A stretch of DNA of 64,000 bases from positions 158,900 to 222,899 of the forward strand of contig VXTM01000004.1 in the NCBI GenBank assembly GCA_009837445.1. Reading direction: 5' to 3'. Under the pieces are notes generated by a model, which had not been told where the DNA came from, searched no databases, and saw only the letters and a program-made list of their open reading frames with translations. The translations under genes were made by a program, and so were the position numbers. Each line of letters starts with the position of its first letter. Position 1 is the stretch's first letter. The stretch comes from Acidimicrobiaceae bacterium. GTDB taxonomy: Bacteria; Actinomycetota; Acidimicrobiia; Acidimicrobiales; Aldehydirespiratoraceae. Shown here in pieces: positions 1-64,000 of this stretch.

Positions 1-6
1 AAGGCC

Positions 7-1146
7 GTGCTGCGGGTGACCGTCGCCGAGGAGGTCTTCGGCATCACCGTGGTGATCGTGATGCTGTCGGTGGCCTTCGTCGGCGGGGTCGGCCAGACTT
101 GGGGACCGGTCGTCGGCGCGGCGTTCCTGATCCCGCTGGCGATGTTCCTGGACGACTCGATCGGCGAGTCCGTCCCCGGCGCTCAAGAACTCGTCTATGC
201 CGCCGCGCTGGTGCTCGTCGCGCTGCTGATACCCCGGGGCATCCTCCCCGCGATCGAGAAGGGCTGCCGCCGGCTGGCGACATGGCCCCGTCCATCGCTT
301 GAACAGACGGGTCCAAGCCTTCTTGGGCGCCTCGTGGCACCGCCACCGCGGCCATCACCACTCTTGAGGACGCCCCGAAGGCCCCTCCGGCCGAGGCTCC
401 CGCAACCGAGCGACGCTCCAGTGCTGGAGGTGGACGGCGTGGCCAAGAGCTTCGGCGCCAACCGCGTTCTGTCCGACGTGTCCTTCAGCGTCGATCCGGG
501 CCGGCGGGTCGGCATCATCGGCCCCAACGGCGCGGGCAAGACGACGCTGTTCAACATCATGACCGCCCACCTGCGCGCCGACGCCGGACGGATCCTGTTC
601 AAGGGGGTGCAGGTGGATCACATGCGCGCCCCGCGGCGCTACGAACTCGGAATGTCACGCACGTTCCAGGTTCCCCAGGGCTTCCATCTCATGTCTCCGC
701 TCGACAATGTGGTCGTGGCCGCCATCGGCGCGTCGATGCCGGATCCGGTGGCCGCCTCGATGGCCATGCTCGAACGAGTCGGTCTCGCCGGCAAGGCGCT
801 CGCTGAGTTGAGCGCCCTCACCACCGCTGAGATTAAGAGCCTCGAATTGGCCCGCGCCATGGTGAGCGACCCGGACCTGCTACTGCTCGACGAGCCGCTC
901 GCCGGGCTGAACGAGGCCGAGAGGGCCCGCTTCTTCGAGACCGTCGACGAGCTCGTCGCGCCGCACACGGCGATCGTGGTGATCGAGCACTCGGTCCGGT
1001 CGCTAATCCAGTACGTCGAATCGGTCGTCGCGCTCGACGAGGGCCTCGTCATCGCCCAAGGCCCGCCCGAGGACGTCGTGTCGAACCCCCGCGTCATCGA
1101 GGCCTACCTCGGATCGAGATGGATGGAACATGCTCGAGATCAGTGA
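7..1146 (+). CDS. Branched-chain amino acid ABC transporter: C-terminal end of LivM-type permease fused to LivG-type ATPase (probably continues upstream of window)
   Basis: Hydrophobic LivM-like tail (VGGVGQTWGPVVGAAFL) followed by ABC ATPase with Walker A GPNGAGKTT and Walker B LLLLDEPLAGLN; overlaps LivF ORF. Confidence 0.85.
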   Translation: MLRVTVAEEVFGITVVIVMLSVAFVGGVGQTWGPVVGAAFLIPLAMFLDDSIGESVPGAQELVYAAALVLVALLIPRGILPAIEKGCRRLATWPRPSLEQTGPSLLGRLVAPPPRPSPLLRTPRRPLRPRLPQPSDAPVLEVDGVAKSFGANRVLSDVSFSVDPGRRVGIIGPNGAGKTTLFNIMTAHLRADAGRILFKGVQVDHMRAPRRYELGMSRTFQVPQGFHLMSPLDNVVVAAIGASMPDPVAASMAMLERVGLAGKALAELSALTTAEIKSLELARAMVSDPDLLLLDEPLAGLNEAERARFFETVDELVAPHTAIVVIEHSVRSLIQYVESVVALDEGLVIAQGPPEDVVSNPRVIEAYLGSRWMEHARDQ

Positions 1147-1843
1147 CCTCAGTGCTGGCTACGACGGAGTCCCCGCGCTGCGCTCCATCAACTTCCGGGT
1201 CGGGCCACAGGAGCACGTAGCCATCCTCGGACCCAACGGCGCGGGCAAGACAACCCTGCTGAAGACGATCAGCGGCACCGTCGAAGCGGACTCCGGCTCG
1301 ATCCGCTTCGACGGCCAGGACCTGCTGCCGCAGTCGCCGCACAAGCGGGTCGAGGCCGGGATCGTGCACGTGCCCCAGGGGCGGATGATCTTCGCCTCCA
1401 TGACAGTGGCCGACAACCTTCGCCTCGGCAGCCACCGCAGGTTTGCCCGGGACCGCCACGACGAGCGCCGCGAGCTCGTGCTCGATATCTTCCCTGCGCT
1501 GGCCGACATGCTCGGCCGCGACGGCGGCGCCCTGTCGGGCGGCCAGCAGCAGATGCTGGCGGTCGCGCGGGGAGTGATGGCCTGCCCCCGCCTGCTCATG
1601 CTCGACGAGCCCTCGATGGGCTTGGCTCCCCGGGCCGCAGACGACATCTTCGAGGGCATCGCCCGGCTCCTTAAGAGCGAGACGACCGCGATGATCGTCG
1701 TCGAGCAACGAGCCCATGAGGCGCTAGAAGTGTGCGATCGGGCCTACGTGCTCGAGTCCGGGGAGGTGGCCCTCGAGGCCACAAACCGGGAACTCCTGAC
1801 CGACGAGAGGCTGGCGGCCGCCTATCTGGGTTCAGAGATATGA
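1130..1843 (+). CDS. livF: Branched-chain amino acid ABC transporter ATP-binding protein LivF
   Basis: MLEISDLSAGYDGVPALR; GPNGAGKTT; LSGGQQQMLAVARG; LLMLDEPSMGLAP. Confidence 0.92.
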   Translation: MLEISDLSAGYDGVPALRSINFRVGPQEHVAILGPNGAGKTTLLKTISGTVEADSGSIRFDGQDLLPQSPHKRVEAGIVHVPQGRMIFASMTVADNLRLGSHRRFARDRHDERRELVLDIFPALADMLGRDGGALSGGQQQMLAVARGVMACPRLLMLDEPSMGLAPRAADDIFEGIARLLKSETTAMIVVEQRAHEALEVCDRAYVLESGEVALEATNRELLTDERLAAAYLGSEI

Positions 1844-1905
1844 GGCGCCGGTCGAGCGCTGCACTGATGCGGGACCCCAGAGCGCGCCCGGCGTGCCCCG
1901 TGCCG

Positions 1906-2520
1906 TCAGCCTCCGTCGGGGCCGTAGAAGCTGCGGTACCAGGCCCTGGTCACGATGCGAGCCACCGTCTCCACGTCCACCGGCGCCGTGTTGAGAGCGG
2001 CATGGGCGAACGTCGTGTAGGCCGTCTGCTCGACCAGCGAGGCCATGGCCCGGGCCACCGCGGTGGGATCCAGCCCGTCGAGTCGGACGCGATCGTCGTT
2101 CTCCACCGCATGCACGAACCGGGCCACGTGGCGCTCGCGCATCGTCCACCAGATCGTGGTGAAGCGCTCCTCCACCGTCGTCGCCTCGATAAAGGCACGC
2201 AGCACGCCGCTGTTGGCGTGATAGTGCCGGAGGTACCCGAGATTGGCTTCGTACAGGGCAGCCTCAGGGTCCTCGACGATGGGCGTCGACGACCGGCTCA
2301 GCCGGAAGAGCTCCTCGTGAAGGTCCCGGATCACGTTGGCGAAGAGGTCTTCCTTGTTCTCGAAGTACCGGTACAGACCGCCCAGGGAGAGCCCGGCCTG
2401 CTCGGCGACATCGCTCATGCGGGCATCGACGTAACCGTCCCTGGTGAAGACCTTCGACGCTGCGGCGAGGATCGCCTGTCGTGTTCGTTGACCCTTCGGG
2501 GTGGTCGGCTCAGTGGCCAT
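1906..2520 (-). CDS. TetR family transcriptional regulator
   Basis: N-terminal HTH TRQAILAAASKVFTRDGYVDARMSDVAEQAGLSLGGLYRYFENKEDLF. Confidence 0.93.
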   Translation of the reverse strand: MATEPTTPKGQRTRQAILAAASKVFTRDGYVDARMSDVAEQAGLSLGGLYRYFENKEDLFANVIRDLHEELFRLSRSSTPIVEDPEAALYEANLGYLRHYHANSGVLRAFIEATTVEERFTTIWWTMRERHVARFVHAVENDDRVRLDGLDPTAVARAMASLVEQTAYTTFAHAALNTAPVDVETVARIVTRAWYRSFYGPDGG

Positions 2521-2750
2521 GGGCGCTTGCGTCGTCGGGAGGCACCTGAACGGTGTGAGGCACGTGACTGGTCCCCATGTTGCTGGCCCCTGTGCGGGTC
2601 GTCCAAGGCCCGGAAGCCCGTAGCGGACAATCCTACCGGTCCGTCCGCCTGCCCATCCCTCAGTAACACAACAGCGACGTCGGTCTTTTGAAGATTGCTG
2701 AGAGCCTGCAATGCTGCAACGGGAGCGCCGGTCTGGATCGGAGGAGAGCA

Positions 2751-4376
2751 GTGGTCGATGACATGGCGGAGCGCTACCGGCTCGCGGGATGGTGGACCGG
2801 CCGCCCGCTGATCGACCGCTTCGAGGCGCACGTCGCCGAGGGGCCGGGCGAACTCGCCCTGGTCAGCGGCAACAGCGTCCTGTCCCGTTCCGAGCTCTGG
2901 CAGGCAGCCGGAGAGTCCGCCGAGGAGATCCGTTCGGTCGTCGGCGGCAACAGGCGGGTCGTCGTGATCCAGTTGCCCAACTGCACCGCATGGGTCGTCA
3001 TGTTTCTGGCTGCCTTGAGGGCGGGCTGCGTTCCGGCCACGCCCCCGGTCACCATGCCTGAGGCTCACCTGGACCACATCTTCCACCTGATTGACCCTGC
3101 CCTGGTCGTCTACGCCGGCCGGAACCGGCGGGCCTCAGCGGACGAAGCGATCCAGCGGGCCGCCACTGGGGCCGCCACCGGGGTCGCGGTGGCCACCAGG
3201 GACGGAACCCTGCTGTCCGTGCACGGCCCGGCTGCTCCGCCGGACCGGACCGTCGAGGTGCCCGACACCACCGCGCACCTCATGTTCACCTCCAGCACGA
3301 CCGGTCCGCCGAAGGCGGTCAGCCACACCGAGGACTCGCTGGGCGCCCTCAACCTGCAATTCGCAGAGCGATTCGGTCTCAACCATCGCACAGCCGTGTT
3401 CATGCCGTCACCGCTCGGCCACAGCGTCGGCGCCATCCACGGTGCCCGCCTCTCGCTGTTCCTGGGCGCGCCCCTCATTCTCCAAGACCGGTGGGACGCC
3501 TCGGCCGCCCTCGACCTCGTGGCCCGCCACCGCGCCGCTTTCACCGCGGCGGCGACGCCGTTCCTGGTCGATCTGGCCGATGCGGAGTGGCATGGCCGCG
3601 AACCCAAGCTGGCGCCGTTGCGGAGCTTCCTGTGCGGTGGAGCCCAGGTGCCGCCAGTCCTCCTGCGGCGCTGCCGCACAGAGTTCCCCAATACGTTCGT
3701 CACACCGTTGTGGGGCATGACCGAGGGCGGCCTCACCACCTGTGTGGCCAGCTCGACACCCGGGCAGGTCGAGAACACGGTCGGGGTGGGGCTGCCCGGC
3801 CTGGAGCTGCGAACCCTCGGCACAGGCATGCGGTTGCAGACCTGCGGCGAGGGCGAGCTCGCCATGCGCGGGCCCGGCGTGTTCAACGGCTACTACGGCC
3901 AGCCCCAGCTATACGCCGAGCACATCATCGGCGACGGATTCTTCCGCACCGGCGACCTCGCCCACATCGACTCCGACGGATACGTGGCCATCACCGGACG
4001 GCTCAAGGACCTGATCATCCGGGCCGGCGTCAACATCTCCCCCGTCGAGACCGAGAACGCGATCGCCGCCCATCCCGACGTGGTAGCCGTGGCCGTGATC
4101 GGGTGGCCCGACGAGCGTCTCGGCGAGCGCATCTGCGCGGTCGTGCAGGCCCGAGCTCCTCTCAGTCTCGACGATGTAGTCACGTTCTGCGCGGCGCAGG
4201 ACCTGCCGCGGCGGCATTGGCCCGAACGGCTGGTGCAGGTCGACCACTTCCCGCGAACCGCCGCCGGCAAGGTACGCAAGCAACAGCTCCGCGACGAGCT
4301 GGTCAACGCCACCGCCTCGACTGCTGCGGTGGCAGGCCTCGGCGGCTCAGGCTCGGATCGGGGCCCGGACCGATGA
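2751..4376 (+). CDS. AMP-binding acyl-CoA synthetase / CoA ligase
   Basis: MFTSSTTGPPKAVSHT, WGMTEGG, FRTGDLAHIDSDGYVAITGRLKDLIIRAGVNISP; GTG start preceded by GGAGGAGA. Confidence 0.93.
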   Translation: MVDDMAERYRLAGWWTGRPLIDRFEAHVAEGPGELALVSGNSVLSRSELWQAAGESAEEIRSVVGGNRRVVVIQLPNCTAWVVMFLAALRAGCVPATPPVTMPEAHLDHIFHLIDPALVVYAGRNRRASADEAIQRAATGAATGVAVATRDGTLLSVHGPAAPPDRTVEVPDTTAHLMFTSSTTGPPKAVSHTEDSLGALNLQFAERFGLNHRTAVFMPSPLGHSVGAIHGARLSLFLGAPLILQDRWDASAALDLVARHRAAFTAAATPFLVDLADAEWHGREPKLAPLRSFLCGGAQVPPVLLRRCRTEFPNTFVTPLWGMTEGGLTTCVASSTPGQVENTVGVGLPGLELRTLGTGMRLQTCGEGELAMRGPGVFNGYYGQPQLYAEHIIGDGFFRTGDLAHIDSDGYVAITGRLKDLIIRAGVNISPVETENAIAAHPDVVAVAVIGWPDERLGERICAVVQARAPLSLDDVVTFCAAQDLPRRHWPERLVQVDHFPRTAAGKVRKQQLRDELVNATASTAAVAGLGGSGSDRGPDR

Positions 4377-5167
4377 CCACCGTCGAGTTGAACGACACCG
4401 TGGTGAACTACCGCCGGCGAGGCTCGGGGCCGCCGGTCGTGCTGCTTCATGGGCTGGCCGAGGACCTCCGCTCCTGGGAGGCCGTCGCGGCCCATCTCGG
4501 CGAGTTCACCGTGTACACGCTGGATCTGCGGGGGCACGGACACACGACCCCCGGGGAGGGCGCCGGCACCCTGTCGCAGCTGAGTGACGACCTGACGGCG
4601 TTCCTGGGCACGATGACCGGTCCCGCCGCCGTCGTCGGCTACTCGCTGGGCGGCGCCATCGGACTCAAGGCCGCCACCGATCCCCGAACCCTGATCGGGC
4701 ACTTGATCGTGGCGGCCACCTCATCGGTGGTCGGCACCGCGGCGGCCGAGTTCTTCGCCTCTCGCATCGCGCAGCTCGAGACCGGTGACTGGGACGGCTT
4801 CGCCGCCGGCCTGCGCGACGACACGGCCAAGCAGGTCGTCACCGCGGTTGACATCGACGCACTGGCCGCGAGACGGATAGACGCCGTCGGTGACGGCCGC
4901 GGCTACATCAACGCCGCCCGAGCGATGATAGGTATCCGCACCGAGCCGCTGAATCCCCTTTTGGCGCAGATCAGGGTCCCGGTGGATGTCATCGGGGCGT
5001 CCAGCGACCTCTTCTGCCCCCGCCGGGCATCCGACATCATCGTCGAGGGCGTCGACGGCTGCCGCTACCACGAGGTAGCCGGATCCGGTCACCTGCTCTC
5101 GGTCGACCAGCCCGACGCCTACGGCAAACTGCTCGCCCAACTCCTGCACGAGAGGGGTCCTGCATGA
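4373..5167 (+). CDS. Alpha/beta hydrolase
   Basis: VVLLHGLAEDLRSW, nucleophile elbow VGYSLGG, late GSGH; ATGA overlap with upstream CDS. Confidence 0.92.
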   Translation: MTTVELNDTVVNYRRRGSGPPVVLLHGLAEDLRSWEAVAAHLGEFTVYTLDLRGHGHTTPGEGAGTLSQLSDDLTAFLGTMTGPAAVVGYSLGGAIGLKAATDPRTLIGHLIVAATSSVVGTAAAEFFASRIAQLETGDWDGFAAGLRDDTAKQVVTAVDIDALAARRIDAVGDGRGYINAARAMIGIRTEPLNPLLAQIRVPVDVIGASSDLFCPRRASDIIVEGVDGCRYHEVAGSGHLLSVDQPDAYGKLLAQLLHERGPA

Positions 5168-6165
5168 GACACCGCTACGGCATCTCGTTGGGGGTCAGCC
5201 CCCGCGAACCGCTGAGCCGCACGGCCGACCTGGCCCGCGCGGTCGACGACCGCGGTTTCGAGGCGCTGTGGTACATCGACTTCCAACTCGGAATGAAGGA
5301 CGTGTACGCCGCCATGAACCTGGCCGCGCTGTCCACCGAGAACGTGCTGATCGGGGCGGGTGTCACCAACCTGGTGACCCGCCACCCCACCGTGACCGCC
5401 AATGCCACCGCCGCCCTCGACGAGCTCTCTGGCGGCCGCGCTGTGCTCGGCCTCGGCGCGGGCTGGTCGGCCGTGCTCGGCGCGGGCGGCGCCCCGTCCA
5501 GGATCCGCGATCTGCGCTCCGGGATCGACGAGTTCCGCCAACTGTTCAGCGGCGAGCCGTGCGACCTCTACGGCACCGAAGTTCGCTTGGCCACCGCCGA
5601 GCGCCAGATTCCCATCTACCTGGCGGTCTCGCAGCCCGCCATGTTGCGGCTCGCCGGCGAGACCTGTGACGGCGCGGTGCTCATGGGCGCCGCCGACCCC
5701 GAGTTCTGCTCGTGGCAACTCGATTACATCCATCAGGGGCTGGAGGCCGCCGGGCGCGACCGCCGCGAGTTGACCGTCGACCTGTTCGTCACGATGTCGG
5801 TGGGCGACGACACCGCCAGCGCCGTCGACGACGTCAGAGCCTGGGCCACCAGCCAGGCAGCCACGTTCCACCCGTGGAAACGGATGCCGCCCGCGTGGGA
5901 GAGGTTCCGTGGAGAGTTTGCGCGGGCCGCGGGCGCGTACGGCCTCGTCGACCACCTATCGCTGCAGGCCGAGCACAAGCACACCGTCTCCGACGACTTC
6001 GTGCGGTCGGTCGCGCTCGCGGGCGACCTCGACACCTGCGTCGACCGGCTCCGCCGGCTCTGGCAGCTAGACATCGACCGGATCACCTTCGCGCTGCTGT
6101 CGGGCGGGCGCGAGCAGCGCTTGGCACAACTGGCCGACACCGTGATAGGCGCAGTCGAGGCATAA
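5164..6165 (+). CDS. LLM class (F420/FMN-dependent) oxidoreductase
   Basis: Luciferase-like pattern: FEALWYIDFQLGMKDVY, LIGAGVTNLVTRHPTVTANATAALDELSGGRAVLGLGAG. Confidence 0.92.
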   Translation: MRHRYGISLGVSPREPLSRTADLARAVDDRGFEALWYIDFQLGMKDVYAAMNLAALSTENVLIGAGVTNLVTRHPTVTANATAALDELSGGRAVLGLGAGWSAVLGAGGAPSRIRDLRSGIDEFRQLFSGEPCDLYGTEVRLATAERQIPIYLAVSQPAMLRLAGETCDGAVLMGAADPEFCSWQLDYIHQGLEAAGRDRRELTVDLFVTMSVGDDTASAVDDVRAWATSQAATFHPWKRMPPAWERFRGEFARAAGAYGLVDHLSLQAEHKHTVSDDFVRSVALAGDLDTCVDRLRRLWQLDIDRITFALLSGGREQRLAQLADTVIGAVEA

Positions 6166-6176
6166 GGAGCAGGCTG

Positions 6177-6938
6177 ATGGCAACAAAGAGGCCAGTGGCG
6201 CTGGTCACCGCGGCCGCCGGCGCCGGCATCGGAGCAGCAGTGGCGAGACGGCTCGCCCACGACGGCCTGGACGTCGTCGTGACCGATGCCCACCAGCGCC
6301 GCTGCCAGGAGTTCGCCGACGCTCTAGCCGGCGAGGTCGGACGTGAGATCAACGCCCATCACCTCGACGTCACCGACCACGATCAGGTCCGCGCCGTGAT
6401 GTCGGAGGTCGCGGCAGCCAAAGGCGGGCTCGATGTCCTGGTCAACAACGCGGGCTGGTCCAGGATCGAGCCTGTGGCCGAGATGTCGCTGGAGACGTGG
6501 CAGCGTTGCCTCGACGTCGATCTGACCGGCACGTTCGTGTGCATGCGCCACGCACTACCCGCCATGATCGACAGCGGCGGCGGCTCGATCATCAACATCT
6601 CCTCGATCGCGGCCTGGGAGATGTCCACCGAGCACGGAGCGGCCTACTCGGCCGCCAAGGCGGGCGTGCTGGCCCTGACCCGGGTGGCCGCGGCGGAGAA
6701 CGGAGCCCATGGCGTACGCGTCAACGCGGTAGCCCCCGGCCTGATCTACAACGACTTCCTGCGGCGGATCTACCCGGAGGAGTTCTTCGACGACTACCTG
6801 TCCCGCAAGGCGGTCCTGGAACGCATCGGACGTCCCGAGGACGTCGCCGGCATGGTCTCGTTCCTGGCTTCAGACGAGGCAAGCTACGTGACCGGAGAGG
6901 TCTTCACGGTCTCGGGGGGAGTGTCGGCCCGTGGATGA
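6177..6938 (+). CDS. SDR family NAD(P)-dependent oxidoreductase
   Basis: VTAAAGAGIGAAVARRL, DVLVNNAGWS, YSAAKAGVLALTR. Confidence 0.94.
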   Translation: MATKRPVALVTAAAGAGIGAAVARRLAHDGLDVVVTDAHQRRCQEFADALAGEVGREINAHHLDVTDHDQVRAVMSEVAAAKGGLDVLVNNAGWSRIEPVAEMSLETWQRCLDVDLTGTFVCMRHALPAMIDSGGGSIINISSIAAWEMSTEHGAAYSAAKAGVLALTRVAAAENGAHGVRVNAVAPGLIYNDFLRRIYPEEFFDDYLSRKAVLERIGRPEDVAGMVSFLASDEASYVTGEVFTVSGGVSARG

Positions 6939-8310
6939 CGGTCCCCTGTGGTGGCCGGTGCAGCGGCTGGTCGACTCCTATCGCCGCGGCTCGGTGTCCC
7001 CGGTGGAAGTCGCTGAGCTGGCTCTGAAACGCATCGACCAGGTCGACCCGGCTCTGCATGCCTTCGTCCTCGCCACACCCGAACTGGCCCTCCGCCAGGC
7101 CGCCGAGGCCGAGGCCGCCTACCGCAACGGGTACGCCGGTCCCCTCACCGGCGTGCCCGTCTCGATCAAGGACGCCTTCCACATCGAGGGCCACGTCACC
7201 ACGCTCGGCTCGCTGGCCCACGCCGACAATGTCGCCAGACACGACTCTGGCGCCGTGCGGCGCCTGCGCAGGGCTGGAGCTGTGATCGTAGGCAAGACCA
7301 ACGTCCCGGAGTTCTGCCAGTCGGCCACCACCGACAACCTCCTCGGTCCCGACACCGCCAACCCGTTCGACCCCGACCGCACCGCCGGCGGGTCCAGCGG
7401 CGGCGCGGCGGCCGCGGTCGCCTCGGGGACATGCACCGTGGGGCTCGGCTCCGACGGCGGCGGCTCGATCCGCATTCCAGCGTCGTTCTGCGGCCTTGTG
7501 GGACTCAAGCCCACGTATGGCGCCGTCGACGATGCCGGCGGGTTCCGTGCGTTCAGCCCATTCATCTCGGTGGGACCGCTGGCCCGATGCGTCGCCGACG
7601 CCCACTGCCTGCTGTCGGTGCTGTCCGGCGAGAGCGTCCGAAGCGCAGACACCCCGCCCAGCTTGTCCCCGCGCCGCGTCGCCTGGTGCGCCAAGCCGGA
7701 GGGCCGCCCGATCGACGCCGACGTGGGCGATCTCGCAGCAGCCGCGGTGAAGCAGCTCGCGGCCTGCGGCCACGATGTGACGCCCGTAGAACTGGACCTC
7801 GCGGGATGGGAGGAGATATTCGGGCCGCTCGTGCTGGCCGAGGAGGGCGAGCGCCGCGGCCACCTGCTGGGTGGTCCGCATGAGTTGACCTGGTACCACC
7901 GGCGCTCCCTGATGGCGGCCGAGCAACTCGATCCCGCCGTTCTCACCCGGGCCCGTTCCGATCTGGACGGGTACCGGGAGCGGGTGGACAGCTACTTCAG
8001 CGACTATGACGTGATCGCCACTCCCGCCACCGCCACCACCGCCTTCAGGTTGGGCCACCGGCCGGAGATCATCGCCGGCGAGCGAGTGGCCCGACTCTGG
8101 GGCGCCTTCCCGTTCGCGGTGCCCTTCAACGTCTCCGGACATCCCGCAGTGGTGCTGCCCGCCGGGTTCGTGGACGGTCTTCCGGCCGCGGTGCAGCTCG
8201 TGGGACGGTACGGGAGCGACAACGAACTGCTGTCGCTCGCCGAACAGCTCGAGACCGAGCTGGACGTGCGTCCCTTCACCCGTCTGCCGAACCACTGGTC
8301 ACCGGTGTGA
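6931..8310 (+). CDS. Amidase (amidase signature family)
   Basis: GVPVSIKDAFHIEG; DRTAGGSSGGAAAAVASG; GSDGGGSIRIPASFCGLVGLKPTYG. Confidence 0.95.
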   Translation: MDDGPLWWPVQRLVDSYRRGSVSPVEVAELALKRIDQVDPALHAFVLATPELALRQAAEAEAAYRNGYAGPLTGVPVSIKDAFHIEGHVTTLGSLAHADNVARHDSGAVRRLRRAGAVIVGKTNVPEFCQSATTDNLLGPDTANPFDPDRTAGGSSGGAAAAVASGTCTVGLGSDGGGSIRIPASFCGLVGLKPTYGAVDDAGGFRAFSPFISVGPLARCVADAHCLLSVLSGESVRSADTPPSLSPRRVAWCAKPEGRPIDADVGDLAAAAVKQLAACGHDVTPVELDLAGWEEIFGPLVLAEEGERRGHLLGGPHELTWYHRRSLMAAEQLDPAVLTRARSDLDGYRERVDSYFSDYDVIATPATATTAFRLGHRPEIIAGERVARLWGAFPFAVPFNVSGHPAVVLPAGFVDGLPAAVQLVGRYGSDNELLSLAEQLETELDVRPFTRLPNHWSPV

Positions 8311-9086
8311 GCGACATCATCCGGAGTGTCGATGCTTCGATCACCCAGATCGAGATCAACCGGCCGGAGCGAGCCAACGCCCTCCGGCGCAGCACGATCC
8401 GCCAAATGGAAGCGGCATTGGACTCGGCCGAGGGCCGCGACCCAACCAGCGACACGGGCGCAAGCCCGGCAGGCGTATTGCTCACCGGCGGCCGTGAACG
8501 CTTCAGCGCCGGGGCGGATCTGTCCGAGTTGGACGGCACCATTGATGATCTCGAGTTCGACGACGCACTCGAGGGGCTCTGCCGGCGCCTAACCCTGGGC
8601 CCGCTGCCGGTGGTCGCAGCAGTCGAGGGCCCCTGCTACGGCGCCGCGGTTGACCTGGCGTGGTCCTGCGACGCCGTGGTGGTCTCAACCAAGGCCCGTC
8701 TCGCCTTGCCCTCGACCAGCCTGGGGATCCTGTACAACCCGGTATCGGTGGCCCGACTCCATTCCCGACTCGGCTCGCCCACCGTACGCCGCCTCATGGT
8801 GCTCCAACAGGAGCTATCGGGTCGGGAGTTGCCGCCCGGCACAGCCATGGTGGTACCCGCGGGGACCACCACTGAGACGGCCAGGAGCCTGCTGAGGGTC
8901 CTTTCTTTCAACTCCGGTGCCACCGCAGCGACCAAGGCGCTGCTGGCGTCGCTCGACAGCGGCGAGGAGTTCGACCCTGCGGTGTGGCAGCCCGAGCGGG
9001 AGGCCCTTTTGGCCACACCGACCCGCCGGGCCGCGCTGGAGGCCCGCCGCGCCGCGTTCAGCAAGGATCAGAGCGAATGCAGCTGA
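8307..9086 (+). CDS. Enoyl-CoA hydratase/isomerase family protein
   Basis: Crotonase fold residues RFSAGADLSEL and VAAVEGPCYGAAVDLAWSCD. Confidence 0.85.
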   Translation: MSDIIRSVDASITQIEINRPERANALRRSTIRQMEAALDSAEGRDPTSDTGASPAGVLLTGGRERFSAGADLSELDGTIDDLEFDDALEGLCRRLTLGPLPVVAAVEGPCYGAAVDLAWSCDAVVVSTKARLALPSTSLGILYNPVSVARLHSRLGSPTVRRLMVLQQELSGRELPPGTAMVVPAGTTTETARSLLRVLSFNSGATAATKALLASLDSGEEFDPAVWQPEREALLATPTRRAALEARRAAFSKDQSECS

Positions 9087-9865
9087 AGGAACTGGCCGGC
9101 CGCGACCTTGGAACGCGCGTCGTCGACTTCTCAGCGGACGACGCCATCCTGTACGCGCTGGCGGTGGGCGCCTCCGCCTCACAACTCGATCTGGTCTACG
9201 AGCAGGACCTGCGAGTACTCCCCACCTATGGCTGCGCCCTGGGCCTGTGGGCGGTGGAGGCAGCCGGCGAACTCGGTGCCTACGACCGCACCAGGTCGCT
9301 GCATGTAGGCCAGAGCCTGACGGTACACGAGCCCCTGAAGCCTGAACCGTTCGAGACCCACGGCTGCATCCGGTCCGCCTTCGACAAGGGCAGGCTCACG
9401 ATCGTGGAGATAGACGTGGCCGCTCCCAGCTTCGAGGCCGCCTACACGATCCTGCTGCCGGGCGTCGGAGGCTGGGGCGGAGAACCACCACCTCCGTCCG
9501 AGCGGCCCGAGCCGCTCGTCCCGAACTGGACCGGGACGGTGGATATCGGACCCGACGCCGCCACCCTCTACCGGCTGACCGGCGACAAGCATCCTGTCCA
9601 CATCGATCCGTCGGCCGCGGCCGCCATGGGACTGGAAAGGCCCATCCTGCACGGACTGGCGACGATGGGCACCACAGCCCGGATGCTCGCGGCGGCCGTG
9701 GGCGCCCATCCAGCTGACCTGTCCGCCGCTCAGGTGCGCTTCTCCAATCCCGTCTACCCGGGTTGCGAGCTTCAGATCGGAGCCCAGACCGGGAGGAACA
9801 CGGCGCGTGCCGAGGCATCAGTCGAGAACCTCACCGTCATGTCTGGAACGTTCACGTTCCAATAA
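9077..9865 (+). CDS. MaoC family dehydratase (double hotdog)
   Basis: ATLYRLTGDKHPVHIDPSAAAAMGLERPILHGLATMG hydratase-2 motif; ATG at 9077 overlaps upstream CDS. Confidence 0.9.
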   Translation: MQLKELAGRDLGTRVVDFSADDAILYALAVGASASQLDLVYEQDLRVLPTYGCALGLWAVEAAGELGAYDRTRSLHVGQSLTVHEPLKPEPFETHGCIRSAFDKGRLTIVEIDVAAPSFEAAYTILLPGVGGWGGEPPPPSERPEPLVPNWTGTVDIGPDAATLYRLTGDKHPVHIDPSAAAAMGLERPILHGLATMGTTARMLAAAVGAHPADLSAAQVRFSNPVYPGCELQIGAQTGRNTARAEASVENLTVMSGTFTFQ

Positions 9866-9903
9866 TCCCAGGCACTACCGGCGTCCTCGGCTAGAACGCT
9901 GTG

Positions 9904-10587
9904 ATGCAGTCACACTTCAGCCATGAGCTGTTCGAGTTCCTGCTCGAGTTGCGGGCCAACAACAACCGCGAGTGGTTCGGTGCGAACAAGGGGCGCTACG
10001 AGCAGCACCTCAAGGACCCGCTGCTGGCGTTCATCGAGGACTTCGAGCCCTACCTGCACTCGATCAGCGAGCACTTCGTGGCCGACGCCCGGGCCAACGG
10101 CGGCTCCATGTTCCGGATCTACCGCGACGTGCGCTTCTCCAAGGACAAGACGCCCTACAAGACCCAGGCCGCGGTCCAGTTCCGCCACCAGGCCGGCAAG
10201 TCGGTCCACGCGCCGGGCTTCTACCTGCACCTGGCCCCCGGCGAGGTCTTCGCCGGCGTCGGCCTGTGGCGGCCCGACACCGCCGCACTGGGGCGGATCC
10301 GCGAGCGCATCGTCACCGATCAGGCCGGCTGGGAGGCGGCGGTCGGAGAGCCCGACTTCGCCGAGGAGTTCGCCCTGGAGGGCGACTCGCTGAAGCGCCC
10401 GCCCAAGGGGTTCGACCCCGACCACACGCGCATCGAGGACCTCAAACGCAAGGACCACGTGGCCACCTGCGTCTTCGACGAGGAGGAGATCACCCAGCCG
10501 GGGTTCATCGACTACTTCGCCGACGCCTGCCGCACCGCCTCGCCCTACATGGAGTTCCTGACCCACGCCGTGGGCCTGCCCTACTGA
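9904..10587 (+). CDS. DUF2461 domain-containing protein
   Basis: LFEFLLELRANNNREWFGANKGRYEQHLKDPLLAFI; FRIYRDVRFSKDKTPYKT. Confidence 0.88.
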   Translation: MQSHFSHELFEFLLELRANNNREWFGANKGRYEQHLKDPLLAFIEDFEPYLHSISEHFVADARANGGSMFRIYRDVRFSKDKTPYKTQAAVQFRHQAGKSVHAPGFYLHLAPGEVFAGVGLWRPDTAALGRIRERIVTDQAGWEAAVGEPDFAEEFALEGDSLKRPPKGFDPDHTRIEDLKRKDHVATCVFDEEEITQPGFIDYFADACRTASPYMEFLTHAVGLPY

Positions 10588-10629
10588 TCGTCGGCCCCCG
10601 GGCGGGCGCCGCATGGGGCGGCGATCAGT
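10583..10629. terminator. Candidate bidirectional terminator between convergent genes
   Basis: Inverted repeat ACTGATCG (10583-10590) / CGATCAGT (10622-10629) with GC-rich core; arms contain both stop codons. Confidence 0.4.
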
Positions 10630-12046
10630 CAGTACCGGTGGTCGATGAAGAGCCGGTGGCCTCCGCGGCGTACCGCTCGACCGCTTGAAGCGTCTCGCGC
10701 ACGTCGTCCCAGGTCGAGTTGTGGTTGATGATGCACAGCCGCAGGACGAATTGCCCGTTGACCATCGTGGACGTCAGGAAGGCGCGCTCGCCCCAGAGGA
10801 TCCGCGCCAGCGCCTCGCGGTTGACATCGGTGAGGGCATCCTCGCTGAGGTCGCCGGGGTTGATGCGGAAGCACACGATGCTCAGCGACGCTGACACCAG
10901 CTCCAGCGTGCTGCTGTCTCGCACGTACTCCGCGGCCCGCTCCGCTAGGTCGAGCCCGTTGTCGATGGCGGCGCGGAACGCCGCCATCCCGAAAGCCTGG
11001 ATCGACATCCAGACCTTCAACGCACGGAAGCTGCGGCTCAGTTGGATGCCCCGGTCCGCCGGATTGGCGTGCCTGGTACCCCAGACCGCATCCTGCAACA
11101 CGTCGTGCCCGATCGAGAAGGCGTGTTCGAGGGTGCCGGCGTCGCGCACGAGGATGCAGCCGGCCTCGTACGGTTGGAACAGCCACTTGTGCGGGTCGAT
11201 GTTGAGCGAGTCCGCCCGCTCGATGCCCTCGAGCGCCACCGCGCCCCGCGGCGCCAGCACGGCGAATCCGCCGTAGGCCGCATCGATGTGGAACCACACC
11301 CCCTCGGCTGCGCAGACCTCCGCCAGCTCCGGCAGCGGATCGACGGCGCCAGCAGCCGCCGTGCCCGCGTTCGCGCACACGACCGTCGGAGTGCATCCCT
11401 CGGACCGGTCCGCGATGATCGCAGCCGAGACCGCGCCGGGATCGATCCGGCCCGCGGCGTCGGTCGGGAGCACCCGAATCCGATCGGGCGCGATGCCCAC
11501 GATTCGGGCGGCCCGGATCTGCGCGCTGTGGCTCTGATCGCTCATGTAGGCCACCGGACGGTCCGGATTGCCAGCCGCCTCGCGTGCCGCCACGAACGCA
11601 TGCAGCGCGGCCGCCGACCCGCCGCTGGTCATCAGCCCGCCCGCGCCCTCGGGTAGCCCGAACCACGATTGGAACCAGCCGACGACGACTTCCTCGAGCT
11701 GGCTGGGGCCGCTCGCCACGATCCAGGACGCTACGTTCACGTTGAATCCCGACACCATGAAGTCGGCCAGAACACCCGGCCACGTCGGGCACGTCGGCAC
11801 GAAACCGAACGATCGCGGATGATCGAGTCGCAGAGTGTTGGTCAGCACGTCCTGCACTGCCCGGTCGATCACATCGAGCGCCGGCCGGCCGGTCTCCGGC
11901 GGGTCCTCGTCCAGCCGTTGGGCCAGAGCGTCCTTGAAGTCTCCCTCCCAAGCCCGACCGCTCCTCAGACCCTCGACGCGCCCCACCAGAATGTCCGTCA
12001 CATGGTGCGCCAGCTCACGCATCTCCTCCGGTGCCATTTGCAACAT
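10625..12046 (-). CDS. PLP-dependent decarboxylase (aromatic-L-amino-acid / group II decarboxylase)
   Basis: LNIDPHKWLFQPYEAGC PLP-lysine motif; VWFHIDAAYGGFA. Confidence 0.92.
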   Translation of the reverse strand: MLQMAPEEMRELAHHVTDILVGRVEGLRSGRAWEGDFKDALAQRLDEDPPETGRPALDVIDRAVQDVLTNTLRLDHPRSFGFVPTCPTWPGVLADFMVSGFNVNVASWIVASGPSQLEEVVVGWFQSWFGLPEGAGGLMTSGGSAAALHAFVAAREAAGNPDRPVAYMSDQSHSAQIRAARIVGIAPDRIRVLPTDAAGRIDPGAVSAAIIADRSEGCTPTVVCANAGTAAAGAVDPLPELAEVCAAEGVWFHIDAAYGGFAVLAPRGAVALEGIERADSLNIDPHKWLFQPYEAGCILVRDAGTLEHAFSIGHDVLQDAVWGTRHANPADRGIQLSRSFRALKVWMSIQAFGMAAFRAAIDNGLDLAERAAEYVRDSSTLELVSASLSIVCFRINPGDLSEDALTDVNREALARILWGERAFLTSTMVNGQFVLRLCIINHNSTWDDVRETLQAVERYAAEATGSSSTTGTD

Positions 12047-12168
12047 CGTGTGTCCCCTTCCGACGCCCTTGTCCAAATCTAGTTTGAAGCACCATTCCGG
12101 GGCGACGAACCAGCGCTGAACTCGCTCAGGGCGTGGTTGCGTCCGCTCGGGGAGCTACGGTCCCGGCG

Positions 12169-12729
12169 GTGGCGAGGGCTGACTATGTGGCGCTGCTGCG
12201 GGGGATCAATGTGGGCGGCAAGAACATCGTGCGCATGGCCGACCTGCGCGCCGCCTTCAAGGACGCTGGGTACGAAGCGGTCAGCACCTACATCCAGTCC
12301 GGCAACGTGCTCTTCGAATCCGACAGGCCGCGGGCCTCGTTGGAGCGCCGCATCGAGACGATGCTGGAGGGCGCCTTCGGGCTGTCGCTCGTCGTGGTAG
12401 TGCGCTCACACCGGCAACTCCGCAACGTCGTCGACCGGGCACCGGACTCCTTCGGCGCGAAGCCGGACACCTATCACTCCGATGTGATCTTCCTGAAGGC
12501 GCCGCTGTCTAGCAGCCAGGCCCTGCAGGCCGTCGACCTGCGAGAAGGCGTCGACCAAGCCTGGCCCGGCACCGGGGTGCTCTACTTCGCCCGTCTCAGC
12601 GAGCGGCTGTCGCAGAGCCGGCTGAGCCGGATCACCGGCACCAAGCAGTACCAGAACATGACCATCCGCAACTGGAACACAACCACCAAGCTGCTGAATC
12701 TCCTCAACAAGCGGGGCGTTAGCGATTGA
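12169..12729 (+). CDS. DUF1697 domain-containing protein
   Basis: YVALLRGINVGGKNIVRMADLRAAFKDAGYEAVSTYIQSGNVLF is the DUF1697 N-terminus; GTG at 12169 preceded by TACGGT 7 nt upstream. Confidence 0.9.
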   Translation: MARADYVALLRGINVGGKNIVRMADLRAAFKDAGYEAVSTYIQSGNVLFESDRPRASLERRIETMLEGAFGLSLVVVVRSHRQLRNVVDRAPDSFGAKPDTYHSDVIFLKAPLSSSQALQAVDLREGVDQAWPGTGVLYFARLSERLSQSRLSRITGTKQYQNMTIRNWNTTTKLLNLLNKRGVSD

Positions 12730-12733
12730 GCGG

Positions 12734-12775
12734 CTGGTGGTCCGATATGGACCACCAGTGGTACAGTATGGGCCA
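12734..12775. promoter_or_regulatory. Palindromic operator plus imperfect 17-bp direct repeat at 21-bp phase, with TACAGT -10-like element
   Basis: CTGGTGGTCC-GATAT-GGACCACCAG (12734-12758); TGGTCCGATATGGACCA (12738) vs TGGTACAGTATGGGCCA (12759), 13/17 matches; abuts ATG 12776. Confidence 0.55.
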
Positions 12776-12937
12776 ATGGTTGGCGTTGAGTTGGAGCGGA
12801 TCGAAGCACTGGAGCTGCTGGGGATGGTCGTCGCCCATCTCAATGCCGCAGAGGCGGCCGGCGATTTGTCGCCGCGAGTCGCGACGCTCCTGGGCATACG
12901 CGACAAGTTGGCAACCGGTCTGAGGGAGGAGAGATGA
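12776..12937 (+). CDS. Small hypothetical protein (53 aa), first gene of two-gene cassette
   Basis: ORF MVGVELERIEALELLGMVVAHLNAAEAAGD...; ATGA overlap with next ORF. Confidence 0.6.
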   Translation: MVGVELERIEALELLGMVVAHLNAAEAAGDLSPRVATLLGIRDKLATGLREER

Positions 12938-13194
12938 GCTACACCGAAGCTGAAGTGTCCGCCGCGATCGCGAGAATGGACAAGTACCGGTCCGGGCTCG
13001 ACTATGAGGTCAGCACTGCACTCGCCGTGGTCGGCCTGAGTGCGGAGCGAGCTGACAGGGAGATCGCGATCCGCGACGACATGATTCGCACCGCCCATCG
13101 CGCCGGCGCTTCGCTGCGACAGATCGCCGAGGCATCCGGACTGGGTCGAAAGACCGTCACTGCGATCGTCGAAGCGGATTCTCTCCGAGCGTGA
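12934..13194 (+). CDS. Small HTH-containing protein (86 aa)
   Basis: C-terminal HTH-like AGASLRQIAEASGLGRKTVTAIVEA. Confidence 0.7.
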   Translation: MSYTEAEVSAAIARMDKYRSGLDYEVSTALAVVGLSAERADREIAIRDDMIRTAHRAGASLRQIAEASGLGRKTVTAIVEADSLRA

Positions 13195-13271
13195 TACCGA
13201 CCCATGTCGCGCTGCTGCGGGGATCAAATGTGGGTGGCCTGCTGAACCTCCTCGACGAGCGGGGGCGCTGA
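13191..13271 (+). pseudogene. Collapsed remnant of a second DUF1697 gene (N-terminal motif joined in frame to C-terminal motif)
   Basis: GTG ORF VIPTHVALLRGSNVGG|LLNLLDERGR*; compare intact gene ...YVALLRGINVGG ... KLLNLLNKRGVSD*. Confidence 0.7.
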
Positions 13272-13368
13272 TCGGCAGAGCCGGACATTCCCGGACATGT
13301 CATCGGCACCGGGTGTTGATGTCCTTTCTTGTCCGACATGGTGACCGTGGAGCGGGCACACTGCGAGC

Positions 13369-14877
13369 GTGCAGTTCGGTCCTATGCAAGTCGAGGCGGT
13401 GGCCACCACCGGCATCTACTGCCGGGCCGAGTGCTCGGCGACACCGCTGGCACACAACACCGCTCGATATCCCAGCTCGGTCGCGGCTGAAGCTGCCGGC
13501 TACCGGCCATGCCTGCGGTGCCGGCCCGAACGCAGGGCCGGATCGCTAACGGGCCTCGACGTTCCCGAACCCGTGGCGGCCGCGCTGCTGCGAATCACCG
13601 ACGGCTATCTCGACGACCACGACGAGCAAGCACTGGCCGCCCACGTGGGCTACAGCGCCCGGCACCTGCGACGCCTCTTCGAGTTGCACATCGGCGCGAC
13701 ACCGAGCACCATCGCACGGTCCCGGCGCGCCCACTTCGCCCGCCGGTTGATCGACGAGACGGACCTGCCGTTCGACACGATCGCTCGAGCCGCCGGACTC
13801 GGCGGGCCGAGGCAGCTGCACCGCGCCATGACCTCCATCTTCAGGTTCACGCCCAGCCAACTGCGCTCAAAGCGGCGACGGGGCCAGCGGCCCGGCATCG
13901 ACGGCGGCCTCGTGCTGTCGGTTCCCTACATGGCGCCCTTTGACTTCACCACCTTCCTGGCTCACCACGCTCCGCGTGCGATCCCCGGCGTGGAGTCCGT
14001 CAACGGCATCTACGCGCGCACCATCAGCGTGTGCGGTCACCCCGGCATCGCCGAGGTGGCCGACGCAGCCGATGGCGAGCATCTGCGGCTGCGACTGCAC
14101 CTGCCGACCTACGACTCGATCATCGACGACGTGCACCGCGCCCGCGCCCTGCTGGGCACAGACGCGGACCCGGACCGCCCGGCTGTGCTGAACGACGACC
14201 CCGTTATCGGACCGTTGATGCAGGCCGCACCCGGGTTGCGTGTGCCGAGAGCATGGGACCGGTTCGAGACCGTCATCAGGATCGTGGCCGGTCAACAGGT
14301 CTCGGTGGCCGCGGCATCAACGCTGTGCGGTCGCGTCGCTCAGCGTTTCGGCACTCCCCTCAATGCCGTCAACGAGACCGCCGCCGGAACGGCACGCCAC
14401 CGAGCTTCGCGACCGCCGCACCAGACATCGCTGGGCACCGGCTTGACGCATCTGTTCCCCAGTGCGGCTGCGCTTGCCGACGCAGGAGCCCGCGGCCTCG
14501 AGGGACTCGGGTTCACACAATCCAGGATCTACACGATCATCGGGATCGCAAGGGCGGTGTCGTGCGGCGAACTCGAACTGGAGGCCACCGGCAGCCTCGA
14601 CGACACCATGACGCAGCTGTGCGAATTCGAAGGAATCGGTCCGTGGAGCGCTCATCTCATCGCCATGAGGGTCTTCGGCCACGACGACGCCTTCCCGGCC
14701 TCCGATCTGGGGCTGCGACGCGCCGTCGAGCACCTCACCGGGCAGCCGTGCAGCACCCGTGAACTACAGGCACGGGCCGAGTCTTGGCGGCCGTATCGAT
14801 CCTGGGCCGCGCAGCACCTCTGGCACGCTGCTGCAGTCTCGACCGACGTGTCGACCCGAAAGAGAGGCAATCCATGA
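13369..14877 (+). CDS. Ada-type Zn/methyl-phosphotriester domain + AraC HTH + AlkA DNA-3-methyladenine glycosylase fusion
   Basis: GIYCRAECSATPLAHN...GYRPCLRCRPE (4 Cys); AraC HTH; HhH-GPD LCEFEGIGPWSAHLIAMRVFGHDDAFPASDLGLRRA with catalytic Asp. Confidence 0.92.
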   Translation: MQFGPMQVEAVATTGIYCRAECSATPLAHNTARYPSSVAAEAAGYRPCLRCRPERRAGSLTGLDVPEPVAAALLRITDGYLDDHDEQALAAHVGYSARHLRRLFELHIGATPSTIARSRRAHFARRLIDETDLPFDTIARAAGLGGPRQLHRAMTSIFRFTPSQLRSKRRRGQRPGIDGGLVLSVPYMAPFDFTTFLAHHAPRAIPGVESVNGIYARTISVCGHPGIAEVADAADGEHLRLRLHLPTYDSIIDDVHRARALLGTDADPDRPAVLNDDPVIGPLMQAAPGLRVPRAWDRFETVIRIVAGQQVSVAAASTLCGRVAQRFGTPLNAVNETAAGTARHRASRPPHQTSLGTGLTHLFPSAAALADAGARGLEGLGFTQSRIYTIIGIARAVSCGELELEATGSLDDTMTQLCEFEGIGPWSAHLIAMRVFGHDDAFPASDLGLRRAVEHLTGQPCSTRELQARAESWRPYRSWAAQHLWHAAAVSTDVSTRKRGNP

Positions 14878-15377
14878 GCCCCCACAACAACGACACGCAC
14901 TGGCATGTCACCATCGACAGCCCGATCGGGCCGCTCGGGCTCGTGGCCACCGACCAGGGGCTGCGCGCCGTGAGCTGGAGGGGTGAGCAGACCTCGGTCA
15001 AGCTGCCCACCGACATGCTCGACGGCTCAGACCACCCGGTCCTCACCCGAGCGGCCGAGCAGATCGCTGAGTACTTCGGCGGTGACCGCAGCAGTTTCGA
15101 CCTGCCCCTCGATCTGCGCGGCACAGACTTCCAGGTGGCCGCCTGGCGGGCCCTCGGCGACATTCCCTACGGGACCACCCGCAGCTACGGCGAACAGGCC
15201 GCGCTGATCGGTCGACCCAAGGCGGTGCGCGCCATAGGGCAGGCCAACGGCCGCAACCCCGTGCCGATCGTGCTCCCGTGCCACCGTGTGATCGGATCCG
15301 ACGGTTCGCTCGTCGGGTTCGGCGGCGGGCTGGACACCAAGACGCTCCTGCTGCAACACGAGGGGGCCCTAACGTAG
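14874..15377 (+). CDS. ogt: Methylated-DNA--[protein]-cysteine S-methyltransferase
   Basis: NPVPIVLPCHRVIGSDGSLVGFGGGLDTK active-site PCHR; ATGA overlap with Ada-AlkA. Confidence 0.95.
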   Translation: MSPHNNDTHWHVTIDSPIGPLGLVATDQGLRAVSWRGEQTSVKLPTDMLDGSDHPVLTRAAEQIAEYFGGDRSSFDLPLDLRGTDFQVAAWRALGDIPYGTTRSYGEQAALIGRPKAVRAIGQANGRNPVPIVLPCHRVIGSDGSLVGFGGGLDTKTLLLQHEGALT

Positions 15378-15431
15378 AAGCACCAATAGCAACATGAGTT
15401 CTTGACGCCGCCGAGGAAGGAGAGCAACGCG

Positions 15432-16667
15432 ATGCCGGCTGACTTTGATCCTTCGGTGTTCACCGGGACGATGTTCAACCGGCGGACGGCGCAGCTGAAC
15501 CATGCCGCGAGGTGGGTCGCGTGGGACCAGTACCACTTGCCGGAGGTGTTCGTCGGGCTCGAGGTCGAGTTGGGCGCGATCCACGACGGAGTCATGGTCG
15601 AGGACAAGTCGCCTATGACGAAGTACTGCTTCTCGGGGCCCGGGGCAGCGGACTTCCTGGACTATCTGTTGCCGAGGGACGTCTCCAAGATCGAGGTGAA
15701 CCAGCTCTACTACACCCCGTGGTGTGACCACGACGGGAAGCTGATCGACGAACACCCGGTCTTCCGGCTCGATGACGGGAGCTATGTCAACAGCGGCAAC
15801 CCGATGACGCTGTGGTTCGAGCAGCACCGCGGCCGGTTCGACGTCGAGATCGAGGACATCTCCGCCAAGTTCGGGGTCCTGGCGATGCAAGGCCCTAAGT
15901 CACTAAAGGTCCTGGAGGCATTGATCCCCGGTGAGGACTGGCAGAGTCTTCGCTTCGCCCGGGGCCGCAGGGCACAGCTTCCCGGCGGGGCCGAGGTCTA
16001 TGTCTGGCGGGTGGGCTTCACCGGCCAGCCCGGCTTCGAGTTCTGGGTGCCTAAGGAAGTCGCGTTGGAGGTCTACGACGCGATCATTGCCGCGGGCGAG
16101 CCTCACGGCATCGTTCCGTGCGGGCACAACGCACAGAACATCGCCCGGGTCGAAGCGGGAATCCTCATGCCCGGCCTCGAGTACATGACAGCCGGACCCG
16201 ACGCTCTGGTCGCTGCCTACGAGAGCACCGACAGTGAGGCGCTGTCGTCGCCGCTCGAACTCAATCTCGGCCGGTTCGTCGACTTTGACAAGCCCGCCGA
16301 TTTCGTGGGCCGCCAGGCGCTGCTCGAAGAACACCAGCGGGGACCGGCGCGGACGTTGATGGGCCTGGAGGTCAACTGGAATGACATCGTCTCGCTCTAT
16401 GACAGGATCGGAGCCCCACCGGAGATCTCACGCCGGATCAGCTGGACCCGCTATCCGCTAAGGCACGAAGGCCACCACGTCGGGCACGCCAGCAGCGTCT
16501 GCTGGAGCCCCATGCTCCGAAAGATGATCGGTCTATGTCAGGTCAGGACCGACCTGGCCCACGCCGGCACCGCCCTGGCTATGGAATGGCACGCCGAGAG
16601 CGGATCGGGAGACGTCGGCGTCACCGTTGTCGACCTACCCTTCATCGAAGACAAACGCCGAGGTTGA
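15432..16667 (+). CDS. GcvT/aminomethyltransferase family protein (folate-dependent demethylase-like)
   Basis: FGVLAMQGPKSLKVLEAL, VGFTGQPGFEFWVPKEVALEVYDAI, GHNAQNIARVEAGI. Confidence 0.8.
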   Translation: MPADFDPSVFTGTMFNRRTAQLNHAARWVAWDQYHLPEVFVGLEVELGAIHDGVMVEDKSPMTKYCFSGPGAADFLDYLLPRDVSKIEVNQLYYTPWCDHDGKLIDEHPVFRLDDGSYVNSGNPMTLWFEQHRGRFDVEIEDISAKFGVLAMQGPKSLKVLEALIPGEDWQSLRFARGRRAQLPGGAEVYVWRVGFTGQPGFEFWVPKEVALEVYDAIIAAGEPHGIVPCGHNAQNIARVEAGILMPGLEYMTAGPDALVAAYESTDSEALSSPLELNLGRFVDFDKPADFVGRQALLEEHQRGPARTLMGLEVNWNDIVSLYDRIGAPPEISRRISWTRYPLRHEGHHVGHASSVCWSPMLRKMIGLCQVRTDLAHAGTALAMEWHAESGSGDVGVTVVDLPFIEDKRRG

Positions 16668-16674
16668 GGCACCA

Positions 16675-17880
16675 ATGACGCTTCAGACCGAGGTGCAGGA
16701 CATTCTCGACCGGGGAGTGGGCGCCGGCGACGTCGTCGGGGCGGCGGCCCAGGTCGTCACCGCCGACGGGCCGCTCGCCGCGGCGGCCGCGGGGAGCCGG
16801 TCCGCAGCCGCGGCGGCCGGCACCGAGCCGATGACGCTCGACACGGTCTGCTGGATCGCCTCGATGACCAAAGCCATCACCGGCACCGCGGCCATGCAGC
16901 TCGTGGAGCGGGGCGAACTCCACCTCGACGAGCCCGCGTCGCGCGTGCTGCCCAACCTGGCCGAAGCGGGAGTGCTCGAAGGCTTCGACGGCGACGGGCA
17001 GCCGGTGGTGCGCCCGGCCAGGGGCCAGATCTCGCTGCTTCATCTGCTGACCCACACCGCCGGATTCGGCTACCCGTACTGGAGTGAGCCCCTGATCCGC
17101 CATCACCGAGCCACCGGAACCGACTCGATGACCAGCGGCGAGCTGGCGGCAACCACCACCGTGCCGGCGCTGTTCGACCCCGGCGAGCGCTGGATGTACG
17201 GCATCAACATCGACTTCGTGGGCCGCATCGTGGAGGAGGTCTCGGGCCAGCGGCTCGGCGACTACTTCGAGGAGCACATCCTCGGTCCGCTGGGCATGGA
17301 CTCGACCGCCTTCGGCCTCAGCGACGAGATGCAGTCGCGCCTGTCGGCGGTGCATGTGAGGCTGCCCGATGGCTCGCTGACCGCCAGTGATCCCCCCCGC
17401 TCTCCCGAATCAAGGTTCCCTTCGGGCGGTGGCGGGCTCTACAGCACGGCCCGGGACTACTGCCGGTTCATGCAGATGATCCTCGGCCGGGGCAGCCGCA
17501 ACGGCGTGAAGGTGCTGCGCCCCGACACCGTCGACCGGATGACGGCCAACAACATCGGAGACCTGCGGGTGGTCGCCCTGACCACCGCGATGCCAGAACT
17601 CACCAACGACGCCGAGTTCTTCCCCGGCGTCCAGAAGTCCTGGGGCCTGACCTTCCAGATAAACGAGGAGCCGCTGCCCACCGGCCGCCCCGCCGGCGGG
17701 CTCATGTGGGCTGGCATAGCTAACTCCTTCTTCTGGATCGACATGCACAACCAGATCGCGGGCACCTACATAAGCCAGCAACTCCCGTTCGCCGACCCCC
17801 GCTCGCTACAGCTCTACCTCGACATCGAGACGGCCACCTACCGCCATCTGCAGACGGGCGACGGATCATCGCAGACGTAG
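16675..17880 (+). CDS. Serine hydrolase, beta-lactamase class C/esterase family
   Basis: SxxK motif SMTKA; LLHLLTHTAGFGYP; SGGGGLYSTARDYCRF. Confidence 0.93.
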   Translation: MTLQTEVQDILDRGVGAGDVVGAAAQVVTADGPLAAAAAGSRSAAAAAGTEPMTLDTVCWIASMTKAITGTAAMQLVERGELHLDEPASRVLPNLAEAGVLEGFDGDGQPVVRPARGQISLLHLLTHTAGFGYPYWSEPLIRHHRATGTDSMTSGELAATTTVPALFDPGERWMYGINIDFVGRIVEEVSGQRLGDYFEEHILGPLGMDSTAFGLSDEMQSRLSAVHVRLPDGSLTASDPPRSPESRFPSGGGGLYSTARDYCRFMQMILGRGSRNGVKVLRPDTVDRMTANNIGDLRVVALTTAMPELTNDAEFFPGVQKSWGLTFQINEEPLPTGRPAGGLMWAGIANSFFWIDMHNQIAGTYISQQLPFADPRSLQLYLDIETATYRHLQTGDGSSQT

Positions 17881-17918
17881 AACGTGCGCGGGTAGGCAAT
17901 CCCCGTAGCATCGACGAG

Positions 17919-18722
17919 ATGCGGGTCGGGATCTCGCCGTTCGCCACGACCCAACAGACCACGCTCGAGCTGAGCCGGATCGCGATGGAGGGCGGTCTTG
18001 ACACGCTGTGGCTCGGGGACGGCTATCTCGCCAACCCCGACTTCGTGGGCTGGGCTGGCGCGATGGAGAGCCTGACCGAACTGGCTTGGCTGGCCGGGCG
18101 GTTCCCCACGGCCCGCACCGGCATCGCGGCCGCCATCCTCCCGCTACGCGACCCGGCCTGGCTGGCCAAGCAGGCCAACACACTCCACCGGATGGCGGGC
18201 GGCGGTCTCGTGCTCGTCGTCACGCCCGGATTCTGGGCCCACGACCTGGAGGCGCGGGGCATCGCCTTCAGTGGTCGTGCGGCCGTATTCGACGACCGCC
18301 TCGCGGACCTTCAACGCCTTCTCGTCGACGCGACCCTGTCCCCCGGACCGTCCGGCACCGGTCCGCCGCCGGTGTGGCTGGCCGGAGCGGCCAGGACGAT
18401 GACCCGAGCAGCGACGCTGGGCCTTCCCTTCCTGTCCTCGCGGGCCACGCCCGACGAGCTGGCGCCGGTGGCGCGGCGGTTCTTCGACGCGGGCGGGGAG
18501 TTCCTGGCCCACCGGACCCGGCTCGAGTACGGCGCCCACGACGTGACCGGCGACGTCGTCGAGTGGCACGCAACCACCGGTTCGGTGGACGAGATGGTCG
18601 ACACCATCGGCCGCTACGCCGAACTGGGAGTGCGAGACCTCTCGATCATCCCCGGACAGGACGACACCAGCTCGCTGCGAACCACCGAAGTCCTCGCCTC
18701 CGAAGTGATGCCGCGACTATGA
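17919..18722 (+). CDS. LLM class oxidoreductase
   Basis: GGLDTLWLGDGYLANP; RTGIAAAILPLRDPAWLAKQANTLHRMAGGGLVLVV. Confidence 0.85.
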   Translation: MRVGISPFATTQQTTLELSRIAMEGGLDTLWLGDGYLANPDFVGWAGAMESLTELAWLAGRFPTARTGIAAAILPLRDPAWLAKQANTLHRMAGGGLVLVVTPGFWAHDLEARGIAFSGRAAVFDDRLADLQRLLVDATLSPGPSGTGPPPVWLAGAARTMTRAATLGLPFLSSRATPDELAPVARRFFDAGGEFLAHRTRLEYGAHDVTGDVVEWHATTGSVDEMVDTIGRYAELGVRDLSIIPGQDDTSSLRTTEVLASEVMPRL

Positions 18723-18733
18723 GCGGCCCGGTG

Positions 18734-19312
18734 TCAGCGCTCGCCGGGAACCGCGCTGGTCGCCTGCTGGGTGGTGGTCATCACACTGCGGAGCCCGAGG
18801 CCCATCACCACGCGGTTGATGTAGGCGTAGTAGGCGACCATGTTGTTGAGATCGAGGATGTCCAGATCGCTCAGCCCGTGCTCGCGCAGCTGATCGACGT
18901 CGTCCTGGACAACCGCGTCAGGCGACCGCGTCAGCTTGGCGGCGTAGGCGCAGATCGCGTCGAAACGGCCATCGCCGGAGTCCACATTGGCCGGGTCGGC
19001 GTCGATGGCGTCGAGCACTGCGGCGGCGAGGTCGAGCGACTCGAGCTTGAGTCGCAGCCCCGATGCGCAGTGGTCGGTGCCGTTCAGCCGGGACGTCACG
19101 AGGGCGGCCGACTGGCGCTCGATCGGTGTGAGCTGCGACGGGCAGTGCTCGACGGTGCGGTAGAGCCGGAGCCGCTCCTCGACGATGGCCGGGTACAGGC
19201 TTCCGAGCATCGTGAACTCGGCCGGCTCCCCCAGCGCCGCCGCCTGCCAGTCGTAGGCGTCCCGGAGCGGGCCCTCGGCGTCGGACCACGAGACGGTGTC
19301 GATCCAGGCCAT
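18734..19312 (-). CDS. Carboxymuconolactone decarboxylase/AhpD-like (peroxidase-related) protein
   Basis: MAWIDTVSWSDAEGPLRDAYD; LTPIERQSAALVTSRLNGTDHCASG; LNNMVAYYAYINRVVMGLGL. Confidence 0.8.
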   Translation of the reverse strand: MAWIDTVSWSDAEGPLRDAYDWQAAALGEPAEFTMLGSLYPAIVEERLRLYRTVEHCPSQLTPIERQSAALVTSRLNGTDHCASGLRLKLESLDLAAAVLDAIDADPANVDSGDGRFDAICAYAAKLTRSPDAVVQDDVDQLREHGLSDLDILDLNNMVAYYAYINRVVMGLGLRSVMTTTQQATSAVPGER

Positions 19313-19335
19313 GACCGCGATGGTAGGCCGGTGCC

Positions 19336-20316
19336 GTGAGCGGTGACACCGCTCCCGCGGTCGGCGTGTGGGTGTTCCCGGAGGCACCGGCGCCCGAACT
19401 GGTCGATCTCGCCCGCTATGTCGAGGATCTCGGCCTCGATGAGCTGTGGGTGGGCGACGAGGGCCCCGCACGCGACCCGTTCGCGGTGCTGGCCGCAGCC
19501 GCGGTGGTAACCGACCGGATCCGGCTGGCCACCGGCATCACCAACCCCTATGTGCGCCACCCCGGCGTGACCGCCGCCAGCATGCTCACCATCCACGAGC
19601 TCAGCGGCGGCCGAGCGGTGCTGGGGGTGGGCGCGGGAGGCCAGCTGTCGCTGGCGCCGTTCGGCCTGGAAGCCTCCCGACCGCTGCACCGCATGAGCGA
19701 GTTCCTCGACATCGCCGGCGCGGTCGCCACCGGCGAGCCCGCGGCCGGGTACTCGCCCCCCGACGTGGCCGTCACCGAAGCGGCCGCCGGTGGGCCGCTA
19801 CCCGTGTTCGTGGGCGCCCGCGGCCCCCGCCTGAACCGGCTCGCGTCGCAGCGGGCCGACGGTGCCTTCGTGTCGGGCATGCCCCCGTTCCGGTATCCGG
19901 CCGTGGTCGGCTGGGCCCGCTCGGTGCGCTCGATCGACATCGCGCTGTACCCGAGCGTGGCGTTCACCGAGAAGGCGATAGAGCGGCACCGGCCCGAGAT
20001 GGTCTGGGGACTGCTCGACACGCCACCGGAGGTGCGGGAGGCGCTCGGGCTCGACCTGGCCGCCGTGCAGGCCGCGGCCCAGGCGATCCGGGACGGCGAC
20101 CCCGAACCGGCACGAAAGCTGGTCGACGACACGGTGCTCGAACGGGTGATGCTGGTGGGAGAACCCTCGGTTGTGGGCAGCCGACTGGCAGATCTCGTGC
20201 GCGAGCATCGACCCACGAGCATCGGGCTGGCACTGCTCCAGGAAGACCTGCGCGAGGGCGTGGACCATGCGGCTGAGGCCTTCGCAGCCATGACCGCCGA
20301 ACTCGGAGGCGGCTGA
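19336..20316 (+). CDS. LLM class oxidoreductase
   Basis: LGLDELWVGDEGPARDPFAVLAAAAVVTDRIRLATGITNPYVRHPGVTAAS. Confidence 0.9.
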   Translation: MSGDTAPAVGVWVFPEAPAPELVDLARYVEDLGLDELWVGDEGPARDPFAVLAAAAVVTDRIRLATGITNPYVRHPGVTAASMLTIHELSGGRAVLGVGAGGQLSLAPFGLEASRPLHRMSEFLDIAGAVATGEPAAGYSPPDVAVTEAAAGGPLPVFVGARGPRLNRLASQRADGAFVSGMPPFRYPAVVGWARSVRSIDIALYPSVAFTEKAIERHRPEMVWGLLDTPPEVREALGLDLAAVQAAAQAIRDGDPEPARKLVDDTVLERVMLVGEPSVVGSRLADLVREHRPTSIGLALLQEDLREGVDHAAEAFAAMTAELGGG

Positions 20317-21257
20317 TGGTCGGCGTGATCAACCATGTGGCCAACCCGGACGCCGGCCAGGCGGTGGCCCTCGCTCAGGCCGCCGAGGAGGCAGGGGCGC
20401 AGTGGATCGGCGTCGCCGATGCCTTCTGGTGGCGCGACGTGTGGATGCTGCTCGGCCGGGTCGCAGCCGCCACGGAGCGGATCAAGCTGGGGCCGGCCAT
20501 GACGAATCCGTACCTGCGCCACCGGTTCCACACCGCTTCTGCACTGGCCACCCTGCAGGAGATGGCGCCCGGGCGGGTGTTCTGCGGGATCGCGGCCGGC
20601 GGATCGGAGGTCACCGCCGCGGCCCGGATCTCCCGGCGTGACGCGCCGGCGATGGTCACCGAGCTCGTCGCCTTCCTGCGCGAGGTCGCCGGCGGCGGGA
20701 CGCTGGACGAGGCCTCCGGCCGCGGCCTCGACGTCGACCTTGATGCCGTCCCGATCCTGATGGCGGGACGGGGCGACCAGATGATGCGTGCCGCTGGTGC
20801 ACTGGCCGACCGGGTCCTGCTCTGGGCGATCCCCGCGTCGGATCTCCGGCGTTCTGTGTCGGTCATCCGTGACGGCGCCGCCCACCGGGACCGGCCGCCG
20901 GAGCTGATCTGGGCCCCACTCGTCCGCCACGACGACGCCCCGCACGCGTCGATCATGCACGTCGCCGTCTATGCGTCCCTCAACACGGCGGCGGACGTGC
21001 GCCAGGAGTGGGGACTGGACGGCAGTCTCGTCGAAGACATCCGGGAACAGCTCGTACGGGGCGACACCGCGGCCGCCGCAGACCTGGTTCCTCCCACCGC
21101 GCTTGGAGATCTGATCTTCGAGAGTCCCGACCCCGCACCTATCGCGGCCATCGCCCGCGAGCTCGGCGTGTCGTCGCTGGCGGTGCCCGGATTCGACCCC
21201 GCCACCGTCGGCGGCCACGTCAGCTGGGCTGCATCAGTCGAGACCCTGTTCACCTAG
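20316..21257 (+). CDS. LLM class oxidoreductase
   Basis: AGAQWIGVADAFWWRDVWMLLGRVAAATERIKLGPAMTNPYLRHRFHTASALATLQEM; 1-nt overlap with upstream LLM gene. Confidence 0.9.
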   Translation: MVGVINHVANPDAGQAVALAQAAEEAGAQWIGVADAFWWRDVWMLLGRVAAATERIKLGPAMTNPYLRHRFHTASALATLQEMAPGRVFCGIAAGGSEVTAAARISRRDAPAMVTELVAFLREVAGGGTLDEASGRGLDVDLDAVPILMAGRGDQMMRAAGALADRVLLWAIPASDLRRSVSVIRDGAAHRDRPPELIWAPLVRHDDAPHASIMHVAVYASLNTAADVRQEWGLDGSLVEDIREQLVRGDTAAAADLVPPTALGDLIFESPDPAPIAAIARELGVSSLAVPGFDPATVGGHVSWAASVETLFT

Positions 21258-21310
21258 CCATCCAGCCGCGCCTCACGGGGCCCGAGCGCGTATGGGGCAG
21301 ACTGGCGGCC

Positions 21311-22684
21311 GTGCCCGGCCTCCTCCTGCGCGACATCGCTCATCTGGTGACCTTCGACGCCGACGACCGGGAGTTGCAAGACGTAGATCTGCGCATCGCC
21401 GGAGGGCGGGTCGCCGAGATCGGACAGCTGCAGCCCGCGCCCGGCGAGGAGGTTGTGAATGCCTCCGGGCTGCTGGTGCTGCCGGGCATGATCAACGCCC
21501 ACCAGCATCTCTACCAGGTGGGCCTGCGCTGCATCGCCGAGCTGGAACGAGCCACCCTCGGGACCTGGCTCTCAGGCCTCGGGCAACTGTGCATGCGGTG
21601 GTGGCGCGACGGGTACTTCACCCCGGAGTCGGTGGCGGCACTGGCTCGCGCCGGCATGGTGGAGTCGCTGCTGTGCGGGGTGACCACCATCGCCGATCAG
21701 CACTACTTCTTCCCCGGCGGGGTGACAGCGCCCTACATCGAGGCCACCATCGAGGCTGCCAGGGAGGTGGGAATCCGTCTGCACGCCGGGCGAGGCACCA
21801 TGACGATGGGCCACCGCGACGGCGGCATGGCGCCCGACGAGACCTGCCAGACCATCGACGAGGTGGTGCGCCACTCCTCGGAGTTGATCAGCGAGTATCA
21901 CGATCCCGACCCGATGGCCCGGATCCGCATCCACCTGGCGCCCTGCGGACCGCACGTCGATCACCCGGAGCTGTACACCGTCTTCGCCGAACTGGCGGCC
22001 GAGCATCCCGGAGTGGGCCTGCACACCCACCTCTACGAGCAGATCGACACCGAGTTCTGCCGTCAGCGCTACGGCCGGACACCGTGGGAGGTCATCGGCG
22101 AAGCCGGCTGGCACCGCGACAACACCTGGCTGGCCCACATGGTGGACGCTCCGGTCGCCGAGGTAGCCGATTACGCCGCCGCCGGCGTGGGACTGGTGCA
22201 CCTCATCGCCCCCGACCTGCGCATGGGATTCGGTCTGGCGCCCGTGCGGGAGTGGTTGGAGGCGGGCTGCACGGTCGGTTTCGGCACGACCGGGTCGGCC
22301 TCCAACGACGGCTGCAACCAGTTGGGTGACTTGCGGCTGGCCGCGCTGGCCCACCGCCTACCGAGCGCCGACCCGGACCGATGGCTGTCCGTCCGGGAGC
22401 TGCTGGCGATGGCGACTCGAGGCTCGGCTCGCTGTCTGGGCCGCCCTGCCCTGGGCGTGATCGAGCCGGGCGCGGCCGCCGACCTGGCCGCGTGGGACAT
22501 CACGTCGGTGGACCGGGTGGGTGTGCACGACCCGGTCGCAGGCCTGCTGATGACCGGCCTGTCGGACCGGGTCGAACTGGTGACGGTGGCCGGTGAGGTG
22601 GTGGTGCGCGACGGCCGCTGCGTGAGCGCCGACGAGGAAACGGTGGCCGCCGGCGCGCACGCGGCTCTACCGCCACCGGCATAA
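21311..22684 (+). CDS. Amidohydrolase (8-oxoguanine deaminase/chlorohydrolase-like)
   Basis: VLPGMINAHQHLYQVGLRCIAELE; LHTHLYEQIDTEFC; VGFGTTGSASNDGCNQLGDLRLA. Confidence 0.87.
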   Translation: MPGLLLRDIAHLVTFDADDRELQDVDLRIAGGRVAEIGQLQPAPGEEVVNASGLLVLPGMINAHQHLYQVGLRCIAELERATLGTWLSGLGQLCMRWWRDGYFTPESVAALARAGMVESLLCGVTTIADQHYFFPGGVTAPYIEATIEAAREVGIRLHAGRGTMTMGHRDGGMAPDETCQTIDEVVRHSSELISEYHDPDPMARIRIHLAPCGPHVDHPELYTVFAELAAEHPGVGLHTHLYEQIDTEFCRQRYGRTPWEVIGEAGWHRDNTWLAHMVDAPVAEVADYAAAGVGLVHLIAPDLRMGFGLAPVREWLEAGCTVGFGTTGSASNDGCNQLGDLRLAALAHRLPSADPDRWLSVRELLAMATRGSARCLGRPALGVIEPGAAADLAAWDITSVDRVGVHDPVAGLLMTGLSDRVELVTVAGEVVVRDGRCVSADEETVAAGAHAALPPPA

Positions 22685-22780
22685 CCGCCCGGCGCCGGCT
22701 CTGAAAGGTCCGTCAGCGGACGGCCATAACTGAAGTGTCGACGGCGGGCCCACAACAGCCGTGCCGAGGGCTCGGTGATT

Positions 22781-22822
22781 AGTAGTAGTTAGCACTTGAA
22801 TTAGAGGATAGGTACTACTACT
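22781..22822. promoter_or_regulatory. AT-rich inverted repeat upstream of tandem betaine-binding protein gene
   Basis: AGTAGTAGT (22781-22789) / ACTACTACT (22814-22822), 24-nt spacer, in an AT-rich island. Confidence 0.4.
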
Positions 22823-22900
22823 CTCCGGAAAACCGGGCACGAGCGTCTACGCCCACGACGGGGGTTGCGCAAAGGGCGCGGTTCGTTGATGAGCAAATGA

Positions 22901-24895
<1,995 letters not shown>

Positions 24896-24901
24896 AACAG
24901 G

Positions 24902-24929
24902 TTGACATAGTACTGCCAACGACTAAGTA
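24902..24929 (+). promoter_or_regulatory. Candidate promoter upstream of betaine ATPase gene
   Basis: TTGACA (24902-24907), 16-nt spacer, TAAGTA (24924-24929). Confidence 0.4.
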
Positions 24930-24938
24930 GCTAGAGTG

Positions 24939-24973
24939 CCGGCCGGGCGGAAGCGGACGCTTCCCCCGGCCGG
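24939..24973 (+). terminator. Strong GC stem-loop between SBP and ATPase genes (attenuator/processing element)
   Basis: CCGGCCGGG(C)GGAAGC-GGAC-GCTTCCCCCGGCCGG, one bulged nt; lies 5' of ATPase start. Confidence 0.6.
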
Positions 24974-24985
24974 TTCTCTGGAGGC

Positions 24986-26050
24986 GTGGATGGCAGCGAC
25001 GTGACCACGGACGCGATGATCTCGTGCCGGGACGTCTGGAAGCTGTACGGACCGGATCCCGAGAAGTTCCTCCGCCAGCACGACGGCGATCCCAGCGTCG
25101 AGGTGGTGAAGGACGCCGGATACATACCGGCCGTGGTGGCGGCAAGTCTCGATGTGATGCCGGGCGAGATCCTCGTGCTGATGGGGCTGAGCGGCTCGGG
25201 CAAGTCGACGCTGGTTCGCTGCCTGTCACGCCTGATCGAGCCGACCGCGGGCAGCGTCCACTTCGGCGGAGTCGATCTGCTGGCCGCGTCGGGACGTGAG
25301 CTGATCGACATCCGGCGCCACCGCATGGGCATGGTGTTCCAGCACTTCGCGCTGTTCCCCCATCGCACCGTGGCCGAGAACATCGTGTTCCCGCTGGAGG
25401 TCCAGGGCGTCGACAGCGCCACGCGCCAGGCCCGGGCTGCCGAGATCCTCGCCCTGGTGGGACTGGAGGGGCGCGGCGGCTACTACCCACGGGAGCTCTC
25501 CGGCGGCCAGCAGCAGCGCGTCGGCATCGGCCGGTCGCTGGCGGTGGAGCCCGACGTGTGGTTCCTGGACGAGCCCTTCTCCGCGCTCGACCCGCTGATC
25601 CGGCGGGAGATGCAGGACGAGTTCCTGCGGCTCCAGTCGGTGCTGCACAAGACGATCGTCTTCATCACCCACGACTTCAGCGAGGCGATCCGCCTGGCCG
25701 ACCGCATCGCCATCCTCTACGAGGGCCAGATCGTGCAGATCGGCCGGGCCGAGGATCTGGTGACCCAGCCGGCCACCGACTACGTGCGGAACTTCGCCCG
25801 CGACGTGCAGCGCGACCGGATCCTCACCGCCGCCAGCGTGATGGGCGATGTGGCCGACGCCGATGCCGGCGCGGGGACGGTGGACGCCGGCGCGTTACTG
25901 CGCGAGATCGCTCCCGTCGTGCTGGCCAGCACGAGCCCGATGCGGGTGGTCGAGGAGGGTGTGGCGGTGGGGAGCCTCACCCGCGACGCCGTGATCGACG
26001 CCGTGTGGGGCGCGAGCGACTCCGAGGGCGCAGACTCCGGCGCCGGCTGA
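24986..26050 (+). CDS. Glycine betaine/proline ABC transporter ATPase (ProV/OpuAA-like)
   Basis: [68 protein letters not shown]; short C-terminal CBS remnant. Confidence 0.93.
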   Translation: MDGSDVTTDAMISCRDVWKLYGPDPEKFLRQHDGDPSVEVVKDAGYIPAVVAASLDVMPGEILVLMGLSGSGKSTLVRCLSRLIEPTAGSVHFGGVDLLAASGRELIDIRRHRMGMVFQHFALFPHRTVAENIVFPLEVQGVDSATRQARAAEILALVGLEGRGGYYPRELSGGQQQRVGIGRSLAVEPDVWFLDEPFSALDPLIRREMQDEFLRLQSVLHKTIVFITHDFSEAIRLADRIAILYEGQIVQIGRAEDLVTQPATDYVRNFARDVQRDRILTAASVMGDVADADAGAGTVDAGALLREIAPVVLASTSPMRVVEEGVAVGSLTRDAVIDAVWGASDSEGADSGAG

Positions 26051-28263
26051 TGGCTGCGACCGTCGAGTCCGCGGCACCTGAGAGCCTCCTGGAGCGGTTC
26101 CACCGCACGCGGGGCTGGCGCATGGCACTGCTGCTGCTGTCGCCCTACATCGTCATTCAGATCATCCATCAGGCCGCTCCGGGCCTGTTCCCCGACTGGC
26201 TGTCGAAGCTGGGCGACTTCAGGTTCCTGCCCGACTGGGCCAACGAAGCCCTGCTGTACCTCAAGGACGAGGAGCTGCTCGGGCTGTTCAACTTCAAGGA
26301 CGTCACCCGGACGGTGTCGGGCTGGCTGGAGTACCCCCTGGACCTGAGCGAGCAGCTGCTGATCTCGGGCGGGGACTCCTTCGGTTGGGGTCCGGTGCCC
26401 TGGATCGTGATCATCGGCCTCCTCACCGGGATCGGCGCCCTGCTCGGCGGCTGGCGGCTGGCGGCGCTGGCCGGCGCCTGCGCGCTGTATCTGGCGCTGT
26501 TCAACACCCTCGGCTGGGGCGCGGTGCCCTGGGTAGTGCTCGTGGGCCTCTTCGCGGTGGCCGGGGCCAAGCTGGGCGGGTGGCGGCTGGCGCTTCTGGC
26601 CGGCGCGTGCTCGCTGTACCTGGCCGTGTTCGGCGTGTGGAAGGACTCCATGATCACGCTGTCGATCGTGTTCGTGGTGGCGCCGCTGGCTGCGCTGATC
26701 GGCTGGGCCTCGGGGCTCGTCGCCGTGAAGGCCAGGTGGTTCGAGGCACTGCTGGTGCCGGTGCTCAACGTGATGCAGTCGATGCCGCACTTCTCGTACC
26801 TGCTGCCGATCTCGGTGTTCATCGGCATCGGCGACGAGGCCGGCGCAATTGCCACTGTCCTGTTCGCTGTGCCACCCATGGCCAGGCTCACCATCCTGGG
26901 CCTGCGCTCAGTGTCGGTGGAGGTGCGCGAGGCCGGCCTGATGTCGGGATGCACCAAGTGGCAGATGCTGTGGCGCGTCGAGATGCCGGCGGCCCGCCCG
27001 CAGCTGCTGGTCGGCATCAACCAGGTGCTCATGCAGTGCTTCGGTATGACCGTGCTGGCCTCCTTCGTCGGCACCCGCGGCCTGGGCCTGCCGCTGTTGA
27101 ACTACCTGCAGAGCCTCAGGATCGGCAAGGCCCTGGAGGTGGGGGTGGCCATCGTGTTGATGGCGATCATGCTCGACCGGCTGGGCCAGGCCCTGGGCGC
27201 CCGCCGGCCCACCCACATCGACATGACCAAGAGCTGGGCGGCTCGGCACCCGTACTGGATCGCAGGCCCGGCCGTTGCCGCAGCTGGGCTCGTGCTGGCC
27301 CGGCTGACCGAGTACGCCGCGCTGCTGCCCAGGGGCGGGATAGTCAGCACGGACCGGCTCTGGGAGCTGCGCCTTCCCGGGACCGACATCGTCCTGATCG
27401 ACGGGCGCAAGGGGGCGACAGTCAGCACCGAGCCGTTCTGGGAGTGGTTGGTCGACTGGGTGCAACTCAACTTGAAGGCCCCGCTCGGCCACTTCCGGGA
27501 CTTCATGATCCTGGAGATCCTGTTCCCGATGCGGGACGCCTTCCAGTCACTGCCCTGGATCGGGCTGCTGGTTCTCGTCGCCGCGGTCGGCTGGCGCTTC
27601 GGGGGCTGGCGCCTGGCCGCCATCGTGGCCATGTTCGTCGCCTACCTGGCCTTCTCGGGGTTCTGGATCGAATCGATGGAGACGCTGTACCTAGTGGTGG
27701 CCGCCCTCATAGTGAGCGTGATCATCGGGGTCCCGATCGGGATCTTCGCCTCCACTTCGGCCCGGCGCTACGCCGCGGTGCAGGTCGTGCTGGACACCTT
27801 CCAGGTGCTGCCCTCGTTCATCTACCTGATCCCGGTGGTGATGCTGTTCAGGGTGGGACCGGTAGCCGCCCTCACCGCCATCGTCATCTACGCCACGGTC
27901 CCGGCCGTGCGCTACACGATGCTCGGGCTGCGCAACGTCCCCCAGGACATGATCGAGGCGGCCGAGATGTCCGGCTGCACCCGGGCCCAGGTGCTGCGCA
28001 AGGTGAAGTTCCCGATGGCCTTCCCCGAGATCATGCTGGGTATGAACCAGGTGCTGCTGTTCGGGCTGCTGCTGGTGATCATCTCCGCCTTCATCGGCGG
28101 CATCGACGGCCTCGGCGACGACATCCTGCTGGCCCGCACAGAGCAGGCCCTGGTGGGCGAGGGCATCGTCGCGGGGTTCAACGTGGCCGTCATCGGGCTC
28201 ACCGCCGACCAGCTCATCACCAACTACGCACGGGAACGCAAGGCCCAGCTAGGCATCGACTAG
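26050..28263 (+). CDS. Glycine betaine ABC permease with two fused ProW-type permease domains
   Basis: Two EAA loops: EAGLMSGCTKWQMLWRVEMPAARPQLLVGINQV and EAAEMSGCTRAQVLRKVKFPMAFPEIMLGMNQV; ATGA overlap with ATPase. Confidence 0.92.
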   Translation: MAATVESAAPESLLERFHRTRGWRMALLLLSPYIVIQIIHQAAPGLFPDWLSKLGDFRFLPDWANEALLYLKDEELLGLFNFKDVTRTVSGWLEYPLDLSEQLLISGGDSFGWGPVPWIVIIGLLTGIGALLGGWRLAALAGACALYLALFNTLGWGAVPWVVLVGLFAVAGAKLGGWRLALLAGACSLYLAVFGVWKDSMITLSIVFVVAPLAALIGWASGLVAVKARWFEALLVPVLNVMQSMPHFSYLLPISVFIGIGDEAGAIATVLFAVPPMARLTILGLRSVSVEVREAGLMSGCTKWQMLWRVEMPAARPQLLVGINQVLMQCFGMTVLASFVGTRGLGLPLLNYLQSLRIGKALEVGVAIVLMAIMLDRLGQALGARRPTHIDMTKSWAARHPYWIAGPAVAAAGLVLARLTEYAALLPRGGIVSTDRLWELRLPGTDIVLIDGRKGATVSTEPFWEWLVDWVQLNLKAPLGHFRDFMILEILFPMRDAFQSLPWIGLLVLVAAVGWRFGGWRLAAIVAMFVAYLAFSGFWIESMETLYLVVAALIVSVIIGVPIGIFASTSARRYAAVQVVLDTFQVLPSFIYLIPVVMLFRVGPVAALTAIVIYATVPAVRYTMLGLRNVPQDMIEAAEMSGCTRAQVLRKVKFPMAFPEIMLGMNQVLLFGLLLVIISAFIGGIDGLGDDILLARTEQALVGEGIVAGFNVAVIGLTADQLITNYARERKAQLGID

Positions 28264-28321
28264 AGGGCCGCCCGGATTGGCGAGGGCTTCGAGGGCTTGG
28301 CCCGCGTCTAGCGGTCACTCC

Positions 28322-28333
28322 TAGGATGCGCCC
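28322..28333 (+). promoter_or_regulatory. Leaderless-type -10 element (TAGGAT, 6 nt 5' of ATG)
   Basis: CTCCTAGGATGCGCCC-ATG, shared with the 41383 paralog. Confidence 0.5.
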
Positions 28334-29104
28334 ATGACCACACTGGGACCTTACGAAGACGTCACTGTCGACATCGACGACGACTACGTCGCCACCGTCA
28401 CCATCCACCGTCCGCCCAACAACTTCTTCGACTACAAGCTGGTGGCCTCCATCAGGGCCGCGTTCGAGGACATCGACGACCATCCCGGCGCCCGGGCCAT
28501 CGTGCTGGGGTCAGAGGGCAAGCACTTCTGCGCGGGCGGCGACTTCTACAGCGACGAGGAGGAGCTGGTGCCTCCTCTGTACCGGGATGCGATCGCCCTG
28601 TTCGCCTGCAAGACGCCGGTAGTCGCCAGAGTGCAGGGAGCCGCAGTGGGGGGAGGCATCGGGCTGGCCATGGTGTGCGACTTCCGGGTGGCTGCGCCCG
28701 AGGCCCGCTTCTGCGCCAACTTCTCGCTGCTGGGCTTCCATCACGGCATGGGGCTGACGGTCACACTCCCCCGCGCCGTGGGACATCAGGTCGCGCTGGA
28801 GGTGCTCTACACCGGCAAGAGATTCAAGGGCGAGGAAGCGTTCGAGATGGGGCTGTGCGACGAGTTGGTGTCCCTCGACCAGCTCGACGAAGCCGCCCAC
28901 CGCAAGGCCGCGACCATCGCTGCGGCCGGACCGCTGGCCATTCGGGCCATACGGGAGACCATGCGCGGCGACCTGCACGCTCTTGTGCGGGCCGCAGCCG
29001 GCCGGGAGGCGCAGGAGCAATACCTTCTAGAGGTCACCGACGACTTCACTGAGGGCGTCGCCGCCTACGGCGCCCGCCGAACACCCCACTTCCCCGGCAC
29101 TTAG
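28334..29104 (+). CDS. Enoyl-CoA hydratase/isomerase family protein
   Basis: GKHFCAGGDF; VQGAAVGGGIGLAMVCDFRVA. Confidence 0.93.
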   Translation: MTTLGPYEDVTVDIDDDYVATVTIHRPPNNFFDYKLVASIRAAFEDIDDHPGARAIVLGSEGKHFCAGGDFYSDEEELVPPLYRDAIALFACKTPVVARVQGAAVGGGIGLAMVCDFRVAAPEARFCANFSLLGFHHGMGLTVTLPRAVGHQVALEVLYTGKRFKGEEAFEMGLCDELVSLDQLDEAAHRKAATIAAAGPLAIRAIRETMRGDLHALVRAAAGREAQEQYLLEVTDDFTEGVAAYGARRTPHFPGT

Positions 29105-29148
29105 CCGGCGGGCTCTTCCCAAGGCCGTCGAGATGATCGGAGCTGACG

Positions 29149-29370
29149 TTGCATGAAGTGCGGGCCGAGATCACGGCCAACGTGATACTGGTGCAGGTCG
29201 AGGCCGGTCAGCAGGTCGCGGAGGGCGACGAGCTGGTCATTCTCGAGTCGATGAAGATGGAGATACCGGTTCTCGCGCCAGTCGACGGCATCGTCGCGGA
29301 GGTCGCACTCTCGGCCGGGTCCACCGTGGCTGAGGGCGATCTCGTCGCCGTCATCGACAACTCCGGCTGA
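29149..29370 (+). CDS. Biotin/lipoyl carrier protein (BCCP-like, about 73 aa)
   Basis: LVILESMKMEIPVLAPVDGIVAEV biotinylation motif; TTG start as tracked, GTG at 29158 possible. Confidence 0.88.
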   Translation: MHEVRAEITANVILVQVEAGQQVAEGDELVILESMKMEIPVLAPVDGIVAEVALSAGSTVAEGDLVAVIDNSG

Positions 29371-29456
29371 CCTTCGACAACTTGGCAGACCTAATTGTCT
29401 GAAGTATTGTCCGATCGGCTCCGCCCGGGGGGATGGGCAGAGCTAAGGGAGGAACC

Positions 29457-30941
29457 ATGAGCCGGTCCAAGAAGGGACTTGTAGCGGTCGCGCTTCTCAC
29501 CGTGTTCGCCTTGGTGGCGGCCGCGTGCGGGGACGACGAAGAGGCCGCTCCGGACACCAGCGCAGTTGACGCGGCCGCGGCCCAAGCCGAAGCCGACGCC
29601 GCCGCCGCGCAGGCCGCCGCCGCAGAGGCTGCCGCCGCGCAGGCCGAAGCCGACGCCGCCGCGGCCCAAGCCGAAGCTGACACCGCCGCCGCCGAGGCCG
29701 AGGCCGCGGCCGCTCGGGCCGCGGAGGCCGAGGCGGCCCTCGCGTCTGCCATGGCGGAGGCCGAGGGGGCCATAGATCCCGCACTCGTCGCCGAGCTGGA
29801 GGCAGAGCGAGACGCAGCCCAGGCCGAGGCGGCCGCAGCCCAAGCCGAAGCCGACGAAGCGGCGGAGCAACTGGCGGCAGAACTCGCCAAGGAGCCGGAG
29901 CGACCGTGGCTGGACGTCATGAACGAGCGCCTGCAAGCCTCGGGCGAAACGCCCAGAGTGAGATGGGTAGCGGGTGGCGGCCTGTCCAAGGACGCCCATC
30001 TGGTCAGCTGCCTGAGGCCGTTCGCCCGGGACACCGGGGCCGAGATCGTCTACATCGAGGGCCGAGTCGGGCTCGGATTCCTCAAGGCCGATGTCGAGGC
30101 GCCCGGGGACCCGACCTTCGACACCATCAAGATCAACGAGTACGAGCTCCAGAACGCCATCGACGAGGGGCTCATCCAGCCGCTCGACTGGAGCGTGATC
30201 AATGCAGACGACCTCACGCCGTCACAGCACCCGACCGACTACGCCATCGCCCACACCACGTTCGGCTCGGCGGTGTTCTACAACACCAACAAGTGGCCCG
30301 ACGGCGGACCCGAGACCTGGGCCGACTTCTGGGATACCGAGACGTATCCGGGACCGAGAGCGGTGGACGGCAACGGCTGGGGAACCCCGTTCCGGGGCCT
30401 GGCCGAGGCCGCGATGGTCGTGCTAGGCAACGATCCGTCCGACCTGTACCCCTTCGATGTGGAAGAGGCCCTGGCCAAGATGGATGAGCTCTCGCCCGAC
30501 ATCTCGGTCTTCTTCACGAGCGGCGCCTCCATCACCCAGTTGATGCTGGCCGAAGAGGTGGACATGATTCACGCGTGGACCGGGCGAGCCTGGGATGCCG
30601 TCAAGGACGGAGCGCCCTACAAGATCATGCCCCAGACCCACCTCATCGAGACCGTCGGCACCCCGATGGTGGTCCCGACCGGGGTGGAGTCTCCCACCTA
30701 CGCATCGGCCGCGATCGGCTACTGCGGCGGCTCTCATGGGCAGGCCGAGTACACCAACCACGCCATCTACGCACCGTCCAACGTGCTGTCGGTGCCGCTG
30801 GTGGATCCTGCGTTGGGCGCGGCCGGCTGGCTGGGGACCGATCCCCGCTTCGCGGACACGACGATCATCATCAACCCCGACTTCTATGCGGATAACCCCG
30901 ACTTCCAGGCTCGCTGGGACGAGTGGCGCACCGCTCAGTAA
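29457..30941 (+). CDS. Polyamine-type (PotD-like) ABC substrate-binding lipoprotein with N-terminal Ala/Glu coiled-coil stalk
   Basis: Lipobox [17 protein letters not shown]; about 110 aa of AEAxAAAAQ repeats; SBP domain upstream of PotABC-like genes. Confidence 0.88.
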   Translation: MSRSKKGLVAVALLTVFALVAAACGDDEEAAPDTSAVDAAAAQAEADAAAAQAAAAEAAAAQAEADAAAAQAEADTAAAEAEAAAARAAEAEAALASAMAEAEGAIDPALVAELEAERDAAQAEAAAAQAEADEAAEQLAAELAKEPERPWLDVMNERLQASGETPRVRWVAGGGLSKDAHLVSCLRPFARDTGAEIVYIEGRVGLGFLKADVEAPGDPTFDTIKINEYELQNAIDEGLIQPLDWSVINADDLTPSQHPTDYAIAHTTFGSAVFYNTNKWPDGGPETWADFWDTETYPGPRAVDGNGWGTPFRGLAEAAMVVLGNDPSDLYPFDVEEALAKMDELSPDISVFFTSGASITQLMLAEEVDMIHAWTGRAWDAVKDGAPYKIMPQTHLIETVGTPMVVPTGVESPTYASAAIGYCGGSHGQAEYTNHAIYAPSNVLSVPLVDPALGAAGWLGTDPRFADTTIIINPDFYADNPDFQARWDEWRTAQ

Positions 30942-30979
30942 GCCGTAGGGGCAGCATCGAGCTGATCGCAATATCTGAC

Positions 30980-31010
30980 AGGGGGCGTGCGGTGTGACCG
31001 CACGCCCCCT
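30980..31010 (+). promoter_or_regulatory. Perfect 14-bp hairpin enclosing start codon of the PotA-like gene
   Basis: AGGGGGCGTGCGGT-GTG-ACCGCACGCCCCCT; loop GTG 30994-30996 is the start codon; AGGGGG SD-like sequence is in the 5' arm. Confidence 0.8.
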
Positions 31011-32154
31011 CGCGCCAGACCCTCGGGCCGCGACCGGCCGGGGCGAGAACGTCGTCTTCCGCGGCGTCACTAAGCGCTTCGGCGACGAGGTGGTGGCGGT
31101 CGACACCATGTCCCTCGAGATCCAAGCGGGCGAGTTCTTCACCCTGCTGGGCCCGAGCGGGTCGGGCAAGTCGACACTGCTGAACCTGGTGCTGGGCGCG
31201 CTGCGCCCAGACGAGGGGGAGATCCTCGTCGGGGGCGAGCCCATCACCTCGGTGCCCATCCACAAGCGAAACATCGGGATGGTGTTCCAGAACTACGCCC
31301 TGTTCCCGCACATGACGGTGTTCAAGAACATCGCCTTCCCGCTGGGCATTCGCAGGATGGCCAAGGCCGAGATCAAGCAACGGGTGGAGGAGGTGCTGGA
31401 CCTGGTCCAACTCTCCGGGTTCGAGAACCGCTACCCCAGCCAGGTCAGCGGCGGCCAGCAGCAGCGGATCGCAACCGCCCGAGCCATCGCGGCCGAGCCG
31501 CCTCTGATCCTGATGGACGAGCCCCTCGGTGCCCTTGATGTCAAGTTGCGAGTGGAGATGCAGGAGCAACTGCGGCTGCTGCACCGCAGTCTGGGAGTGA
31601 CCGTCATCTACGTGACCCACGACCAGGACGAGGCCATGACCCTGTCGGATCGCATCGCAGTGATGCGCGACGGCCGGATCGAGCAGGTGGGAACCCCCCG
31701 CGAGGTCTATGAGCAGCCGGCCAACTCCTTCGTGGCCTCATTCCTGGGCGACGCCAACCTCATTGCGGCGCGGGTGGTGCGTCAGTCCGACGACGGGGTG
31801 GAGCTCGCCACTCGGGGCGAGCCCGGCATGGTGCTCCGCGTCCCGAGCGACGCCGGCTCGATGACGGCTGGCCTCGATGAGGACGTCTACTGCATGGTCC
31901 GGCCTCAGCGAATCGACCTCACATCGGCGCACCCGGCTGGACCGGGCGACGGTGACGGGATGCACAACCTGCTTCCGGCCACCGTGGAAGCCGCCTATTT
32001 CTCGGGCACGGAGATCCGCTACCTCATCACCACCGACCACGGCGACTCGCTCCATGCCATCTCGGCCATCGAGGAGGGGCGCGAGGAGTTCGCCGCCGGC
32101 GACGGGGTGATCGCCCGGTGGCCGGTCGAGTTCAGCCGGCTGCTGTCGAGTTGA
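30994..32154 (+). CDS. potA: Spermidine/putrescine-type ABC transporter ATPase
   Basis: [57 protein letters not shown]-terminal TOBE-like region. Confidence 0.92.
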
Positions 32155-32160
32155 GCCGAC

Positions 32161-33063
32161 GTGGCCGCTAGCACCGCCGCTGCCTCGTCGACAACCAGGC
32201 GCAGCCCTGCGCTGCGCTCGTTGACATCGCGATACGCCATCCTGGCCTGGAGCGGGGCGTTGTGGCTCATCGTCTGGTTCGTGGTCCCGATCCTGTGGAT
32301 GATCTGGGACCTGGCCGCAAGCCAGGAGTTCCAGGACACGCTGTCCTTCTCGGGCTCCGAGCGGACCGTGAACCTGAGGGCCTTCCGCAACACGTTCGAG
32401 ACGGCTGCCATCGTCACCATCCTGTGCCTGATCGCCGGCTACATCGTCGCCTACTTCCTCGTGAGCGTCGGGCCCAGGGTCCGGATCATCCTCATGTCAC
32501 TGGTGCTGATCCCCTACTGGGTCAGCATCATCATCCGCACCTACGGCCTGATCGTGACCCTGGGACGCAAGGGGTTCGTGAACGAGACCCTCATCGACGC
32601 GGGGCTGATCGAAGAGCCCCTGAGAATCATGTTCACCACCAACGCGGTGTACCTGGGCATGGTCCAAGTGCTGCTGCCCTACGTGGTGCTGACCGTCTAC
32701 ACGTCGCTGGAGGCCATCGACGACAACTTGTTCACCGCAGCCCGGAGCCTCGGAGCGGGCGGCTGGAACGTGTTCCGCAAGGTGACGCTGCCGCTCAGCC
32801 TCCCAGGTGTCTACGCCGGCGGGATCATCGTGTTCATCATCTCCCTGGGCGCGTACGTGACCCCGGCGCTCATCGGCGGGCCCGGCGACATCATGATCGC
32901 CCAGATCGTCTGGATCAACGCGACGGAGTTCGGACAGTTCGGCACCGCCATCGTCCTGGTCCTCCCGCTGATCGTGGTCACCCTGGCCCTGTTCGTGGTG
33001 TTCAACCGGTTCGTGGGCGTCGACCGGATGCTCGGCACCGGCGGAACGGCCGAGCAGAGGTAG
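32161..33063 (+). CDS. potB: ABC permease, PotB-like
   Basis: AARSLGAGGWNVFRKVTLPLSLPGVYAGGIIVFIISLGAYVTPALIGG. Confidence 0.88.
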   Translation: MAASTAAASSTTRRSPALRSLTSRYAILAWSGALWLIVWFVVPILWMIWDLAASQEFQDTLSFSGSERTVNLRAFRNTFETAAIVTILCLIAGYIVAYFLVSVGPRVRIILMSLVLIPYWVSIIIRTYGLIVTLGRKGFVNETLIDAGLIEEPLRIMFTTNAVYLGMVQVLLPYVVLTVYTSLEAIDDNLFTAARSLGAGGWNVFRKVTLPLSLPGVYAGGIIVFIISLGAYVTPALIGGPGDIMIAQIVWINATEFGQFGTAIVLVLPLIVVTLALFVVFNRFVGVDRMLGTGGTAEQR

Positions 33064-33068
33064 CCACC

Positions 33069-33845
33069 ATGGGTCAGAAGGTCTTCCTCGGCATCCTCGC
33101 CATCCTGATACTCCTCTTCATCGCCTCGCCCGTGTTCGTGGTGCTGCCCCTGTCGTTCAGCGACGCCAGGGGGATCGACTTCCCGCCCGAGTCCTACAGC
33201 CTCCGGCGCTTCCGGGACTTCTTCGGCGCGACGGAGTGGCTAAACGCGCTATGGACGAGCGCCAAGGTGTCGTTCTTCGCGATCCTCATCGCCACGCCGC
33301 TGGGCACAGGAATGGCCCTCGGCCTGGTCAGGGGCAAGTTCTTCGGCCGGAAGCTCCTGAACTCCTTCGTGATCCTCCCGCTGGTGTTCCCGACGCTCAT
33401 CTACGGCCTTGCCCTGCTGTTCCTGTACCGCCGGATAGGCATCTACGACTCCGAACTGGGCCTGGTGCTGGCCTACATCGTCGTCGGACTGCCCTTCATC
33501 GTGCTCATCACCGCGGCAAGGTTCCGCTCCTTCGACGAGTCGCTCGAACTCACCGCGATGTCGCTTGGGGCCAACTGGTGGCAGTCGTTCTTCAAGGTGA
33601 CCCTGCCACTCACGTGGAGCGGGATCGCGGCCGGCGCCATCGTCGCGTTCATCATCGTGTTCGACGAGCTGATCATCGCCCTGTTCATTACCAGGATCCA
33701 GGAGGTCACCCTGCCAGTCAAGATGTTCAACTCGCTGGATCTGGACGTGGACCCCCTACTGGCGGTCGTGGCCAGCTTCCTGATCATCAACTCGCTGATC
33801 CTCGCCGGGCTGGCCGCGCTGTTCGCCAGGGTTCGCCACGAATGA
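33069..33845 (+). CDS. potC: ABC permease, PotC-like
   Basis: ELTAMSLGANWWQSFFKVTLPLTWSGIAAGAIVAFIIVFDELIIALFI. Confidence 0.88.
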   Translation: MGQKVFLGILAILILLFIASPVFVVLPLSFSDARGIDFPPESYSLRRFRDFFGATEWLNALWTSAKVSFFAILIATPLGTGMALGLVRGKFFGRKLLNSFVILPLVFPTLIYGLALLFLYRRIGIYDSELGLVLAYIVVGLPFIVLITAARFRSFDESLELTAMSLGANWWQSFFKVTLPLTWSGIAAGAIVAFIIVFDELIIALFITRIQEVTLPVKMFNSLDLDVDPLLAVVASFLIINSLILAGLAALFARVRHE

Positions 33846-33879
33846 GCGCCCCGCGGCGCCTGAGAGCAAGACTGCTCCC

Positions 33880-36075
33880 ATGGATCTCGATCGGCTGTTG
33901 AGCCCTGCCCAGGTAGGTGTGGTCGGGGCGTCCGAGCACGGCCCGGGTGGATCGGTCCTGCAATCGCTGCGCAGTTCGGGCTACGGCGGCGAGATCATCG
34001 CCGTCAACCCGAAGTACTCGGACGTGTTTGGCGTGAAGTGCGTGGCATCGGTAGAGGAGGCCGGGCCCATCGACTGTGTGTTCGTCACCGTCGGCCCGCG
34101 GAAGGCGCCGGGTGTGCTCACCGAGTGCGGGCGGGCTGGTGTGGGCGCGGCCGTGGTGTTTGCCGGAGGCTTCGGTGAGTCCAGCTCAGCCGGCCGGCAG
34201 CTCGAGGCTGACGTCGCGGCGGCGGCCCAGCAGTGGGGCATCGCCGTGCTCGGACCCAACACGATGGGCGTGGTCAACGCGGCGGTTCCGATGGGCCTGT
34301 GGATCGGAGCCGACTACATACCTGGTGGATTGAGCGGCGCGGTCCTCGTGGGCCAAAGCGGCGGGATGATCGACGCAGTTCGCACCCTGGGCAAGCCCAC
34401 CGGACCCCAGCTCTACGTGGACACTGGCAACGAGGCGGTCCTCAACACAGCCCATTTCGTCGACCACCTAGCCGACGATCCGGCGGTGGTGGTGATCGGG
34501 GTAATCGTCGAGGCGGTGACCGACGTCGATTCGATGAGCCGCGCCCTCAAGAAGGCGCAGAGCCTAGGCAAGCCAGTGGTCGGCCTTCAGATCGGCAGGT
34601 CGGAGCGCGGCTCGGCCGCCATCTTCGGCCACACCGGCGCGCTGGTCTCCGACGCCGACACGCTCCAGGCGTACCTGGCCCGTCACGGTGTGATCCAGGT
34701 GCGGGAGATCGATGAACTCGTCGAGACGCTGTCGCTGTTCGTGTCAGGGGTTGAGACGCGCGGCCTCGGTGTTGCGCTAGTCGGTACATCGGGGGGAAAG
34801 ACCGCTCACTTCGCCGACCTGTGCGAGCAGGCCGGCCTCGAGCTGGCCACCATCGGCGATGAGGCCCGCCGCGAGCTGGCCGCCATCCTCGACACCGACT
34901 ACACGGGAGCGAACCCGATCGATGTGGGCCTCGGTCCAGCCGGGGTGATGCTGGCCAAGACCCGTCGAGTGCTCGAGGTCCTCGTCGCCGACGACAGCAT
35001 CGGCCTAGTGGGCGTGTGCGGAGACATCCCGGTGGACGGGGCCCGATTCGTCGGTTCAACGGATTATGTGGGTCAGGCGCTGAAGGCGGCCGAGGACGCC
35101 GCCGAGTCCGGCACGGCGGTGGTGTTCATCGACACGAGAGCGGGCCGCGCATCCAGCCTCGGCCGCACATGGCGCATCCCGGTGCTGGAGGGCGCCGGCG
35201 AGAGCGTGCATGCCATCCGCCATCTTGTGGAGTTCGAGGATGCCCGCCGGGTGCGGCTGGCCGGCCGTGCCCAACCGGTGGAGCGATCAAGCTCGGAGCT
35301 CTCGCTAGCCGCCGGGAGCGGGCTCGACCTGCAGGGACTCACGCAACAGACGTGGAGCGAGGGAAGTGACGGCGTCGGCTTGCTCAAGTCCGAGGCGGTA
35401 TCGGACTTGCTGTGCCGCTATGGAATCGACGAGGTCCCCGGGGCCACTGTGCACCTACCCGATGACTCGAAGGGCAGCGATGGCCTGGACCGGGTCCTGG
35501 CTGCCGCCGACGAGGTCGGCTATCCGCTGGTGGCCAAGCTCCACTGCCCGGTCCACGTGCACAAGAGCCGGGCCGGTTTGCTGGCGCTGGATCTGCGGTC
35601 GCCGCAGGAGCTCACCGAAGCCGTCCAGCAGATGCTAGGAGCCCACTCTTCAGTGTGTCCGGACTCTCACACCCGGGTGTTGCACCTGCAATCCATGGTC
35701 GGTCAGGGGCTGGAGGTGATCGCGGGTGTGAAGGTCGACCCCCAGTTCGGTCCGGTTCTGGCCGTCGGCATCGGCGGGGTGGCCGTCGAGGCTCTCCAGC
35801 AGGTCAGCAAGGCGCTGCTTCCTCTCAGCGCAGACCAGATCGCCGTGCTGGTGGACTCGAGCCCCGTCGGGCAGGTCCTGGAGACGATGCCGTCGGCGGA
35901 CCGCCAGGCGCTGCAGCGGAACCTGCTGTCCATCGGCAACCTCACGTGGGACCTGCGCTACGTGCTCGCCGAGGCCGACTTCAATCCCATCACGGTGCTA
36001 GCCGACGGGCGGGGCGCGTGGTGCGTGGACGTGCGAATGTTCGTCGCTTCGGCCGGGGGCGCCCGATGTCGGTAG
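33880..36075 (+). CDS. NDP-forming acyl-CoA synthetase-like (CoA-binding + CoA-ligase + ATP-grasp)
   Basis: LSPAQVGVVGASEHGPGGSVLQSL; IFGHTGALVSDADTLQAYLARHGVI; ATP-grasp VGYPLVAKLHCPVHVHKS. Confidence 0.9.
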   Translation: MDLDRLLSPAQVGVVGASEHGPGGSVLQSLRSSGYGGEIIAVNPKYSDVFGVKCVASVEEAGPIDCVFVTVGPRKAPGVLTECGRAGVGAAVVFAGGFGESSSAGRQLEADVAAAAQQWGIAVLGPNTMGVVNAAVPMGLWIGADYIPGGLSGAVLVGQSGGMIDAVRTLGKPTGPQLYVDTGNEAVLNTAHFVDHLADDPAVVVIGVIVEAVTDVDSMSRALKKAQSLGKPVVGLQIGRSERGSAAIFGHTGALVSDADTLQAYLARHGVIQVREIDELVETLSLFVSGVETRGLGVALVGTSGGKTAHFADLCEQAGLELATIGDEARRELAAILDTDYTGANPIDVGLGPAGVMLAKTRRVLEVLVADDSIGLVGVCGDIPVDGARFVGSTDYVGQALKAAEDAAESGTAVVFIDTRAGRASSLGRTWRIPVLEGAGESVHAIRHLVEFEDARRVRLAGRAQPVERSSSELSLAAGSGLDLQGLTQQTWSEGSDGVGLLKSEAVSDLLCRYGIDEVPGATVHLPDDSKGSDGLDRVLAAADEVGYPLVAKLHCPVHVHKSRAGLLALDLRSPQELTEAVQQMLGAHSSVCPDSHTRVLHLQSMVGQGLEVIAGVKVDPQFGPVLAVGIGGVAVEALQQVSKALLPLSADQIAVLVDSSPVGQVLETMPSADRQALQRNLLSIGNLTWDLRYVLAEADFNPITVLADGRGAWCVDVRMFVASAGGARCR

Positions 36076-36569
36076 CGGTACTGCGGGAAACGCTGGAGCG
36101 GGCCCGCTCGCTGATCGGCCGGCGCTACATACCCGGTGAGAGCAAGGGAATATCAGAGATCACCGAGTTCTTCGCCCAGGACTGGTCCCGCGGCCTCGAG
36201 CAGTTCGCCGACCACTATCACGACACCGAGGCCGCGGCCGCGCTGGGGCTGGGCACGATCCGGGTGCCGCCATCGTTCGTCACATTGGTGGCCCGCGGCC
36301 CCAGCTACGACGTGATCGGCATCCCCGAGGAACTGGTCACCCTGCACGGGGAAAGCGAGTTCGAGTTCTTCGCCGACCTGGAGGTGGGCGACACCATCAC
36401 TGCTGAGGCCCAGATAGTCGAGGTCACCGAGAAGGAGAGCGAGAGGTTGGGGCCCATGGGCGTCGTCATCACTGTCAACGAGTACCGCAATCAGCGCGGC
36501 ACCGTGGTCGCTGTACACCGCTGGACGAGCCTCATGTACTCGTCAGCGGAGGCGATCAGCCGCCTGTAG
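36066..36569 (+). CDS. MaoC/FAS1-dehydratase-like hotdog protein
   Basis: RSLIGRRYIPGESKGISEITEFFAQDW; LTLHGESEFEFFADLEVGDTITAEAQIVEVTEKES. Confidence 0.8.
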   Translation: MSVAVLRETLERARSLIGRRYIPGESKGISEITEFFAQDWSRGLEQFADHYHDTEAAAALGLGTIRVPPSFVTLVARGPSYDVIGIPEELVTLHGESEFEFFADLEVGDTITAEAQIVEVTEKESERLGPMGVVITVNEYRNQRGTVVAVHRWTSLMYSSAEAISRL

Positions 36570-36595
36570 CGGCACAGCCTGGAAGGGAGGACAGC

Positions 36596-37066
36596 ATGCA
36601 CATCGACACGCAGGAGGGCTTCGATCTCCGCCGGGTCGCGGTGGGCGACGAGCTGCCGACTGCCTCGCACGGGCCGCTGCGCATCGAGCACTTCTGCCGG
36701 TACATGTTCGCGTGCGGGGTCCCGGGTCCCGTGCGCGACGGCGGGGAGGTGCACTACGACATGTGGGCCGCCGCCAGAGCCGGCTTCAACGACGTCTTCG
36801 ACATGGGCGCCTGGCGCACCGCCCTGTTCATCGAGTTGGCCGAGAACCAGTGGGGCGGGCCTCGGGCCCGGGTTACCAGGATCAGGAACCGCTACGGCGG
36901 CATGGTCTACCGGGACGACACCCTCAGGTTCTGCGGCCAGGTGATCGGCAAGGAGACCGCCGACGACGGCTCGGTTGTGATCGATGTGCAAATCTGGAAC
37001 GAGACCGGATCGGAGTCCCCGGTGACCACCGGAGAGATGACCATTCGGATACCGGCCGACGGATAG
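36596..37066 (+). CDS. Hotdog-fold (MaoC-like) protein, putative partner of upstream hydratase
   Basis: LRIEHFCRYMFACGVPGPVRDGGEVHYDMWAAARAGF; adjacent to 36066 CDS. Confidence 0.65.
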   Translation: MHIDTQEGFDLRRVAVGDELPTASHGPLRIEHFCRYMFACGVPGPVRDGGEVHYDMWAAARAGFNDVFDMGAWRTALFIELAENQWGGPRARVTRIRNRYGGMVYRDDTLRFCGQVIGKETADDGSVVIDVQIWNETGSESPVTTGEMTIRIPADG

Positions 37067-37070
37067 ACAG

Positions 37071-37979
37071 CTAGTCGAGCATTGTCGAGTTGGGAGCGGC
37101 CGCCTCGACTAGGCCGGGCACGACGGAGCCCAACTCAGCCGGGTCCCAGCGGCCGTCCTTGACCTCGGTCGGGCCTCTGCGCCAACCCTCGGCCACGCTG
37201 ACGGTTCCGCCGTGGACGAGGAAGACCCTTCCAGTGATGCCGCTGGATTCCCGGCTGCCTAGCCAGACGACGAGGGGCGAGATGTTCTGTGCGTTGAAGG
37301 TGTCGAATTCGCCGGGCTTGGCGGCGAACAGGTCCTGAAGCCCGGCGACGTTCTCGGTGAGGCGGGTCCGGGCGTCGGGCGAGATCGCGTTGACCGTGAC
37401 TCCGTAGCGACCGAGCTCCTGGGAGGCGATCACGGTGAACGCTGCGATACCGGCTTTGGCCGAGCCGTAGTTGGTCTGCCCGACATTGCCGAAGATCCCC
37501 GACGTTGACGTGGTGTTGATGATGCGGGCGTCTACCGGCTCACCCGCCTTGGCCTGCTCCCGCCAATAGCCCGCCGCGCATCGGCTCGGGCCATAGGTCC
37601 CCCTGAGGTGCACCGCGATCACGGCATCCCACTCGTCCGCGCCGAGGTTCACCAGCATGCGGTCGCGGATGATCCCGGCGTTGTTTACCAGCACGTCTAG
37701 CCGGCCGAACGACTCGAGGGCCGTGTCGATCAGCCTGCGCGCTCCGTCGGTGTCGGCGACGTTGTCGAAGTTGCTGACCGCCTCGCCGCCGAGCTCGCGG
37801 ATCTGAGCGGCTACCTCCTCGGCCGGCGCGTCCGACGTACCGCTGCCGTCAAGTTGACCACCCAGGTCGTTCACTACCACCCGAGCTCCCTGCCGGGCGA
37901 ACTCCAGTGCGTGCTCCCGTCCGATGCCCCGCCCGGCACCGGTGACGACCACGACCCGGCCCTCGCAGATTCCTGTCAT
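37071..37979 (-). CDS. SDR family oxidoreductase
   Basis: VVTGAGRGIGREHALEFARQGARVVVNDLGG; LVNNAGIIRD; NYGSAKAGIAAFT. Confidence 0.94.
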   Translation of the reverse strand: MTGICEGRVVVVTGAGRGIGREHALEFARQGARVVVNDLGGQLDGSGTSDAPAEEVAAQIRELGGEAVSNFDNVADTDGARRLIDTALESFGRLDVLVNNAGIIRDRMLVNLGADEWDAVIAVHLRGTYGPSRCAAGYWREQAKAGEPVDARIINTTSTSGIFGNVGQTNYGSAKAGIAAFTVIASQELGRYGVTVNAISPDARTRLTENVAGLQDLFAAKPGEFDTFNAQNISPLVVWLGSRESSGITGRVFLVHGGTVSVAEGWRRGPTEVKDGRWDPAELGSVVPGLVEAAAPNSTMLD

Positions 37980-38020
37980 CGTCTACTCCTTTGCATGATC
38001 GCTCTTATCGAAGATTCTTG

Positions 38021-38452
38021 TCACCTACGCGATGAATCACCATGAGAACCGGTGGACGGCTCGAACAGTGGCAGGTGGCGGCCATCGGCGAGCAGTTCCC
38101 AGGTGACCTGCACGCCCATCCCGACGCCGATGTCATCGGGCTCGCAGCCGACGATGTTGGTCATCAGCCTCGCCCCCTCAGTCAAATCGACCAGAGCGAC
38201 CACGTACGGCGTCCGGTCCATCAACTCGGGGCTACCGGTGCGGTAGTGCACCGAGAATGCGTAGACCGTGCCGGTGCCCGGCGAATCGCGCCATTCGAGG
38301 TTGGAGCCGAGACAGCGCGGGCAGACCTCCCGTGGGTAGAACACGACGTGCTCGCACGGGCGGCACCACTGCATGATCAGGCGGCGCTCCCGGGTCGCCC
38401 GCCAGAAGGGCTCGCTGACTTCGGTGGACCGGGGTTCGAATCGGGCGGGCAC
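38021..38452 (-). CDS. DUF35 Zn-ribbon/OB-fold protein
   Basis: FWRATRERRLIMQWCRPCEHVVFYPREVCPRCLGSNLEW: C-x2-C / C-x2-C Zn ribbon plus OB domain. Confidence 0.9.
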   Translation of the reverse strand: MPARFEPRSTEVSEPFWRATRERRLIMQWCRPCEHVVFYPREVCPRCLGSNLEWRDSPGTGTVYAFSVHYRTGSPELMDRTPYVVALVDLTEGARLMTNIVGCEPDDIGVGMGVQVTWELLADGRHLPLFEPSTGSHGDSSRR

Positions 38453-38454
38453 GG

Positions 38455-39639
38455 CTACAACGCCTCTCGCGTGCCGAGCACGACGGTGCCCATGGCTGAG
38501 AGTGCCCCGCCAGCGCCGTGGGCCACCGCGACGGTCGCGCCGGGCACCTGCCGGGAGTCGCACTCGCCGCGGAGCTGCCGGACCGCTTCCACCACGAGGA
38601 ACATCCCGTACATCCCCGGGTGGGTGTAGGACAGCCCGCCTCCGTTGGTGTTCATGGGCAGCGAACCCCCCGGGCCGAGCTTGCCGTCCTCCACGAAGCT
38701 TCCGCCCTCACCCTTGGCACAGAACCCGAGGTCCTCGAGATGGAGCAGGGCGGTGATGGTGAAGGAGTCGTAGGCCATCAGGACGTCCACATCGGCGGTG
38801 GTTATCCCGGCCATGTCGAAGGCCCGCCGTCCCGACACCGCACCGGCTGTGACCGTGATATCAGGCATCTGGCTGATCATGTCGTGGTCGTGGCAACTGG
38901 CTGCACCCAGAACGTAGGCCGGGGGCTTGGCCAGGTCGGCGGCCCGCTCGGCGCTGGTCAGCACGAACGCACCCGCGCCGTCGGTGACCAGGCAGCAGTC
39001 CAGGCGATGCAGCGGCGACAGCAGCACCGGGGAGTCGATCACGTCCTCGACCGTGATCGGTGACTGGTAGCGGGCTCTCGGGTTCATCGCGGCCCACTGG
39101 CGGGTGCTCACCGCGATCTGGGCCAGCTGCTCCGGCGTCGTCCCGTACTGGGCCATGTGCCGGCTGGCGGCCAGGGCATACGGCCCCATCGGCTGCCACA
39201 GCCCGAACGGCGCCTCCCACTCGGCCTCGGGGTGGTAGCCGATCCACAGCGGCATCTCGGAGTCGATGCCCCTGTTACGGTCGCCTCGGGGCGTCTCCGC
39301 GTAGGTGCACACCACCACCTCGCAGAGACCGGTGGCGATGGCCGCGGCGGCGTGCTCAAGATGGACCTCGTAGCTGGAGCCCCCGACGTTGGTCCCCTCG
39401 GTGAAGACCGGACGGATGCCCAGATACTCAGCCAGACCGAGCGATGAGCCCACGTAGGTGGAGGGGCCTACATGGCACACGCCGTCCACATCTCTCAGCG
39501 TCAGGCCGGCATCGTCGAGGGCCTCGGCGATCATCGCTGCCTCCAGCGCCCGGCCCCGGTTGGGGAGCTCGCCGGTCGGTGAGGCCGCGTCGGCCACCCC
39601 TACGACCGCAGTCGCGCCCCGCAGGGTTCGCTCGCCCAT
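38455..39639 (-). CDS. Thiolase-like (SCP-x/lipid-transfer type) protein lacking the usual nucleophilic Cys
   Basis: EGTNVGGSSYEVHLEHAAAAIATG; NTNGGGLSYTHPGMYGMF; adjacent DUF35 partner. Confidence 0.87.
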   Translation of the reverse strand: MGERTLRGATAVVGVADAASPTGELPNRGRALEAAMIAEALDDAGLTLRDVDGVCHVGPSTYVGSSLGLAEYLGIRPVFTEGTNVGGSSYEVHLEHAAAAIATGLCEVVVCTYAETPRGDRNRGIDSEMPLWIGYHPEAEWEAPFGLWQPMGPYALAASRHMAQYGTTPEQLAQIAVSTRQWAAMNPRARYQSPITVEDVIDSPVLLSPLHRLDCCLVTDGAGAFVLTSAERAADLAKPPAYVLGAASCHDHDMISQMPDITVTAGAVSGRRAFDMAGITTADVDVLMAYDSFTITALLHLEDLGFCAKGEGGSFVEDGKLGPGGSLPMNTNGGGLSYTHPGMYGMFLVVEAVRQLRGECDSRQVPGATVAVAHGAGGALSAMGTVVLGTREAL

Positions 39640-39758
39640 CTCGCCCCCTTCCCACAGCGAAGGCAGCCGCCGCCGGACGCCGCGAGTCTTGTGGACACGT
39701 CTCCAGCGGGCAAAATCAGATGCAGGCCGAACCGGGACCCCACAACAGGAGGACCGAC

Positions 39759-41324
39759 ATGGATCAGGAGCGCTCCATGGACGAGCTGACCGAGGACCTC
39801 GAGCAGCGACGGCGGCGGGTCCGGGACGATATGGGAGGCACCCATCGGGTCCAGTCCCTGCGCGACCGGGGCATCCTGAACGCCCGAGAGAGGATCGACC
39901 TCCTGCTCGACGAGGGCTCGTTCCGGGAGGTCGGGACGTTCGCGGTGTCGTGGAACCCCGACGATCGGGAGGGCACCCCCGGCGACGGCCGCATCTGCGG
40001 CTTCGGGCTCGTCGATGGTCGCCCGGTAGCGGTCGAAGCCGACGACGTCACCGTGAAGGGTGCCTCCTCGGCTGTCGTCAACCTGCGCCGGATGGACCGG
40101 GTCTACCTTCAGGCGGTACGAGCCGGCCACCCGCTCGTGTACTTCGGCGAGAACCGCGGCGGGCGACTCCCCGAGTACATCGGAAGCGAGGCCATCTGCG
40201 AAGTCGGCCACGAAGCCATCGCCTGGCTCAAGCGCAAGCGGGACATCCCTCTGGCCACAGTCATCACGGGAACGTCGCTCGGCTCGTCCAGCCTGATCGC
40301 GGCGGCCAGCGACCTGGCCGTACAGGTCGAGGGGACCACGATGAGCGTGGTCTCGCCCGGCATCGTCGAGATCGCCACCGGCGAGTCGGTCGCGCTCGAG
40401 GAACTGGGCGGACCCGAAGTGCATGCCCGTATCACCGGGCTGACCGACCTGATCGCACCCGACGTCGAAGAAGCGGTGCGCATGGTGCAGCAGTGGCTGT
40501 CCTACCTGCCGTCCAACATCGAGCAGCCACCGCCGCTCGCTCCCGAAGCCCCTCCGCCGGGCCGGGCCCGGCTCAGCGAGATGGTGCCCACCCAGCGCCG
40601 GCGCGGCTACGACATGCGAAGGGTGCTGACCGAGCTCGTCGACAGCGGCGAGTACCTCGAGTTGAAGCCCAAGTTCGGTCGCAGCCTCACCACGGTGCTG
40701 GCCCGTCTCGGGGGCATGCCGGTCGGAATCATGGCCTCGAACCCGATGTTCGAGGCGGGCTCGCTGACCCCCGCGGCCTGCGACAAGGGGACCCGGCTGC
40801 TGTGCCTGTGCGACGCCTTCGACCTGCCGCTGATCATCCTCCAGGACACCCCGGGGTTCCTGGTCGGCCGCAAGGTCGAGCACGACCGCTTCATCAACAA
40901 GTCCACGATGTTCTTCGAGGCCCTGGTACAGGCCTCGATGCCCAGGCTGGTGGTGCTGGTCCGCAAGGCCTACGGAGCGGCCTTCGGCAGTCTGGGAGGT
41001 GCAGGCACCGGAAGCGATCTGCTGGTTGCTTGGCCCACCGCGGAGATCGGCTTCATGGACCCCGAGGTGGCGGTCAACGCGCTGTACGGCGACGAACTGG
41101 CCGGCCTGGAGGGCCATGAGCGGGCCGCCCGGTTCGAGGAGCTCGCCGCCGGAATGCGCCAGGGCAACGACCCCTACGGCCCGGCCGGGACGATGCAGAT
41201 CGACGAGGTCATCCATCCCGATGAGACCCGCTCACTGCTGATTTCCGAACTGCGGCGTCACCGGTCGCTGCCGCCAAGACCGCCCCATCAGCGGTCGCTG
41301 AGGAACTGGCCGACCAGTTGGTGA
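39759..41324 (+). CDS. Acyl-CoA carboxylase carboxyltransferase subunit
   Basis: ARERIDLLLDEGSFREVGTF; GSLTPAACDKGTRLLCLCDAFDLPLIILQDTPGFLVG; RKAYGAAFGSLGG. Confidence 0.92.
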   Translation: MDQERSMDELTEDLEQRRRRVRDDMGGTHRVQSLRDRGILNARERIDLLLDEGSFREVGTFAVSWNPDDREGTPGDGRICGFGLVDGRPVAVEADDVTVKGASSAVVNLRRMDRVYLQAVRAGHPLVYFGENRGGRLPEYIGSEAICEVGHEAIAWLKRKRDIPLATVITGTSLGSSSLIAAASDLAVQVEGTTMSVVSPGIVEIATGESVALEELGGPEVHARITGLTDLIAPDVEEAVRMVQQWLSYLPSNIEQPPPLAPEAPPPGRARLSEMVPTQRRRGYDMRRVLTELVDSGEYLELKPKFGRSLTTVLARLGGMPVGIMASNPMFEAGSLTPAACDKGTRLLCLCDAFDLPLIILQDTPGFLVGRKVEHDRFINKSTMFFEALVQASMPRLVVLVRKAYGAAFGSLGGAGTGSDLLVAWPTAEIGFMDPEVAVNALYGDELAGLEGHERAARFEELAAGMRQGNDPYGPAGTMQIDEVIHPDETRSLLISELRRHRSLPPRPPHQRSLRNWPTSW

Positions 41325-41370
41325 CATTCATGGCCTCCCACGAGCTTGGCCTCGCTCTGCAGGGGGCTCC

Positions 41371-41382
41371 TAGGATGAGCCC
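41371..41382 (+). promoter_or_regulatory. Leaderless-type -10 element (TAGGAT, 6 nt 5' of GTG)
   Basis: CTCCTAGGATGAGCCC-GTG, same leader as the 28334 paralog. Confidence 0.5.
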
Positions 41383-42153
41383 GTGGTCAGCCTGGGGGAC
41401 TATCCCGACGTCACCGTCGACGTCGGCGAGGACTACGTGGCCATGGTCACGATCCGCCGCCCCCCGAACAACTTCTTCGACTTCCACCTGATCGCAGCGC
41501 TGGCGGCTGCCTTCGCCGACCTGGACGACCACGATGGATGCCGAGCCATCGTGCTGGCGTCGGAGGGCAAGCACTTCTGCGCGGGTGCCAACTTCGCGCG
41601 CGACGACGAGGAGCGGGTGGACGAGCTGTACCGCGAGGCGGTCAAGCTGTTCGAGGCCAAGACGCCGGTGGTTGCCGCCGTCCAAGGCGCCGCGGTCGGA
41701 GGCGGGCTGGGTCTGGCCATGATGGCCGACTTCAGGGTGGCCGCGCCCACGGCGCGTTTCTCAGCCAACTTCTCCCTGCTGGGCTTCCACCATGGCTTCG
41801 GTCTCAGCGTCACCCTGCCTCGCGCCGTCGGCTACCAGACCAGCCTCGACATGCTCTACACCGGTCGCCGGGTGAAGGGCGAGGAGGCCTTGGAGTTCGG
41901 GCTTTGTGACGAATTGGTACCGCTGGACCAGCTCGCGGAGGCTGCACACGCCAAGGCGTCCGTCCTGGCCGGGACCAGTCCCCTGTCGATGCGCGCCATC
42001 CGCGAGACCATGAGGGGTGAGCTGGCCTCCCTTGTCAGGGCGGCTACCGACCGCGAGATGGCCGAGCAGAACATGCTGGAGCGCACCAACGACTTCACCG
42101 AGGGCGTCGCGGCTTACGCCGAGCGCCGCAAGCCGAACTTCACCGCCACGTGA
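41383..42153 (+). CDS. Enoyl-CoA hydratase/isomerase (close paralog of 28334 CDS)
   Basis: GKHFCAGANF; VQGAAVGGGLGLAMMADFRVA; tail DFTEGVAAYAERRKPNF. Confidence 0.93.
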   Translation: MVSLGDYPDVTVDVGEDYVAMVTIRRPPNNFFDFHLIAALAAAFADLDDHDGCRAIVLASEGKHFCAGANFARDDEERVDELYREAVKLFEAKTPVVAAVQGAAVGGGLGLAMMADFRVAAPTARFSANFSLLGFHHGFGLSVTLPRAVGYQTSLDMLYTGRRVKGEEALEFGLCDELVPLDQLAEAAHAKASVLAGTSPLSMRAIRETMRGELASLVRAATDREMAEQNMLERTNDFTEGVAAYAERRKPNFTAT

Positions 42154-42172
42154 TTGGGGTGAGGAGGAAACC

Positions 42173-42649
42173 ATGAGCAACTCGGCTGCCGCCCTGGAGG
42201 CCATGAGCCACCGGATCGGCCAACTCCAGGGCACCGGGGACTGGTTCACCGTCACCCAGCAGCAGATCAACGATTTCGCGGACGTGACCCACGACCACCA
42301 GTTCATCCACATCGACCCGGAGCGGGCCGCGGCCGAGACCCCGTTCGGCGGGACGATCGCCCACGGATTTCTCACTCTGTCGATGCTGACGCACCTCCAG
42401 GAATCGATCGGGACCGATCTATGGCGGAGCGAGGGGCTCGAGATGTTCCTCAACTACGGGTTCGACAAGGTCCGCTTCATCAGTCCGGTGCCAACCGGCG
42501 CACGCATCCGGGCCTCAGCCGTTCTCAGCAAGGCCGAGATGAAGGGGACATCGGTCCAGACCACCCGGACTATGACCGTCGAGATCGAGGGGATGGACAG
42601 GCCGGCTCTGGTCGCGGAGTGGATCGACCGCGCCGTCTACGACTCCTAG
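42173..42649 (+). CDS. MaoC family (R)-specific hydratase
   Basis: INDFADVTHDHQFIHIDPERAAAETPFGGTIAHGFLTLSML. Confidence 0.93.
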   Translation: MSNSAAALEAMSHRIGQLQGTGDWFTVTQQQINDFADVTHDHQFIHIDPERAAAETPFGGTIAHGFLTLSMLTHLQESIGTDLWRSEGLEMFLNYGFDKVRFISPVPTGARIRASAVLSKAEMKGTSVQTTRTMTVEIEGMDRPALVAEWIDRAVYDS

Positions 42650-42675
42650 AGGCCGCGAGGGACAGGCGCGACCCT

Positions 42676-44751
42676 CTAGGGCGACGCGCCGAACCAGGCG
42701 TCGTGGAGCCGCTGGTAGATGCCGCTCTCGACGAGGTCGAGCAGGGCTAGATCGATCCTCTCTTGAAGCTCAGGATCGTCCTCGCTGAGCATCAGGCCGT
42801 ATTGGACCCTCTGGAAGTCGGCGCCCACTGTCCCGACCTCGCCGGCCCCCTCCCGGGCGGCGTGGAACTGGAGCACGGGAGCGTCGAACACGACCGCATC
42901 CACCTCACCATCCAGCAGGAGGGGGTAAGCGTCCTCGATGTCGTCCACCAGCACCGGGCCCACCCCGATGGAGGGAAGGTACGCCTCTCCGGCAGAGTGG
43001 GTGGCAGTGGCCACCCGGCGGCCCACCAGATCCGACGGCCCGGAGATCTCCGATCTCAGCTCGTTGACCGCCAGGGACGAGGCGATGGCCGCGGTGAAGC
43101 TGGCGAACACGAGCGTGCCGAGACCGATCCACAGCAGCGCCAGCACGCGGCCCTTCGTTCCCCGAGCGACCTTGTCGCCGTACCCGACGGTGCTCATGGT
43201 CACCACCGACCAGTAGAACGAGTCCCAGATGCCGCGGCGGTAGGGAGTCGCGAAGTCGGGGTTGTTATGGCGCTCCAGCCACCAGATCAAGTGGGCGGCC
43301 ACCAGCACCGCAATCCCGAAGACCACCAGGAGCCAGGGCAGATCCGACGAGGCGATGGCTCTGAAGAACGCGGCGATCCGGTCAACAAGGCCCCGGGACG
43401 ACTGATTGAGGACCAGGATCGTCAGGCCCGAGTCGAGCACAGGCAGCGAGAAGTCGACGACCTCCTCGCGCGACTCGGTGACGGCCACCCCGCCCAGACC
43501 CACCTGGGCCACTCCCCGGCTGATGTCGTCGACCTGCTTGGCCACCGTGTCGACTGCGTAGATCTCGGCCGACATGCCCAGCTTGGCCGCGACCAGCTGC
43601 ACTAGTTCCACCTCGAACCCGCTGTACGTGCGGTTCTCGTAGATCACGAAGGGCGGCAGGGACCGGGCCGCCACCGACAGCGTGCCTCCAGCCTCGGCGG
43701 CGTCGCCCGCAGTGTCGTCCAGCCCGATCGCATCGGGGTCTGCGGCGGTGATCCAACGGTTGACCAGGGCCGCGTTGGCGGCCACCCACTCCTCGGCGTG
43801 GCGCCGGATGTCGGAGGGATCCCCGCCCAGGGTCACCATCCGGACGTTCTGCGCCGATATGTCGGCGAGGGGGATCACCACCTGCTCCAGCAGCGTGCGC
43901 ACCGACGGGTTGGCGTCCAGGAAGTCCGAGTTGGCGACGGCCCGGATGTCGTTGGGGGGCCAGCCGGTCTGGCAGGGATCGTGGGCGCAGCCATCTATCC
44001 CGGCGATGGCCGTCCGGTCCAGTGCCGCCGCCTGATCCGGGGGCAACGACGGGAACGGGGTCTCCAGCCACACGACGTCGGAGCCGGGAACCAGCTCGCC
44101 GACCGTCCAGTTGGGCGTCCATGTGAAGTAGAGGACGGGCTGACCGGACCGGAAACGGTCAATCGTCTCGGTGATGAGGGGTGAGTAGTCGCCCTGCACC
44201 TGCTCCACCGTGCCGGTGAGGCCGTAGGCCTCCAGATGGTGGTCGATGGTGGCCGCGCAGGACCATCCGACATTGCAGCCCACCAGGTCGGCCCGGCCGT
44301 CGCCGTCGTGATCGAAGAGCGCGGCCACCGCGGGGTCGGCAAGGTCTCCCAGGTTGAAGATCCTGTGCGTAGCTGCCGTTGCGGCATCGACGAAGTAGCC
44401 CTGGAGGGCTCCGTCGTCCACCGCGGTGCCGACCCGCGATACGGGGGCCGTGTCGGCGATGAACACCTCGTGTGCGGGGAACCATCCGTTGGCCCACAAG
44501 TCGACCTCGCCCGCCGCAACCGCTTCGTAGAACTGCGCGTTGTCCATTGTCACCGGGCCGTCCACCCGGTAGCCGAGCCGCTCCAGCAGCAGACGGTAGA
44601 CCTCCGCCTGGAACCAGCCGGTATCCCAGGTGGCCCGAGCCAACCGAACCCGGGGGACATCCTCGGACGGGTCCTGCGCGGCCGCTTGGCCTAGGGGCAG
44701 GGCCAGCATGGCGATCATGATCAGCACGACGGCGATTGAGGCTCGTCGCAT
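42676..44751 (-). CDS. Glycine-betaine-binding (OpuAC) domain fused to prokaryotic iGluR-like ligand-gated K+ channel
   Basis: Signal peptide; OpuAC aa ~34-335; SBP_bac_3-like S1 aa ~356-450 (PPFVIYENRTYSGFEVEL); M1 aa ~472-492; P-loop SFYWSVVTMSTVGYGD; M2 LALLWIGLGTLVFASFTAAIASSLAVNEL; S2 aa ~563-689. Confidence 0.9.
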   Translation of the reverse strand: MRRASIAVVLIMIAMLALPLGQAAAQDPSEDVPRVRLARATWDTGWFQAEVYRLLLERLGYRVDGPVTMDNAQFYEAVAAGEVDLWANGWFPAHEVFIADTAPVSRVGTAVDDGALQGYFVDAATAATHRIFNLGDLADPAVAALFDHDGDGRADLVGCNVGWSCAATIDHHLEAYGLTGTVEQVQGDYSPLITETIDRFRSGQPVLYFTWTPNWTVGELVPGSDVVWLETPFPSLPPDQAAALDRTAIAGIDGCAHDPCQTGWPPNDIRAVANSDFLDANPSVRTLLEQVVIPLADISAQNVRMVTLGGDPSDIRRHAEEWVAANAALVNRWITAADPDAIGLDDTAGDAAEAGGTLSVAARSLPPFVIYENRTYSGFEVELVQLVAAKLGMSAEIYAVDTVAKQVDDISRGVAQVGLGGVAVTESREEVVDFSLPVLDSGLTILVLNQSSRGLVDRIAAFFRAIASSDLPWLLVVFGIAVLVAAHLIWWLERHNNPDFATPYRRGIWDSFYWSVVTMSTVGYGDKVARGTKGRVLALLWIGLGTLVFASFTAAIASSLAVNELRSEISGPSDLVGRRVATATHSAGEAYLPSIGVGPVLVDDIEDAYPLLLDGEVDAVVFDAPVLQFHAAREGAGEVGTVGADFQRVQYGLMLSEDDPELQERIDLALLDLVESGIYQRLHDAWFGASP

Positions 44752-44817
44752 GAGCGGCCCCCGGATCGACTCGATGGGAGGCTAGCCCATCCCGGGCTGC
44801 GCTATGGCCGGCGGGAA

Positions 44818-44845
44818 ATAGTAATAAATACTATCTTCTACTATC
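44818..44845. promoter_or_regulatory. AT-rich inverted repeat in divergent channel/BCCT intergenic region
   Basis: ATAGTA-ATAAA-TACTAT (44818-44834) followed by extra CTACTATC half-site. Confidence 0.4.
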
Positions 44846-44966
44846 TCGGTACATCTGCGCGACCTCAGTTTCCGTGTTACGGTCGCGGTGAGTCTGGACA
44901 CCGGGAGGCCCGGTGCACACGCGCCGAGCCCGTCCAGGCCAAGGGGAGACAACCCGGAGGACCGTC

Positions 44967-46790
44967 ATGGACGACGCAGGCAACCCGGCCTCGGAGGATC
45001 CGCGCATCCACCGATCGCCGGACGACACCGACATCAATCTGACCGAGGCGACCCTCGCCTTGCATGATTGGGAGGAGGAGGAGGAGCGCCGCCGCGAGGA
45101 GGCGATCAGCAACCGCAAGTCATTCGAGGGTCTGCAGATCGATCCCGACATCGACTTCTACCCGGAGGTGTCGGATCGGGAGCCCGGGGACCGTAACATC
45201 GTGCGGGCCGGGTTCGACATCCACCCGCAGGTCACGTTCTGGGCGTCGGGGTTCCTGGTGGTGTTCATCTGCCTGTCGATCTTCGTCGAGGCCACGCAGG
45301 ACGTGTTCAGCGAGATCCTCGACTTCATCAACGGGTCGCTCGGCTGGTTCTACATCCTCGACTTCAACATCTTCCTGCTGGTGGCGATGTACTTCGCGTT
45401 CAGCCGTTACGGGAAGATCAAGCTGGGCGGTCCCTTCGCCTTACCGGAGTTCTCCACAGTGTCGTGGTACGCGATGCTGCTGTCGGCGGGGCTGGGCATC
45501 GGGCTGATGTTCTGGGGGGTCGCTGAGCCGATCTTCCACTTCACGTCCCCGGCGCCGCTGTTCGATGTGGAGCCCGGCAGCGTAGAGGCCGGCAAGGCCG
45601 CACTGGCCACCACGTACCTCCATTGGGGCGTTCACGGTTGGGCCCTCTACGGGCTGACGGCGCTGGCTCTGGGCTTCTTCGCCTACAACCGGGGACTGCC
45701 GCTGACGTTCCGGTCGATCTTCTACCCGATCCTCGGGCCGCGCATCTACGGCACCTGGGGCCATGTCATCGACATCCTGACCGTCATCGCCACCCTGTTC
45801 GGGCTGGCCACCTCGCTGGGTTTCGGTGCGCAGCAAGGGGCTGCCGGCCTCAACAAGCTCTTCGGGCTGCCCAACGAGACGTGGTTCCAGATCGTCCTGA
45901 TCCTCGCCATCACCGGGTTGGCCACCATCTCGGTGGTGGCCGGTCTCGATGCGGGGGTCAAGCGGCTCAGCGAGCTGAACATCTGGCTGGCGGGAGCCTT
46001 CCTGGTGTTCATGCTGCTGGTTGGCCCGACGCTGTTCATCCTGTCGCTATACACCCAGAGCCTCGGCTACTACGTGCAGGTCCTGCCGGAGTTCGCGTTC
46101 TGGAACGCAGCCTTCGAGGAGACCCAGTGGCAGGCATGGTGGACGATCTTCTACTGGGGATGGTGGATCTCGTGGTCGCCGTTCGTGGGAATGTTCATCG
46201 CGAGGATCTCCAAGGGCCGCTCGGTGCGCGAGCTGCTCATCGGAGTCATCTTCCTGCCGTCGATCCTGTGCTTCCTGTGGATGTCGGTCTTCGGCGGCTC
46301 GGCCATCAATCTGCAGATGACCGGCGAGCGCGACGTGGCCAGCGCGGTCAACGAGAACGTGGCTACCGCCCTGTTCGACATGTTGGAGGCGTTCCCGCTC
46401 ACCAACATCGTCTCCTTCATAGGAGTGCTGCTGCTGGTGTCGTTCTTCGTGACCTCGTCGGACTCCGGCTCGCTGGTGGTCGACCACCTCACCTCAGGCG
46501 GCAAGCTCGACTCGCCCAAGCCCCAGAGGGTCTTCTGGGCCGTGATGGAGGGTGTGGTGGCCATCGCGCTGCTGATCGGCGGTGGGCTGAGCGCCCTGCA
46601 GACCGCAGCGGTCTCGATCGGGCTGCCGTTCTCGGTGATCCTGTTGATCATGTGCTGGAGCATGAAGAAGGCCTTCACCGAGGAGCTCGACCTGCTCGAG
46701 AGCCACTACGACGAACAGATCTTCCAATCCCAGCACAGCGGCCTGATCGCCCAAGTGAAGGAACGGCTCGCCGAAGGGCCGAAGAAGTGA
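44967..46790 (+). CDS. BCCT family (betaine/carnitine/choline) transporter
   Basis: SAGLGIGLMFWGVAEPIFHF; YWGWWISWSPFVGMFIARISKGRSVRELLIGVIFLPSILCFLWMSVFGG; about 90-aa acidic N-terminal extension. Confidence 0.95.
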   Translation: MDDAGNPASEDPRIHRSPDDTDINLTEATLALHDWEEEEERRREEAISNRKSFEGLQIDPDIDFYPEVSDREPGDRNIVRAGFDIHPQVTFWASGFLVVFICLSIFVEATQDVFSEILDFINGSLGWFYILDFNIFLLVAMYFAFSRYGKIKLGGPFALPEFSTVSWYAMLLSAGLGIGLMFWGVAEPIFHFTSPAPLFDVEPGSVEAGKAALATTYLHWGVHGWALYGLTALALGFFAYNRGLPLTFRSIFYPILGPRIYGTWGHVIDILTVIATLFGLATSLGFGAQQGAAGLNKLFGLPNETWFQIVLILAITGLATISVVAGLDAGVKRLSELNIWLAGAFLVFMLLVGPTLFILSLYTQSLGYYVQVLPEFAFWNAAFEETQWQAWWTIFYWGWWISWSPFVGMFIARISKGRSVRELLIGVIFLPSILCFLWMSVFGGSAINLQMTGERDVASAVNENVATALFDMLEAFPLTNIVSFIGVLLLVSFFVTSSDSGSLVVDHLTSGGKLDSPKPQRVFWAVMEGVVAIALLIGGGLSALQTAAVSIGLPFSVILLIMCWSMKKAFTEELDLLESHYDEQIFQSQHSGLIAQVKERLAEGPKK

Positions 46791-46821
46791 CGGGCCGGCT
46801 TGAGAAGGGAGGAGGCTCGAA

Positions 46822-47838
46822 ATGAAGAAACAACAGCGCAACACCCTGGTCCTGGTCGGAGCGTTGGTCGCTCTGGTCGTCGTGGCCCTCGTCGTGATCT
46901 TCAGCGGCGAGGAGGAGGACGAGACGGTGACCATGGCCCGGGCCAACTGGTCCAGCGGCTACATGCAGGCCGAGATCTACGCCCAGCTCATCGGTGAACT
47001 GGGGTACACGGTCACGGACCCGTCCGCCCACACCCTCAACCCGTACTCCTTCTATCCGGCACTGGACAGCGGGCAGTACGACCTGTGGGCCAACGGCTGG
47101 TTCCCCACCCACGACATCTACCTCACGTCCGAGACAGCCGCCGGGCTGGAGTACGACCGCAGCATCGAGGCGGTCGGCCAGCAGGTCCAATCGGGTGCCC
47201 TCCAGGGGTACATGATCGACAAGGCCACCGCGGATGCCATGGGCATCACCTCGATGAGCCAGCTTGAGAACCCGTCGGTCGCCGCCGTGTTCGACCAGGA
47301 CAACGACGGCCTCGCCGACCTGATCGGCTGCAACGTGGGCTGGGGCTGCGAGACCATCATCAACAACCACATCGCTGAACTCGGCTGGGGCGACAATGTC
47401 GAGCAGGTGTCAGGCACCTACGGCGAGTTGATGCAAAGAGTCCAGGCCAGGGTGGCGGCCGGTGAGCCAGCGCTGTTCTACGCCTGGACGCCCAACTGGA
47501 CCTACGAGGCGCTCCCGCCGGGGGTGGACGCGGTCTGGCTGGAGTCGCCCGCGCTGGAGGACGACGAGGGCACCACCGAGGTCCGGGGCCTCGCCGGCTG
47601 CGCCGGCAACCCGTGCAACCTGGGATGGCCGGTCAACAGCATCCAGGCGGTGGCCAACAGCGAGTTCCTCGACGACAACCCCGACATCCGGCGCCTGCTC
47701 GAGCAGGTTGAGATCCCGCTGGCCGACATCGCCGCCCAGAACGCCGGGGCCAACCCCGACGCCAAGGCCGACGCGGCCGCCTGGATCGCCGACAACCGGG
47801 CCCTGGTCGACATCTGGCTGGCGAACGCTCGAGGCTGA
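46822..47838 (+). CDS. Membrane-anchored glycine-betaine-type (OpuAC) substrate-binding protein
   Basis: N-terminal TM anchor; MARANWSSGYMQAEIYAQLIGELGYTV; DLWANGWFPTHDIY; CNVGWGC; FYAWTPNWT. Confidence 0.92.
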   Translation: MKKQQRNTLVLVGALVALVVVALVVIFSGEEEDETVTMARANWSSGYMQAEIYAQLIGELGYTVTDPSAHTLNPYSFYPALDSGQYDLWANGWFPTHDIYLTSETAAGLEYDRSIEAVGQQVQSGALQGYMIDKATADAMGITSMSQLENPSVAAVFDQDNDGLADLIGCNVGWGCETIINNHIAELGWGDNVEQVSGTYGELMQRVQARVAAGEPALFYAWTPNWTYEALPPGVDAVWLESPALEDDEGTTEVRGLAGCAGNPCNLGWPVNSIQAVANSEFLDDNPDIRRLLEQVEIPLADIAAQNAGANPDAKADAAAWIADNRALVDIWLANARG

Positions 47839-47898
47839 ACAGCGGCCTTCTTGCCCCCGCGCCCCCGATCCCGGGCGGCCGCCATCGATCACCGCGGG

Positions 47899-48729
47899 TC
47901 AGTCCATGACCTGGGGCATCCGCTCCTTGAAGATCCGCAGCGCCTCCTTGAGCCCGTGCGTGCGCACCAGTTCGTCGAACTCGGTGGAGCCCTCGCGGTT
48001 GGCCAGCCGCAGCGTGGTGATGTCCTGGCCCATGGCCACCACCCGGTCCAGCCCCATCAGCTCGTAGATGCGCTGCAGGTGTAGCCGGTTGTGGGTCAGG
48101 CCCGGCCTGGGGATGTTGGCGAACCGCCCCGTGTAGCGGTTCACCGCCTCTTCCAGTTCGTAGCCGGGCACCACCGCGTTGACGATGCCCCAGGACAGAG
48201 CCCGCTCGGCGGAGATGCGTCCACCGGTGAGCAGCACCTCGTTGGCCCGGGCCCGCCCGATGGTGAACGGCAGCACCAGCGACGTCGCCCCCATCCCGAA
48301 GGCGGCCTCGGTGTACCCGAAGAAGGCGTCGTCGGAGCACACGATCAGGTCACAGCAGGTGGCCAGGTCGAAGGCCCCGCCCACGCAGGCGCCCCGCACC
48401 GCGGCGATGGTGGGGATCGGCGACGACAGGATGTCCCGGAAGGCATCGAAGCTGTCGGACACCTGCACGATCCACGCGCCGAGGGTGTCGGGCCGGTTGG
48501 TGCCCGACAGGTCGAAACCGGCCGAGAACGCCCGCCCGGTGCCCTCGATCACCACCGAATGGATGTCGTCGCGCCGGCCGAAGTCCCTCAGGGCCGCGCT
48601 CAGCTCCAGGAGCATGGCCGAACTGAGCGGGTTGAGCTTGGCGGGGCGGTTGAACCGTATGCGGCCGACCCGGTGGTCCTCGCCGACCACTATGAGGGGC
48701 TGCGCCTCTGCCCCGGCGGATGAAGTCAT
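47899..48729 (-). CDS. Enoyl-CoA hydratase/isomerase family protein
   Basis: GTGRAFSAGFDLSG; AAVRGACVGGAFDLATCCDLIV. Confidence 0.92.
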   Translation of the reverse strand: MTSSAGAEAQPLIVVGEDHRVGRIRFNRPAKLNPLSSAMLLELSAALRDFGRRDDIHSVVIEGTGRAFSAGFDLSGTNRPDTLGAWIVQVSDSFDAFRDILSSPIPTIAAVRGACVGGAFDLATCCDLIVCSDDAFFGYTEAAFGMGATSLVLPFTIGRARANEVLLTGGRISAERALSWGIVNAVVPGYELEEAVNRYTGRFANIPRPGLTHNRLHLQRIYELMGLDRVVAMGQDITTLRLANREGSTEFDELVRTHGLKEALRIFKERMPQVMD

Positions 48730-50795
48730 GACTTGTGCTCCTCGCACACGACCCTGGCGTCCAGTCCTATCACAGCCTCGGCCGTGCACCGAAGGGGGTT
48801 GACCTCGGCGGAGAGGACCTCCCGACGCTCATCCAGCAACGTGACCAGGCTCTCGAGGACGGATTGGACTGCCGCGAGATCGATCCTCGGCTCGCTCCCC
48901 CGCCAGATCAGGTCCCTGGAGCGCAAGCGGCCAACCATTGTGTCGAAGGTGGCCGAGTCCATCGGGGCGAAGCCCAGCGAGATATCGTCTATCTCCTCGG
49001 TGTGGGTCCCGCCGACTCCGAGGAGGGCCACGATCCCGAACCGCCCGCTCCTCCGGGCCCCGACGATCAGCTCGACGGCGCCCGGCATAGAGACGTCGGG
49101 CTCGATGGCGAACTCCTCAGCCCCGAGGTCGCGCTGCATCCGCTCCACGGCCGCCGCCGCGGCCTCTGCGTCCGGGAGGGCCAGCTCCACACCGCCACCG
49201 CGGGATTTGTGGACCCGTCCCAGCGCCTTCACCACCAGCGGTCCAGGCAGGCCCTCACGGGCCAGCACCTCATCAGGGCCCGTCGCAGGTGTGCTCGGCA
49301 CCAGCGGGACCCCGTATCGCCCGAGCAGGTCCCGAGCCTGGAAGTAGGTGAGGTTCTGGGATCCGGTCCTGAGGCCGTCTCCGGCCGTAGGCCCGGCATC
49401 GGCGACGCCGAGCCTGAGCAGCTTGGCGGCGTGGTCGAGGTGGCGGACCACGAGAACGCCGCCCGCCACCAGCTCCTCGAACAGGCCGGGCGCGGCTCTG
49501 AACGACTGCATCAGCACCGGGACGCCGGTGCGCTCGCTGGTGTTGATGAGCGCGCTCACCGCCTGACGCTCCTCGGCCTCGAAGGCCTCGATGTCCTCCC
49601 GTTCCGGGTTCATCCCGATCAAATCACCGAACTGGCCCACGGTCAGCACCTGGTCGACCTCACCGCTCTCGGCCAGCACCCTGACCGTGTCGGCGTACAC
49701 CATCGGACTCTCCCGCACCGCCCCGACGAGAGCCAGGTCGACGGGATTGTCGGCCAGCTCCTTGGCTCCGGGACGGAGTCCCACCCGATCGCGGGTCTGA
49801 TCGCTGAGACTGGGCAGCACAAGTCCGGCACGACCCAGGACGTCGGCGGCCAAAGCCACCATCCCGCCGCCCTCGGAGAGGACCGCGACCCGTCGGCCCG
49901 CGGCCCAGCGCCGCCTGATGGCCACGCAAGTGAGATCGACCGCGTCCGCGGGCGAGGTCGCCAACCACGCTCCCGACTCCTCGCACACCGCCTGCAGCAC
50001 CCGTGCGTCGGTGGCCAGCGCGCCGGTGTGGGAGGCGACCGCCCGGGCTGACGCGCCGGTGTCGCCCGCCGGCATGATGACCACCGCCACGCCCCGGCCC
50101 CGTGCGTATTCGAGCGCGGCCCTGAACTCCCGGCCGTCGAGCGGGTCCTCCAGATAGACCACCACGGCCTCCGAGTGATCGTCGTCGGCCAGCGCCCTGA
50201 TCGCCCCGCTGGCGGTCAGGCAGTACTGGTCGCCCACTCCCAGGAACGTCGAGAGCCCGACGCCGCGGGCGTAGAGTTCCAGCGCGAGGTCCGCCGACAC
50301 CGTCCCGCTCTGGCTGACCACCGCCACCCGGCCGGGATCGCGGGGCTCGCCGTGCAGCAGGGGCGGGGCCAGGTCGAGCCGGGTGTGTGTGCAGACCAGC
50401 CCCATCGTGTTGGGCCCGAGCACCACCATGCCCGCCTCGGCGATCCGGTCGAGCAGGGGGTCGTCGCGGCCGGTGAACGGCGTGGCGATAGTGATCACCG
50501 CCTTCGACCCCAGCTCCAGGCACAGCTCGATCTGCTGGCGCGACCCCGCGTCGCCGATGAGCAACACCACCAACTCGGGGACTTCGGGCAGCGCCTCAAT
50601 GCTCGGATACCAGCCGGTCTCCGGCTCATCGACCGAACGGCTGATGTAGTAGTTGTTCCGCACCGCCGACCCCTGCTCCATCCCCCGAACGAACAGGAAG
50701 CCCCAGCGGGAGGCTCGCCTGGAGGCCCCGACGAGGGCGACGCTGCGCGGATCGAGGAGTGACTCCAGCCCGGGAGCGACTCTTCCGTTGCTCAT
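48726..50795 (-). CDS. NDP-forming acyl-CoA synthetase (CoA-binding + ligase + ATP-grasp)
   Basis: LLDPRSVALVGASRRASRWGFLFV; VASHTGALATDARVLQAVCEESGAW; ATP-grasp PLVVKALGRVHKSRGGGVELAL. Confidence 0.92.
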   Translation of the reverse strand: MSNGRVAPGLESLLDPRSVALVGASRRASRWGFLFVRGMEQGSAVRNNYYISRSVDEPETGWYPSIEALPEVPELVVLLIGDAGSRQQIELCLELGSKAVITIATPFTGRDDPLLDRIAEAGMVVLGPNTMGLVCTHTRLDLAPPLLHGEPRDPGRVAVVSQSGTVSADLALELYARGVGLSTFLGVGDQYCLTASGAIRALADDDHSEAVVVYLEDPLDGREFRAALEYARGRGVAVVIMPAGDTGASARAVASHTGALATDARVLQAVCEESGAWLATSPADAVDLTCVAIRRRWAAGRRVAVLSEGGGMVALAADVLGRAGLVLPSLSDQTRDRVGLRPGAKELADNPVDLALVGAVRESPMVYADTVRVLAESGEVDQVLTVGQFGDLIGMNPEREDIEAFEAEERQAVSALINTSERTGVPVLMQSFRAAPGLFEELVAGGVLVVRHLDHAAKLLRLGVADAGPTAGDGLRTGSQNLTYFQARDLLGRYGVPLVPSTPATGPDEVLAREGLPGPLVVKALGRVHKSRGGGVELALPDAEAAAAAVERMQRDLGAEEFAIEPDVSMPGAVELIVGARRSGRFGIVALLGVGGTHTEEIDDISLGFAPMDSATFDTMVGRLRSRDLIWRGSEPRIDLAAVQSVLESLVTLLDERREVLSAEVNPLRCTAEAVIGLDARVVCEEHKS

Positions 50796-50977
50796 GAATT
50801 GCTGCCTACTCACTCGGCCTCTGCGCCCGCCGAACCTACTGGCATTCCCCCGGCCCTGCCGCCTTGGCGCACCGGCGGCTGTGGCAGTAGTGTCGGCCAT
50901 GACGCGGCGGCACTGCCACTGGCGGGTGCCGTGACAGCGATCAAGGGGACATAGACAACACATCGGGGGGAATAACG

Positions 50978-52861
50978 ATGAAGTTCTGGCGCGTAATCGC
51001 GGCCCTAGCAGTCGTCACGCTTGTGGCATCCGCATGCGGAGACGACGAAGAAGCCGCTCCGGACACCAGCGCGGCCGACGCCGCGCTCGCGCAGGCTCAG
51101 GCCGACGCCACCGCTGCCCAGGCGGAGGCCGATGCGGCCGCCGCTGAGGCTGACGCGGCTGCTGCCGCAGCAGCCGAGGCCCAGGCAGCCCTCGAGGCTG
51201 CCATGGCCGAAGCCGAGGGCGCGGTGGACCCAGAGGTGGTGGCCGAGCTCGAGGCGGCACTTGAAGCAGCCCAGGCCGATGCAGACGCAGCCAGGGCAGA
51301 GGCCGAAGCGGCTGCCGCTGCGGCTGAGGAGGCTGCCGCCGCGGCCGAGGCTCCAGAAGAGGAGCCTGCCGCGCCAGTCGAAGAGGGGCCATCAGGAACA
51401 CTCCGTGTCGCGGTCGACCGGGACGTGGAGAACCTCGACCCCAACTTCGCCAAGCAGATCATCGCCGAGACCTTCTCGCAGGCCGTCTTCGACAGCCTGA
51501 TCACGTTCAGCTACGAAGGCGACTTCATTCCCCTGCTGGCTTCCGAGTTCGCGTTCACATCCGACACCACCCTCGAGTTCTGGCTACGGGAGGGCATCAC
51601 CTTCCACAACGGCGAGACATTCGACGCCAGGTCGGTAACCACCTCGGTGGCCAGGATGCAGGACGAGGACGAGGGATCCCACCTCATCCGGAACTTCGCC
51701 AGCATCGTCGAGGTCGAGGTGGTCAACGACTACCACGTGATCATGCACCTGTCGGGTCCGGACGCGCAGCTGCTGCACGCGCTGACGAGACTGCCGATGG
51801 TCCCGCCCGACCACTACGCGGCAGTCGGTCAGGCCGAGTTCGCGCAGAACCCGATCGGCAGCGGGCCGTTCAAGTTCGTCGAGTACGTGATCGACAGCCA
51901 CACCATCTTCGAGGCCAACCCCGACTACTGGGACGGCAGCCCCAAGGGCAAGCCCCTGGTCGCCGAGGTCGTCATGCGGGTGATCCCCGAGCCCACCACC
52001 CGGGTGTCTGAGCTGGTGACCGGCGGCGTGGACCTGATCGCCGCGGTTCCGCTCGACCAGCGCTCAGTGGTCACCGACGCCGGCATGACCAACATCAGCT
52101 ACGCCGACGGGCGGGTAGCCGTGGCCCGCATCAACTCGTCGAACATCGGCGTGTCAGCGGAGGCCGCCGAGGGTGAGGCCGCCAGGGGCTTCGAGGCGCT
52201 CACCGACGTCAGGGTCAGGCAGGCTCTGAATTACGCGGTCGACCGCCAGACCATCATCGATGCCCTGCTAGGCGGGACCGCCACGCCGCTGGGTCAGCCG
52301 TTCGTACCCGGCGGCTTCGGCTACAACCCCGACAACGAGGCTTACCCCTACGATCCGGACAGGGCCCGGGAGCTGCTGGCTGAGGCCGGCTACGGCGATG
52401 GGCTCAACATCAAGCTCACCGCCCAGAACACGATCCTCTCCGACGTGCTGACTGCGCTGGTGGACTACTTCGCCGACGTGGGTGTCACGGCCGAACTAGA
52501 GGTGATCGAGCCCGGACTCGGCAATCAGAGGCTGCTGGCCGGCGACTACGACCCGCTGTTCATGAGCACCTGGTATCCGGCTGAGACGTTCTTCCACTTC
52601 CTGATCCGCTGCGAGGGGCTCATCAGCACCTACTGCAACCCGGATCTGGAGCCTCTGCTTCTGGAGGAGAAGCAGACCCTGGACATCGGCGAGCGGAACC
52701 AGATCATTTGGCAGATCACCGACGTCCTCAGGGAGGAGGCACCGGCGCTGTGGCTGTGGAACTCCGAGAGCACCGCCGGTGTGAACACGAACAAGGTCTC
52801 GGGCTGGAAGAGCCACGCCCGCGGCTGGATCATGTTCACCGACGTCTCCGTGAGCGAGTAG
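50978..52861 (+). CDS. Peptide/nickel-type ABC substrate-binding lipoprotein (SBP_bac_5) with N-terminal Ala/Glu coiled-coil stalk
   Basis: Lipobox [17 protein letters not shown]; coiled-coil AEADAAAAEADAAAAAAAEAQAALEAAMAEAEGAVDPEVVAELEA; SBP_5 LRVAVDRDVENLDPNFA. Confidence 0.92.
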   Translation: MKFWRVIAALAVVTLVASACGDDEEAAPDTSAADAALAQAQADATAAQAEADAAAAEADAAAAAAAEAQAALEAAMAEAEGAVDPEVVAELEAALEAAQADADAARAEAEAAAAAAEEAAAAAEAPEEEPAAPVEEGPSGTLRVAVDRDVENLDPNFAKQIIAETFSQAVFDSLITFSYEGDFIPLLASEFAFTSDTTLEFWLREGITFHNGETFDARSVTTSVARMQDEDEGSHLIRNFASIVEVEVVNDYHVIMHLSGPDAQLLHALTRLPMVPPDHYAAVGQAEFAQNPIGSGPFKFVEYVIDSHTIFEANPDYWDGSPKGKPLVAEVVMRVIPEPTTRVSELVTGGVDLIAAVPLDQRSVVTDAGMTNISYADGRVAVARINSSNIGVSAEAAEGEAARGFEALTDVRVRQALNYAVDRQTIIDALLGGTATPLGQPFVPGGFGYNPDNEAYPYDPDRARELLAEAGYGDGLNIKLTAQNTILSDVLTALVDYFADVGVTAELEVIEPGLGNQRLLAGDYDPLFMSTWYPAETFFHFLIRCEGLISTYCNPDLEPLLLEEKQTLDIGERNQIIWQITDVLREEAPALWLWNSESTAGVNTNKVSGWKSHARGWIMFTDVSVSE

Positions 52862-52920
52862 ACGCTGCTAGCCGGTAGCCGTTAGGAAAAGGCGGTGGGC
52901 GCCCTAGACGTCACGCCCCA

Positions 52921-53838
52921 ATGCTGAGATTCCTGGTCCGCCGGATGCTGCACAGCATCCTGGTGCTGCTCGGCGTGCTGTTCGTGGTGCACGGGCTGCT
53001 GCTGCTCACCGGCGACCCGACCGCGGCCCTGCTGCCCCCCGACGCCGACGAGGAGGTACGCGAGAACCTCCGCCAGAAGCACGGGCTCGACGACCCCTTC
53101 CCGGTCCAGTACGTCAAGTTCGTGGGGCGGGCGGTGCGGGGCGACTTCGGCGACTCGTTCCGCCAGGCCCGCCCCGCGTTCGAGTTCGTGTCCGAGAAGG
53201 CCGGCGAGACGATCAAGCTGGGCGCCGTCGGGCTGGCGATCTCGTTGGCGGTAGGGGGTCCGCTCGGTGCTCTCTCGGCTCTGCGGAAGGGCACCTGGAT
53301 CGACCGTACAGCCCGGATGGTGGCCGCCATGGGCCAGGCCATCCCCGACTTCTGGCTGGGCATCATGCTGATCCTCATCCTGGGGGTGAATCTCAACTGG
53401 CTGCCCATCTCGGGCACCGGTGACTGGAGGCACCTGGTGATGCCGGGACTCGTGGTGGCCCTGCCCACACTGCCGGCCGTGGTGCGCATCTACCGGTCGA
53501 GCCTGATCGGGGTGCTCGACCGGGACTATGTGCGGGCCGCCCGGGCCCGGGGCCTCAGAGGCGCTCAGGTGTTCGGACGCCACGTGGCCCGCAACGCGGC
53601 CATCCCGATCGTGACCGTCCTCGCCTTCGAGGTCGGATCGATCATGTCGGGAGCGCTCATCGCCGAGGTGATCTTCGCCTATCCGGGGATGGGCCGGGTG
53701 GCCTACCAAGCGATCATCAACCGCGACATCGCGGTGGTCCAGGCCTATGTGTTCATGGTCAGCCTGATCGTGGTGACCACCAACATGCTCCTCGACATCG
53801 CCTACTCGATGCTCGACCCCAGGGTACGGGTGAGATGA
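52921..53838 (+). CDS. dppB: Peptide ABC transporter permease, DppB-like
   Basis: LRFLVRRMLHSILVLLGVLFVVHGLLLLTGDP; RAARARGLRGAQVFGRHVARNAAIPIVTVLAFEVGSIMSGALIAEVIFAYPGMG. Confidence 0.92.
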   Translation: MLRFLVRRMLHSILVLLGVLFVVHGLLLLTGDPTAALLPPDADEEVRENLRQKHGLDDPFPVQYVKFVGRAVRGDFGDSFRQARPAFEFVSEKAGETIKLGAVGLAISLAVGGPLGALSALRKGTWIDRTARMVAAMGQAIPDFWLGIMLILILGVNLNWLPISGTGDWRHLVMPGLVVALPTLPAVVRIYRSSLIGVLDRDYVRAARARGLRGAQVFGRHVARNAAIPIVTVLAFEVGSIMSGALIAEVIFAYPGMGRVAYQAIINRDIAVVQAYVFMVSLIVVTTNMLLDIAYSMLDPRVRVR

Positions 53839-54761
53839 AGGTCCGGACCCGCCCCGACAGCGGCACCGCCGAGGCGGCGACGGCCAGCACCAGGCGCCTG
53901 ACACGGGCCGCCGCCGCCGCTCGGAGGCGCACCCGGGCCACGCTGATCCTGTCGGCCGGCTTCCTGGCCGTGATCGTGCTGGTGTCGGTGCTGGCCCCCT
54001 GGATCACCTGGCACGATCCGCTCGACGCCGAACTGGTCAACCGGCTGCAGCCCCCCGGCTGGCTCGACGGGGGCTCGTGGAGCCACCCGTTGGGAACCGA
54101 CTCCACCGGCCGGGACCTGTTCACCCGGATGCTGTTCGGGGTGAGGCTGTCACTGCTCATCGGGCTGGCCGCGGTGGCCTGCGGAGGCATCATTGGAGTG
54201 ACCGCGGGGATCCTGGCCGGCTACTACGACGAGAAGATCGCGGCGGTCGGCTTCGGCCGGGTCGCCGACATCCAGCAGGCCATCCCGTTCGTGGTGCTGG
54301 CGCTGGCCGTGGTGGCCTCGATCGGCCCCTCGTTCCGGAACCTGATCCTGATCCTGGGCGTGGGCTCCTGGCTCTTCTACTACCGCATCGTCCGGGGCGA
54401 GGTGCTCAAGATCCGGGAGGAGTCCTACATCGACGCGGCCAAGGCCATGGGGAAGTCCGACGCCGGCATCCTCATCTCCCACGTGCTGCCCAACAGCTTC
54501 GCGCCGGTCATTGTGATCGTCACGCTCTTCGTGCCCCGTCTGATCATGTTCGCGGCGGCCCTCAGCTTCCTCGGTCTCGGCGTCCAGCCGCCGCGGGCGG
54601 AGCTGGGCCTGATGATCTCCGAGGGACGCGGGCTGATCCAGCAGGCCTGGTGGCTCACTGTGTTCCCGGGCGCGCTGCTGGCCGGGATCGTCCTGGCCAT
54701 GAACACCTTGGGCGACTGGCTGCGTGAGCGGCTGGACCCGACCCTGAGGGTCAGGCAGTAG
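53835..54761 (+). CDS. dppC: Peptide ABC transporter permease, DppC-like
   Basis: HPLGTDSTGRDLFTRMLFGVRLSLLIGL; DAAKAMGKSDAGILISHVLPNSFAPVIV. Confidence 0.92.
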   Translation: MKVRTRPDSGTAEAATASTRRLTRAAAAARRRTRATLILSAGFLAVIVLVSVLAPWITWHDPLDAELVNRLQPPGWLDGGSWSHPLGTDSTGRDLFTRMLFGVRLSLLIGLAAVACGGIIGVTAGILAGYYDEKIAAVGFGRVADIQQAIPFVVLALAVVASIGPSFRNLILILGVGSWLFYYRIVRGEVLKIREESYIDAAKAMGKSDAGILISHVLPNSFAPVIVIVTLFVPRLIMFAAALSFLGLGVQPPRAELGLMISEGRGLIQQAWWLTVFPGALLAGIVLAMNTLGDWLRERLDPTLRVRQ

Positions 54762-54764
54762 GCC

Positions 54765-55766
54765 ATGGCGCCGGACACCGGCACCGTGAGCTCCCAGGTG
54801 CTCGCCGTCGAGGGCCTGACCGTCTCGTTCCGGGCCGTGGCCGGAGTGGTCCCCGCGGTCCGGGGCGTCGACGTGACCGTGGGCGCGGGCGAGACCGTGG
54901 CTCTGGTCGGCGAGTCGGGATCGGGTAAGAGCGCCTCGGTGCTCGGCATGCTGGGCCTGTTCCACCCCGACAGCGCCGCGGTCGAGGCCGAGCGCTTCGA
55001 GTTCGAGGACATGGAGCTGTCGGCCGGCCGCCGCGAGGACCTTCAGGACCTTCTGGGCACCCGCATCGGGATCATCTTCCAGGACCCCCAGAGCAGCCTC
55101 GACCCGACCATGAAGGTGGGCAGGCAGATCGCCGAGGTGCCCCGCCTGCGCCTGGGCCTCGACCGGAACACCGTGCGCCGTAAGGTGCTCGACAGCCTGG
55201 CCGAGGTCGGCATCCGCGACCCCGAGTGGTGCGCGTCGGCCTATCCCCACGAGCTGAGCGGCGGGATGCGCCAGCGAGCCATGATCGCCACCGTCATGAT
55301 CGCCGGACCGTCGCTGCTGATCGCCGACGAGCCCACCACCGCGCTGGACGTGACCCTTCAGGCCCAGGTAATCGACCTGCTGGCCACGCTCCAGGAGGAG
55401 CGGGGCACGGGAATCCTGTTCATCACCCACGACCTGTCGCTGGTGTCGGAGTTCGCCGACCGGGTGATGGTGATGTACGCCGGCACGGTGGTCGAGTCGG
55501 GGGACACCGAAGCCGTCGTGAACCACCCTTCGCATCCCTACACCAGGGCCCTGCTGGAGTCGGTCCCCCGCCTCGACGGAGGCCGGGTGAGACCGATACA
55601 GGGACGCCCGCCCGATCCGCGGGACCTGCCCAGCGGCTGCCCGTTCCGCACCCGGTGCGACCACGCCCACGATCGTTGCGAGCAGGTCGAGCCGCCCACC
55701 TTCAGACTCCCCAGCGGTCAGACGATCCGCTGCTGGCTCGGCGAGCAGGACGGCGAGCCGTGCTGA
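54765..55766 (+). CDS. dppD: Peptide ABC transporter ATPase, DppD-like
   Basis: VGESGSGKSASVLGMLGLF; LSGGMRQRAMIATVMIAGPSLLIADEPTTALDVTLQAQVI. Confidence 0.93.
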   Translation: MAPDTGTVSSQVLAVEGLTVSFRAVAGVVPAVRGVDVTVGAGETVALVGESGSGKSASVLGMLGLFHPDSAAVEAERFEFEDMELSAGRREDLQDLLGTRIGIIFQDPQSSLDPTMKVGRQIAEVPRLRLGLDRNTVRRKVLDSLAEVGIRDPEWCASAYPHELSGGMRQRAMIATVMIAGPSLLIADEPTTALDVTLQAQVIDLLATLQEERGTGILFITHDLSLVSEFADRVMVMYAGTVVESGDTEAVVNHPSHPYTRALLESVPRLDGGRVRPIQGRPPDPRDLPSGCPFRTRCDHAHDRCEQVEPPTFRLPSGQTIRCWLGEQDGEPC

Positions 55767-56842
55767 GACTGGGCACAGCTTCCGGGGGAAGCCGCACCTT
55801 CCATGCGGCCCGCGACGACGGTGTGCTGCTGGAGCTGAGCGACGTGGTCGTCTCCTACTCACGGGGGGCGCTGGCCCTGCGCCAGCACGAGGGCCTGCCC
55901 GCGGTGGGGGGCGTGTCGCTGTCGGTGAGGGTGCGCCAGTCCGTGGGCCTAGTGGGCGAGTCGGGCAGCGGAAAGACGAGCCTGGGCCGCAGCATCATGA
56001 GGCTGGCCCCGCTGACCTCCGGCCGGATCTCGGTGGCGGAGCCCGGCACCGCCGGCGCCGACGGGTCGGGGCGGGTCGCCCGGAGGCTGGCCCGGTCGGT
56101 GCAGATCATCTTCCAGGACCCCTACTCGAGCCTCGACCCCCGCCACAGCGTCGAACGGATCATCAGTGACGCCATGCGGGTCCACCGGCTGGCAGCGCGG
56201 GCCGAGCGGTCGGCGAGGACCGCCGACCTGCTGGAGCGGGTCGGCCTGCCGGCCGCCTTCGCCAAGCGGTACCCCCACGAGCTTTCTGGCGGCCAGCGCC
56301 AGAGGGTGTGCATCGCCCGGGCCCTGGCCGTTCAGCCGAAGGTGATCATCTGCGACGAGCCCACCAGCGCCCTTGACGTGTCGATCCAGGCCCAGGTGAT
56401 CGAGCTGTTGCAGGACCTCCAGGAGTCCGAGGACCTGACCTTCCTGTTCATCACCCACGACCTGGCCCTGCTGCCCCAGTTGGTCTCGAGCGTGGCGGTG
56501 ATGTACCTCGGCCGGCTGGTGGAGGTCGGCCCGACCAGGGATCTGCTCGACAACCCCCGTCACCCCTACACAGTGTCGCTGGTGTCGGCCGCCCCGGTGC
56601 TGGGCCATCGCCGGGTGCGCAGCACGAGCCGGCTGCTCAAGCCCGACGACGCCGCCGACGGCGCCACCGAGGGCTGTAGCTTCCGCCCCCGCTGCTGGCT
56701 CTACCCGACCCTGGACGCCGAGCAGGCCCGGCGGTGCGAGGTGGAGTCCCCCGACCTTCCGCAGACCCCGGTCGAGATCGGCCGGCGGGCGGCCTGCCAC
56801 TTCGAGGACCTGGTCGAGGCCCGGCAGCCGTCCACCATCTGA
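55760..56842 (+). CDS. dppF: Peptide ABC transporter ATPase, DppF-like
   Basis: VGESGSGKTSLGRSIMRL; LSGGQRQRVCIARALAVQPKVIICDEPTSALDVSIQAQVIELLQDLQ. Confidence 0.93.
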   Translation: MLRLGTASGGSRTFHAARDDGVLLELSDVVVSYSRGALALRQHEGLPAVGGVSLSVRVRQSVGLVGESGSGKTSLGRSIMRLAPLTSGRISVAEPGTAGADGSGRVARRLARSVQIIFQDPYSSLDPRHSVERIISDAMRVHRLAARAERSARTADLLERVGLPAAFAKRYPHELSGGQRQRVCIARALAVQPKVIICDEPTSALDVSIQAQVIELLQDLQESEDLTFLFITHDLALLPQLVSSVAVMYLGRLVEVGPTRDLLDNPRHPYTVSLVSAAPVLGHRRVRSTSRLLKPDDAADGATEGCSFRPRCWLYPTLDAEQARRCEVESPDLPQTPVEIGRRAACHFEDLVEARQPSTI

Positions 56843-56929
56843 CAGCCAGCCCGCCCTCGACTTGCGATTTCATTGCCTGTCCGTTATTCTCCAGGGTGCC
56901 GGAGCGCCCTCCTGCAGAGCGGACGATGC

Positions 56930-58237
56930 CTAGAGGTTGGCGATCTCGTGCTCGATTCGGGCCTCGATATGGGCCCGAGCCGCCTCTATACGGGTCGGCA
57001 GGTGCATCGACGGGTACTGGCCCTCGTGGGGCGCATATCCCTTGAGCACCTGCTTGGCGATGGTGTCCTTGTGGACCTCGGTGGGGCCGTCGGCGATGCC
57101 CATGACCGGCCCCGACATCCACATGTGGGCCAGCGGCATCAGGTTGGACACACCCAGCGAGCCGTGGGCGTGCATGGCCCGGTACACCACGTCGATCAGC
57201 ACCTTGGGGGTAGCCACCTTCACGCCTGCGATGTGCTGACGGATCTGGGCGTAGTCGCCGACGGTGTCGATCAGCCAGGCGCAGTGCAGCACCTGGAGGC
57301 GGAACTGCTGGATCTGGACCCAGGAGTCGGCGATCCAGTGCTGGATGGACTGCTTCTCGGCGATGAGGGTGCCCTTGGTCTCGCGTGACAGCACCCGCTC
57401 GCACATCATGTCCAGGGCCCGCTGGGCGGTGCCCACCGACCGCATTGCGTGATGGACCCGGCCGCCGCCCAGGCGAGTCTGGGCGATCTTGAACCCCGAG
57501 CCCTCGTCGCCCAGGAGGTTCTCGGCCGGCACCCGCACATCGTTGAACCGCAGATGCGGGTGGTCGCCCTCCCCCAGCGGCTCCGATCCCAGGCCCACGT
57601 CGGCCACCACCTCCAGGCCATCGGCGTCCGACGGCACCAGGATCATCGACGAGCCCCGGTACACCGGCACGTCGGGGTTGGTGATCACCATCACGATCAG
57701 GAACGTTGAGTAGCCGAAGTTGGAGGCGAACCACTTGTCGCCGGTGATCACCCACTCGTCGCCGTCGCGCCTAGCCCGGCACGTGAAGTAGTTGGGGTCC
57801 GACCCGCCCTGGGGCTCGGTCATCGAGTACGTGGACGAGATCTCACCGTCCAGCAGCGGCCGCAGGTACCGCTGGTGCTGCTCATCAGTGCCGTAGTGGG
57901 CCAGGATCTCGGCGTTGCCCGAGTCGGGCGCCTGGCAGCCGAACACGATCTGGGCCCACAGCGACCGGCCCAGGATCTCGTTCATCAGGGCCAGCTTCAC
58001 CTGGCCGTATCCGGGTCCTCCCAGCTCCGGCCCGAGGTGGCAGGCCCACAGGCCCCGGTCCTGGGCCTGTCGCTGCAGGGGCCGCACCAGGGCGTTGGCG
58101 GTGTCGTTGGTGCGGTCGAAGGGGCTGACGGTTTCGCGGAAGTACAGGTCGAGCGGCTCGACCTCCTCGGTGACGAACCGGTCCATCCAGTCGAGCTGCG
58201 CCTGGAACTCCGTCTCGACCGAGAAGTCAATGGCCAT
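56930..58237 (-). CDS. Acyl-CoA dehydrogenase family protein
   Basis: YSMTEPQGGSDPNYFTCRARRDGDEWVITGDKWFASN; GGRVHHAMRSVGTAQRALDMM. Confidence 0.94.
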   Translation of the reverse strand: MAIDFSVETEFQAQLDWMDRFVTEEVEPLDLYFRETVSPFDRTNDTANALVRPLQRQAQDRGLWACHLGPELGGPGYGQVKLALMNEILGRSLWAQIVFGCQAPDSGNAEILAHYGTDEQHQRYLRPLLDGEISSTYSMTEPQGGSDPNYFTCRARRDGDEWVITGDKWFASNFGYSTFLIVMVITNPDVPVYRGSSMILVPSDADGLEVVADVGLGSEPLGEGDHPHLRFNDVRVPAENLLGDEGSGFKIAQTRLGGGRVHHAMRSVGTAQRALDMMCERVLSRETKGTLIAEKQSIQHWIADSWVQIQQFRLQVLHCAWLIDTVGDYAQIRQHIAGVKVATPKVLIDVVYRAMHAHGSLGVSNLMPLAHMWMSGPVMGIADGPTEVHKDTIAKQVLKGYAPHEGQYPSMHLPTRIEAARAHIEARIEHEIANL

Positions 58238-58256
58238 GACCCAAAGCTACGCGCCG

Positions 58257-59375
58257 CTAGAGGGTGGTGGTGCGGGTCAGGTCGGCCGCGGCCTGGGCCA
58301 TGTCGAGCACGACCGCGCCGAAGGCCTCCATCTTGGGGTTGTCGGCCCCACCGGCCACGTAGCGGGCGTAGCCGCCCTCCAGCACGATGGCCATCTTGAA
58401 GCGGGCCAGGATCACGTAGTAGTCGATCTCGTCGACATCGCGGCCCGAAACGGCCGCGTAGCGCTCGAGCAGGTCGTCGCGGCCCGGCATGCCGGTGTAG
58501 TCCACATAGCCGCCGACCCGGCCCCCGGGCGCTCCTTCGCGGGTGTCGTCGGGCCAGCCCATCACCACCCAGGCCAGGTCCAGCAGAGGATCGCCGACCG
58601 TGCCCATCTCCCAGTCCACGATGGCGGCCATCCGGGCCGGTGCGCCGTGATGGAACATCACGTTGGCGAACTGGTAGTCGCCGTGCATGATCCCCGGTTC
58701 GTAGCTGCGGGGCTTGCGCCCCCTCAGCCAGCCTCCCGCAGTGTCCAGCCCAGGAATGTCCCGGAACTTGAACCGTTCGAGGTGGGCGTACCAGCGGTCC
58801 ACCTGGCGCTCGTGGAACCCGTCGGGCCGGCCCAGGCCCTCCAGGCCTCTCGCTCTCCAGTCGACCCGTGACAGCCGGGCGATGGCCTCCACCAGCTCGT
58901 AGGCCAGCCCGGCCCGGCTCTCCAGGTCCGAGTAGAACGGCTCCGGCCACTCGGGCTCGCTGATCGGCGACCAGCCGTCCACGAAGTCCATGAGATAGAA
59001 GGCCGCGCCCAGCACCTCGGGATCGTCGCAGGCGCCGGCCGCCCGCGCGTGGGGCACATCGGTCCCGTCCAGCGCGGCCAGTATCCGGTACTCGCGCATC
59101 ATGGTCTCGTTACGGCCGGGCGGCACCTGTCGGGGCGGGCGGCGCAGGGCCCAGCGATGCCCGCCCCTGCTCACCTCGAAGATCTCGTTGGAGGCACCGC
59201 CGGTGATGAACCGGCACGACAGCGGCTCGCCCTCCCCCGGCAGGCCCTGGGTGTCCATCCAGGCGCCGAGACGGGCCGGATCGACCAGGCCCCGGGTGCG
59301 CTCGGCAGCGGGGTCGGATCCGTCGACGTCGCCTGCAGATGGGCCTGCCGGCTCGCTGCCTGCCGGGCTGCTCAC
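58257..59375 (-). CDS. Phosphotransferase family protein (APH-like)
   Basis: IMHGDYQFANVMFHHG; AIVDWEMGTVGDPLLDLAWVVMGW. Confidence 0.93.
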   Translation of the reverse strand: MSSPAGSEPAGPSAGDVDGSDPAAERTRGLVDPARLGAWMDTQGLPGEGEPLSCRFITGGASNEIFEVSRGGHRWALRRPPRQVPPGRNETMMREYRILAALDGTDVPHARAAGACDDPEVLGAAFYLMDFVDGWSPISEPEWPEPFYSDLESRAGLAYELVEAIARLSRVDWRARGLEGLGRPDGFHERQVDRWYAHLERFKFRDIPGLDTAGGWLRGRKPRSYEPGIMHGDYQFANVMFHHGAPARMAAIVDWEMGTVGDPLLDLAWVVMGWPDDTREGAPGGRVGGYVDYTGMPGRDDLLERYAAVSGRDVDEIDYYVILARFKMAIVLEGGYARYVAGGADNPKMEAFGAVVLDMAQAAADLTRTTTL

Positions 59376-59449
59376 GGTGGTCGAACCTACCCGTACTTCA
59401 CACGTGCGCCCCTTTAGGTCGCACCTAGTGCGGGTCTAGAGTCGCGGTG

Positions 59450-60436
59450 ATGCTGCGTTGCTCCGAGACGGACGAGTCTCTGCGTACTGCGAGCCCGCCG
59501 CTGGCATCGCTCAGGGTCCGGATCCTGCGCTTCTGCGCCATCGCATTGGCCCGGGTGATCGACGGTGCCGCCTGGGTGGGGTCGCGCCTGCCGTCGGGAC
59601 TGGCGCACGGGCTGGCCGTGGCGGGCGGGAACATCCAGTGGGCCCTCCGGCCCAAGAGGCGCCGGGACCTGGCCGCCAACCTGTGTCACGCCGTCGGGGC
59701 ACGTCCCGACGATCCGCTCGTTAAGCGGACCGTGCGCCGGGTGATGATCAACGAGTCCCACGCCGCCGCCGACCTGCTCTGGGCCATTGGGCGGCCCCGG
59801 GACTTCCTGGACACGGTCGTCTACGAGAACTGGCATTACGTCGACGACACCGTGAGCGAGGGCCGGGGCCTGATCCTCGCGGGCACCCACCTGGGCGGGT
59901 GGGAGGTGGCCACCGCCATCCCCGGAGAGAAGGTGCCGGTCCCCACCAACGTGATCGTGGCCGACAACTGGATCGCCTGGGCCATCGAGCACGTGCGCTC
60001 CGGGGTGGGATTGAGGGTCATGTACCGGCAGGCGGCCGCCCTGCGCAGCGTGCGCAGGCTCCAGGACGGCGAAGCAGTGCTGCTTCTGGGCGACAACAGC
60101 GAGTTCGCCGGGCACACCCACCGGGTGCGCTTCCTGAACAGCGAGATGCAAATGGCTGCCGGCGTGGCCGCGCTGGCTCGCCTCGCAGGCTCCCCCATCA
60201 TCTCCTTCACGGTCCTGCCGCTGGGCCCCCGGCGGTGGAAGGCCACGATGGATCCGCCCATCGAGCCGCCTCCCCCGCGGGCGGGACGGGACGGCGAGCA
60301 GGTGGTCCTTCAGCAGCTGGCCGATCGCTGGTCCGAAGCGATCAGGGCCAACCCCGAGCACTGGTCGATGGCCGCCCCCCTCGACTGGATCGACGCGAGC
60401 GCCGGCACCGAACCCCGAAGCGAGCGGCCGGAATGA
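59450..60436 (+). CDS. Lysophospholipid acyltransferase, LpxL/HtrB-PatA-like
   Basis: LILAGTHLGGWEVA (HxxxxE-type motif region), QDGEAVLLLGDNSEFAG, GVAALARLAGSPIISFTVL. Confidence 0.85.
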   Translation: MLRCSETDESLRTASPPLASLRVRILRFCAIALARVIDGAAWVGSRLPSGLAHGLAVAGGNIQWALRPKRRRDLAANLCHAVGARPDDPLVKRTVRRVMINESHAAADLLWAIGRPRDFLDTVVYENWHYVDDTVSEGRGLILAGTHLGGWEVATAIPGEKVPVPTNVIVADNWIAWAIEHVRSGVGLRVMYRQAAALRSVRRLQDGEAVLLLGDNSEFAGHTHRVRFLNSEMQMAAGVAALARLAGSPIISFTVLPLGPRRWKATMDPPIEPPPPRAGRDGEQVVLQQLADRWSEAIRANPEHWSMAAPLDWIDASAGTEPRSERPE

Positions 60437-61092
60437 GGATCCTCCGAGAGTTCGGCATCGGTGCCACCTGCCTGGGCTGCTACTACCTCGTGCGCCGCCT
60501 GGTGTGGAACGAGCGGGGACGGAGCCGGGCGGCCCGCAACGCCGAACGGGTCGTAGCCGCCGAGGAGCGGCTCGGACTGCGCATCGAGCCCGCCGTCCAG
60601 CAGGCCGCGCTGCGTCATCGCCGCCTGGTCGACATGCTCAACGTGGGGTACGCGGTCGGCAACCTCACCCTGAGCGCCGGTTGGCTCATCGTGCTCCACC
60701 GCAGGGGTAGCCCCGCTTTCATCCGGGAGCGGCGGGCCGCGGTAGCGGCCTACGCCGGTGCCCTACCGGTGTTCCTGGCTTTCCCCACCGCCCCGCCCCG
60801 CAGCCGCGACGAGGTGGTGGACACCCTGCTCGACCGGGGAATCGACCTGGACAATCGCTGGCTGGTCCGCTTCTACAACCCGATCGCGGCCATGCCCAGC
60901 CACCATGTGGCCTTCGCGGTAGTGACCGGGCTGGGCATGGCCCGCTTCGCCCGCAACCCGCTGGTGCGAGCCTTCGGGGTCGTCTATCCGGCCGCGGTGT
61001 CGCTGGTGGTGGTGGCCACCGGCAATCACTACACCGCCGACGTGATCGCCGGGGCCGCCTTAGGGGCCGCGGCCCGGGTCGCCACCCGATGA
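60433..61092 (+). CDS. PAP2-superfamily (inositol phosphotransferase/phosphatase-like) membrane protein
   Basis: AAMPSHHVAFAVVTGLGMA; VATGNHYTADVIAGAALG; ATGA overlap. Confidence 0.85.
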   Translation: MRILREFGIGATCLGCYYLVRRLVWNERGRSRAARNAERVVAAEERLGLRIEPAVQQAALRHRRLVDMLNVGYAVGNLTLSAGWLIVLHRRGSPAFIRERRAAVAAYAGALPVFLAFPTAPPRSRDEVVDTLLDRGIDLDNRWLVRFYNPIAAMPSHHVAFAVVTGLGMARFARNPLVRAFGVVYPAAVSLVVVATGNHYTADVIAGAALGAAARVATR

Positions 61093-62234
61093 GCGAGCAC
61101 CTCCCGCCCTCCGACGAAGCCGGACCCGATCCGCGGGCCGCCTCGCAGCCCGAGCCGATGTCGCCGGCCGCGGCCGATCGGCTGGAGGCCCTGCGGGCAC
61201 CGCGGCCCGCCCAGGTAGCGCTGGCTGCCGGGGTTGCATTGATCGTCACCGCGGTGCTGGTGGTGTCCATAGGCCGGTTTGCCGGGTTCACCAAGCTGGG
61301 CGACACGCTCAACGGCGCCGCCTGGGGCTGGCTCGGGCTGTGCGCACTGGGCCAGATCGGAGTGTTCGTGGGCTACGCCGGGGCCTTCCGGGCCTCCCTG
61401 GCCGAGAGTGTGAGCGCCCAGAACATTGATCCCGAGAACTCCCAGGTAGGAGTGTGGTACTCGCTGAAGGTGGCTCTCGGAGGATTCGGGCTCACCCAGC
61501 TCGTGGCCGCGGGCGGGGCGGCCGGCATGGCGTTCACGTTCTGGGTGCTGCGACGGCTGGGCTTCTCCAAGCGGAACGCCATGGTGCAGCTGATCACGCT
61601 GAACACCGCGGTCTACCTCGTGTTCGGCGTGCTGGGCTGGCTAGGTGCGCTGGTGGGGCTGCTGGACCCGGCCGTCCCCAAGGCGATGACCTTGAGCTGG
61701 CTCGCGGGGTTCATCGCGGTGATCGCGGTGGCTCGCTGGTTCACGCAGCCCCACCGGGCGGTTTCCTTCGGTGCCGCCGACGGAGCCGGCCGGCTCCGCC
61801 GGGCGCTGGCGGTCGGCGTGACTGCCGCGGCCCGGGTGAGGACGTGCACCCGCACCGCCGACGGGCGGCGCCTGTTGAACTGGTCGCTGCTGTACTGGGT
61901 CGGCGACCTGGTGAGCCTGTGGGCCGCGCTGCGGGCCTTCGGCGTGACCGTCTCGGTGGCTGCCATCGTCGTTGCCTATGTCATGGGCTATCTGGCCCAG
62001 TCGGTGCCGATCCCCCTGATCGCCACCGGCGGCGTGGACGCGGCCACCACCTTCACGCTGAGGGCAGTCGGGGTGCCCATCGAAGTGGCCCTGCTGGGCG
62101 TGGTGGCCCACCGGGTGTTCGCCTTCTGGCTGCCGGTGTTCCCCGGTCTGTGGTCGGCCACCGTGCTGGTGCGGGAGGAGATACCCGCTAGCGGGCGAAG
62201 GGGTCGGCTGTTCCCGTGGGGGCGCTCGGCGTGA
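61089..62234 (+). CDS. Lysylphosphatidylglycerol synthase TM-region/UPF0104-like flippase-type membrane protein
   Basis: Multi-TM; ALGGFGLTQLVAAGGAAGMAFTFWVLRRLG; MGYLAQSVPIPLIATGGVDAATTFTLRAVGVP. Confidence 0.8.
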   Translation: MSEHLPPSDEAGPDPRAASQPEPMSPAAADRLEALRAPRPAQVALAAGVALIVTAVLVVSIGRFAGFTKLGDTLNGAAWGWLGLCALGQIGVFVGYAGAFRASLAESVSAQNIDPENSQVGVWYSLKVALGGFGLTQLVAAGGAAGMAFTFWVLRRLGFSKRNAMVQLITLNTAVYLVFGVLGWLGALVGLLDPAVPKAMTLSWLAGFIAVIAVARWFTQPHRAVSFGAADGAGRLRRALAVGVTAAARVRTCTRTADGRRLLNWSLLYWVGDLVSLWAALRAFGVTVSVAAIVVAYVMGYLAQSVPIPLIATGGVDAATTFTLRAVGVPIEVALLGVVAHRVFAFWLPVFPGLWSATVLVREEIPASGRRGRLFPWGRSA

Positions 62235-63450
62235 ACGTGACCGGCATCGACACCACGCCGGTCATGAGCAGGTTGCCCGGATAGGGCGTGAAGGCGTCGA
62301 CGTCGATCTCGTAGTCACCGATGCGGGCCAGCACGTCGCCCAGCATGAGCTGCGACTCGATGCGGGCGATCGACGAGCCGATGCAGCGGTGGCCCCCCAG
62401 GCCGAACGCTAGGTGCTTGTTGACGGCACGGTCGATGCGGATCTCGTCGGCGCTGTCGAACGCCGACGAGTCGTGGTTGGCGGCCACCCAGCTGATGAAC
62501 ACCACATCGCCCCTCCGGATTTGGCGGCCGCCCAGCTCCACGTCCCGGGTGGCGGTGCGGGTGAGGGTCTCGCTGGGGCTGTAGAAGCGCAGGAACTCCT
62601 CCACCGCCGGTCCGATCAAGTCGGGATCCTCGATGAGGCGGGCCCGGTCGCCGGGATGGGTCCCCAGGTGGTGCAGCCCCCACGACACCAGTGACGTGGT
62701 TGTGTCTAGGCCGCCAGCCACCAGGTTCCACATGATTCCGGTGATCTCGTCGTCGCTGAGGAGTCGCCCGCCGATGGTCGCGTTGACGAGGGCGGTGGTC
62801 ACGTCGTCGGCCGGGTTGTCCCTGCGGTAGGCCGCGAAACTCGATAGCTCGGCCCACATGTCGTCGCGGCGTGCCACCGCGCTGCGGAACCTCTCGTCGG
62901 TGACTTCATAGGAGGAGGTGGCGTGGAAGAAGTCGGCGTAGTGACGCCAGTTGGCAGCGTCCATCCCCATCATCTCAAGCGTCAGCACCGCCGGCACCGG
63001 CGTGGCGTAGTCGAGCACGAGGTCGGCCGCGCCGGCCTCCACGAACTGGTCGATGAACCAGGACGAGACCGCCTCCATGCGGGGCCGCTGGCGCTCGACG
63101 ACCCGGGGCGTCATGAGGGGGTTAAGCACCCGGCGCAGGTCGGCATGCTCGGGGCCGTCGATCTCCGAGACGCCCATGCGGGGCACGTACGGCGGCCGGG
63201 GTATCCCGCAGATGCCGTGATAGGAGATCCCGTCGCCGGCGTCGGGCTCGTACTTGTGGGCGAACGTCTCGTTGTCGCGGGCAACGGCCGCCACCGACTC
63301 GTAGTCGGTGACCATCCAGAACCCGCCGTAGTGCTGGTTGAACACCACCGGGCAGCGCTCCCGCAGCTCGGCATAGCGGTCGTGGCGGTCGGCGATGAAG
63401 GCCGGAGCCTGATGGTCGACATCGATGGTGCCGTCGGGCAGATCTTGCAT
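62188..63450 (-). CDS. Cytochrome P450
   Basis: Heme motif FGLGGHRCIGSSIARIE; I-helix VAGGLDTTTSLVSWGLHHL. Confidence 0.95.
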   Translation of the reverse strand: MQDLPDGTIDVDHQAPAFIADRHDRYAELRERCPVVFNQHYGGFWMVTDYESVAAVARDNETFAHKYEPDAGDGISYHGICGIPRPPYVPRMGVSEIDGPEHADLRRVLNPLMTPRVVERQRPRMEAVSSWFIDQFVEAGAADLVLDYATPVPAVLTLEMMGMDAANWRHYADFFHATSSYEVTDERFRSAVARRDDMWAELSSFAAYRRDNPADDVTTALVNATIGGRLLSDDEITGIMWNLVAGGLDTTTSLVSWGLHHLGTHPGDRARLIEDPDLIGPAVEEFLRFYSPSETLTRTATRDVELGGRQIRRGDVVFISWVAANHDSSAFDSADEIRIDRAVNKHLAFGLGGHRCIGSSIARIESQLMLGDVLARIGDYEIDVDAFTPYPGNLLMTGVVSMPVTFTPSAPTGTADPFAR

Positions 63451-63540
63451 GAGCCTCGCCGATCTCCGATCGGCCGCGCATAGTAACCGACCGATAGTTG
63501 CCGGTAGGACTGGCAAGGGCTCCGAACTAGTGTCTCGACA

Positions 63541-64000
63541 GTGAACGACCACCACACCGACCAGGCAACCGGAGGCGACGCACCGGCCATGACCATTGCC
63601 GAGGCCGACGCCATGCTCACCGGCCCCGGCGGCTTCTTCGAGATCGTCACCGAGACGGTGAACGGCGTCGAGATGCCGGTGGTGGCCAGCCCGCACAGCA
63701 GCCTGCGCGACCTGCTGGCCGCGTCCCTGAACCACGGCGGTGACGGGTCGGCCCGCTACTACCTGTTCGACGACGGCCGCAGCGCCACCTTCGCCGAGAA
63801 CATCTCGCATACGGCCGCGGTGGCCGCCGGCCTCTCCGAACGCTACGGCATCGGGCCCGGCGACCGGGTGGGGCTGCTGGGCGCCAACCAGCCGGGGTGG
63901 ATCCAGGGATTCTGGGGAACGGTCAGCGCCGGAGCCATCGCGGTCGCCATGAACGGCTGGTGGAAGGGCGACGAGATCCGCTACGGCATCGAGCTGACCG
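63541..64000 (+). CDS. AMP-dependent acyl-CoA synthetase, 5' part (truncated by window end)
   Basis: GTG at 63541: VNDHHTDQATGG...YYLFDDGRSATFAENISHTAAVAAGLSERYGIGPGDRVGLLGANQPGWIQGFWGTVSAGAIAVAMNGWW. Confidence 0.8.
   Translation, partial: MNDHHTDQATGGDAPAMTIAEADAMLTGPGGFFEIVTETVNGVEMPVVASPHSSLRDLLAASLNHGGDGSARYYLFDDGRSATFAENISHTAAVAAGLSERYGIGPGDRVGLLGANQPGWIQGFWGTVSAGAIAVAMNGWWKGDEIRYGIELT

Follow-up and report, generated by a model that had tools for sequence, protein, structure and literature searches.

A single open reading frame in the window (the whole 64,000-nucleotide stretch of DNA that was analysed) encodes a predicted channel of the GluR0 type whose outer domain is of the ProX type, and by its sequence it is not an iGluR of the eukaryotic type. 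The gene lies beside genes for a BCCT carrier and a separate OpuAC-type binding protein, and the analysis suggests that potassium flow is tied to betaine supply via one channel. The preferred reading, to which slightly better than an even chance is given, is that of a K+-selective channel under the joint control of a betaine-type osmolyte and an amino acid, within an osmolyte-uptake module where it would couple K+ release to import. The features of the locus are as follows.

42676..44751, reverse strand: OpuAC-GluR0 fusion channel, 691 aa, an intact open frame
44674..44751, reverse strand: signal peptide, residues 1-26, assigned by eye (hydrophobic run, then an AQAAAQ-like end)
43741..44652, reverse strand: outer (amino-terminal) ProX/OpuAC domain (ATD), residues 34-337, from Pfam, PDB sequence match and Foldseek
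within 43741..44652, reverse strand: ATD cage residues W90, H94, W163, C165 and W211, from alignment to ProX
43681..43740, reverse strand: variable linker, residues 338-357, from alignment and raised dN/dS
43387..43680, reverse strand: S1 half of the inner ligand-binding domain, residues 358-455, including R428, from Pfam, PDB match and alignment
43264..43341, reverse strand: M1 helix, about residues 471-496, from model secondary structure and Pfam
43174..43191, reverse strand: K+ selectivity filter TVGYGD, residues 521-526, from translation and alignment
43057..43158, reverse strand: M2 helix, about residues 532-565, from Pfam and model secondary structure
42688..43050, reverse strand: S2 half of the inner ligand-binding domain, residues 568-688, including D623, from Pfam, PDB match and alignment
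44752..44966, no strand: intergenic DNA separating the channel gene from the divergently oriented BCCT gene, ending before the probable BCCT start
44913..46790, forward strand: BCCT carrier, open frame with GTG at 44913 (ATG at 44967 is the likelier start)
46822..47838, forward strand: separate OpuAC/ProX-type binding protein, from Pfam and NCBIfam, with an N-terminal membrane anchor seen by eye

Pfam assigned OpuAC to residues 34-324 of the channel protein (1.6e-44), SBP_bac_3 to residues 363-688 with an interruption by the pore (9.8e-24), Ion_trans_2 to residues 481-560 (3.6e-14) and Lig_chan to residues 473-578 (2.6e-12). In a sequence search of the PDB, residues 43-337 matched E. coli ProX (1r9l, 4e-62), and S1 and S2 together matched the ligand core of Nostoc punctiforme GluR0 (2pyy, 1e-35). 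The original prediction of a 691-aa frame combining OpuAC, SBP_bac_3 and a pore was borne out by these matches, all three of the corresponding profiles (OpuAC, SBP_bac_3 and Ion_trans_2) being significant in the frame; its position for the filter TVGYGD, 43174-43191, was exact, and the motifs it quoted were present in the translation. Pfam, the PDB match and the structure model place the S1 and S2 halves of the SBP_bac_3-type domain on either side of two membrane helices and a pore loop. S2 extends to the C-terminus, with no M4 or third membrane helix in Pfam or in the secondary structure of the model, and the outer domain is OpuAC by Pfam, a LIVBP-type outer domain not being present. The full-length protein, modelled as a single chain (mean pLDDT 65.8, pTM 0.48), was well predicted in the ATD and poorly predicted in the pore region and parts of S1-S2, and the channel half modelled alone was of low confidence (61.2) and was set aside. 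Foldseek with the full-protein model returned ProX as the top match (5e-28) and listed iGluR LBD-TMD structures as well. The whole channel protein passes the cutoff of the NCBIfam ProX model (340 vs 215 bits), which may explain why it went unnoticed; automatic annotation may label such a channel as a plain ABC binding protein.

The predicted channel shares with GluR0 of Synechocystis and the Group 1 channels (PMC2950845, PMC13099474) a signal peptide, the order S1-M1-P-M2-S2, a K+ filter, an Arg in S1 and an Asp in S2. GluR0 is without an outer domain (PMC6385376), whereas the fused channel adds OpuAC ahead of S1, has Ala at two pocket positions and is linked to BCCT and OpuAC genes. The ATD has the fold, the length and all five mapped cage residues of the ProX/OpuAC betaine-binding proteins (1r9l) and lies in a protein scoring above the ProX cutoff, but it is fused to a channel, and its neighbour is a BCCT carrier, with no ABC transporter genes adjoining. 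OpuA-type ABC importers likewise have OpuAC fused to a membrane protein, but there the partner is an ABC permease (PMC6207618) and not a ligand-gated channel. The layering of the eukaryotic iGluRs (AMPA, NMDA and delta) is the same, with an outer binding domain, an inner S1-S2 domain and a pore loop entering from the inside; theirs is a LIVBP outer domain with an M4 helix, whereas the fused channel has OpuAC, no M4 and a K+-selective filter.

Genome contigs were scanned for close relatives, which yielded 17 loci in Acidimicrobiia, one Nitriliruptorales and further bacterial records; several of these records are the same contigs as genomes within the window's class. The fused gene was present in 15 of the 17, L016 being a broken or partial copy and L017 having been picked up via its neighbouring binding protein, and 14 fused copies aligned over their full length to the window protein at 55-96% identity. 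Among 396 genomes of the class, 28 fused-type channels were found (channel half at 64-100% identity), 27 of them with reading frames no shorter than 692 aa and one cut at a contig end, while 11 genomes held unfused GluR0-like channels that stood clearly apart, at 29-40% identity and in frames of up to 488 aa. A search of the phylum gave further fused copies at 53-57% identity and one broken copy. Acidimicrobiia and other Actinomycetota contribute 39 distinct fused sequences, most of them from metagenome-assembled genomes. Plasmid records contained only unfused GluR0-like matches, each starting at S1, and viral contigs one weak OpuAC-only locus, with no fused copy in either; outside Actinomycetota, the close-relative contig scan and the plasmid and viral searches identified none.

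Comparison of the window's gene with six orthologues gave dN/dS of about 0.07-0.20 in the ATD, S1, pore and S2, higher values being confined to the 20-residue linker. In the channel-half tree a branch with SH-aLRT 99 separates the 39 fused sequences, two of them contig-truncated copies, from the rest, and in the ATD tree the ATDs cluster together (SH-aLRT 94). A single origin of the fusion, retained since, would be the simplest reading. The predominance of metagenome-assembled sequences and the broken distant copy G686 could be taken to mean that the channel frame is an assembly join, a frameshift or a pseudogene, but this is refuted by full-length copies conserved across families and orders and opposed by the 39 distinct sequences in one clade, the purifying selection and the invariant functional residues, so that its probability is practically nil. 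The frameshift or assembly join between domains against which the original prediction had guarded is ruled out by the low dN/dS and by an architecture common to separately assembled genomes at 53-97% identity.

The betaine contacts of ProX (W65, H69, W140, C142 and W188) align to W90, H94, W163, C165 and W211 of the channel. Across the 39 ATDs, position 90 is Trp in 38 (one is truncated), position 94 is His in 34 and Gln in 4, positions 163 and 165 are Trp and Cys throughout, and position 211 is Trp in 34 and Phe in 5. Phe at position 211 is common to the five complete ATDs of loci with convergent gene order. The same cage set occurs in 41 BCCT-linked binding proteins, five of which have Tyr for Trp at the last position. 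The conserved cage upholds the betaine-binding competence predicted for what had been described as a complete glycine-betaine-type domain. The natural expectation for the ATD ligand would be a carboxylate-bearing quaternary ammonium compound, e.g. glycine betaine, with proline betaine or DMSP as possible alternatives.

Outer domains of eukaryotic receptors also serve assembly. The ATD could accordingly be an assembly or stability module only, its betaine cage kept by descent and without a part in signalling; gating remained intact in GluA1-based chimeras after removal of the outer domain (PMC6385376), meaning that gating can do without such domains. The cage of the fused channels, however, is invariant or exchanged aromatic for aromatic down to about 60% identity while the linker drifts, and a purely structural role is considered very unlikely. 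ATDs and neighbouring binding proteins form separate clades, and the order in which these branch depends on a long-branched outgroup; derivation of the ATD by copying of the neighbouring binding protein was for these reasons not adopted.

In the pore, VGYGD is invariant in 37 of 37 fused sequences. R428 in S1 and D623 in S2 do not vary among the fused and unfused sequences compared; an Arg in S1 and an Asp in S2 are fully conserved in prokaryotic glutamate receptor channels, and by the criterion of that study (PMC2950845) they correspond to the Arg for the alpha-carboxylate and the Asp for the alpha-amino group. S70 and T122 of NpGluR0 align to A423 and A587 of the channel, positions that are Ala in 31 and 33, respectively, of the 37 fused sequences and mostly Ser/Thr in unfused relatives. 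The equivalents of these two pocket positions in GluA2, T480 and T655, contact the agonist. With Ala at both positions the inner ligand may not be glutamate; the S1-S2 domain probably still binds an alpha-amino acid, perhaps one other than glutamate.

BCCT and OpuAC genes adjoin the channel gene in all 31 fused genomes fetched with flanks (in the 31st the locus is split between contigs), and additional contig-scan loci are consistent with this linkage. The channel is divergent from the pair in 23 genomes, follows it on one strand as BCCT-OpuAC-channel in 2 and is convergent in 6; where all three genes share a strand, the probable start codon of the channel follows the OpuAC stop by 13-14 nt in two loci. 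Convergent loci (L083, L084, L087-L090, L011 and L014) represent more divergent fused lineages. Neither a BCCT nor an OpuAC gene was present in the fetched flanks of unfused GluR0-like channels (0 of 9). Outer neighbours vary, with acyl-CoA-type genes in the window and uvrC/rapZ/pgk-like surroundings (named by eye) at 12 loci that form one group, and no fourth constant gene was found at fused loci. Three genomes have the BCCT-OpuAC pair with no channel nearby (their assemblies are 81-86% complete, and a channel elsewhere is possible), so the pair is not tied to the channel. The link to compatible-solute uptake that had been proposed from the channel gene is strengthened by BCCT and OpuAC genes beside every fused gene checked; neither these partners nor the two altered pocket positions had been part of the original prediction.

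The BCCT and OpuAC genes overlap by 4 nt in most loci checked, and the OpuAC protein begins with a lipobox-like sequence in most loci checked and with an N-terminal hydrophobic anchor (by eye) in the window's genus. Constant pairing of the two genes is seen at 44913-47838 of the window and at loci L060-L090 and L100-L102. Aligned to BetP, the carrier retains the Trp residues of BetP and a GxGxG motif (as GLGIG), and its NCBIfam score of 546 bits lies below the betaine_BCCT cutoff of 650 but exceeds that of the general BCCT model. Among solved BCCT carriers the Na+-dependent, TMA-specific TmaT is the closest; it does not bind betaine, which weakens a betaine-import model for the carrier. Transport of TMA, as this match would suggest, was not adopted because the ATD and the binding protein keep betaine carboxylate-side residues, and the carrier is read as betaine-like and putatively Na+-coupled. 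The immediate neighbours, acyl-CoA-type genes besides the BCCT and OpuAC genes, include no ABC permease or ATPase gene; a set of ABC genes at 50978-55766 belongs to a different family, the SBP_bac_5 type. BCCT carriers are normally self-sufficient. The carrier and binding protein may together perform binding-protein-assisted secondary transport, and their constant pairing would possibly be a new kind of it.

In the proposed mechanism a betaine-type osmolyte would bind the outer ProX-like domain, an alpha-amino acid would bind the S1-S2 clamshell, and both ligands would jointly set the opening of the two-helix K+ pore, presumably in a tetramer acting together with the neighbouring carrier and OpuAC binding protein. 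With osmolyte present and entering together with Na+, the channel would open and K+ would exit, offsetting the incoming charge while betaine takes over from K+ as the cell osmolyte. The ATD, on the other hand, might not regulate the pore but be a tethered binding protein that traps osmolyte at the membrane and passes it on to the BCCT carrier, or that links the channel to this carrier, the S1-S2 ligand alone gating and the pore serving counter-ion flow. What makes this plausible is the likeness of the ATD to the OpuAC protein next door (46-52% identity, cage kept in both) and the variability of the linker that joins ATD and S1, which speaks against tight coupling of ATD and pore; the channel gene, moreover, always adjoins a carrier gene. 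Against it, a free or lipid-anchored binding protein stands beside the carrier in every locus and would make a second delivery domain redundant, and the ATD clade is distinct from that of the binding proteins; a tethered role is judged unlikely but worth keeping in view.

Replacement of potassium glutamate by neutral solutes is general bacterial physiology (PMC13099474, discussion), and the same paper shows that K+ passes through GluR0 of Synechocystis, with an effect on cell volume under KCl stress (PMC13099474). The authors of that study interpret GluR0 as passive K+ influx under high KCl and not efflux, which weakens the efflux model proposed here. The fused channel could on that precedent be a K+ entry route, opened by osmolyte or amino acid in the medium; the inferred passive influx is the main support for this, together with the rescue of an E. 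coli K+-uptake mutant by GluR0 (PMC13099474). Efflux nevertheless accords better with the linkage to import of osmolytes, which generally take the place of K+, and the direction of flow is set by the membrane potential. Entry as the function of the channel is regarded as decidedly unlikely.

Within the open-access literature (subscription papers and preprints being mostly outside the search) no description of an OpuAC-channel fusion was found, nor in the open-access literature one of a BCCT carrier constantly paired with a binding protein. A bacterial lineage appears to have gained an outer domain from a binding-protein family other than that of the eukaryotic iGluRs and to have kept it linked to osmolyte-import genes. 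Should the outer domain prove to regulate the pore, the fusion would be a natural second case of how such domain layering arises, and one protein would link K+ and betaine, two currencies of bacterial osmoadaptation. Tentatively, and with somewhat less than an even chance, these proteins may form a class of osmolyte-gated K+ channels, iGluR-like with an independently evolved outer-domain layer, that sense a betaine-type osmolyte and an amino acid and exchange K+ for betaine with a binding-protein-assisted BCCT. Several genomes of the class also carry single open frames (about 716-830 aa) in which OpuAC domains stand in tandem, examples being L105 (G323:C1:3340774-3342678) and G272:C1:2016119-2018107.
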